From NCBI GenBank assembly GCA_030619925.1, contig JAUXAL010000038.1:1-38528 (forward strand): a DNA stretch of 38,528 nt, given 5' to 3'. The notes beneath the pieces are model-generated. The model worked only from the letters and a program-made list of their open reading frames with translations. It was not told the origin of the DNA and did not search any database. Positions 1 through 38,528 of this stretch are shown piece after piece; position 1 is the first letter of the stretch, and every line of letters begins with the position of its first letter. The position numbers and the translations under genes were made by a program. The stretch comes from Phycisphaerae bacterium. Lineage in GTDB: Bacteria; Planctomycetota; Phycisphaerae; Sedimentisphaerales; Anaerobacaceae.

Positions 1-120
1 AGCATTATGATTATATCCGGCGTTTTTGTCACGCATATTTAACAATTTTAATCTCTCTGATCCATATTGGTATATACCGTTTTTAGCTCTACTGTTACGT
101 TTCTATGCATCCGGATGACA

Positions 121-264
121 ATAAGCTCGTAGTCATTTGACTATGGTTCGTTTCACGACCTTTCGCTGGCCGGAGCATAAATAAGCTCATAGTCATTTGA
201 CTATAAGTCATTTCACAACCTGTCACCGGCCGAAGCATTAAAAAACTCGTAGTCATTTGACTAT
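121..264. repeat. 60-bp tandem repeat, about 2.4 copies
   Basis: Units begin at 121, 181 and 241 with a period of exactly 60 bases. Each unit opens with a conserved block around TAGTCATTTGACTA, itself a near-palindrome of two 6-base arms around TT. The remaining 36 bases are also similar between units 1 and 2, so this is a tandem duplication and not a repeat-spacer array. The third unit is truncated after about 24 bases. Confidence 0.85.
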
Positions 265-512
265 CCGCCTGAAAACTTTGTCGCTGCATAATGATTGCAA
301 ATTTAAGCTCCCGGATTAAGATGGAGAATATACCAATGTAACTTAGTTTTGAAGGTTGTTCACCGCGCAACAATTCGTTTGTCGGATCCCGTATGTCTGG
401 TGCTCCCTTCTACGGAGTTTACCCTGAATTAGCCGAAGCCCCGTTCGGCAGGCTCAGCTCGGCCGTTCATGAGTTTTTAGTAATTTAAACTTGGAGTTTT
501 TTAAAATGTCAC

Positions 513-542
513 ATACGTAAAGCGCATACGCGCTTTACGTAT
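513..542. repeat. Perfect 13-bp hairpin
   Basis: Arms 513-525 and 530-542 are exact reverse complements around a 4-base loop; the core reads ACGTAAAGCGC. A T-run follows at about 547-551, so it could end transcription, but no gene is visible just upstream on the plus strand. It may equally be a REP-like element. Confidence 0.6.
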
Positions 543-660
543 AAGCATTTTTCCCGCGATTGATTGTTATCGAACAATGAATACAAAATATCGAATAGCG
601 AATGTCCAGTTATGGAGCGAAAAGTGTGAGAATTTTGGATTGAGAATGCATATTTCACAC

Positions 661-689
661 TTGATTTCTAATAATAAATGTGGTATAAT
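661..689 (+). promoter_or_regulatory. Sigma-70-type promoter of the left dispersed element
   Basis: A -35 box TTGATT (661-666), a 17-base spacer and a perfect -10 box TATAAT (684-689) are seen. The box lies about 100 bases before the conserved ATG of the dispersed element. The right-hand copy has a TATAAT at a similar distance on the minus strand, so the promoter seems to travel with the element. Confidence 0.55.
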
Positions 690-1017
690 ATACATCTAAC
701 TGTGGATGGTTCATACGTTCGTTGTTCACAGACATCAGACTTCAGATAACAGACATTAGACATCGGACATCTGACATCAGGGGGTTCCTAATGGCCATCA
801 TCTCACAGAACGCCATCAAACCCGGCTTGTTTGTCACATCAGGCCGAAATAGCGGAAAAATAGAGAGTGAGTTTAACTATAAATTATGCAAAACAAACCC
901 AATTTCCGAAAAGCCCAAATGAATGTAAACTCATTTATAACAAAGGATTACAGAAAAAATGACGCTTTCACAGTCCAAAAAAACAAACCCAATACAAACC
1001 CAAACAAAGCCAATTTC
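684..1017 (+). repeat. Dispersed repeat element, left copy
   Basis: This stretch is clearly related to the reverse complement of 37966-38426. Shared parts, in order, are a TATAAT box, a leader with GTTCGTTGTTC, a short run of near-tandem GACATCAG-like words, and a mini-frame starting ATGGCCATC at 791 (MAI-SQNA...SGRNSGK). A low-complexity tail follows that encodes KTNPI and MNVN-like words in shifting frames. The left copy holds one MNVN unit and the right copy two. The short frame 791-922 (43 residues) is part of the repeat; whether it is translated is unknown. Confidence 0.75.
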
Positions 1018-1072
1018 AAACGGGGCACCTATGCTACTCTGCGTAGTAGCAACGCTACGTAGCACGAGCTCA

Positions 1073-1101
1073 TTGACAGGACAAAGCGGATTTATTATTA
1101 T
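1073..1101 (+). promoter_or_regulatory. Promoter of the selenocysteine tRNA gene
   Basis: A perfect -35 box TTGACA (1073-1078) is followed by 17 bases and TATTAT (1096-1101), which matches the -10 consensus at five of six positions. Initiation would fall near 1108, about 26 bases before the mature tRNA 5' end. The promoter starts shortly after the dispersed repeat homology ends. Confidence 0.65.
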
Positions 1102-1133
1102 GGTATCTGGTAAAATAAGAGATAATCCTCTGC

Positions 1134-1228
1134 GGAGGTGACTGGTGCCTGGTGGTGCCCCTGGTCTTCAAAACCAGTGTGGGGCCGAGAAGGTCCCGGG
1201 TGGGTTCGATTCCCATTCGCCTCCGCCA
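1134..1228 (+). tRNA. selC: tRNA-Sec (anticodon UCA)
   Basis: This 95-base gene has every hallmark of a bacterial selenocysteine tRNA. The acceptor stem has 8 pairs (GGAGGTGA with TCGCCTCC, one G-U pair) followed by an encoded GCCA end. The anticodon stem CTGGT/ACCAG encloses loop CTTCAAA, giving anticodon TCA at 1168-1170, which reads UGA. A long variable arm pairs GGGGCC with GGTCCC. The T arm has 5 pairs around TTCGATT. The 8+5 acceptor/T architecture separates it from a suppressor tRNA-Ser. It lies about 1.9 kb upstream of an in-frame UGA in a deiodinase-like gene. No selA, selB or selD is visible in the window. Confidence 0.96.
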
Positions 1229-1332
1229 TTTATTAAAGTGGTAGGCGAAAACAAACTATGTTATTCTACTTAGCCGATATTAAAAGTGAAGCGAAAGATA
1301 ATTAAAACACTTTGTTGATAAATGTGGCTGCG

Positions 1333-1581
1333 ATGCTGACAAGAAAAGGAAAAATCATTGTTTTCGGTCTCCTGATTCTGACTGGAGTAGTTCTATTAGC
1401 TTACGGTGTATTTTTCCATTCCGAAAACATTTTACCGCAACAAAATGAAGACTCAGCGATGCTTGTGCAGTCAGAACCGGCCCTTATTAAAGAGGTTTCA
1501 GTAGGCGGCATAAAGCGCGACGAGTCAGGCCGGCTCAAGCGAACTTACGATAAGACCCCGCCCAAAGCCTGTCCGACATGA
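1333..1581 (+). CDS. Small single-span membrane protein ending Cys-Pro-Thr-UGA
   Basis: I do not recognise the family. The 82-residue product starts MLTRKGK, has one hydrophobic segment (about residues 6-25) and a polar exported-looking tail ending TPPKACPT. A TTG at 1312 is an alternative start. No strong Shine-Dalgarno sequence supports either. The UGA at 1579-1581 is followed in frame by Pro, Gly and TAA (1588-1590), directly before the ribosome site of the next gene. If that UGA were selenocysteine, the protein would end CPT-Sec-PG, a CxxU redox motif. A hairpin at 1596-1614 lies downstream. This is speculative; plain termination is the default reading. Its position between tRNA-Sec and a NapH-like protein suggests a role in the same membrane redox system. 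Confidence 0.6.
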   Translation: MLTRKGKIIVFGLLILTGVVLLAYGVFFHSENILPQQNEDSAMLVQSEPALIKEVSVGGIKRDESGRLKRTYDKTPPKACPT

Positions 1582-1595
1582 CCGGGTTAAAAGAG

Positions 1596-1614
1596 GACCA
1601 TGGCGGCCATGGTC
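1596..1614 (+). promoter_or_regulatory. Hairpin over the NapH-like start; possible SECIS for UGA 1579
   Basis: GACCATGG (1596-1603) and CCATGGTC (1607-1614) are perfect arms around CGG. The loop starts 22 bases after the UGA at 1579-1581, within the distance range known for bacterial SECIS hairpins. If the top pairs open, the loop begins with G residues. It also sequesters the two candidate ATG codons (1600 and 1609) of the next gene, so translational control of that gene is an alternative. Confidence 0.3.
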
Positions 1615-2457
1615 GAAAAAACTAAATTGAGCGTTCTTGCATCGAAACTGCTCCCCTGGCGAATGGGTGTGCAATCGGTTTTTCTGTTGGCCTGGCTCGA
1701 CCCGTTGGGTTTGCGGTTGCACAATATGTGCAGCCCGGTTTTTCATTGTTATGCATGTCCCCTGTCGACATTCGCCTGCCCTATCGGTGTCCTCGCGCAA
1801 TTCAGCGCACTGCATATTTTTCCGTTTGTAGCAATCGGCTTGCTAATCGCGGTTGGTGTTCTATTCGGTTCACTCATATGCGGGTGGGCTTGTCCTTTCG
1901 GTTTCCTACAGGACCTGGTCGCCAAGGTTCCAACCCCCAAGTTTGACCTGCCTAAATGGGCTGGGAATTTGCGCTATGTGGTGCTGATTGTCGCAGTGTT
2001 AGCTGTTCCCTATTTTTGGGGCGAAGAGCACTGGCTCTTTATCTGTCGCGTTTGTCCGGCAGGAGCCCTGGAAGCGGCGGTGCCTAATATGACCGGCCAG
2101 GCGATTGCAGGAGAAAAAATTGCCTGGCCGAACGCACTCAAACTGACAATCCTTGGTGTGTTTTTGATAGCTATTTTCTTTATGAAAAGACCATGGTGCA
2201 GAATGCTGTGTCCACTCGGTGCGATATTCTCACTTTTCAATCGCGTCTCGGCCTTCTTCGTACGGTTCAATGCCGACGAATGCACCGACTGCGAGCGCTG
2301 CCATAAATTGTGTGAATACGACATAGAGCCGGAAAAAAGCCCTAATGACTCACGGTGCGTCCGCTGCCTTGAATGTACCAATTGCGGCCCGAGTGCCTTG
2401 ACTTTTGGCAGTATCTTCGAACACTCAAAAATAGTGACCCCACCGACAAAGGATTAA
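1600..2457 (+). CDS. NapH/MauN-like membrane polyferredoxin
   Basis: This 285-residue protein belongs to the NapH/NosR-related membrane ferredoxins, which pass electrons from quinol to periplasmic reductases. Four or five hydrophobic segments alternate with Cys-Pro signatures: CSPVFHCYACP (44-53), CGWACP (94-99), CRVCPAG (149-155) and CRMLCP (200-205). The C-terminal domain holds ferredoxin-like clusters, CTDCERCHKLC (228-238) and CVRCLECTNCGP (253-264). The last has CX2CX2CX2C spacing where CX2CX2CX3CP is usual. ATG 1600 is only 2 bases from the AAGAGG ribosome site and ATG 1609 is about 12, so the exact start is uncertain. It lies between tRNA-Sec and the haem selenoprotein and is the natural electron donor to it, by inference. 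Confidence 0.88.
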   Translation: MAAMVEKTKLSVLASKLLPWRMGVQSVFLLAWLDPLGLRLHNMCSPVFHCYACPLSTFACPIGVLAQFSALHIFPFVAIGLLIAVGVLFGSLICGWACPFGFLQDLVAKVPTPKFDLPKWAGNLRYVVLIVAVLAVPYFWGEEHWLFICRVCPAGALEAAVPNMTGQAIAGEKIAWPNALKLTILGVFLIAIFFMKRPWCRMLCPLGAIFSLFNRVSAFFVRFNADECTDCERCHKLCEYDIEPEKSPNDSRCVRCLECTNCGPSALTFGSIFEHSKIVTPPTKD

Positions 2458-2562
2458 TATTTAAAGTTTGCGTGTGCTAAAACGAAAAGTGAACTGATTA
2501 AATCTCTGCCTTAACCGAAATCTCAAAATTGAAAAAAATGAAAAAAGTTGCAATAAGAATTC

Positions 2563-2591
2563 TTGATTAAGCGTTGTAAATTAGGTAGAAT
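2563..2591 (+). promoter_or_regulatory. Promoter upstream of the haem selenoprotein
   Basis: TTGATT (2563-2568), 17 bases and TAGAAT (2586-2591) form a plausible sigma-70-type promoter in an AT-rich 266-base gap. It implies an untranslated leader of about 125 bases. No clear terminator separates this gap from the NapH-like gene, so read-through from upstream is also possible. Confidence 0.5.
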
Positions 2592-2723
2592 AAATTAAAT
2601 TCTATAGATTAAGATAAGGATTGTTCAATACCCTTACTGCCAGGCTTGCTGAAGTCTTGATGAATCCATCGCAGTCAGTATTGGGTGAAAACGAGTAATC
2701 TTGTTTATTCACAGGAGTTAGCG

Positions 2724-4436
2724 ATGAGACGAACCTGCAGAAAAGTTGCCCGAAACGCCCCCGTTTGGCTGACAGCGATATTCTGTCTGGTAGCTCTGAT
2801 AACAGATATTGGAGAGGGTCGACAGCAGACGACGCAGAGAAGATCGGATAGAGGCTACAACCCCAAGATCAAGATAGGAGAATTTCCACCCGACTTCGAG
2901 CTGCCCACACTGACGCTCAAAACCGACGAAACAGGAAAACCTATCGGAGTAATAAGCGAAAAGGACACGGTCAGATTATCCTCCTTCCGAGGCAAAAAAC
3001 CAGTCTGCTTGATCATGTCCAGCTACACCTGACCCCCCTTCACGTCCCGGGCCAGGGACATTGAGAGATTGTACGCGTCGTACAAAGACCAAATTGAGTT
3101 CTTAATCGTTTATGTCCGCGAAGCTCACCCTGAGAAGTTGAGACAGGGCAATGAAACAGGTATCGTTGGCAGACCAAAAATCCTCGATGAGCGGATTATC
3201 CTGGCAACCGCATGTGTCACTAAGTATAGATTTACCATACCGATGGTTATCGACGGAATGGACGGCAAGGTCAATAACGACTATAAAGCCGCTCCTGTCC
3301 GCGTCACCGTCACTGATATTGACGGCAAGGTTGCCTTTTACGCCGGACCAGGACCATTTGATTTCAAACTTCCCCCGGTGGAGAGAACCCTGAAGAAGCT
3401 TATCGCTAACGCCGGCCGTATGCCGCCGCCACCGGTACCACAATGGGGTCAGCCGGTCAACGGTCTACGCTGCGGGCTCAGCCTTGACCCGGAACAGCTG
3501 GCCATCGGCCAAGAGGTCCTCATCCGGTTGAGATTTGAGAACACCACCGACAAACCCGTTAACTTCTATTACAAGCCCACCGAGGCCATCAAACACCTTG
3601 CTATCAATGGTGCCAATGGACAACAATTAAAGGTAGAAGCCTCCAGCACAGCCGGTCGGTCGCGTTTCAGACGGCGCAGCAGCCCAGTCCAAAGAATCGC
3701 ACCCGGACAGGCTTTTGAAACTGAAGTCGAAGGTAAAATCGTTGCCGCTTCCGACCAGGAGACATTTGCTGTCGGACAGTTCAACGTTGTGTACCACATC
3801 GAAGCCGACAACGAGACGCTGGCTCAAATCCAACCGGCTCCCACGCAGCCGGTCTGGACCGGAAAGCTCAGTTCCGGCACGTGCACCATCGATTTAGACC
3901 TGCCCCGCCAGGCAGGGTGCATTGATTGCCACGGCGATGCAGATTACCACCACAAGGAAACTTGGGACTGCGCAATCTGTCATGTAGGAGAAGTTGATAG
4001 TGACAACTTCGGTGTCAAGACCGAGTCGTGTGCTCAATGCCATCCTCGTGATGGTGTGTATGGTCGCAGACAAATCCTTGGGCCGGGTGGAGAATTTGAT
4101 ATGGCTTCCAAGCACATTTCCGGCACAATCGAGGACAAAGACTGCCTGTTATGTCATGACAATAAGCAACATCGCAACGGTGTCGTGAGTCTGATCGACC
4201 CGGATTCTGGTGGAACCGAGCCCTGGACAGGTACAGGTACGGATTTCTGCCTGGCCTGTCACGATGGTGATCCGCCTGCCAACATATCTTTCCCGGCGGA
4301 ATCCACCGGAACCGGCTTCGACAAATTGGAGTTCTTAGGCTCAGCTCTTTCACAGACTAAACAAAGTTGTAGCTATTGCCATGCCCCACATGGTTCACCA
4401 TACCCATCATTATTAAAGGACCTGCATAGTCACTGA
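2724..4436 (+). CDS. Deiodinase-like hexahaem cytochrome c selenoprotein (UGA 3030 = Sec)
   Basis: The frame is continuous from 2724 to 4436 except for one UGA at 3030-3032, read here as selenocysteine 103 of 570 residues. A signal peptide (about 1-34) is followed by a thioredoxin-fold domain. Its SSYT-Sec-PPF motif (99-106) matches the GSCT-Sec-PPF active site of iodothyronine deiodinases. VREAHP follows, with His135 matching the conserved deiodinase EAHP, and then a PMVIDGMD...GKVAFYAGPGPF stretch that also fits deiodinases. A beta-rich segment (about 240-390) of unknown role links to six CxxCH haem-c sites starting at residues 399, 416, 436, 474, 509 and 549. ATG 2724 is chosen for AGGAG six bases upstream; ATG 2685 lacks a ribosome site. 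A periplasmic multihaem reductase is inferred, probably supplied by the NapH-like neighbour. The substrate is unknown: halogenated organics, peroxide and thiols are all possible. Ordinary gene callers would split it in two. Confidence 0.9.
3033..3063 (+). promoter_or_regulatory. Candidate bacterial SECIS element
   Basis: Directly after the UGA, GTCCC (3044-3048) and GGGAC (3055-3059) pair around the six-base loop GGGCCA. The loop starts 16 bases after the UGA and begins with GG. Known bacterial SECIS hairpins carry a G at the start of a short apical loop at roughly this distance. Flanking CA/TG pairs may extend the stem. The element also encodes the SRAR residues of the protein. Confidence 0.7.
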
Positions 4437-4537
4437 TAAAAATGCTTGGAGTGAAGATAACGAAGATTACACCTCCTGTTGACGTCTGCCTTTTCAATAT
4501 GACGTGAAATGCCTGTTGAAAGTAAGAGGTAAGAAAT

Positions 4538-5506
4538 ATGAACCTGAGAAGAATGTTATTTATTTTGTGCCTTTGCGGTTTCAGTCTGTGTGCAGCCAGA
4601 GCCCCGGCCAAGAGTAGGCCCACCCATCCGGACGAGAAGTACGGTGAGCACGAGAAACAGGCCTTCGACCTGTATCTGGTCGACAGCGATAAGCCTACAC
4701 CGCTGTTTATCTGGATTCATGGCGGTGGCTTTCGCGGTGGGGACAAGCGCGGCGTCAACGCGGCGATGGTTCAACGGTTCGCCGAGCACGGCGTCTCGTT
4801 TGCGTCGATGAATTATCGACTGACCGACGTCGGGCCGTACCCGATGCAGATGCTCGACGCGGCGCGGGGCCTCCAGACGATTCGCCATCGAGCGAAGCGG
4901 TATAACATCGACCCGTCGCGGATAGCGTGTGGCGGCAGCTCGGCAGGGGCCGGCATCTCCATGTGGCTGCTGTACCACAACGATTTGGCCGAGCCGAGAA
5001 GCGACGATCCGATCGCCCGCCAGTCCACCCGTATCACCTGCGCCGTCAGCATCGGCGGGCAAACCTCATACGACCCCCGCGTGATCAAGAAACTGTTCAA
5101 CACCAACCAGGTTCACGAGGCGTTGATTGCCCTTTACCGTATGAAGGATGATAAAGACCTGAACCGCCCCGAGCTGACGAGGCTGTTTGAGGACGCGTCG
5201 ATCATCAACCATGCCACGCGCGACGACCCGCCGCTGTACCTGTACTACCCACAGGCGAACGAGCCACTACCTCCCAATTCGACCGGCCGACAACACATCC
5301 ACCACCCAAAGTTTGGCTTTCTCCTCAAGAAAGAAACCGACAAGCTCGGATTAGAAGCCGTCCTCAAGCTGCGGGAAGACTTCAAGTCCGACAACCGCAA
5401 CAGTCCTGAGATAGTACGAGACCAAGTAGACTGGGTGTTGAAGCATTTCGGCATTGAAGCGGGCCCCATTTTGCGACGTACTGCAAAATGGGAACCCAGC
5501 AGGTGA
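4538..5506 (+). CDS. Exported alpha/beta-hydrolase (esterase-like)
   Basis: The 322-residue protein has a signal peptide (about 1-20) and an alpha/beta-hydrolase fold of the hormone-sensitive-lipase/acetyl-esterase type. It shows the oxyanion motif HGGG (61-64) and the nucleophile elbow GSSAG with Ser135. The catalytic His is probably in the HIHHP stretch (253-257). The strand that normally carries the acid (Asp-x-x-Val-Pro) reads YYPQANEPLP, so the usual Asp looks replaced by Asn/Glu. The protein may use a different acid or be catalytically altered. ATG 4538 follows AAGAGG by about eight bases. It lies 101 bases after the haem selenoprotein on the same strand, but nothing ties the functions together. 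Confidence 0.85.
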   Translation: MNLRRMLFILCLCGFSLCAARAPAKSRPTHPDEKYGEHEKQAFDLYLVDSDKPTPLFIWIHGGGFRGGDKRGVNAAMVQRFAEHGVSFASMNYRLTDVGPYPMQMLDAARGLQTIRHRAKRYNIDPSRIACGGSSAGAGISMWLLYHNDLAEPRSDDPIARQSTRITCAVSIGGQTSYDPRVIKKLFNTNQVHEALIALYRMKDDKDLNRPELTRLFEDASIINHATRDDPPLYLYYPQANEPLPPNSTGRQHIHHPKFGFLLKKETDKLGLEAVLKLREDFKSDNRNSPEIVRDQVDWVLKHFGIEAGPILRRTAKWEPSR

Positions 5507-5601
5507 AACCGACTAAGCGAAAGAGTTGTCACCGATTGACCTTCTCGTGGCTGCGTATCTCGGCCCCGTTGGAAGTTAGGCTTCAGTCTCTATGCGGACT
5601 T

Positions 5602-6520
5602 CTAACGAGGCTTGCTGCTGGGAGTAGTCTCAGCAGGCAAATCGCCAAGGGCGAATTGAATGCCCGCCAGATAATGCTGAAGTATCGGCGGATTCCAGAA
5701 AATGTGGGGGTTATGGCCCAGAGAGCAATAGAACACTCGTCCTGTCCCGTAGCTGCGGACCCAACTGATAGCAATGGTCCTGACGGCGTTCCGGCAAAAT
5801 ATACCGGCCACTAATAACGTTGGTTTTAGTCATGTCGATACTTAATAGAACACGGAGTTTATCACGTGAATAGTGTTTCTGGAATTGGAATACCTCATCA
5901 CTAATTCTAAAGCCCTTGCCTTTAAGGGCAGCATTGAGCGGGTGGTCGGGGTCGTCCAATTTAATGGTTATCCATTCGTGATGTTTCCAAGGATGGCCGC
6001 CGTTTTCATAACCTCCGAGCATTTGGCCGAACTCCGGCCATTGATCGTATTTCGGCCACTGTACAAAGGTTGCGGCTGCGGCGTGAATGCCTATGAAACC
6101 CTTACCATCGTAAATGAAATCAAGGAGGCTTTTCTTAAGTTCAGGGTCTTGGAAAAGCACACCCGTGGTGTTGTTGAAGCATATTGCATCAAATTGCTGA
6201 AGATTCTCCGGTCTGAACATAGCTATATCATTACTAACTACCGTTTCATAGGCTCCTGTCTTTCGCCCCATCATTTCAAGCGCCAGGTTGCCATAAGGAA
6301 TTGAGGCATGGCCTTTTCTCACCAGGCCATCCCAAATATCCAGATTGAAAACCAGAAGTTTCCGAGGCCGCTTCGGGACAGCTGGTGCCTTTTTCGGTAT
6401 GGCGTCTTCTATGTTCTTTCTTTCCTCCGACGAAATGGCCGCTACCGAAATACTCGTTAGCAGCGAGAAACACCAGATGACAAGTAACGCTACCTTGATG
6501 CTTTTCGAGTTCCGCCTCAT
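5602..6520 (-). pseudogene. ThuA-like domain protein, frameshifted near the 3' end
   Basis: The intact part (6520 down to about 5781) starts MRRNSKS with a signal peptide. It shows ThuA-domain features: RKLLVFNLDIWDG, FDAICFNNTTG, FIGIHAAAA and GGHPWKHHEW. ThuA proteins have a glutamine-amidotransferase-like fold and are linked to sugar metabolism. After LPERRQD the frame should continue as [23 protein letters not shown], but that text lies in another frame running to a stop at 5602. Dropping one C near 5780 rejoins the two. It is either a recent one-base insertion that removes the C-terminal strand or a sequencing error; without it the gene ends at 5711. A ribosome site AAGGA precedes ATG 6520. 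It lies 92 bases after the oxidoreductase gene, probably in the same operon. Confidence 0.8.
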
Positions 6521-6612
6521 TTCCTGTCCTTATGACTTTTTCAAAAGTATTACGATATCCTGCAAGATACCAAGTTATGGTGACAAATATAGAAATCATG
6601 CCCATAGGGCAA

Positions 6613-7992
6613 TTACAAGTGCCATGGACTTCGCATAGGTCGCGTCAACATCCTGTTAGCTTGTTCGTCGTTGATGAATTTCTCTCTTTCGGGGTCCCAT
6701 CTGAGTTTGCGCCCCAGCCTTATAGCAATATCATCCTGGTGACAGATGGTGTCGGAGCGGACAGCGGTTTCGATGGGGCAGATCGTTTTCTGTCTGGTCT
6801 TAACACAATCCAGGAAATTACGGCGATGATTGTTGCTTCGAGGCAGGTGAATCTCGTCGGGACCGATAGTCGATGTCAGCAACGATTTCGGGTGGGCTTC
6901 GATTAGGTTACGGCAGACAAAGACCCACCCTTCGCTGCCCAAGAAGAGAATGCCGACACCGTTGTGAAGCGAAAATTGTGAGGCTCGCTTGAGCGCTGTC
7001 TTACTGTTCATATGGATCATTTTGACGCCATTGGCATATTTGTGTTCAATCTCCCATGCGATGGCGGTGTCCGTGAGTCCGTCTTCGGGGAATACTCCGG
7101 TTCCTTCTATTTCAATTGGACCGGTGTTATCAGTTCCGTTACCCCACTGGGCGATATCAACATGGTGAATTCCCCACGCACCGCTCAAGCCGCCCAGAGA
7201 ATAATCGTAAATGTAAGTCCACATGCCCAACGTTCCCATGGCCCGTGAAGCACAACGTTGATACGTGTAAGGCGCCCACTGTGCCGGGCCAAGCCACATA
7301 TCATAGTCGAACTCTTTCCTGTCCGGCATCGGCTGTGTCGGTTGATTCGGGCAAGTGATACTGGGATGCGAGCTTACCATAATCGTGTGAAGTTTCCCGA
7401 TTCTTTCATTGCGAACCAGTTCACAGGCGAAACGGAATCTGTTGTCGGATCGCTGCTGGGTGCCAAACTGAAATATAACACCATAACGATTTATCGCGTC
7501 CCGAAGGACCTTACCTTCCGTGACACTCATACTTAAGGGCTTTTCATAGTACATATCTTTGCCGTTGCGGGCGGCTTCGAGGCCTATGAGCGAGTGCCAG
7601 TGATCAGGAGTGACAACTGTTACGGCATCGATGTCTTTACGGCCGAGCATTTCGTGAAAGTCGTGATAGGTCTCGCATCCCTTACCGCCATAATGCTGAT
7701 TGACCCTATCCTTGGCCTTTTGCCGAAACATTTCCCGAAGATCGCAAATGGCAACAACCCGGACGTCCTTATACCCCAGGAACGTTCGCAAATGTCCGCT
7801 GCCCATGCTGCCGGCTCCGATAAAGCCCATCACAATCTTTTCACTTGGCGGTACAGCTCCATTCGCGCCGAGTACCGATGACGGGACAATATGTGGAAAG
7901 CCAATTACCCCTGCGGCACCAATACTCACTTTTTTGAAAAACCGGCGCCGAGTAATCTTGTTGTCGCATTCTGCACAGTTGACAGGTGGCAC
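6613..7992 (-). CDS. Tat-exported Gfo/Idh/MocA-family oxidoreductase
   Basis: The 459-residue protein has a twin-arginine leader (TRRRFF, 14-19, then a hydrophobic stretch). The NAD(P)-binding Rossmann motif GFIGAGSMGSG starts at about residue 57, VVTPDHWH follows, and the conserved EKP motif (YYEKPLSMS) supplies the catalytic-type Lys. Family members oxidise or isomerise sugars and cyclitols. The secreted planctomycete branch is large and mostly uncharacterised. A pair of cysteines (CAEC) precedes the Tat motif. The start is GTG, set by GGAGG six bases upstream. The ThuA-like gene follows on the same strand, a pairing common in sugar-catabolic loci. The substrate cannot be read from sequence. 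Confidence 0.93.
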   Translation of the reverse strand: MPPVNCAECDNKITRRRFFKKVSIGAAGVIGFPHIVPSSVLGANGAVPPSEKIVMGFIGAGSMGSGHLRTFLGYKDVRVVAICDLREMFRQKAKDRVNQHYGGKGCETYHDFHEMLGRKDIDAVTVVTPDHWHSLIGLEAARNGKDMYYEKPLSMSVTEGKVLRDAINRYGVIFQFGTQQRSDNRFRFACELVRNERIGKLHTIMVSSHPSITCPNQPTQPMPDRKEFDYDMWLGPAQWAPYTYQRCASRAMGTLGMWTYIYDYSLGGLSGAWGIHHVDIAQWGNGTDNTGPIEIEGTGVFPEDGLTDTAIAWEIEHKYANGVKMIHMNSKTALKRASQFSLHNGVGILFLGSEGWVFVCRNLIEAHPKSLLTSTIGPDEIHLPRSNNHRRNFLDCVKTRQKTICPIETAVRSDTICHQDDIAIRLGRKLRWDPEREKFINDEQANRMLTRPMRSPWHL

Positions 7993-8110
7993 AGTAAGCC
8001 TCCGTTAATTTTCGGCTCCGGATCATCTTGGCAAGAATCGGCAGAAACCAAAGACCAAAACGATAAAAACCGGTAAAGACCGCCTTTTTAATGGTTATAT
8101 CATTCAAGCA

Positions 8111-9634
8111 CTAATCACCAGTCCCAACGCGTACGTGCAGGTGCGTGATGGCCTCGTGACCACGTTCGTTTGTGCGTTTGACTGTAGCTATGTAATGGCC
8201 GGATTTCTTATAGCGATGTTTGGTGCTGGCGTAGCCCTGTGGGTTGTGTACCTGAACATTCCCATCCGATTGTACAGTTACTTTCGGACTGCCATCACCG
8301 AAGTCCCATATCTCGTTGCCACCGGTAATGCGGAAAGCACGGACTTTGAAGGTGATTTCGTCGCCGGGCTCGATATCGAATGTTGGGTAATAAGCTGCGT
8401 GGATGGTGGGTGGCAATTGGTCGCGATGTTTCTTGTCAATTATCTGGACAACGGCAAAGTCGTAATCAATCTTGCCGGATGCATCAGTGATTTTTAGGAT
8501 TTCGCTATATTCGCCGGGTTTGTCATATGTGCGTCGAACTTTCGGGCCGGCAGTAACCGGCCCGTCGCAGAACGTCCATTCAAACTTTTTGATGACGCCG
8601 GTTCGGCTCCAAGAACGGGTCGCGTCAAGTTCGACCGGCTCGCCAACCCACGCGACATGATGAGGCCGAGCCACAGCGATAATCTTCGGCTGATACTGGC
8701 GTTGATATGCTTCCCAAATGAAGGGGTAACCATTTTGGATACCCCACATGCCGGAGGGTTGTCTGCATTTGATGTCGAAGTGCAGGTGGGACCATCCACC
8801 ACTGCCGCCCTCCTTTCCCAGGATACCAATCTTCCGGCCCATTTTCACGTGCTGTCCCGGCTTTACCGAACTGTCAATTTCATATAGGTGACTGTAGCGA
8901 TAGAACCAACCTCGATCGTCCAGGATATAAATCACATCGTAGCGGGGCCTAACAGGGGAATCCTCGTAACCGGGCAGTTTTTCCAAACCCGCAGATACCA
9001 CTAATCCATTAGTGGCGGCAACCACATCGACCATACCCTCGGCGCCTCCGAAGTCGAGTCCATAGTGATAGTAGATATCTTTGTTGCCGGGGATTTCGCC
9101 GCCATCGACGAAACACGGCACATTAGCCATTTGAGTGTCCGAGGCGAACCAACGCTGTTTGACAGGATAGACAAAAGTGCCCGGTTTTATCCACGTTGAG
9201 CCAGCGGGCCAGAATCTCAGCCTGGCATCTTTGGTTAGTCCCCAGGCATTCTCTTTGCTGCTTCTTAGCAGATAGCCTTTGGTAACCGGACAGTCGATTT
9301 GGACCCCAGCAGCAGTAATGGGGAGATGATACGTCGAAGAGACAAGCGAAATGGTTTGGCCGTTGACTTCGACCGTCACTACCGCGCGGCGGACTGCGTT
9401 GCGAATACTATCTCGCGTTTCTCTGAGGCCGAGCAGCTTCACAGTTATCTGTGAACCGTCGTGAAGTTCCACGGTTTGAGATTCACCCACGTTCAAATCT
9501 GTCACCCTCACCAATGGTATCTGAGTTGGTGCGGAGGAGTCGCCCAATGCTGCGGATTCAGATAAAGTTCCCAACAGCAGGCTGATAATGACCAGTAGAT
9601 GAAACACGAACGGACGTTGACGACGGGACAGCAT
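8111..9634 (-). CDS. Exported M23 (LytM-type) peptidase with PKD-like domains
   Basis: The 507-residue protein has a signal peptide (about 1-28) and a beta-rich N-terminal part. The M23 metallopeptidase domain (about 180-300) carries zinc ligands His190 and Asp194 in HYGLD and His285 in HLHFD, with His249 (YSHL) as the catalytic helper. All four active-site positions are present. Two PKD-like beta-sandwich domains follow, with FEWTFCDGP and WDFGDGSP as their signatures. M23 enzymes cut peptide cross-links of peptidoglycan or other Gly-rich peptides. PKD domains often bind polysaccharide or protein surfaces. GAGG lies seven bases before ATG 9634. It is upstream of the oxidoreductase and ThuA-like genes on the same strand with a 118-base gap. 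Confidence 0.9.
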   Translation of the reverse strand: MLSRRQRPFVFHLLVIISLLLGTLSESAALGDSSAPTQIPLVRVTDLNVGESQTVELHDGSQITVKLLGLRETRDSIRNAVRRAVVTVEVNGQTISLVSSTYHLPITAAGVQIDCPVTKGYLLRSSKENAWGLTKDARLRFWPAGSTWIKPGTFVYPVKQRWFASDTQMANVPCFVDGGEIPGNKDIYYHYGLDFGGAEGMVDVVAATNGLVVSAGLEKLPGYEDSPVRPRYDVIYILDDRGWFYRYSHLYEIDSSVKPGQHVKMGRKIGILGKEGGSGGWSHLHFDIKCRQPSGMWGIQNGYPFIWEAYQRQYQPKIIAVARPHHVAWVGEPVELDATRSWSRTGVIKKFEWTFCDGPVTAGPKVRRTYDKPGEYSEILKITDASGKIDYDFAVVQIIDKKHRDQLPPTIHAAYYPTFDIEPGDEITFKVRAFRITGGNEIWDFGDGSPKVTVQSDGNVQVHNPQGYASTKHRYKKSGHYIATVKRTNERGHEAITHLHVRVGTGD

Positions 9635-10021
9635 GGGACAACCTCACTTTCTAATGTTCAAGGTCAGTTGCAAAACATAACCTTCTGCCGGATTAACTTC
9701 GGTCAGTTACATTACCATATCTACGTTTCATGTTTTTACCAGATTCGTCTTGATTAAGCAATCCTTTGGACAAGATTTTTGCTCAGTCAGCACGCTGTCG
9801 CACCAATACCGCCTTTGTGATTTTAATGTGATTCTTTCCGCGGTTATGACACATACATTGTTGTTGCCCACCCATGAGGCTGTCTCCGGTCGGTTTGTGT
9901 AGCAAATATGGAACCCGCTGAAATGGAAGAATGGCTCAGGCGCACCGGCTGGCCAGGATAGTGAAAACCCTTTAAATCCTGAATTCGGTTGTCCACTACT
10001 TGGAATGGCCCCGAGTACCAC
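9635..10021. other. Intergenic gap, nothing recognised
   Basis: This 387-base gap separates the M23 peptidase from the sulfurylase/kinase gene, both on the minus strand. A minus-strand frame (9728-10021) directly follows the stop of the sulfurylase/kinase gene but has no recognisable domain or ribosome site and reads like random translation. No tRNA, terminator or repeat is clear. Confidence 0.5.
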
Positions 10022-11746
10022 CTAATCATTTGGACCTATGTAGCCTTCTTTCTCAAGGTGTAGGATGATTTGCTGTACGCACTCCTCCGGCGACATCGCG
10101 GTAGTATCGATTGTTAGTTCGGCGTCGGCCGGCTGCTCATACGGGTCGGATATTCCTGTAAACTCCTTGATGACTCCGGCACGCGCTTTCGCGTAAAGAC
10201 CCTTGCGGTCGCGTTGTTCGCAAACTTCCAAAGGTGTTGCAACATGTATCAAGATAAAACCACCCACCGCTTCGATTATCTGCCTGACCTGCTTGCGAAT
10301 GTTGTCATAGGGCGCGATGGGAGCACAAAGTGCGATGCCGCCGTTTTTTGTGATCTCGGAGGCAACAAAACCGATGCGGCAGATATTGAGGTCCCGGTGC
10401 TGCTTCGAGAATCCCAGCTCCGAGGATAAGTTCTTTCGAACGATATCACCATCCAGCAGTGTTACCGGTCGCCCACCAGCCTCCAAGAGCTTCACCATAA
10501 ATACATTTGCCAGAGTTGATTTTCCAGCACTCGGCAGGCCTGTAAAGAATACGGTGAACCCTCGCTTGTTTCGCGCCGGGTAGGTGCACCGTAACTCTTT
10601 GACGATTTCGGGGAAGGAGAACCAAGAGGGAATCTCACGGCCGTCCGCGAGGCGGGCTCGCAACTCCGTACCGGACAGGGATTTGACCTCGGCGCCTTCC
10701 GGCACCTCGTCTACAGGCACATATTCGTCTCTGTCGGCTACGTACACCATCATTTTGAAGGGAACCATCTGAATGCCAAGCTCGTCTTGATGGCGGCCGA
10801 ACAGTTCTTGCGCATCATATGGCCCATAGAACGGCTGACCGCTGGAGTCAGAGCCCGGTCCAGCATGGTCCCTGCCGACAATCAAGTGAGTACACCCATA
10901 ATTTTTGCGAATGATTGCGTGCCATATAGCTTCTCGCGGCCCGCCTAACCGCATGGCAAGAGGTAGCAGTCTTATCATCGCGGTGTTGTGCGGATAATGT
11001 TTCAAGATTGATAGATAACATCTGACACGGGTGTAATGATCCACATCGCCGGGTTTCGTCATTCCGACGACAGGGTGAATGAGGAGGTCCGCTTCCAGTT
11101 CTTTTGCCGCCCGGAAAGTAAGCTCCTGGTGGGCACGATGCATTGGATTGCGCGTCTGAAAAGCAACCACCCGGCGCCATCCCATGGTAGCGAATTTCGT
11201 CCGGAGCTGCTGCGGCGTGAGCCGCAATTCTACGAAGTCATAATGGTTAGGAAGCTGCAGACATTCCAATTTACCACTCACATACCAAGGATTCGTGCTG
11301 TTCTGAAGGTACGCTACGCCCGGATGCTCGGGGTTCATCGATCCGAATGTCTGTTCTGCTTCCCGCTTCAGATCCGGCTGCCAAACCTCTTCCACATTGA
11401 GAGCAGCCAGCATGATACCTTCGGGGTCCCGAAGTGCCAACACCGAACCATTATTTAGATTCTTTGCCAGTTCCTCAGACACGTCAAGCGTAATCGGAAT
11501 CGGCCAGATGGTGCCGTCCGCCAACCTCATCTTCTCACAAACGCTCTCATAATCGCTGCGGCAAAGGAAGCCGCGAAGTGGTGAGAAGCCTCCGTTCGCC
11601 AGGAGCTCGAGGTCACAAAGCTGGCGGGGTGTAAGATTCCAGGAAGGCCAATCCCGGGAAAGGCGTTTGAGCTCTTCAGCTCTTTTTTGATCAACAACCA
11701 GGTTGACGAGTGTGCCACCGTGTGGCGTGATAAGATGAGAATGCAT
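10022..11746 (-). CDS. Bifunctional sulfate adenylyltransferase / adenylylsulfate kinase
   Basis: The 574-residue fusion makes APS from sulfate and ATP and phosphorylates it to PAPS. The N-terminal ATP-sulfurylase part (about 1-385) shows QTRNPMHRAH (197-206), GRDHAGPG (291-298) and SGTELRARLADG (358-369). The C-terminal APS-kinase part (about 395-574) starts with P-loop GLPSAGKST (403-411) followed by DGDIVR and DLNICRIGFVA. All core motifs of both domains look intact, so both activities are likely. It is cytoplasmic. AAGGA precedes ATG 11746. The response-regulator gene lies 52 bases upstream on the same strand. No cys reduction genes or sulfotransferase are nearby, so assimilation and sulfation of products remain equally open. 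Confidence 0.96.
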   Translation of the reverse strand: MHSHLITPHGGTLVNLVVDQKRAEELKRLSRDWPSWNLTPRQLCDLELLANGGFSPLRGFLCRSDYESVCEKMRLADGTIWPIPITLDVSEELAKNLNNGSVLALRDPEGIMLAALNVEEVWQPDLKREAEQTFGSMNPEHPGVAYLQNSTNPWYVSGKLECLQLPNHYDFVELRLTPQQLRTKFATMGWRRVVAFQTRNPMHRAHQELTFRAAKELEADLLIHPVVGMTKPGDVDHYTRVRCYLSILKHYPHNTAMIRLLPLAMRLGGPREAIWHAIIRKNYGCTHLIVGRDHAGPGSDSSGQPFYGPYDAQELFGRHQDELGIQMVPFKMMVYVADRDEYVPVDEVPEGAEVKSLSGTELRARLADGREIPSWFSFPEIVKELRCTYPARNKRGFTVFFTGLPSAGKSTLANVFMVKLLEAGGRPVTLLDGDIVRKNLSSELGFSKQHRDLNICRIGFVASEITKNGGIALCAPIAPYDNIRKQVRQIIEAVGGFILIHVATPLEVCEQRDRKGLYAKARAGVIKEFTGISDPYEQPADAELTIDTTAMSPEECVQQIILHLEKEGYIGPND

Positions 11747-11798
11747 TTTCCGTTTTCCTTAATTAACCTTTAACGACAAACTGTTTTTAATTCGGGAT

Positions 11799-12431
11799 TC
11801 AACTGAACTCTTGAAGGTTTTCTACGAAAACTTTTGCAGCTTCCTTCAAATGTTTGACTTTTCCTGAGTCGGCTTTCGAAATCACCGTCTCAAAGCGATG
11901 GGCAATGCGCTGTTTCGCTGATTTGGTCAGCTCGATTGTTTCAGCGGAGTCTTTCCCCGTCGGTTTTTTTTCTACCCACCAGACATTCTTGGCGGCCATA
12001 CATCGAACAGCATCTTCAAGTGTGGCCTTGCGAGAATAGAACACTATGGGGACTTTCGGATAGTCGGCCGCGACCTTCTCGGCAAGCTTCAATCCGCCGT
12101 TAGCATTCTGATTCCACGCGTCAAGGATGCCGGTGAGACGCGCCTTAGCTCTAAGGTAATTTCTATAGGCGGTCCTGATTTCCGCGTTGTCATTTTCGAG
12201 AGATAACGGCTCTGCTCTTAGTGCTTCAATCTCATCTCGATTTGCCGGCTCGCAAGGAAAGTACAAATCAAGAACAAAAAGGTCAGGCATCCAACCTTTC
12301 CGACTATCGAGCTGGGACTTTAGCTCAACATAGTCAGTTGCCGCGACTATGTCGAAGGCTTCCCCGAACACATCACGAAACAAACGTATCTCAAATTTCT
12401 CATCATCGTCGATGAAACAGATTCGAAACAA
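11799..12431 (-). CDS. Response-regulator receiver protein
   Basis: The 210-residue protein has a CheY-like receiver fold: acidic cluster Asp8-Asp9-Asp10, phospho-acceptor Asp55 in LFVLDLYFP, a Ser in IVFYSRKA and Lys in VEKKPTG. About 55 extra helical residues (roughly 60-115) separate beta-3 from beta-4, which is longer than a standard receiver. No DNA-binding domain follows; the last 40 residues are helical. It may act by protein contact. The start is TTG, placed by GGAG eight bases upstream. No histidine kinase is in the window. It precedes the sulfurylase/kinase gene by 52 bases and probably shares its transcript. Confidence 0.85.
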   Translation of the reverse strand: MFRICFIDDDEKFEIRLFRDVFGEAFDIVAATDYVELKSQLDSRKGWMPDLFVLDLYFPCEPANRDEIEALRAEPLSLENDNAEIRTAYRNYLRAKARLTGILDAWNQNANGGLKLAEKVAADYPKVPIVFYSRKATLEDAVRCMAAKNVWWVEKKPTGKDSAETIELTKSAKQRIAHRFETVISKADSGKVKHLKEAAKVFVENLQEFS

Positions 12432-12601
12432 TGTCGCAACTCCAATTTAATTGCGGTACAGCTATTTAATCAGAGGAAAAAAGCCTGTTCCGGACTCAAT
12501 TTTCCTTCTTGGGGTGACCAACGTCAATTATAAATTCCCTCTGACGGCAATTATTCTTAATGTTTTTTTCATGATGCCTTTCTTATGTCATAATTCTTTA
12601 T

Positions 12602-12630
12602 TTGTAAGGACAGAATTTCCGTGGTAAAAT
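12602..12630 (+). promoter_or_regulatory. Possible promoter of the propeller gene pair
   Basis: TTGTAA (12602-12607), 17 bases and TAAAAT (12625-12630) lie in the divergent gap before the first propeller gene. Each box matches consensus at about four or five positions. The call is modest. Confidence 0.35.
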
Positions 12631-12679
12631 GAAAGCGGAAATATTTAAAAAGATGTTCGAAATGAAAGGATAGGTACTC

Positions 12680-15600
12680 GTGAAGAAAAGAAACCAGTTC
12701 ATCACTATGTTTATATGTATCTTGGCAATTGTCTCCATCTTGTTCGTGGCAAGACCTCAGCAGAGAGCACAACAGCATACAGCCAAGCAAATCCTGGATG
12801 CTACAGGTGTCAAGGGTGGCTTGATTGTACATGTTGGCTGTGGTGATGGGAAGCTGACGGCTGCACTGCACACCGGTGACAGCTACCTGATTCACGGCCT
12901 GGACGCGGACGCCAAGAACGTCGAAAAAGCCCGTGAGCATATTCGTTCACTTGGAATTGATAGCAAGGTATCGATTGAACACTGGAACACGGATTACCTT
13001 CCGTATGTTGATAACTTGGTCAATCTGTTAGTCTCGGAGAATTTAGGTGATATTTCAATGGAAGAGGTGATGCGCGTGCTGTGTCCCAAAGGCCTTGCCT
13101 ACATCAAGCAAAATGGCAAATGGACCAGGACGATAAAGCCGTGGCCTGATGAAATAGATGAATGGACGCATTTTCTCCATGGGCCTGACGGAAACTTAGT
13201 TGCCAAAGATTCTGCGGTAACCTTGCCATTTCACATGCAGTGGGTGGGCGAACCGACCCACTCCAAAACTCACAGCCATCTTTCCTCCGTGAATGTCATT
13301 GTCTCTGCCAGCGGGCGCATCTTCTACATTGCTGATGAAGGTCCCACTGCGTTGCCATTTTCTCTTCCCAGCCGGTGGGCACTGTTTGCCCGAGACGCAT
13401 TCAATGGGGTCACTCTCTGGCGACGCCCTATAGCTTCATGGCAGCCGTCCGACCTGTCCGGCCGGCACTTCTTTCCAGTTGACCTCTATCGCAGACTTGT
13501 TGCTGACAAAGACAGGGTATACGCGACATTAAGCATATTTGGCCCTGTTGAAGCTCTCGACGCTGCAACAGGCAAGACTATTATGAGCTATGAGGGAACG
13601 GATAATACAGAAGAGATGATTTACCACCAGGGTGTTCTCTTGCTCGTGATTAGTACGACCGCTCCAGGCGATATTGATCGTCGTCAATTGGCCGTGAAAC
13701 GCACACAGGCGCAACAGAAGCGAATCATGGCAGTCAAAGCTGATACCGGTAACGTTCTGTGGGAGAAGCGCAGCCCCGACACAATGGGCCTGATGCCCAT
13801 GACCCTTGCTGCCAAAGGCAAACGTGTTTTCTTCCAGAACACGGACAACATCATCTGCCTTGATTCGCAAACAGGCGAGGAACTCTGGCGCTGCCCCAGA
13901 GCCAGCTCATATGCGCGGCCCTCGTGGTCCGCTCCCACTCTTGTGGTGTATGATGGGTTTGTGCTCTCGGCCGACAGGAGGAGCACTGTTGCAAAGAAAA
14001 AGGCAAACGAGAAAAGAGCGGGCTCCACGAGGGCCGGCGAACTCGTGGTTCTTTCAGCCGAAACCGGCGAAAGACTATGGAGCACGCCATCGGCCGAGGG
14101 ATGTGGTTCGCCTATTGATGTCTTTGTCGTAGATGGATTGGTGTGGGTCGGAGAAGAAATGGGCAGGAAAGAACCCGACTATCGCAAGGTTCGCGACCTT
14201 CGCACGGGAAAGATTGTAAAGGAATTTCCACCCTCAGACGGCTGGGTCGACCACCATCATCACCGATGCTATCGAGACAAGGCAACAGAAAAATATATTC
14301 TTGCAGGCAGGACCGGCGTGGAGTTTATCGACCTGAACTCAGGAGAGGTGACCCCGAATCACTGGATACGAGGCATCTGCAAGTTTGGCATCCTGCCCTG
14401 CAACGGACTTCTCTATCTGCCGCCCGACCAGTGCGGATGTTATATCGACAGCAAACTGACCGGCTTCCACGTGCTTGCGCCAAAAAGGCCGGCCCCCGCT
14501 GCTTCGCTTTTGCGAAGCAAAACGGCGGGGGCACCCCGTCACCAAAGTAACCGCTTGGAAAAAGGTCCGGCATACGCGCAAATCGCAAATCGAAAATCGC
14601 AAATTGCAAATCCACATGATTGGCCCACCTACAGAGGCAATCCCGCACGCAGCGGCTACACGCAATCGCCCGTTCCGCTAAATCTCAAAACCATATGGCA
14701 GGCCAAAGTCGGAGGCAAACTAACCCAACCGGTGGTCGCCGACGGCAGAGTCTTTGTCGCCTCGGTAAATGCGCATACCATTAATGCTTTGGACGCCGAT
14801 ACCGGTAAAGCACTGTGGATCTATACGGCGGGAGCAAGAATAGACTCTCCGCCGACTATTGCAAACGGCCTGGCCGTCTTTGGCTGTAGAGACGGTTGGG
14901 TATATGCGCTGCGGGCCTCGGACGGGCCGGCAACGCCGGCCTTGATCATGCCCGCCTCCGGCGGGCTCGCCTGGCGATTCAGGGCCGCACCCGAGGACCG
15001 TAAGCTCGTTGCTCACGACCAGACCGAATCTGTTTGGCCCGTTCATGGAAGCGTTCTCGTCCAGGATGGAGCTGTCTACTGCGCCGCCGGCAGGTCCTCA
15101 TACCTCGACGGCGGAGTCTACATGTATAAGCTCGACCTGGCCAGCGGAAAGACTTTACTTGAAAGAAACTTCTACAGCCGAGACGCTCAGACCGGACGGA
15201 TGTCGAATTTATATGAGCCGTTTAAGGCGGAGATTCTGCCGGATCGCGAACTGCCGGGCGTGCTTCCCGACGTCCTTTCAAGTGACGAAGAGAATATCTG
15301 GATGCGAAGCGTGACCTTCAGCCCTGACCTGGTCATACAGCAAGACCATCCGCCGCATCTTTTCTGTTCAATGGGTTTTCTGGATGACTCGTGGTGGGAA
15401 AGAACGTACTGGATATACGGCCCCCATTTCTTTTCCGGTGCCGCAGGCGTCCATTTTGCCAAAGGGGTTTCTTCCGCGGGCCGGATTCTCGTCTTTGATG
15501 ACGCTTCGGTCTATGGATATCAGGATGAGACGTTTTCTTCCGTCGGCATCTTCTCAGCGGGCAAGGAGCCGGCGCTTGCCAAAGACAACGCCGCTAAGTT

Positions 15601-15991
15601 CAAAAAACCCAAGTTCCGCAACGCCCGTAATACAAAACTCCTCTACGATTGGTACAACGATGTGCCCCTTTATGGCCATGGGCTTGTCCTTGCCGGCCAG
15701 ACAATCTTCATAGCAGGCCCGCCCAAATTTGATGAACGAAACGTGCGCGCATATCTGACGAGCTGCAGAACCGACGACCAGCAACCTTCCGGAGTACTCA
15801 GAGATGCGCTGGACTCTTTCGAGGGCAGGAAAGGCGCGCTGATGTGGGCGGTCAACAAGTCAGATGGAAAGAAGATGGCTGAATACAAACTGGACTCGGC
15901 GCCGGTCTTTGATGGGATGAGCGCCGCCAACGGACGGTTATACATATCAACGCAAGATGGTCGGCTGCTGTGTATGGGCAAGAACGAGTGA
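12680..15991 (+). CDS. Methyltransferase-like domain fused to PQQ-type beta-propellers (copy 1)
   Basis: The 1103-residue protein starts at GTG with AAAGGA nine bases upstream and has a signal peptide or anchor (about 7-24). Residues 38-145 look like a class I methyltransferase fold: motif I VGCGDGK (52-58), HGLDADAKNVEKA after strand 2, and EVMRVLCPKGLAYI. The rest is PQQ/BamB-type propeller sequence in two blocks, the second opening at DWPTYRGNPARSGY. Repeats such as DADTGKALW recur. Why an exported protein keeps a SAM-type fold is unclear. Compared with its downstream paralogue it carries three in-frame inserted segments: a hairpin (14492-14532), a low-complexity repeat (14578-14611) and a double hairpin (14925-14966). 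Function is unknown. Confidence 0.85.
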   Translation: MKKRNQFITMFICILAIVSILFVARPQQRAQQHTAKQILDATGVKGGLIVHVGCGDGKLTAALHTGDSYLIHGLDADAKNVEKAREHIRSLGIDSKVSIEHWNTDYLPYVDNLVNLLVSENLGDISMEEVMRVLCPKGLAYIKQNGKWTRTIKPWPDEIDEWTHFLHGPDGNLVAKDSAVTLPFHMQWVGEPTHSKTHSHLSSVNVIVSASGRIFYIADEGPTALPFSLPSRWALFARDAFNGVTLWRRPIASWQPSDLSGRHFFPVDLYRRLVADKDRVYATLSIFGPVEALDAATGKTIMSYEGTDNTEEMIYHQGVLLLVISTTAPGDIDRRQLAVKRTQAQQKRIMAVKADTGNVLWEKRSPDTMGLMPMTLAAKGKRVFFQNTDNIICLDSQTGEELWRCPRASSYARPSWSAPTLVVYDGFVLSADRRSTVAKKKANEKRAGSTRAGELVVLSAETGERLWSTPSAEGCGSPIDVFVVDGLVWVGEEMGRKEPDYRKVRDLRTGKIVKEFPPSDGWVDHHHHRCYRDKATEKYILAGRTGVEFIDLNSGEVTPNHWIRGICKFGILPCNGLLYLPPDQCGCYIDSKLTGFHVLAPKRPAPAASLLRSKTAGAPRHQSNRLEKGPAYAQIANRKSQIANPHDWPTYRGNPARSGYTQSPVPLNLKTIWQAKVGGKLTQPVVADGRVFVASVNAHTINALDADTGKALWIYTAGARIDSPPTIANGLAVFGCRDGWVYALRASDGPATPALIMPASGGLAWRFRAAPEDRKLVAHDQTESVWPVHGSVLVQDGAVYCAAGRSSYLDGGVYMYKLDLASGKTLLERNFYSRDAQTGRMSNLYEPFKAEILPDRELPGVLPDVLSSDEENIWMRSVTFSPDLVIQQDHPPHLFCSMGFLDDSWWERTYWIYGPHFFSGAAGVHFAKGVSSAGRILVFDDASVYGYQDETFSSVGIFSAGKEPALAKDNAAKFKKPKFRNARNTKLLYDWYNDVPLYGHGLVLAGQTIFIAGPPKFDERNVRAYLTSCRTDDQQPSGVLRDALDSFEGRKGALMWAVNKSDGKKMAEYKLDSAPVFDGMSAANGRLYISTQDGRLLCMGKNE
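14492..14532. repeat. Palindromic mini-element inside a reading frame (A)
   Basis: Outer arms GCCCCCGC (14492-14499) and GCGGGGGC (14525-14532) enclose inner arms TGCTTCGC (14500-14507) and GCGAAGCA (14512-14519), with a five-base bulge on the 3' side. The matching linker of the paralogue has no such hairpin. It translates in frame as PAPAASLLRSKTAGA. Confidence 0.75.
14578..14611 (+). repeat. Low-complexity repeat in the inter-propeller linker, copy 1
   Basis: Near-tandem CGCAAAT words encode QIANRKSQIAN just before the second propeller block. The paralogue carries a different repeat at the same linker (17865-17899). Confidence 0.7.
14925..14966. repeat. Double hairpin inserted in a propeller blade
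   Basis: Two adjacent perfect 7-bp hairpins are seen: GGCCGGC/GCCGGCC (14925-14941) and GCCCGCC/GGCGGGC (14950-14966), each with a three-base loop. The paralogue reads ASDGALAWRF where this copy reads ASDG plus 12 extra residues and then GLAWRF, so about 36 bases were gained in frame. Confidence 0.7.
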
Positions 15992-16010
15992 ACAGAAAGG
16001 AGATTTAATA

Positions 16011-19000
16011 ATGACTGCAAGATTAAAAGCAAGGTCGATTAGCACAACGGTTATTCTGGCATTGGTGCTGGTTGTCGGTGCTCGCCTCGCCGGTGCGAAA
16101 CAACTTTCCTGGTCGGACCGTAAGCAGGCGCGGCAAATCCTGGACGCCAGCGGTGTCAAGGGTGGCCTGATCGTCCACATCGGCTGTGGGGACGGAAAGC
16201 TCACGGTCGCGCTGCGTGCGAATGACAGTTACCTGGTCCACGGCCTGGATGAGAGTGCCGAGAACATCGAGCAGGCCCGCAAGCATATCCAGTCGCTCAA
16301 CCTTTATGGCAAGGTGTCGGTCGACCGGTTGAAAGGCAATCGCCTGCCGTACATTGACAACCTCGTCAACCTCATTGTGTCAGAGGACCTCGGCAAGATT
16401 CGCAGAAGTGAGGTCACACGGGTTCTGGCGCCTAACGGAGCCGCTTACATTAAGAGGGCCGGCAAATGGACCAAGAGGGTCAAGCCTCGTCCCAAAGAGA
16501 TAGACGAATGGACGCATTACCTGCACGACGCAACCGGCAATGCGGTCGCGCACGATTCTGTAGTCGGGCCGCCGCGCCACCAGCAATGGGTTGGAAGCCC
16601 GAGATGGTCGCGACATCACGACCGGATGGCCAGTATGAGCGCGCTGGTATCGGCCGGGGGACGAATCTTCTACATCTTCGATGAAGGCCCAACCGCTATC
16701 ATCCAGCTGCCTCAGAAACGGGTTCTCATTGCGCGAGACGCGTTCAACGGCACCATCCTGTGGAAACGGCCGATTCCGTCGTGGCACACCCATCTGTGGC
16801 CTTTTAAGAGCGGACCGGCCCAACTGCAGCGCCGCTTGGTCGCCGTTGGGGACAGAGTTTATGTCACACTTGGTTTCCAGGCACCGCTGACTGCTCTTGA
16901 CGCAGCCACCGGAGAAACCATCCGGACGTATGAGAACACTAAAGCCACCGAAGAAGTGATTGCTTCGGACGGTGTGTTATTTTTGCTGGTCAGCGATGCG
17001 CCCATAAACTATAACGAATACAAGCCTGCGACCAATAATATCGGTCAGGCAAAAAGCCGTGTGGCAAATGAGTGGCCTTGGGATGAGCGCCCGAGGCGCA
17101 TCATCGCCATCAAGGCAGGCACAGGCGAGGTTCTCTGGAGCAAAGAGTGCCGAGTGGTCCCACTGACGCTGGCCGCCGACATGAAAGGTGTATTCTTCCA
17201 TGACGGCGAAAAGATCGTCTGCCTTAATCGCAAGAGCGGCGCCCAGCTGTGGGCTTCGCAGCCGGTTTCAAGACGGTCTCCTATTCCAAGCAATTTCGGG
17301 CCGACGCTGGTCATATACGAGGATGTTGTCCTCTTTTCGGGCGGAGACAGGTTTATGTCCGCGCTCTCGGCTCGAACGGGCAAGACCTTGTGGACATCCG
17401 ACCACCCCCGCTCCGGGCACAACTCACCGGAGGACCTTCTTGTCGTCGGTGGGCTCGTATGGTCGGGGGCAATCGCTGGCGGCAGGGATTCGGGTGTATT
17501 CACCGGCCGAGACCTGCATACCGGCGAGGTCAAGAACCAGTTCCCGCCTGACGTCGAGATATATTGGTTCCATCATCGATGCTACCGAGCAAAGGCGACA
17601 GACCGCTGGCTCCTGCCGTCAAGAACCGGCATAGAATTCGTTGACTTCCAAAACAACCGGTGGACGACACATCACTGGGTGCGGGGTGGCTGCATTTACG
17701 GCATCATGCCATGCAACGGCCTGGTCTATGCACCGCCCCATTCATGCGCCTGCTATATCGATGCCAAGCTGTACGGATTCAACGCGCTGGCCCCTGAGTC
17801 CCAAAGCCGGAAGGTCCCGCGGAGGGTATCGGACGCGGGCAGGCTCGAACGCGGCCCAGCGTACTCAGAAAACAGAAGACAGAAAACAGAAGACAGAAGT
17901 GCCGACGATTGGCCGACGTATCGCCACGACCCGGCGCGTAGTAGTTTCACAGAAGCAGAGGTCCCTGCTGAGTTGAAACGCGCCTGGGAAACGGAGCTGG
18001 GCGGTAAACTCAGCAGTGTAGTTGTCGCTGGGAACAAGCTTTTCGTCGCATCGGTGGACACCCACACCGTCTATGCCCTCGATGCGGGTTCCGGCGAGAC
18101 CCTCTGGAGCTTCACGGCTGGAGGGCGGGTTGACTCGCCGCCGACGATTTATCATGGCCGGGCCCTGTTTGGGTCGGCCGACGGCTGGGTTTATTGTCTC
18201 CGTGCCTCCGACGGCGCTCTTGCCTGGCGCTTTCGCGCGGCACCACAAAACCGGCGATTGACGGCCTTTGAGCAACTGGAATCTGTCTGGCCGGTCCACG
18301 GAAGTGTGCTTGTCCAGGATGATGTCGCGTACTGTGTCGCTGGAAGATCGATGTTCCTTGATGGCGGCTTGCGCTGGTTGCGGCTGGACCCGAAAACAGG
18401 ACGCAAGATATCTGAGACCATCCTCGATGACCGCGACCCCGAAACCGGCCAGAATCTGCAGGTGCACGTCAAAGGCCTGAATATGCCCGCCGCCCTTCCG
18501 GACATTCTTTCAAGTGACGGCAGTTACGTTTACATGCGAACGCAGCGCTTTGACCTCAACGGCGTTCGCCAGCATATTGCCCCAACGGACGTGACCGATC
18601 AGTTGGGTGAGGGACGGCATCTGTTTTGCACCACGGGCATGCTCGATGGCTCATGGTTGCACCGCTCCTACTGGATATTCGGCAAGAGCATCGCTTCCGG
18701 GGCCGGCGGCTGGCCTCGTGCCGGCAAGGTCACTCCAGCCGGACGACTCCTTGTTCTTGATGGCTCCAACGTCTATGGTTACGGACGCAGGCCGGAATAC
18801 TACAAGTGGACGACGCCGATGGAATACCACCTTTTTTCCAGTGCCAGGGAGCCCGAAATCGTCAAGCCAGCCAAACCCACATCGCGGCAGCAGAGAAAGA
18901 AGCAACGCTCAAGCATCACTAAACCGGTCTATCATTGGTCACGGGAAGTGCCGCTCTACGTCAGGGCGATGGTCCTGACCCGCTGCCCCGACTTGCGTCG

Positions 19001-19301
19001 GGAGACGCAGGGGCAGGCGGATAAAACTCTCTTTATGGCCGGCCCGCTCGACATAATTGATGAAGAGGAGGTATTCAGCCGCCCCGACGCGCGCGGCCTT
19101 GGAGAAAAGCTTCGTGAACAAACAGCGGCCCTTGAAGGTCAAAAAGGAGCTTTGCTGTGGGTCGTGTCGGCCTCGGACGGCAAAAAACTGGCACAATACA
19201 ATCTTGAGTCCGTGCCCGTGTGGGATGGTATGGCCGCGACTAATGGGCGGCTCTACCTTTCAATGAAAAACGGTAGAGTGTTGTGTTTTGGAGGGAGGTA
19301 G
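16011..19301 (+). CDS. Methyltransferase-like domain fused to PQQ-type beta-propellers (copy 2)
   Basis: This 1096-residue paralogue follows copy 1 by 19 bases and is probably co-transcribed and co-translated with it. ATG 16011 is chosen for the AAAGGAG site eight bases upstream and for the signal peptide (about 9-29) that results. The layout repeats copy 1: motif I IGCGDGK, acidic HGLDESAENIEQA, ITRVLAPNG-like strand, WTHYLHDATGNAV, then two propeller blocks with the second opening DWPTYRHDPARSSF. The linker carries a CAGAAG-type repeat (17865-17899), and a hairpin insert lies at 18983-19016. Propeller proteins of this kind bind PQQ only if enzymatic; I see no clear dehydrogenase Cys-Cys or Ca2+ site, so a binding or scaffold role is as likely. 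Confidence 0.86.
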   Translation: MTARLKARSISTTVILALVLVVGARLAGAKQLSWSDRKQARQILDASGVKGGLIVHIGCGDGKLTVALRANDSYLVHGLDESAENIEQARKHIQSLNLYGKVSVDRLKGNRLPYIDNLVNLIVSEDLGKIRRSEVTRVLAPNGAAYIKRAGKWTKRVKPRPKEIDEWTHYLHDATGNAVAHDSVVGPPRHQQWVGSPRWSRHHDRMASMSALVSAGGRIFYIFDEGPTAIIQLPQKRVLIARDAFNGTILWKRPIPSWHTHLWPFKSGPAQLQRRLVAVGDRVYVTLGFQAPLTALDAATGETIRTYENTKATEEVIASDGVLFLLVSDAPINYNEYKPATNNIGQAKSRVANEWPWDERPRRIIAIKAGTGEVLWSKECRVVPLTLAADMKGVFFHDGEKIVCLNRKSGAQLWASQPVSRRSPIPSNFGPTLVIYEDVVLFSGGDRFMSALSARTGKTLWTSDHPRSGHNSPEDLLVVGGLVWSGAIAGGRDSGVFTGRDLHTGEVKNQFPPDVEIYWFHHRCYRAKATDRWLLPSRTGIEFVDFQNNRWTTHHWVRGGCIYGIMPCNGLVYAPPHSCACYIDAKLYGFNALAPESQSRKVPRRVSDAGRLERGPAYSENRRQKTEDRSADDWPTYRHDPARSSFTEAEVPAELKRAWETELGGKLSSVVVAGNKLFVASVDTHTVYALDAGSGETLWSFTAGGRVDSPPTIYHGRALFGSADGWVYCLRASDGALAWRFRAAPQNRRLTAFEQLESVWPVHGSVLVQDDVAYCVAGRSMFLDGGLRWLRLDPKTGRKISETILDDRDPETGQNLQVHVKGLNMPAALPDILSSDGSYVYMRTQRFDLNGVRQHIAPTDVTDQLGEGRHLFCTTGMLDGSWLHRSYWIFGKSIASGAGGWPRAGKVTPAGRLLVLDGSNVYGYGRRPEYYKWTTPMEYHLFSSAREPEIVKPAKPTSRQQRKKQRSSITKPVYHWSREVPLYVRAMVLTRCPDLRRETQGQADKTLFMAGPLDIIDEEEVFSRPDARGLGEKLREQTAALEGQKGALLWVVSASDGKKLAQYNLESVPVWDGMAATNGRLYLSMKNGRVLCFGGR
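17865..17899 (+). repeat. CAGAAG-type repeat in the inter-propeller linker, copy 2
   Basis: Alternating ACAGAAG and ACAGAAA words encode ENRRQKTEDRS in frame. Related words occur outside genes at 23010-23060 and 26376-26450. This is the same linker that carries an unrelated CAAAT repeat in the upstream paralogue. Confidence 0.7.
18983..19016. repeat. Palindromic mini-element inside a reading frame (C)
   Basis: Outer arms CTGCCCC (18983-18989) and GGGGCAG (19010-19016) enclose inner arms TGCGTC (18994-18999) and GACGCA (19004-19009). The four-base bulge is on the 5' side, so this has the architecture of elements A (14492) and B (21203) in the opposite orientation. It adds about 15 residues (TRCPDLRRETQGQAD) relative to the paralogue. 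Confidence 0.7.
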
Positions 19302-19344
19302 GTACCGGCTTTGAGTTTCCAAAGGTCTTCGAAGAGGTGCTGTA

Positions 19345-21147
19345 GTGATACTGAATCCATCGACCATCATAATGATGGCATCGTTTCTGCTCCTTTGCTT
19401 GAGCAGCTGTAACGCTTTGAACAAAAATCGGACTTGTGTGAGCGAACTGTCAAATCCTGAGGTTCCTGCTGAAACTCTTATCACTCAAGGGACACCTGTC
19501 GATGCCTCACATACCGCTGCGACGGCAGATCTGGTGATCAAGAACGCAAAGGTTGTTACTATCGACAAAGACAATCCTCGCGCCCAGGCGATAGCTTTCA
19601 AGGGCCAGACGATTATTGCTGTGGCCTCAAATAAGTCCATCGAGAAATATATCAAAGAAGGCGTTACCGAAGTAATCGATGCGCGAAGCAGGCTTGTAGT
19701 TCCCGGTTTCAATGATGCGCATATTCATTTCAAATTCGTTGATCCGGACTACATCGATCTTCGTTACACTACAGATCCGGGAATGATTACCGAGAAGGTT
19801 AAAGAGGCGGTTGCCAAGGCCAGGCCCGGCGAATTGATCCGTGGCGGCCATTGGGAACATGAAATGTTTTACAATAGGCAGTGGCCCACCAAAGAACTTA
19901 TTGATTCGGTGGCACCGAATAATCCGGTGGTATTATTCCGTGCCGACGGGCATTCGGTTCTGGTCAACAGTTATGTCATCAGAAATTCGGGAATTACCAA
20001 AGAGACTCCCAATCCTTTCGGTGGCCAGATACAACGCGATCCGGTTACCACAGAGCCTACCGGTATTTTTAAGGAAAAGGCCAAGGCACTGTTGAAATAT
20101 GGCCAGATACCCGTTCATCAAACGCCCAAAGAGCAGGAGGAGCAACGTATGCGCGGATGGCAGGCTGCGTTTGATTTGGCTATGAAAAGCGGTGTCACAT
20201 CGATACAGCTGCCTCCAGGCGGTGACTTTGACATATATCAAAAGTTCAAGGATATGGGTAAGCTTACGTTGCGGGTATATAGCGGTGGCTCTTTGACAGC
20301 CGACAGACAAAAGCTAAGGCGCTACACGGAACTGCAAAAGAGATATCCCAGAGACGGCAACTGGATACGGTTCGGCTATCTCAAAGGATTTATCGACGGG
20401 ACGCTTGGTTCGGGCACAGCCTTGTTCTTTGACCCGTATGTCGATGCTCCCGAAAACACCGGTTTGGCACAGATGGCGTATGAAGAGCTGGAAAAGCTGG
20501 TAGTGACCTTGGACAAAACGGGATTTCAGATAGGTATTCATGCCATTGGCGATAAGGCCAACCACTGGGTTCTCGATGCCTACGAAAAGGCGCAACAACT
20601 CAACGGCAAGCGTGACAGCCGTCATCGCATCGAACATGCCCAGATACTTCACGGCCACGACATTCCTCGGTTTGCCGCACTGGGAGTAATCGCATCAATG
20701 CAGCCTACGCACTGCATAACTGATAAGCGTTTTGCCGAAAAACGGATCGGTACAGAACGTTGTAAAGGAGCCTATGCCTGGCAGCGGCTGTTGGATGCGG
20801 AGGCGGCGGTCGCCTTTGGCACTGATTATCCCGTCGAGCCAATCAACCCGCTGGAGGGTTTGTATGCCGCAGTGGCCCGAAAGGACAGGGCCGGTGAACC
20901 GGGTAATGGATGGTTCCCGGACCAAAAACTGAGCATGGAGCAAGCTATCGAGTTATATACTCTCGGCTCAGCATATGCGGAATTCATGGAAGACCGCAAG
21001 GGTATGATCAAAGAAGGTTATCTGGGCGACGTAGTGATATTCAATAATGACCTGATGACCATACCGCATGACCAAATTATGTCCGCAAAGGTGGACTATA
21101 CAATTGTAGGCGGAAAGGTTGTGTACAAGCGAAAAGGGATAAATTGA
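19345..21147 (+). CDS. Lipoprotein amidohydrolase (YtcJ-like, amidohydrolase 3 family)
   Basis: The 600-residue protein starts at GTG after GAAGAGG and has a lipoprotein signal with lipobox LSSC (Cys22). The amidohydrolase barrel carries HIH (126-128) for metal, GIHAIGDKAN, RIEHAQ and FGTDYPVEPINP, the normal YtcJ/amidohydrolase-3 order. A C-terminal VDYTIVGGKVVYKR strand closes the composite beta domain. Relatives hydrolyse N-acyl or cyclic amide bonds; the substrate is not predictable. Anchoring to a membrane is less usual for this family and suggests work on external compounds. It lies 43 bases after copy 2 of the propeller pair and 68 bases before the antiporter. Confidence 0.93.
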   Translation: MILNPSTIIMMASFLLLCLSSCNALNKNRTCVSELSNPEVPAETLITQGTPVDASHTAATADLVIKNAKVVTIDKDNPRAQAIAFKGQTIIAVASNKSIEKYIKEGVTEVIDARSRLVVPGFNDAHIHFKFVDPDYIDLRYTTDPGMITEKVKEAVAKARPGELIRGGHWEHEMFYNRQWPTKELIDSVAPNNPVVLFRADGHSVLVNSYVIRNSGITKETPNPFGGQIQRDPVTTEPTGIFKEKAKALLKYGQIPVHQTPKEQEEQRMRGWQAAFDLAMKSGVTSIQLPPGGDFDIYQKFKDMGKLTLRVYSGGSLTADRQKLRRYTELQKRYPRDGNWIRFGYLKGFIDGTLGSGTALFFDPYVDAPENTGLAQMAYEELEKLVVTLDKTGFQIGIHAIGDKANHWVLDAYEKAQQLNGKRDSRHRIEHAQILHGHDIPRFAALGVIASMQPTHCITDKRFAEKRIGTERCKGAYAWQRLLDAEAAVAFGTDYPVEPINPLEGLYAAVARKDRAGEPGNGWFPDQKLSMEQAIELYTLGSAYAEFMEDRKGMIKEGYLGDVVIFNNDLMTIPHDQIMSAKVDYTIVGGKVVYKRKGIN

Positions 21148-21202
21148 TTGATTTCTGTGAGCTTTGTCTGTATTCCGTATAAAGCAAATTTATTATCTTC
21201 CT

Positions 21203-21255
21203 TGCCTCTGCCCCCGTGCTTTCTGCGAAAGCAGAAACGGGGGCAAGACGAGGCA
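21203..21255. repeat. Palindromic mini-element at the antiporter 5' end (B)
   Basis: Nested arms are TGCCTC/GAGGCA (21203-21208 and 21250-21255), GCCCCCG/CGGGGGC (21210-21216 and 21238-21244) and TGCTTTC/GAAAGCA (21217-21223 and 21227-21233). A four-base GAAA bulge lies on the 3' side. Order and bulge match element A at 14492-14532. It overlaps the first codons of the longest antiporter frame. Confidence 0.75.
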
Positions 21256-22994
21256 GCAGGAACGCCAGGATTAAGAATAACAGTCTGTTGAAATCAAAAG
21301 TTCTCACAAGAAGTGCTGTGGCGGTTATTATCTTCGGCGTTATATGCGCTTTGATGGCTTGTTTTGCGCCGCTTGGCAAAGAAAATTCGCAAACAGGGAT
21401 GTGGTATAGCGTCATCCCTCCTGTACTGGCAATTCTGTTGGCTTTTTTGACACACCATGTCCTGCTGAGTTTGGGAATTGCCATTGTAGCAGGCGGTTTG
21501 CTGACTCAGGTTCCACAGGCCCCACTGAGCGCTGCCGGCTGGTTCGAGGGATTCAAAGCAGTAGGCATTTATGTTACGGATACTGTTACAAGCAGAACGA
21601 ATTTGCAGATCCTTGCATTCCTTCCGCCTATCTTTGTGATGGTGGAGATAATCATTGCTTCTGGAGGCTTCAAAGGGGTCATTGTGTGGCTCTTGAAGTG
21701 GGTAAAGGGGAGAAAATCCGCTCAAACAGCTACCGCTCTGATGGGAGTACTGTGCTTCATCGACGACTACACTAATGCCATAATTGTGGGCTCGATGATG
21801 CAGCCAATCACCGACCGGTTTCGTGTCAGCCGTGAAAAGCTTGCCTTTCTTGTTGACGCCACCAGCGCACCTATCGCAGGACTTGCAGTGGTCAGCACCT
21901 GGATCGCCTATGAAGTGGGCCTTCTCACCCAAATCGCAGAGGAGCTGAAAATTGGCAGGAGCGGATATTCGCTGTTCTTCGACGCACTGAGTTTTCGCTT
22001 CTACTGTCTGCTGATGATTGCTTTTGTCTTTGTGCATATCATTCTGGGCCGGGACTTCGGTCCGATGAAAACCGCGGAAGACTCGGCCAAGACAAATACC
22101 CCCGGCGAAAACAGCCAAGCCGGTCCGTTCCAAAACGCTCCTGATTCGAGTCCACCAGCCGTCGCGCAGCGATCCTCCCGGGCAATCAAGGCCCTGATCC
22201 CGTTGGGCGGACTTATATTGTTTCATATCACCGGGCTTTGGGTTGATGGCGGCGGCCCCGCTATGCTCAGACAAGGCGGCTCGCTCCTTAGCTTAATTTA
22301 CTGGCGCGACGTTATTAGTGCCGCCGAGAACACCCACCTTATTCTCGACTACGCAGCGCTCTTCGGCCTAACATTGGCCTTGCTATGCTCGCAACTCTTC
22401 GGGTCGCTGCGTATGCCGGTCATAAGCAATTGCTTCAAGCGAGGCGTCAAGCGGGCTATGATCCCCTTCGTCATACTTATTCTCGCCTGGTCGCTCAAGA
22501 ATTGCTGCGACAGCCTGAAAACCGGAGAGTTCCTGACGGCAATTCTGGTTGGCAGAGTCTCACCTCATTGGTTTCCGCCGGCAGTTTTCCTCGTTGCCTC
22601 CGTGACCTCATTTGCCACAGGCACGAGCTACGGAACGATGGCCATCCTCATCCCCACTGCCATTCCAGTCGCCTTCGCACTCGATAGGAACACCTACGGC
22701 CTGACCACAATGATAAGCATTGGCGCAGTCTTGGACGGTGCAATCTTCGGCGACCATTGTTCGCCCATCTCTGACACGACTATTATGAGTTCCATTGCCA
22801 GTTCCTGCGACCTTATGGAGCACGTTCGTACGCAACTGCCCTACAGTCTGTTGGTCGCCGGACTGGCTTTGCTCTGTGCTTACCTGCCCAGCGCATCAGG
22901 TCTTGCGCCGGGATGGAGCTTTGCCCTGGCGGTATTAGTCATGGCGTGCTTTTTTGTCGCTCTGTCTCGACGCAAAAAGGCACGTTCGCGCTAA
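21216..22994 (+). CDS. NhaC-family Na+/H+ antiporter-like membrane protein
   Basis: This is a polytopic protein with about 11-12 hydrophobic segments. NhaC-family signatures include FIDDYTNAIIVGSMMQPITDRF, DATSAPIAGLAVVSTWIAYE and FGDHCSPISDTTIMSS. Family members exchange Na+ and protons or move organic substrates with H+. The longest frame starts at GTG 21216, inside palindromic element B, giving an odd basic N-terminus (MLSAKAETGARRGSRNARIKN). TTG 21288 (LKSKVLTRS) is a likely original start, but no strong ribosome site marks either. The element may have rewritten the leader. A polar loop rich in Ser/Ala/Pro (about residues 290-325) splits the membrane segments. It follows the amidohydrolase, which suggests transport of its substrate or product. 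Confidence 0.88.
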   Translation: MLSAKAETGARRGSRNARIKNNSLLKSKVLTRSAVAVIIFGVICALMACFAPLGKENSQTGMWYSVIPPVLAILLAFLTHHVLLSLGIAIVAGGLLTQVPQAPLSAAGWFEGFKAVGIYVTDTVTSRTNLQILAFLPPIFVMVEIIIASGGFKGVIVWLLKWVKGRKSAQTATALMGVLCFIDDYTNAIIVGSMMQPITDRFRVSREKLAFLVDATSAPIAGLAVVSTWIAYEVGLLTQIAEELKIGRSGYSLFFDALSFRFYCLLMIAFVFVHIILGRDFGPMKTAEDSAKTNTPGENSQAGPFQNAPDSSPPAVAQRSSRAIKALIPLGGLILFHITGLWVDGGGPAMLRQGGSLLSLIYWRDVISAAENTHLILDYAALFGLTLALLCSQLFGSLRMPVISNCFKRGVKRAMIPFVILILAWSLKNCCDSLKTGEFLTAILVGRVSPHWFPPAVFLVASVTSFATGTSYGTMAILIPTAIPVAFALDRNTYGLTTMISIGAVLDGAIFGDHCSPISDTTIMSSIASSCDLMEHVRTQLPYSLLVAGLALLCAYLPSASGLAPGWSFALAVLVMACFFVALSRRKKARSR

Positions 22995-23009
22995 GTGTGG
23001 TGCAGTAGC

Positions 23010-23060
23010 AGACGACAGAAGACAGACGACAGAAGAGTTCTGATCTCTGACTTCTGACCT
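23010..23060 (-). repeat. CAGAAG/TCAGAG low-complexity repeat, copy downstream of M14 gene 1
   Basis: On the minus strand this reads GTCAGAAGTCAGAGATCAGA followed by TTCTGTC/GTCTGTC words. The same text occurs in the plus orientation at 26376-26450, so the first M14 gene is bracketed by inverted copies. The two halves (CAGAAGACAG and CTGTCTTCTG types) can pair with each other. Confidence 0.7.
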
Positions 23061-23062
23061 CC

Positions 23063-26062
23063 TCACCATGGCAGCGGCTGGGAGGTGCCCATGCCCGGCC
23101 CTAATAGTATCGCGTTGAGCAGTAGCCGCTGCATGCAAGGCAGCCACATTCGATAGGTTGGGTCGGTCGCAAACAGAATCAACTGGCCGCGGCCCACCGA
23201 CTCGACAGTGGCGTATGCGGTATCTGCGAGACGTTCTTTAGCTTCGGGCCAGAGCAGGCCGCTCAAACGCAACTGGTTCTTATCAGCAAGGCGAACCACG
23301 GTCGCCACTGGATGCTTTGACATAAATGCATTACTGCCCCAAAACATCACGGGCAGCTTCTCCTGTAAACCGAAGCCGAGCCAATGTTCTGTATCAACAG
23401 TGCCGGTAAGGAATGTACCCCTCGGACTGAAAATGCGACGCCATTCGTCGGTGCGTTTCAGCTTTTCAATATCGGCCTTGGTTTTGGATTCCTCGGGCTT
23501 TTTAGTGGGTTCCCGCAAGGCGGGGTCCCTCTCATCTTTTTCTGTTTTTGGCTTTGTCGTTTTCTCTTGGGTTCCCTCCTCAGCCGCTTTAATCCCCCAT
23601 ATCTGGTTGGGGTCAATCTTGATATCTCGGGCATTTTTTTCCCGTTCCACTGCCTCCTGGTATTCCTCAAGTTTATCAAGCACGTCGCGTTTCAATCGTA
23701 CCGACGAAAGCCCCCTGTCCTTGCCGGTCGCAAAGGCTGCCGAGCTGCCGACGGCAATCAGGGTCCCACCGGCCTCGACCCATCTCTTTATCTTTTCCAC
23801 GGCTTTGGCGTTGAGTACCCGGCCAAGGTCACCGCCATCCGGAAGTACCAGAACATTGTATTTTCGCAGGTCGATGTTGCCGGTACTTTGGATGTTAATT
23901 GGTGAGCTCTGGAGTCGAAGCTGATAGTCAAGCAGGTACCAAACCGACCCAAATGAAGTGGACCGGACAGGCCATTGTGAAGCTATCGCCACCCGTGGTG
24001 CCGCTAATAGCTCGAACTTTCGGCCGCCAAGATCAGGACCATCTTCTGCGAGGGCACTATCTACTGCATGAATGCGAACGGTAAAATCAGAAGCAACCTT
24101 CTGCAGTATCTCCAAAAGGTCGCCGGGATTCTCGTGGCCGCGAAGCAGAACCGTCCCCGCTTCGTACTCTCGACCTTCGATCTTAAACGGCTTGGTCGCG
24201 ACCCGCGGATGACATTTACCGTCAAAAAGACGAACCAGAACCGGATATATATTGGAGTTTCTAAAATCAATCAAGTAACCGTAACCGCTTTTCTTATTCA
24301 GTTTGGACAAATCCCGAGGCGGCTCCGAAGGTTCCGAGGCGAGTTTAACATTTGATATGCTCTTAGCCCAGTATGACTCGAGACCAAATGCTATCGGCAG
24401 GTTCCACGACGAGACGTCATAAAGCAGGGTTTTGCGGCGGTTTTCGATTTCTTTGCGCTCCTTCAGCAGGAAGCTGTCCTCCAAATGCGGATCAAATTCG
24501 CACAACGCGTGAAGCATGCGACGGTGTGGCTGTCCCGAATGAGCCACAAGCGTACCCTTCGGAAACTTCTTGCTCTGGAGCTTATTTCCCAACATATCAG
24601 TTACATTTTCAGCCTCGAAAGGCTCCTGCGCAAATTCTACTTCGATGCCCTGGCGCTTAATCAGCTCGACCAGGCGTTTCCACCTCAAACCATCTTTCTG
24701 AGGCGGCAGCAGAAACGTACCGCTGTACGGTCCTTTTTCAGAAACCGCCCATTGGCGGTCGGCTAAGAAATCGCTCAGGATTTCCTGCCGGTTGGCGCGT
24801 AGGGTCTCGAGGTTGGCCAGAGTGCTCACGATATGATGGTGCACGGTTTCCCGATAGCTGATTTCTTCGCCGGTCGGGTGTTTTACAGACGCTGCATTAA
24901 CCCTGGCCTGTTCATAGAGCAGCCCGATCGAGCCTTGTAGATTGGCCCAGGCGTTTGTGTAAATAGGGCTCCAGTCCGAGTACCAGCCCCTGGTATAGTA
25001 ACTCCATCCGTAGCGGTTGAAGGCCTTGGCCTGATCGGCTCCGAAGCGCTTGCGCCAATCCAGCACCTTCGGCGAAAGGTGAATATTAATGGGGTCTGCA
25101 GGCGGATCAAACAGATACGTATCGTAAGCACCCTGTTCGTGTGAATCTACCAGCAGATGTGGGTTCCAGGACAAAATCACCTCTGCCAAAGACCGGACTT
25201 CCGGATGGATATGCACGAGCCAGTCGCGGTTGAGGTCGAATAGATAATGGTTTCCCCGCCCCCTCGACCAAAGGGCCTGGTGCTGCATCGACTGAAGGTC
25301 CGGACTGGAAACCACACCCGTCAGCTGTTGGAGATGGCTTAGATACCGTTCCCTGCCGTCAGGGTTGACTAAAGGATTAATATGAACCACGACCTGGTCT
25401 AAAAGTTTGGTGGTGGCCTGGTCCTTTGCTGCAGCCAGATGATATGCAATATACATCGCCGCGTCGGTGCTCGAAAGTTCATCGCCATGGATACTGTAAT
25501 TCAGCCAGGCGACGGCTGGGAGAGTATTGATAAGCCGACGGCGGGCCTGCTCAGAGGCTCTGAGCTTGCGCGGGTCAGAAAGTTTCGCATTGTCGGCCCT
25601 AATCTGGTCAAGTCGTTTATGATTGGCACGGCTGGTGATGGTAAGATAGTAAAGCGTTCGGCCTTCATATGTTTTACCGTAGGCCGTAAGTGTCGCGCGC
25701 TCGGAGGCTTTAGCCAGAGTCTGCAGATAGCGGATAAGAGCAGGATAGCGAACCGCCTTTTCAGCGACCGCGTGACCTATTATTGATTCAGGCGCTGGTA
25801 CGTCTGGGTCATAATTAGCCGGCTCGACGAATGGCGTTTGTGTTTGCCCGCTGACATGTGCTTGTGCGTTCGCTCCGCAACTGCCCAAAAAAAAGCAGGA
25901 TACCGTAGCTAACATTATAAAAAAGTAAACATAAACACCGGATTGACTGCCCCGCACCAAAATTGCCGGCATTGCGGGGTCTGTAGTAGTCCTCTGCCGC
26001 TTCCGACTCGGCACTGATTTTGGTGCGGGGTTGGCCTTTTGAGTTTTGTGAAATGGGTTCAT
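23063..26062 (-). CDS. M14-family zinc carboxypeptidase, exported (1)
   Basis: The protein is about 999 residues from ATG 26062, chosen because AAGGA lies eight bases upstream; ATG 26080 would add six residues. A polar N-terminal stretch precedes a hydrophobic segment and a lipobox-like LGSC (Cys62). The M14 domain shows the zinc motif HGDE (His192, Glu195) in NYSIHGDELSS and the third ligand in LLVDSHEQG. NPLVNPDGRERY lies between them. M14 enzymes trim C-terminal residues from peptides. The C-terminal half carries an amidotransferase-like fold (VLVLPDGGDLG, WVEAGGTLIAVGSSAAF) and a charged Lys/Glu-rich linker. An 81-base inverted-repeat insertion lies in the N-terminal coding region. Confidence 0.9.
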   Translation of the reverse strand: MNPFHKTQKANPAPKSVPSRKRQRTTTDPAMPAILVRGSQSGVYVYFFIMLATVSCFFLGSCGANAQAHVSGQTQTPFVEPANYDPDVPAPESIIGHAVAEKAVRYPALIRYLQTLAKASERATLTAYGKTYEGRTLYYLTITSRANHKRLDQIRADNAKLSDPRKLRASEQARRRLINTLPAVAWLNYSIHGDELSSTDAAMYIAYHLAAAKDQATTKLLDQVVVHINPLVNPDGRERYLSHLQQLTGVVSSPDLQSMQHQALWSRGRGNHYLFDLNRDWLVHIHPEVRSLAEVILSWNPHLLVDSHEQGAYDTYLFDPPADPINIHLSPKVLDWRKRFGADQAKAFNRYGWSYYTRGWYSDWSPIYTNAWANLQGSIGLLYEQARVNAASVKHPTGEEISYRETVHHHIVSTLANLETLRANRQEILSDFLADRQWAVSEKGPYSGTFLLPPQKDGLRWKRLVELIKRQGIEVEFAQEPFEAENVTDMLGNKLQSKKFPKGTLVAHSGQPHRRMLHALCEFDPHLEDSFLLKERKEIENRRKTLLYDVSSWNLPIAFGLESYWAKSISNVKLASEPSEPPRDLSKLNKKSGYGYLIDFRNSNIYPVLVRLFDGKCHPRVATKPFKIEGREYEAGTVLLRGHENPGDLLEILQKVASDFTVRIHAVDSALAEDGPDLGGRKFELLAAPRVAIASQWPVRSTSFGSVWYLLDYQLRLQSSPINIQSTGNIDLRKYNVLVLPDGGDLGRVLNAKAVEKIKRWVEAGGTLIAVGSSAAFATGKDRGLSSVRLKRDVLDKLEEYQEAVEREKNARDIKIDPNQIWGIKAAEEGTQEKTTKPKTEKDERDPALREPTKKPEESKTKADIEKLKRTDEWRRIFSPRGTFLTGTVDTEHWLGFGLQEKLPVMFWGSNAFMSKHPVATVVRLADKNQLRLSGLLWPEAKERLADTAYATVESVGRGQLILFATDPTYRMWLPCMQRLLLNAILLGPGMGTSQPLPW
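25950..26030. repeat. 81-bp inverted-repeat unit in the N-terminal coding region
   Basis: Perfect 14-base arms CCCCGCACCAAAAT (25950-25963) and ATTTTGGTGCGGGG (26017-26030) bound a unit of exactly 27 codons. It encodes the polar segment ahead of the hydrophobic signal of the M14 protein. The length and clean arms suggest a small inserted element tolerated because it keeps frame. Confidence 0.65.
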
Positions 26063-26470
26063 TTGCATTTTCCTTATCAACTAAAATTTCCAGAAAAACG
26101 GTTCCATTCTCCGTAGTACTACGAAGGACGAGGCGAAGGAGGTTTGTTGCCCTAACACGGTGTAAGCATACAACAATACCACCCCGGTATCAAGCCGCCT
26201 CTCGAATATTTTTCGTTTATGCCGACAGGCATCCTGTGGATTACCGGGCTCGGGACCCCATTTGCGGGTTCCCAAACGCAAGATATGAAAAGCTTGAAGG
26301 CTTTGTCTTGCAATGGAACCGCATTATGGGTATTGTAAGGAAAATGTTTATCAGGTTATCAGAGCATCAGGTAAGGTCAGAACTCAGAAGTCAGAGATCA
26401 GAAGTCAGAGATCAGAACTTTTCTGTCTTCTGTCTTCTGTCGTCTGTACTCTTTATGGAAGGAGGCAAAT
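26063..26470. other. Divergent intergenic region between two M14 genes
   Basis: About 400 bases separate the divergent carboxypeptidase starts. A small GTAGTACTAC palindrome lies near 26113-26122. The CAGAAG/TCAGAG repeat occupies 26376-26450 just before the ribosome site of the second gene. A plus-strand frame through the region only translates repeat and M14 antisense. No RNA gene is seen. Confidence 0.55.
26376..26450 (+). repeat. CAGAAG/TCAGAG low-complexity repeat, copy upstream of M14 gene 2
   Basis: Two TCAGAAGTCAGAGA-like words are followed by several TTCTGTC words and a GTCTGTAC end. It is the inverted counterpart of 23010-23060. It ends about 12 bases before the GGAGG ribosome site of the next gene, so it lies in its leader. 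Confidence 0.7.
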
Positions 26471-29131
26471 ATGGAGCCGAAGAATCTGGTTTGTCCGGCT
26501 TTTGTGTTACATGTGTTATTTCTGTTACTTAACCCTGGATGCACCGTTGCCGGGCAGATCCAACGACCGCAGGCCTTAATCGGGCATAAGGTCGGAGCCG
26601 ATTACAAGGTTGCACGCTATGAGAAAATTCGGGAATATTTTCAACACGTGGGCAAAAATTCTCGCCGAGTAAACGTGCGCGAGATTGGGCTGACCACGGA
26701 TGGCCAAAAAATGATCCTTGCGGAGATTACAGATAATGCCACACCGCAACGAATCACCCAGGCAATGGCAGACCAAAAGAAAATTGCGGACCCGCGATTA
26801 ATCAAAGACCAGGAGCATGAACGAAACCTTATCGCAAATGCAAAAGTGGTCGTACTGGTGAATTGCAACCTGCATTCCACTGAGATAGCGTCCAGCCAGA
26901 TGGCGATGGAGCTACTGTATGACCTGGCTACCGGGACTTCACCGGAAATCCAGGAAATTCTCAAACGGACGGTAATTGTGCTGATACCCAGTGCCAACCC
27001 CGACGGGCTTAACAAGGTCATCGACTGGTACGAACGGTCGCTGGGAAAACCCTGGGAAGGTACAAGGATGCCGTGGCTTTATCAGAAATATGCGGGCCAT
27101 GACAACAACCGGGACTGGTTCATGCTCAATCTCAAGGAGACCCGTTTGGTAACCAGAGTAATTTACAAGGAATGGCTACCCAACATCGTATATGATATTC
27201 ACCAAATGGGCAATTCCGGAGCGAGGTTTTTTGTTCCGCCGTTCTTCGACCCGAAAAATCCAAATGTCCATCCGTTGAACGACCATATGATGCTGATCAT
27301 CGGGGGACATATGGCGGCGGAGCTTACCCGGGCGGGCAAGAAAGGGATTCTTAATAGCGCGATGTACGATAACTGGTGGCAGGGAGGCTTCCGCACCACA
27401 GCATATCGCCATAACATAACAGGAATACTCACTGAAGCGGCGAGTGTACTAATTGCCTCGCCTGTTTTCCAACGCAAAAGCGAGCTTCGCGGAGGGCGTC
27501 GAGGCATGCCGGATTATGCTATTGCGACCAACTTTCCCGACCCATGGCCGGGTGGCTGGTGGCGACTGCGCGATATCGTGGATTACGAAAAGATTGCTTG
27601 TATGAGCCTGTTCACGCTGGCGGCACGGTATCATGATCTGGTTGCGAGCAACACAATCAAACAGGCGCGCGACGCGATAGAACGCGGCAAGACAGAGCCG
27701 CCGTTTGCATGGCTGGTTCCTCCGGACCAATTCGAGGCTCGCCTGCCGGCGGCCAAGGCTCGAACCGCAGCGGAAATGCTGTCCATTCTGCACGCCACGG
27801 GAGTCGAGGTGCATCAGGCGGAGGAGGAATTTTTAGCCGACGGCGTGCGCTATCCGTCCGGGACATACATCCTCTATTGCTCACAGCCATACCGTTCTCA
27901 TCTGAACGATATGATGGAACGGCAGGTATATCCGGATCGATTCTCATATCCCGGAGGGCCGCCCGAAGCCCCATATGACATGGCCGGCTGGACTCTGCCG
28001 TTACAGATGGGGGTCCGTTGTGTCAGTGTAGATCAGCCATTTGAATCTCGGGCGCGAAAACTCGAGACTGTGACCCTGCCGCAGGGCAACGTGACAGGGT
28101 TGCCCGAAGAGGCCTGCGGTTATGTAGTGCAGGCCGGTGCTAATGATAACTATCGCCTAATAAATCGTTTGTTTAAGGCCGGCATCGCTTTTCAGTTAAT
28201 TTCTTCGCAAACACAATGGAATAATATTACCGGTATGGAAACGCCACACGGTTCTTTGTTTATACCTGATGCGAATAGTGTGGCCAAAGCAGCACCAAAA
28301 CTTCTTGAGGGGATTTCCACAGTACTAATCGGTGTACAGCAAAAATATTCGGAAGTAAAAGCTGCATGTAGGAGCATATCGCCACCACGTCTGGGCCTTT
28401 ATCAACCCTGGACGGCCAGCATAGACGAAGGGTGGACGCGGCTGGTATTGGATAATTTTGAGTTTGCTTACACTTCCTTGCATAACGCCGAGATTCGGGC
28501 CGGCAATTTAAGAAAACGATATGACTGTCTTATTTTGCCGTCCGTCAGTTCCGGCTCGATAATTGAGGGCCGAGCCGTGGACACGACCGAGCCACAATAT
28601 GCCGGTGGGATCGGCTCTGAAGGAATTATCACGCTGCAGAACTTTGTACAGGATGGAGGGACATTGATATGCATAGACCAGTCGTGTAATCTTCCGATAG
28701 AGCATTTCAATATCCCTGTCCGCAACGTCGTTCGCGGCAAAACATCGAAAGAATTTTACTGTCCGGGTTCCATACTGCGCATCTGGATAGACCAAAAACA
28801 TCCGGTCGGTTACGGGACGCCGGAGTGGGTATCCGGGTACTTTGCGAAGTCTCAGGTGTTTGAATTAATTGAAGCGTCGAAAAAAGAAAATAAGGACCCT
28901 CGAGGTCCTGAAGTCCGTTTCCCTGCTCGCGTTGTGGCGCGATATTCGGACACTGTCCTGCTGGAAAGCGGATGGATCAGAGGAAAAGAGCTCATAGCCG
29001 ACAAACCGGCAATCGTCGAAGTACAATACGGCAGGGGAAAAATCATCCTGTTAGGGTTTCGAGTCCAGCGTCGTGGGCAGTCACATGGGACTTTTCGCCT
29101 GCTGTTCAACGCAATCCTTTGTAGCAATTAA
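26471..29131 (+). CDS. M14-family zinc carboxypeptidase, exported (2)
   Basis: The 886-residue protein starts at ATG with GGAGG five to six bases upstream and has a lipoprotein-like signal (LNPGC, Cys24). The M14 zinc motif HSTE (His135, Glu138) lies in NCNLHSTEIASSQM. PSANPDGLNK and YDIHQMG supply the arginine/third-ligand region, and GILTEAAS carries the likely catalytic Glu. The C-terminal half resembles an amidotransferase-like fold (YDCLILPSVSSGS, FVQDGGTLICIDQSC). The layout matches the divergent neighbour, so the two are distant paralogues. A peptide-degrading role outside the cytoplasm is expected. The next gene starts 33 bases downstream. Confidence 0.91.
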   Translation: MEPKNLVCPAFVLHVLFLLLNPGCTVAGQIQRPQALIGHKVGADYKVARYEKIREYFQHVGKNSRRVNVREIGLTTDGQKMILAEITDNATPQRITQAMADQKKIADPRLIKDQEHERNLIANAKVVVLVNCNLHSTEIASSQMAMELLYDLATGTSPEIQEILKRTVIVLIPSANPDGLNKVIDWYERSLGKPWEGTRMPWLYQKYAGHDNNRDWFMLNLKETRLVTRVIYKEWLPNIVYDIHQMGNSGARFFVPPFFDPKNPNVHPLNDHMMLIIGGHMAAELTRAGKKGILNSAMYDNWWQGGFRTTAYRHNITGILTEAASVLIASPVFQRKSELRGGRRGMPDYAIATNFPDPWPGGWWRLRDIVDYEKIACMSLFTLAARYHDLVASNTIKQARDAIERGKTEPPFAWLVPPDQFEARLPAAKARTAAEMLSILHATGVEVHQAEEEFLADGVRYPSGTYILYCSQPYRSHLNDMMERQVYPDRFSYPGGPPEAPYDMAGWTLPLQMGVRCVSVDQPFESRARKLETVTLPQGNVTGLPEEACGYVVQAGANDNYRLINRLFKAGIAFQLISSQTQWNNITGMETPHGSLFIPDANSVAKAAPKLLEGISTVLIGVQQKYSEVKAACRSISPPRLGLYQPWTASIDEGWTRLVLDNFEFAYTSLHNAEIRAGNLRKRYDCLILPSVSSGSIIEGRAVDTTEPQYAGGIGSEGIITLQNFVQDGGTLICIDQSCNLPIEHFNIPVRNVVRGKTSKEFYCPGSILRIWIDQKHPVGYGTPEWVSGYFAKSQVFELIEASKKENKDPRGPEVRFPARVVARYSDTVLLESGWIRGKELIADKPAIVEVQYGRGKIILLGFRVQRRGQSHGTFRLLFNAILCSN

Positions 29132-29164
29132 AATCGTTAACTTAGCTATATGAGGAAGATAAAA

Positions 29165-30451
29165 ATGGGAACGAATAAGAAAAATATAATTACACGTCGT
29201 GATTTCCTGGCGACCGGAGCAGCGGCCGCAACTACTATTTCAGGATTTCCATTTGTGCATACTTCACGTGCACAAAGTGTAAAACCCCTTAAGGTAGGGT
29301 TGATCGGCTGCGGAGGCAGAGGCACAGCGTCATTGAGAGAGGCCCTGCAAGCAGCTCCCGGCGTACGGGTTACTGCTTTGGCTGACCCTTTCAAAGATAG
29401 AATAGAACGTTGTTTGAAATCTCTAAAAGACGCACGGAGCATGAAAGGGCTTGTCCGGGGCGTCGATGTAAAGCCAGACCGTTGTTTTGCCGGATTGGAT
29501 GGTTATGAAAGGCTCCTCGAAACTGACGTAGACTGGGTCAACCTTGTAGGGCCTCCTGGCTTTCGCCCGAGACATTTTGCGGCTGCTGTTGATGCAGGCA
29601 AACATATTTTTATGGAGAAGCCTGTTGCAACAGACCCTGCTGGTGTTAGAAAAATCTTAAAGACAGCAAAGAGAGCAAAAGAAAAAGGACTTTCTGTAGT
29701 TGTTGGTTTTGATAACAGACACAGGCCAGATCGCATCGAAGCTGTAAAAAGAATTCACAATGGCGCGATAGGTGAAATTACCTCCGGCACAAGCTACAAT
29801 TACACGCGATGGACAAGATGGTACCGCGGAGATGAGCCTTCGTGGAGTGAAATGGAATATCAATGCCGCAATTGGTATTATTTCTGCTGGCTTTCAGGTG
29901 ATGTAATAGTAGAACAATCTGTCCACACCATCGACGTAAATAACTGGGTTATGGGGGCCTACCCAATTAAGGCCTTGGGGCAAGGAGGCCGCCAGATTCC
30001 TCTTGACCCCAGAAAAGGAAATATCTGGGACCATATGACAGTTGATTACGAATATCCCAACGGAGCCCATATAATACACATGGACCGTCAGTGGCCGAAT
30101 TGTCATGGTTCTGGAAGGGCTGGTTTTATTGGCACCAGAGGCAAATATATGAACGATGAAATTACCGGTCGAAGGCCGTGGAAATTCGAGGGCAAATTGG
30201 AGAAGTCAGGGGTGTACGAACAGCGCAACATGATCGAAAGTATCAGAAAAGGACAACCAAAAAACCAGGCAGAGAACGGGGCTTATGCCGCACTGACAGC
30301 CATCATGGGACGGGAATCTGCCTACACAGGTAAGCTTATAACCTGGGACGAGATGTTGAATTCCGAGCTCGATTTGTTTCCGAAAAAGGTAGAGTTTGGA
30401 CCTGTGCCAAAAAGAGCGGTCCCTGTACCTGGACGACCAAGGCCCTTATGA
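29165..30451 (+). CDS. Tat-exported Gfo/Idh/MocA-family oxidoreductase (2)
   Basis: The 428-residue protein has twin-arginine motif TRRDFL (10-15) and a hydrophobic Ala/Thr stretch. The Rossmann motif GLIGCGGRG and FMEKPVATD (catalytic-type Lys) follow. ATG 29165 is preferred over ATG 29150, because GAGGA (29152-29156) is eight bases before it. It differs considerably from the first oxidoreductase at 6613-7992 (for example RWTRWYRGDEPSWSEMEYQCRNWYYFCWLSGD), pointing to a different substrate group. It follows the second M14 gene by 33 bases. Sugar or cyclitol oxidation is the family expectation only. Confidence 0.92.
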   Translation: MGTNKKNIITRRDFLATGAAAATTISGFPFVHTSRAQSVKPLKVGLIGCGGRGTASLREALQAAPGVRVTALADPFKDRIERCLKSLKDARSMKGLVRGVDVKPDRCFAGLDGYERLLETDVDWVNLVGPPGFRPRHFAAAVDAGKHIFMEKPVATDPAGVRKILKTAKRAKEKGLSVVVGFDNRHRPDRIEAVKRIHNGAIGEITSGTSYNYTRWTRWYRGDEPSWSEMEYQCRNWYYFCWLSGDVIVEQSVHTIDVNNWVMGAYPIKALGQGGRQIPLDPRKGNIWDHMTVDYEYPNGAHIIHMDRQWPNCHGSGRAGFIGTRGKYMNDEITGRRPWKFEGKLEKSGVYEQRNMIESIRKGQPKNQAENGAYAALTAIMGRESAYTGKLITWDEMLNSELDLFPKKVEFGPVPKRAVPVPGRPRPL

Positions 30452-30512
30452 TTTTACGGTTCTTCGTGCCTCGGAGAGGAAAATTTATTTTATTTTCGCA
30501 GTAACAGGTGCA

Positions 30513-31145
30513 ATGTTGGGTAGTCGAGTTTCGACATATTTGTATGTACTTCCTATTTTCCTTGTGTCTTTAAGCATTCATGAGTATGCCCATGCCTGGG
30601 TGGCTTACAGATATGGTGATGACACAGCCAAGAGAATGGGACGCTTAACTTTAAATCCTTTGGCGCATATTAGTCTGTTAGGCACAATTATTATGCCGCT
30701 TCTGGTGCCTTTTGGCTGGGCAAAACCCATACCTGTTAACTTTTCAATCCTTACCAAAAGCCAAATCTTTAAGGTGGCAGCTGCAGGGCCTGCTGCCAAT
30801 ATGCTGATGGCTCTTATTCTGACCATTGCTTTCCACCTATTTCGTTTGCGAGCAATACCAATCTTGGGCAATTTTGTTTTACTGGCTATCCTTTTCAACA
30901 TCATTCTGGCAGTCTTCAACCTCATTCCTATACCGCCTTTGGACGGCTCAAAAATGGTTTATGCCAGGCTGAAATCTCCACAGGCTATCAGCACATATAA
31001 GAAGCTTGCGCCGCTTGGAATGCTGATATTTATAGGATTCTTGCTGCTTGGAGGATTCCAGATCATTATATTGCCCTTAGTTGCAGTGTTTTACGCTTTG
31101 CTTGGACTACCTTTGCCTGCCTTGACTATTGAGCGGGCAGATTGA
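30513..31145 (+). CDS. Site-2 protease family (M50) membrane metalloprotease
   Basis: The 210-residue protein has about five to six hydrophobic segments. Zinc motif HEYAH (23-27, HExxH) and the later FNLIPIPPLDGSKM supply the Asp ligand. This is the short RseP/SpoIVFB-type minimal fold without PDZ or CBS domain. Such proteases cut transmembrane segments, often of anti-sigma factors. ATG 30513 is chosen because the longer frame from 30396 overlaps the end of the oxidoreductase gene and adds an unlikely polar lead. The ribosome site is weak (AGG). It is 61 bases after the oxidoreductase. Confidence 0.88.
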   Translation: MLGSRVSTYLYVLPIFLVSLSIHEYAHAWVAYRYGDDTAKRMGRLTLNPLAHISLLGTIIMPLLVPFGWAKPIPVNFSILTKSQIFKVAAAGPAANMLMALILTIAFHLFRLRAIPILGNFVLLAILFNIILAVFNLIPIPPLDGSKMVYARLKSPQAISTYKKLAPLGMLIFIGFLLLGGFQIIILPLVAVFYALLGLPLPALTIERAD

Positions 31146-31299
31146 ATTGCTCACTCCTGAACAGGTTCAAGCTGCTGTAGCTCGGACACTGGCCAGCCTC
31201 AGATAATCCTAATAATGCAAGAAATTTGCCTGTGTTTTTTGGGCTTCTTAGAGAGTATGTGCGGTTCCTTCGTGTTCAACTTCACCATGCCCATGCCCT

Positions 31300-32544
31300 T
31301 TATCCGAAGAACACCGCCATTAAGACGCCGGCGGCGGCCACAAAAACAACTGGGCCCAAGAGCCTCACTATAATTCTCGTCAGGGACGTTTCAAAGTAGC
31401 TCGCCGAAAGCACCAGGCACAGGTGCACGGGCGTGAGAAGAAGTCCGCAGGCCAAGCCCGAAAAGGCAAGAGTCTCAAGTCCAACCTTTGCTTCCTGACC
31501 CGTGCCGATGAAGGGGGCGAGAAATGGAAAGGTAATCGCCACGGTCGGCATGGTCACGCCGGTCAGAAATCCAACCAGCAGAGGCAAGAAGAAGATGACA
31601 AAATGTTTCGGCACGTTCATCTCAGATAAGAATTGGACCACAGCGGCAATAGCCTGGCCTGCTTCAAGGTTAAGCTTAAATAGCAAAGCTCCAAGGATCA
31701 ACAACGCAAAATCAGGTTCAATACCTGTTTTGAAGATTCTTGCCCAGCGATTCAAGGATACCTTATGCAAAGCCAAGAAGATGAGTAATGCCAGCAGGAG
31801 TCCAATCGCAGGAGGAAGATTGACACCGGCATAGAGTGTTGCTACCAACGCAATAGGCCAAAAAGCATGCACGAAGTTCCGGGCATTGTCCGCAAATCGG
31901 CCGATGAACTGGTTTTCTTTGCTTCTTGATGGTATACCCGAAAGCAGCAGAAAAATCACACCGCCAAGCGTACCTAATAGCGTAATAGCCATATTGTGCG
32001 AAATGAGGACAAAAGCAGATATGCCGAACATGCCCTGGATTAGTGGCACCGCCGGGAATAGCGGCCAGACTGCTTCCCACTGGTGGCGGAAGAAAAAATT
32101 GATGGCTGCCAAGCGGGTCCGATCCACGCCGATATGGTCACCCAAGTCACGGACCATCGGTGCCGATAGCATAATTCCGCCAGGTGTAGGCAGCATGCCC
32201 ATCATTAATGGAACCGCCGAGAGGGCAAATCGCCGGCTTCTAAACAAGCCCTGAAGGGCCGGTGCCAGGCGTTTTGAAACCCCTGTCTCGGCCATCGCAG
32301 CTCCAAGCACATTGACCAAGATTACCAAAGCTGTCAGCGTAATGAAAAGATATCCCGTTGTTTGGCTGAAAGGCTTATTGTGCCATTCGTGAACAACAGT
32401 CTGCCAAAACTCATTCGGTGTTACTCTTAGAAGCATTGCCAGTCCAACCGACGACAGGAGCATTGAACGTCCAAGTTTGACCTTCAGGTGCAGCAGAGCA
32501 ACCAGTAGGGTCAGTGCCAAAACCATTGCAATTAGTGCATACAT
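31300..32544 (-). CDS. DUF401-type integral membrane transporter-like protein
   Basis: The 414-residue protein is almost wholly hydrophobic, with about 10-11 membrane spans. PTPGGIMLSAPMV and FFFRHQWEAVWPLFPAVPL match my memory of the DUF401 family, which is related in fold to GntP/citrate-type permeases. FLTGVTMPTVAITFPFL looks like the second re-entrant region. The substrate is unknown. It converges with the site-2 protease gene, with 154 bases between. The ribosome site before ATG 32544 is weak. Confidence 0.8.
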   Translation of the reverse strand: MYALIAMVLALTLLVALLHLKVKLGRSMLLSSVGLAMLLRVTPNEFWQTVVHEWHNKPFSQTTGYLFITLTALVILVNVLGAAMAETGVSKRLAPALQGLFRSRRFALSAVPLMMGMLPTPGGIMLSAPMVRDLGDHIGVDRTRLAAINFFFRHQWEAVWPLFPAVPLIQGMFGISAFVLISHNMAITLLGTLGGVIFLLLSGIPSRSKENQFIGRFADNARNFVHAFWPIALVATLYAGVNLPPAIGLLLALLIFLALHKVSLNRWARIFKTGIEPDFALLILGALLFKLNLEAGQAIAAVVQFLSEMNVPKHFVIFFLPLLVGFLTGVTMPTVAITFPFLAPFIGTGQEAKVGLETLAFSGLACGLLLTPVHLCLVLSASYFETSLTRIIVRLLGPVVFVAAAGVLMAVFFG

Positions 32545-32834
32545 CTCAAAGTATCCCGGTGTCCTGACAATCTCATTGAGAATTTTTCCACTGAGTGATA
32601 GCGAAATCTCCGTTCTGTTGGATTCACAGTCTATCGCCTGTCACCTGTGACTGCAAGGTGTTTTCTCACGCCGAGGATCTACGAAGCTCGTCATCAATCC
32701 TTGTGATTTCCATGCGAATCCGGCATTGCTTTTTCTGTATTGCCAAATTCATGTAAGTATGCCAATATATAGGTAATTGTTTTTGTGGGTTTAAGGTCAA
32801 ATAAACCAGACGAAATTCTCGTTACGGGTGATAA

Positions 32835-33380
32835 GTGAATCGTAGAAGCAAAGTTTCGAAAAAAAAGGCAAAGCTATCCGACGAAGAGTTGTGTCATGCC
32901 GCGAAACAGAAATCAGGGGTCATAGATGCCCGCATAATCTCTCCCTCAGAGGTAGAGACTGCCGCCTGGGTGCGATTGAAGTGCCAGTTTGGGTGTGGAT
33001 GTTATGGCCGGTGCCTGGTCTGCCCGCCCTTTACACCATCACCTGAACAGATGCGTAAGGTCCTGGATGCTTACTGTCGAGCAATATTGATACACTTTGA
33101 TCCAGAGACAGATGTAAAAGCAATAGTTGCTGACCTTGAGCGAAACATTTTTCTTCGCGGTGCCTGGAAGGCCTTCGGCCTTGGTGCCGGTCCATGCTAT
33201 TTTTGCAAAGAGTGTCCTGTCGAAGAAGAACAATGTCGACATCCCGAACGGGCACGTCCCTCAATGGAGGCGTGTGGAATCGATGTCTTTTCTACAGTGA
33301 AAAAGCTGGGCTTTCCCATAGACGTCGTTCGAACAACACGTCAGTGCCCCAACTATTATGGGCTCATATTAGTTGAGTAG
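32835..33380 (+). CDS. DUF2284 cysteine-rich (metal-binding) protein
   Basis: The 181-residue protein fits DUF2284. A Cys-rich core CQFGCGCYGRCLVCPPFTPSPEQMRKVL lies at about residues 50-77, and a second set CYFCKECPVEEEQCRHPERARPSMEACGIDV at about 121-151. Eleven or more cysteines suggest one or more Fe-S clusters. DUF2284 proteins are common in anaerobes and lack a settled function. The start is GTG with GGGTGA just upstream; a clear AGGAGG is missing. It opens a more AT-rich cluster with the alcohol dehydrogenase and PAC2 genes. Confidence 0.88.
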   Translation: MNRRSKVSKKKAKLSDEELCHAAKQKSGVIDARIISPSEVETAAWVRLKCQFGCGCYGRCLVCPPFTPSPEQMRKVLDAYCRAILIHFDPETDVKAIVADLERNIFLRGAWKAFGLGAGPCYFCKECPVEEEQCRHPERARPSMEACGIDVFSTVKKLGFPIDVVRTTRQCPNYYGLILVE

Positions 33381-33488
33381 TCTCCGTACAAGCTCCGGGT
33401 CAAGGTATGATAAACTTGAAAATAGAGATTACATTCAAGGGCTTGCTGAAAACCTATGGCAAATAAGAATAGCAAGGAGAATTGAGAA

Positions 33489-34517
33489 ATGAAGGCAATG
33501 CTCCTTAAGAAAATTGCGCCGATGGATGAAAAACCTTTGGCTCTGGAGGATTTGCCAATTCCTCAACCTGGCCCTGGCCAAATTCTCGTAAGAATTTCAG
33601 CTTGTGGAATCTGCCACACCGAGCTCGACGAAATCGAAGGACGACTTGAAGCCAGATTGCCGATAATTCCTGGTCATGAGGTCGTTGGAAGAGCCGAAAG
33701 TTTTGGCTCCGGGGCAGCTAAATTTAAATCGGGAGACCGCGTAGGAATTGCGTGGATAAATTCTTCCTGTGAAAAATGCGATTTTTGCCAAGAGGGAAAT
33801 GAAAATTTATGCCCGGAGTTTCGTGGTACCGGCTGCCATGCAGACGGCGGCTATGCCGAATACGCTGTGGTCTCAGAAGATTTTGCTTATCCGATTCCTG
33901 ATAGATTTTCCGACTCGGCGGCGGCCCCCCTTCTCTGTGCCGGAGCAATCGGCTACAGGGCTTTGAGACTGACCAATCTTCGAGATGGCCAAATTCTCGG
34001 CCTGTTTGGTTTTGGGGCCTCAGCTCATATTGTCATTCAAATAGTTAAACGCAAATATTCGAACTCCAAGGTCTTTGTTTTCACGAGGCCTCGTCAACAA
34101 GACCATCAGAATTTAGCCAGAAAACTGGGTGCTGATTGGGTCGGAGCAACCGGAGAAACTCCGCCGGCAAAAGTCAATTGTGCAATTGATTTTACACCTG
34201 CCTGGAACCCAATAGTTGAAGCCTTGAGAGTATTGGAAAAAGGAGGACGGCTGGTTATAAATGCAATCCGGAAGGAAGGTAAAGACAAAGATTCTGTCCT
34301 GAGGTTAGATTATCCGACACATCTTTGGCTCGAAAAGGAAATAAAAAGTGTAGCCAATATTACCAAAAGAGATGCTGAAGAGTTCCTACCTTTAGCAGCT
34401 GAAATTCCGATTATCCCTGAAGTTCAGGAATTTAAGTTAGAAGAAGCTAATGAAGCTCTGATTTTGCTAAAGCAAGGGAAAATCCAGGGAGCAGGCGTTT
34501 TAAGAATCCGTGAGTAA
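33489..34517 (+). CDS. Zinc-dependent alcohol dehydrogenase family protein
   Basis: The 342-residue medium-chain dehydrogenase has catalytic-zinc ligands in CGICHTE (Cys39) and PGHEVVG (His63, Glu64). The structural-zinc cluster C94-x2-C97-x2-C100-x7-C108 is complete. The cofactor region reads GLFGFGASAH, where the usual GxGxxG is degenerate at the last Gly. AAGGAG lies nine bases before ATG 33489. It should interconvert an alcohol and aldehyde with NAD(P). It stands 108 bases after the DUF2284 gene and 91 before the first PAC2 gene, all on one strand. Confidence 0.94.
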   Translation: MKAMLLKKIAPMDEKPLALEDLPIPQPGPGQILVRISACGICHTELDEIEGRLEARLPIIPGHEVVGRAESFGSGAAKFKSGDRVGIAWINSSCEKCDFCQEGNENLCPEFRGTGCHADGGYAEYAVVSEDFAYPIPDRFSDSAAAPLLCAGAIGYRALRLTNLRDGQILGLFGFGASAHIVIQIVKRKYSNSKVFVFTRPRQQDHQNLARKLGADWVGATGETPPAKVNCAIDFTPAWNPIVEALRVLEKGGRLVINAIRKEGKDKDSVLRLDYPTHLWLEKEIKSVANITKRDAEEFLPLAAEIPIIPEVQEFKLEEANEALILLKQGKIQGAGVLRIRE

Positions 34518-34608
34518 AAATTAAAAGCAAGAGTAATTATTTCTATTCTTTGTTTAAACTTTAATCGAGGGTAGAGATTCAAAATAAGATTAGAAATGAG
34601 GTAAGACA

Positions 34609-35541
34609 ATGGGAATCAAACTTTATAAGCAACCTGAACTCAAAGATTCGATTATGTTTTGCGGTTGGCCGGGGATTGGAAACATTGGGATAAGTGCGAT
34701 TGATACTTTAAGAGCAGTGTTAAGAGCCGAAGAGTTCGGAGAAATCGAACCTTGGGATTTCTTTGACCCTCGAAAAGTCTTAATTGAAAAAGGTCTATTG
34801 AAAGATTTGGAGTTCCCCAGTAATAAATTTTACTTCCAGCGAGTTAACAATCGGGACTTGATATTTTTCATTGGACAGGAGCAGCCGACCGACGGAGGAA
34901 CAAGATATGCCGAGGGCCAGAAGGCTTATCGGATGGCCAGTTTAGTTTTAGACGTGGCAGAAAAGTGTGGCTGCCGGCGAGTTTACACTTCTGGGGCAGC
35001 TGTAACTCAAATTCATCACACTGTAAGACCGAGAGTTTGGGCGGTGCCCAATAGCGAAAAATTAATCAATGAACTAAATCAATATGAAAATACCATCTTC
35101 ATGTCAGCAATTGAAGGCAGAAAAGGTCAAGGTGTTATCACTGGATTGAATGGACTTTTGTTGGGAGTTGCCAAAAAGAGAGGCTTAGAGGCTATTTGTT
35201 TAATGGGCGAAATACCCTATTACCTTCAGGCAGCTCCTTGGCCTTATCCTAAAGGTTCGAAATCTGTTCTTGAGGTTTTAGTTAAGATTCTGGGTATCAA
35301 CATTGACCTAAGTAAACTGGATGAACTTGCCGAAAGAGTAGAGGAAGAGATTGACGAATTTTTGGAAAGCCTTTATAGGACAGAAGCAATACCTCCTGAG
35401 GTAAGAGATGAAATTGAGAAATTAAGGCATATCGAACCAACTGAGCTGGGACCAATAACTGAAGAAGAACAGAAAAAAATAATGGAGCATATCGATGAGC
35501 TTTTTGACCAAGAGGGTCGGAAGGATGAAAGACATCTTTAA
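34609..35541 (+). CDS. PAC2-family protein (1)
   Basis: The 310-residue protein fits the PAC2 family (proteasome-assembly-chaperone-2-like fold), best known in archaea and also present in actinobacteria. Supporting features are FCGWPGIGNIGISAIDTL near the N-terminus, GEIEPWDFFDP, VYTSGAAVTQIHHTVRPRVW, IEGRKGQGVITGLNGLLLGVAKKRG and MGEIPYYLQAAPWPYP. The C-terminal 80 residues are charged and likely helical (LDELAERVEEEIDEFLESL). GAGG precedes ATG 34609 by seven bases. No proteasome genes are in the window. Base composition is more AT-rich than the neighbouring propeller and peptidase genes. Confidence 0.88.
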   Translation: MGIKLYKQPELKDSIMFCGWPGIGNIGISAIDTLRAVLRAEEFGEIEPWDFFDPRKVLIEKGLLKDLEFPSNKFYFQRVNNRDLIFFIGQEQPTDGGTRYAEGQKAYRMASLVLDVAEKCGCRRVYTSGAAVTQIHHTVRPRVWAVPNSEKLINELNQYENTIFMSAIEGRKGQGVITGLNGLLLGVAKKRGLEAICLMGEIPYYLQAAPWPYPKGSKSVLEVLVKILGINIDLSKLDELAERVEEEIDEFLESLYRTEAIPPEVRDEIEKLRHIEPTELGPITEEEQKKIMEHIDELFDQEGRKDERHL

Positions 35542-36334
35542 ATTCTCTCAGCAACCCAACTTTGAAAATCCATCCTTGATTGTTGGATGGCAGGAGGATA
35601 CCGGCAAACTAAGCCCGAAGGTGATTGAGTATTTAAATAAAAAGATAAAGACTGAAAGTTTTTGTGAAATCGAGCCGGTAGGCTTCTTCTCTTTAGGGGC
35701 AGTGGCAATTGAGAACAACATAGCTCAGTTCCCAGAGAGTAAATTTTATTGCAGCAAAAGAAACGACCTGGTGATATTTAAAGGTAGCGAGCCTCGATTT
35801 GAGCGATACAGATTTTTGAACCTAATTTCAGATTTAGCTCAACATTATTGCAAGATAAGAGAGCTGTATACTATCAGTGGAACTATCTCTGCAATTGCCC
35901 ATACCGGTTCGCGAAGGATATTGGCGGTTTTCAATCAGCAAGAATTTCAAAAAGAGCTGCAAGGCTATGAGCTGGTAGATATGAATTGGAAGGGACCACC
36001 GGCCATCAGTAGCTACCTTTTGTGGATAGCTAAAAAGAGAGATATTCCCGGCGTGAGTCTTTGGACAGAAATACCATTTTACTTAGCGGCCGGCGAAGAC
36101 TTTCAGGCGATAAAGACAACTCTTTCTTTTCTGGATAAGAAGTTTAACTTAGACTTGGATTTCGCAGAACTGGATGAGCAGATTGGCAGCCAAAATGCAA
36201 AGATGGCCCAGTTGAGAGAAGATGACCCAGATATTAACAAATACATAGGAATGTTGGAAAGCGGGCTTTCCTTAAGAGGGGAGGAACAAATGGAATTAAC
36301 TAAAAAGGTAACGGAATTTCTTGAAGAGGACTGA
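35525..36334 (+). CDS. PAC2-family protein (2)
   Basis: This 269-residue paralogue overlaps the end of PAC2 (1) by 17 bases, so the two are probably translationally coupled. ATG 35525 is preferred because it gives MKDIFKFSQQPNF, matching the N-terminus of copy 1 (MGIKLYKQPEL), and follows GAGGG by nine bases. Corresponding motifs are LIVGWQEDTGKLSPKVIEYL, CEIEPVGFF, LYTISGTISAIAHTGSRRILAV and WTEIPFYLAAGEDF. It lacks the GPGxGN-like glycine pattern of copy 1 in the first motif, so the two have diverged and may form a hetero-oligomer. Confidence 0.85.
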   Translation: MKDIFKFSQQPNFENPSLIVGWQEDTGKLSPKVIEYLNKKIKTESFCEIEPVGFFSLGAVAIENNIAQFPESKFYCSKRNDLVIFKGSEPRFERYRFLNLISDLAQHYCKIRELYTISGTISAIAHTGSRRILAVFNQQEFQKELQGYELVDMNWKGPPAISSYLLWIAKKRDIPGVSLWTEIPFYLAAGEDFQAIKTTLSFLDKKFNLDLDFAELDEQIGSQNAKMAQLREDDPDINKYIGMLESGLSLRGEEQMELTKKVTEFLEED

Positions 36335-36459
36335 ATTGTAGCAGCGGCCACCACGTCTTCTGATGATTGTTAGTTGCTGTTTTTCCGCTGACCCGCGGCG
36401 CTGTCATCTGCCCAGCTATCAACAACCAACTCGATGATGTTGCGGGGAGCCGGTATCTC

Positions 36460-37857
36460 TTACCCCCGGTTTATCAGATCCTCTTGCTCGTCGCCGCCAC
36501 GGGTCAAATCCACGCCATCTGCTCGCAATGCGTCCTGCAGTTGGCTGACTTTCAACTCACGAGGCAGACACCCTTTCTTCGCGGACATAGCCGCCGCCAG
36601 CCCGGCCGCGTGACCGGTCGCAACGCAGTTACCCATGCTCTTACCCGCTGAAGCAGCTACGTGAGTTGCCGAAATACACCGCCCCGCCATCAGGAGGCCG
36701 TCCAACTTTTCCGGGAGGATCGCGCGGTACGGAACATCGTGGATCTTCATCTTGGAGAGTCGGACAAAGCCGATGTCGAGAAAGCCGCTTTGCCAAGCGA
36801 TTACATCGTCGAATTTTCGTCCGGTCAACGCATCAGCTTCTGTCAGAACATATGGTCCCTTAACACGGCGTGTCTCACGAACACCGATTTGTGTGCCGGT
36901 TCCGATTAATTCGATATCTCTGAGTTCCTCGCCCCCGAATTCGCGCATGGCCAGCGTCATCTGGAGAACCTGTCGTCGACTCTGACACTCGGCCTCTGTG
37001 CGCTCCACTGGGTCCGTGGCATCGAACTGGCCCAGGTCCCTTGTCCCTGCGTGATTAATATAGAAGCTGTGCCCATTTGAGACCCTGCCCAGACCCCATC
37101 CGTTCGGAATGAGTGGGTATTTTTTCTTTGCTCTGCGGGCAATGTCCCTTATGTTTGCCTTGCGGACCTGCTCTCTGGTGACGTTAGTCAGGTTCAAGCA
37201 CAGCGTAATCGGAGACAAGGAGCCAAGTTCCTTCATCGTCTCGGCGCCGGCGTAATAAGCCACATCCGCATCGCCCGTACAGTCAACCACGGCCTTGGCA
37301 CGGATGACGGCAGGGCCTCGCTTCGTTGCCACTACCGCGCCCGTAATACGGCCGCCCTCCACTACTGTGTCAATCGCTCGAGTGTGGACCAGGTATTTGC
37401 AGCCGACTTCGTCGAGGGCGTCGAGCACAACGACCTTCAGGTAATCGACGTTGCACCACAACTGATGTTTACCGACCCTGACGGCCTGGTCGCCGTAGGC
37501 TTGGAGCTTCTCAAGGACCAGCTCGTGCACTTTCGACCGCGGCTTGCTGCCCGGACGCATCTGGTTGATGGGCATCCCTAAGCACCAAGAAGCGACTCCC
37601 CCGAAAAAAGCGTGGTGCTCAATCAACAGCGTCTTAGCCCCTTTTCCGGCTGCACCCAGCGCTGCTCCAATACCCGCTGGGCCGCCACCTACCACCAACA
37701 CATCCGGTTTGTATGGAATGCCGGCCTGCTTGCGGATTGTCAGGACACTTTCAGCAGAAGCTGGACGCGTCAGCGTACTCACAATGCCTGCACCAGCCAC
37801 AGCCGCACCGGCCGCCGTGAGAAATCTTCTGCGGTCAACAGTGCTTTCATTTGTCAT
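36460..37857 (-). CDS. Tat-exported FAD-dependent oxidoreductase
   Basis: The 465-residue protein starts at ATG 37857 (MTNESTVDRRR), set by AAGGGAG nine bases upstream; longer starts run into repeat sequence. The twin-arginine leader DRRRFLTAAGAAVAGAG is followed by dinucleotide motif VVGGGPAGIGAALGA (55-69). GVASWCLGMPINQ follows, then VVDCTGDADVAYYAGAE, the signature of the FAD-dependent/GIDA-like family common in planctomycetes. The C-terminal GLLMAGRCISATHVAASAGKSMGNCVATGHAAG closes the FAD site. The substrate is unknown, often a sugar or polyol in this group. The right-hand dispersed repeat lies just upstream. Confidence 0.92.
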   Translation of the reverse strand: MTNESTVDRRRFLTAAGAAVAGAGIVSTLTRPASAESVLTIRKQAGIPYKPDVLVVGGGPAGIGAALGAAGKGAKTLLIEHHAFFGGVASWCLGMPINQMRPGSKPRSKVHELVLEKLQAYGDQAVRVGKHQLWCNVDYLKVVVLDALDEVGCKYLVHTRAIDTVVEGGRITGAVVATKRGPAVIRAKAVVDCTGDADVAYYAGAETMKELGSLSPITLCLNLTNVTREQVRKANIRDIARRAKKKYPLIPNGWGLGRVSNGHSFYINHAGTRDLGQFDATDPVERTEAECQSRRQVLQMTLAMREFGGEELRDIELIGTGTQIGVRETRRVKGPYVLTEADALTGRKFDDVIAWQSGFLDIGFVRLSKMKIHDVPYRAILPEKLDGLLMAGRCISATHVAASAGKSMGNCVATGHAAGLAAAMSAKKGCLPRELKVSQLQDALRADGVDLTRGGDEQEDLINRG

Positions 37858-37965
37858 CGTTTTTTTCTCCCTTTTGTTCATAGCAACTTTCCACTTCAAT
37901 ACCTGTTTCCTGTTCTACGCTTTGTTCAAGTGGGTGCTTGGTTCCGGGTAACCATTGTTTTTCTA

Positions 37966-38426
37966 AAATTGGCTTTGATTGGGTTTGAATTGGGTTCGAA
38001 TTGGCTTTGTTTTTTGGGACTGCGAAGGCGTCGTTTTTTCTGTAATCCTTTGTTATAAGTGAGTTTACATTCATTTGGGCTTTTCGGAAATTGGCTTTGA
38101 TTGGGTTTGAATTGGGTTTGTTTTCACCAAGTGTCCAATTGGATTTATTTTCATAATCCGTTGTATTATATAGATTTACATTCATTTGACTTTTCGGAAA
38201 TTGGGTTTGTTTTGCATAAAAAGTAGTGAAAACTTCGTAGGTTTTTCCGCTATTTCGGCCTGATATGACAAAAAAGCACTGTTTTCCGGCGTTTTGTGAA
38301 ACGATGGCCATTAGGAATGCTCCTGATGTCTGTTATCTGAAGTCCGAAGTCTGATGTCTGTTATCTACGAACAACGAACTATACGACATACGATATACGA
38401 TATACGTATGTTATTTATATATTATA
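37966..38426 (-). repeat. Dispersed repeat element, right copy (inverted)
   Basis: Read on the minus strand, this repeats the left element: TATAAT (38426-38421), a leader with GTTCGTTGTTC, GACATCAG-like words and an ATG at 38311 that opens MAIVSQNAG...SGRNSGKTYE. Two MNVN/KxNPI units follow where the left copy has one. The frame runs on into the start of the FAD oxidoreductase in another frame, so it is probably not a conserved protein. The copies lie about 37 kb apart in opposite orientation. Confidence 0.75.
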
Positions 38427-38528
38427 CCATAAAACAGGTTTGAAGTCGAGTGAATTCCGGAAAAATCTCCGTGACTCCGTTCCGTCTTACTTTATTGGTC
38501 AGCCGACGGGGGCGGCGATTGTTTGAAT
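38427..38528. other. Right edge, nothing recognised
   Basis: The last 102 bases show no frame, hairpin or RNA that I can support. A gene could begin outside the window. Confidence 0.4.

Follow-up and report, generated by a model that had tools for sequence, protein, structure and literature searches.

In the 38,528-nucleotide stretch of DNA analysed here (the window), a single gene joins a deiodinase-type fold with an in-frame UGA to six c-type haem sites, and comparison with its relatives confirms, at the level of sequence, that this arrangement is real and is conserved as a unit. As far as we searched, it is an undescribed combination of known domains: the initial annotation knew of no deiodinase-like protein with attached c-type haems, and we found none in the open-access literature either, so that any earlier description would have to have been published elsewhere, which is possible. 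The gene and its parts are the following.

2724–4436, forward strand: deiodinase-like/beta/hexahaem fusion gene, 570 amino acids including selenocysteine (Sec)
2757–2810, forward strand: hydrophobic helix near the N-terminus, either a signal peptide or an anchor (residues 12–29), predicted from sequence and a low-confidence model
2871–3413, forward strand: deiodinase-like domain of predicted thioredoxin fold, residues 50–230
3030–3032, forward strand: UGA, predicted Sec103 from the UGA/Cys conservation at the site
3435–3908, forward strand: predicted Ig-like beta-sandwich domain, residues 238–395
3909–4421, forward strand: hexahaem domain, residues 396–566, with six CxxCH motifs and five invariant further His, from Pfam and the alignment

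As originally reported, the frame from 2724 to 4436 is open apart from one UGA at 3030–3032, and reading through it yields 570 residues; a Shine–Dalgarno-like AGGAG lies upstream at 2713–2717. The TGA is residue 103 in SSYT-U-PPF, which is indeed the position at which deiodinases carry Sec, and the six C-terminal CxxCH motifs begin at residues 399, 416, 436, 474, 509 and 549. The one detail in need of correction is the EAHP motif, which had been placed 28 residues after Sec and actually follows at a spacing of 30 (U103 to E133, in E133-A-H-P136). Mechanical ORF calling gives two pieces, of 115 and 455 amino acids, so ordinary gene calling is expected to break the gene, as the annotation had foreseen. 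Pfam T4_deiodinase (PF00837) matches residues 88–225 with 66.6 bits against a cut-off of 27, and four multihaem Pfam families score above cut-off at the C-terminus. When the read-through product was searched against solved structures, as had been proposed, the closest were DIO2 and DIO3, which have the deiodinase fold (phmmer E-values of 4.2e-11 and 1.4e-12, respectively); in the predicted structure of the whole protein, the pLDDT of the haem domain is below 50.

With DIO1–3 (PF00837) the protein shares the thioredoxin fold, Sec in SxTU-PPF, and a Glu and a His spaced like Glu200 and His202; unlike them, it is bacterial and has a beta domain and six haem sites attached. Lists of bacterial deiodinase-like selenoproteins go back to the GOS survey of 2008 (PMC2398784; also PMC9312934 and PMC13188914); these proteins have the same PF00837 Sec domain, but no haem fusion is named in the accessible portions of these three papers. 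The best NCBIfam match, to the deiodinase family NF038285, reaches 130 bits over residues 79–224, below the cut-off of 250, and covers only model positions 192–341 of 347. On the haem side, ExtKL (NF040886) and the octahaem tetrathionate reductase family (TIGR04315) are listed in a 2026 review as multihaem selenoproteins, that is, as multihaem c-type cytochromes reported with Sec, but the sections of the review drawn on here name no link to deiodinases (PMC13188914), and neither family is among the NCBIfam matches of the fusion at E up to 1. There is some resemblance to OmcA/MtrC: the fusion matches PF22113 with 33.5 bits (cut-off 30), and a profile comparison of the hexahaem domain gave a weak match to OmcA (E 0.0011), whereas TIGR03507 scores 12.5 bits against a cut-off of 209.3. 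This likeness lies in the haem domain, and the beta domain is not assigned to theirs.

That the UGA of the fusion gene encodes Sec is supported by the sequence of the site, by the decoding machinery and by Cys-containing homologues. A tRNA-Sec gene lies in the same window, 1.5 kb upstream of the fusion gene.

1134–1224, forward strand: tRNA-Sec gene (Rfam RF01852, 77.6 bits against a gathering threshold of 47; ARAGORN tRNA-Sec tca at 1134–1228)

The source genome (4.02 Mb in 141 contigs, 92.8% complete, 0.84% contaminated) holds one near full-length, above-cut-off match each to selA, selB and selD, all on one contig (C136). Homologues with Cys at position 103, which the initial annotation had suggested looking for, do exist: when the best 80 of 523 matches in named genomes were read, 16 carried Cys, mainly in the form N-[FI]-T-C-G-P-F, and the other 64 carried UGA. 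Among the phylum-sample relatives read, 28 of 29 have UGA at the deiodinase Sec position, and the remaining one (L027) lacks an in-frame TGA. Two findings had been named as fatal to the selenoprotein claim, namely homologues ending before the UGA and a base-call error in a Cys codon; no relative that we read ends there, and such an error is very unlikely, because the same TGA stands in 11 separate assemblies. Purifying selection appears on both sides of the codon, with a median dN/dS of 0.089 before the UGA and of 0.104 after it in the deiodinase part, the values for the beta and haem parts being 0.207 and 0.186, respectively (11 genes compared in 55 pairs, 42–50 of them with usable dS, some near-saturated pairs having been dropped). 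We have thus rejected the candidate reading in which the UGA is an ordinary stop, with the haem part as a separate gene, or a sequencing error. The hairpin following the UGA in the window, which is no stronger than shuffled sequence (z −0.41), speaks in its favour, but it is set against a UGA that all 11 fusions and most named relatives share at this codon, with Cys in the rest, the presence of tRNA-Sec and selABD, and dN/dS of about 0.1 on either side, and conservation, Cys homologues and selection together leave it with practically no chance of being correct.

The cis-acting element of the fusion gene is less clear-cut.

3039–3065, forward strand: candidate SECIS hairpin belonging to the fusion gene; as judged by fold z, it is weak in the window copy

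As with the window value given above, fold z indicates a weak hairpin in L088 (−0.59), but a strong one in L086 (−3.50), L094 (−2.92) and L095 (−4.23); five of the 11 fusions were folded. No significant covariation of the hairpin was found among the 11 fusions, and RNAalifold picked a different structure from the proposed one. For the standalone relatives (33 loci), none of 500 shuffles attained the observed pairing or covariation of the SECIS, but 55 attained the number of doubly changed pairs and 53 that of further pair types, and RNAalifold retained three of the six pairs; this result is optimistic, because the 33 loci were picked from 54 non-fusion Sec loci after the sequences had been seen, with rows in another register left out.

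The three-part protein is not confined to this genome. Homologues with the same haem tail, likewise proposed as a check, were found as whole fusions in 10 other genomes at 57–78% identity (162 genomes of the order searched, 34 of them with some match to the fusion protein). All 10 share the position of the TGA and have six CxxCH, and nine have no second in-frame stop; in G424 (L094), a second in-frame TGA at 6121–6123 falls in the linker between the signal helix and the deiodinase-like domain. Parts of the fusion cut by contig ends occur in two more genomes, G462 with six CxxCH and G476 with four. Of the 392 genomes of the phylum sample, 119 had a match. No fusion was seen there outside the order, nor elsewhere in the class among 398 sampled genomes or, using two peptide patterns, outside the order among the best 80 of 523 matches in named genomes. 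No relatives of the fusion were found on viral contigs, plasmids gave no match, and PHROGs gave no family at E 0.001. The isolate names of some of the fusion-carrying genomes, which are metagenome-assembled, suggest that they may come from marine or estuarine sediment.

The tree, built from 45 deiodinase-type domains, groups all 11 fusions in a single clade (support 100/99), which also holds L096 and L097, with a beta domain and no haems, and the decayed copy L098. A single origin of the fusion followed by losses is the simplest reading, though a tentative one: two changes are required on the best tree, whereas one suffices on 22% of the bootstrap trees. Two broken relatives were left out of the counts. 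In G422 (L053/L098), a deiodinase part with UGA is followed by stops in a beta remnant, and no haem part was matched; in G438 (L061), the deiodinase-like frame is disrupted by two TAA, with no readable motif in one frame.

The modules also occur apart, as deiodinase plus beta without haems in G466 and G443 and, in G433 and G435 (L055, L058), as a beta domain with six haems that follows a membrane anchor and lacks the deiodinase. Such separation favours the idea that the deiodinase-like and haem domains work independently and that the fusion merely co-localises them; we consider this improbable, given that the three-part protein is kept at the above identities in 10 other genomes with all of its parts under selection.

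In the alignment of the 11 fusions, Sec103, all 12 haem Cys and the six proximal His are retained in every one. Further His are invariant at 409, 410, 464, 483 and 556 (11 of 11), and His568 is present in nine; five invariant further His for six haems would fit five bis-His haems and one with a less certain ligand. The cytochrome assembly family PF01578 occurs twice in the genome. No haem motif was seen in the frame of the non-fusion relatives read (29 of 29 in the phylum sample and 55 of 55 named rows), and multihaem neighbours, counted as ORFs of 90 or more amino acids that contain two or more CxxCH and lie in flanks of up to 6 kb, accompany standalone deiodinase-like genes at 4 of 67 named loci, so haem genes have no general association with them. 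In L196 (G223), an open frame on the reverse strand at 2108–5122 contains 12 CxxCH and is in part 45% identical to the haem domain of the fusion.

To compare the active site with that of the animal enzymes, the residue roles of DIO3 and DIO1, as given in the available parts of PMC7506546, PMC11592359 and PMC9141512, were mapped through a profile alignment. The equivalents of DIO Ser167, Thr169, Tyr197, Glu200 and His202 (S100, T102, Y130, E133 and H135), as well as SxT-U-PPF, are present in all 11 fusions, and those of Arg225 and Arg260 are invariant. Other positions differ: the place of His219 is Pro151 in 11 of 11, that of Trp207 (140) is Arg in nine and Lys in two, the alignment of the loop behind it being uncertain, that of Phe258 (191) is Pro in 10 and Thr in one, and that of the Arg275 clamp is variable, with Pro in seven, Arg in three and Lys in one, although Arg275 is, according to the portion of PMC7506546 used, not conserved among DIO1–3 either. 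The DGW that follows EAHP in DIO is missing from all 10 named fusions, whereas 22 of the 54 Sec rows besides them and 13 of the 16 Cys rows have it. The proximal Cys (DIO1 Cys124, DIO3 Cys168) is replaced by Tyr101 in all 11 fusions. As far as the consulted sections go, DIO1 needs this Cys for glutathione recycling (PMC7506546, PMC11592359, PMC9141512), and the position is Ala in DIO2, so the Cys is not universal (PMC9141512). Every one of the 41 aligned sequences has Tyr or Phe at this position, and Tyr101 is not specific to the fusion, because Tyr is found in haem-free relatives too. Cys164, eight positions from the aligned distal Cys of DIO3, is kept in 38 of the 41, haem-free relatives included; since both features occur without haems, a thiol route via Cys164 is possible. 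Taken together, the residue pattern of the site suggests that the chemistry is deiodinase-like and the hormone site is not, and that the recycling route of DIO1 is missing.

The same site bears on two other views of the protein. In the first, it is a selenium peroxidase with the same wiring, whose substrate is hydrogen peroxide or an organic hydroperoxide, similar to a cytochrome c peroxidase in which selenium has replaced the peroxidatic haem. We consider this less probable, as DIO2 and DIO3 rank above every peroxiredoxin among the matches listed, and the SxTU-PPF and EAH set is of the deiodinase type. In the second, electrons run in reverse, the Sec domain being a thiol or selenol oxidant akin to ResA/DsbE that passes them through the haems to the outside or to a terminal acceptor. 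We think this unlikely: there is no CxxC at the active site, a deiodinase-like site with the proposed proton relay is kept, and the neighbouring gene encodes a NapH-like protein, of a family that supplies electrons on the quinol side.

This neighbour belongs to a group of genes that was overlooked in the first reading of the window, where the order is tRNA-Sec, CxTU, NapH-like gene and fusion gene.

1333–1590, forward strand: CxTU, a predicted small selenoprotein with one transmembrane segment, ending C-P-T-U-P-G-stop, 85 amino acids including Sec, from sequence and relatives
1579–1581, forward strand: predicted Sec codon (UGA) of CxTU, with two more codons before the stop
1596–1614, forward strand: SECIS-like hairpin of CxTU, 8 bp with a loop of 3 nt, covering the start codon of the NapH-like gene
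1600–2457, forward strand: NapH-like membrane 4Fe-4S protein (TIGR02163, Fer4_5)

CxTU is probably a selenoprotein and likely constitutes a new small family: it has no Pfam or NCBIfam family above cut-off, we found no description of it in the open-access literature, and neither NapH nor CPTU is mentioned in the main text of PMC13188914. Matches with one TGA occur in 44 of the 162 genomes of the order. Of the loci, 30 were fetched; in all of them the protein ends in CxTU, two codons and a stop, and the NapH-like gene comes directly after it, while tRNA-Sec precedes CxTU in 21, with one more cut by a contig end. Six of the 392 phylum-sample genomes match, that of the window included; the four other loci read (three of them outside the order) all have CPTU beside a NapH-like gene, the weakest match (G309) having been left out of the reading. 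Five weaker matches in the order have no TGA in the matched stretch. The four of these that were read (L215–L218) lack the Cys, and no NapH-like gene was found within 3 kb around them; their TGA, located past the conserved region, may be a normal stop codon.

In the hairpin of CxTU, 97.4% of 232 cells in 29 distinct sequences are paired, with 11 double-sided changes. None of 500 shuffles attained the pairing, the double-changed cells or the covariation score, 62 attained the number of doubly changed pairs, and shifting the partner arm abolishes the pairing. We regard this support as strong and not absolute, since kinship plays no part in the shuffles and some of the sequence of the arms is coding.

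We call the next protein NapH-like because its TIGR02163 score of 69.5 bits is below the cut-off of 213.05; Fer4_5 matches two stretches with 53.3 bits (cut-off 22), and there are weak C-terminal ferredoxin matches below cut-off. The matches to TIGR02163 and two Fer4_5 are shared with NapH/MauN, from which the system here differs in that the partner is CxTU. Directly upstream of the fusion and in the same direction, CxTU and the NapH-like gene are found at eight of the 11 fusion loci; in G475 and G424, CxTU lies elsewhere in the genome, and none was found in G527 (78% complete). CxTU is thus present in 10 of the 11 fusion genomes and in 34 of the 151 others (p 8.4e-6, kinship being ignored). 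As it is commoner than the fusion (44 versus 11 of 162 genomes), it must have other partners; in G450, the CxTU/NapH-like module faces a standalone deiodinase-like gene instead of the fusion. The NapH-like gene and the fusion gene are 266 bp apart, which makes their co-transcription no more than a possibility.

The reading that we prefer, with a probability of roughly 0.55, is that the fusion protein is a periplasmic selenol reductase whose selenium is reduced again by way of its own haems, with the quinone pool as the electron source, where we infer both the direction of electron flow and the substrate. The helix at residues 12–29 and the c-type haems would place it in the periplasm. There, the selenolate of Sec103 would attack the substrate, most likely an iodine or bromine on an organic molecule and otherwise a peroxide, with an organohalide being slightly ahead of peroxide in our estimation, and would be left oxidised as a Se-halide, Se-OH or selenenyl sulphide. 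The proton could come from the conserved Ser-Thr-Tyr-Glu-His set, as proposed for DIO1 and DIO3. Electrons would then reach the oxidised Sec103 via the attached haem chain, not from glutathione or thioredoxin; the neighbouring NapH-like iron–sulphur protein would load the haems with electrons of the quinone pool, and CxTU may serve as a membrane-anchored selenol/thiol relay. The suggestion of the initial annotation that haem electrons could reduce the selenium centre directly gains indirect support from Tyr101 in place of the proximal Cys in all 11 fusions and from the NapH-like gene ahead of the fusion at eight of 11 loci. Several observations given above tell against the scheme: Tyr and Cys164 in haem-free relatives, the wider spread of CxTU, the three fusions that do not adjoin it, the scarcity of haem genes beside standalone relatives, the 266-bp gap and the weak hairpin of the fusion gene. 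The fully specified chain, in which electrons pass from quinol to the NapH-like protein, CxTU, the six haems and finally to a deiodinase-type Sec that removes iodine or bromine from organic matter, is a speculative extension of this reading that we would not expect to hold in every step.

Elsewhere in the window, a dispersed repeat family is represented at 785–1025 and 37978–38317, with 97 matches in the source genome and several in neighbouring pieces, and three similar repeats of about 60 bp stand in tandem at 121–300, as judged by eye. Two slightly overlapping ORFs of about 1100 amino acids (12680–15991 and 15957–19301) each match a methyltransferase domain and then a PQQ-type beta-propeller, and a 574-amino-acid ORF on the reverse strand at 10022–11746 reads, by eye, like a fused ATP sulphurylase and APS kinase.

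The cellular re-reduction of deiodinases has not been fully clarified (PMC9141512, in the part available), and the reviews, in the sections we used, give no function for the bacterial relatives. Ordinary annotation would end CxTU at its UGA. The six fused haems amount to a built-in electron meter: a change in haem colour would report turnover, so the substrate could be screened for directly. If the proposed scheme is true, the fusion protein would be a selenoenzyme that regains its electrons from an electron-transport chain and not from thiols, and, should the complete chain from quinol to halogenated organic matter hold as well, these bacteria would carry out respiratory or maintenance dehalogenation without a corrinoid, by means of a deiodinase fold wired to the respiratory chain.
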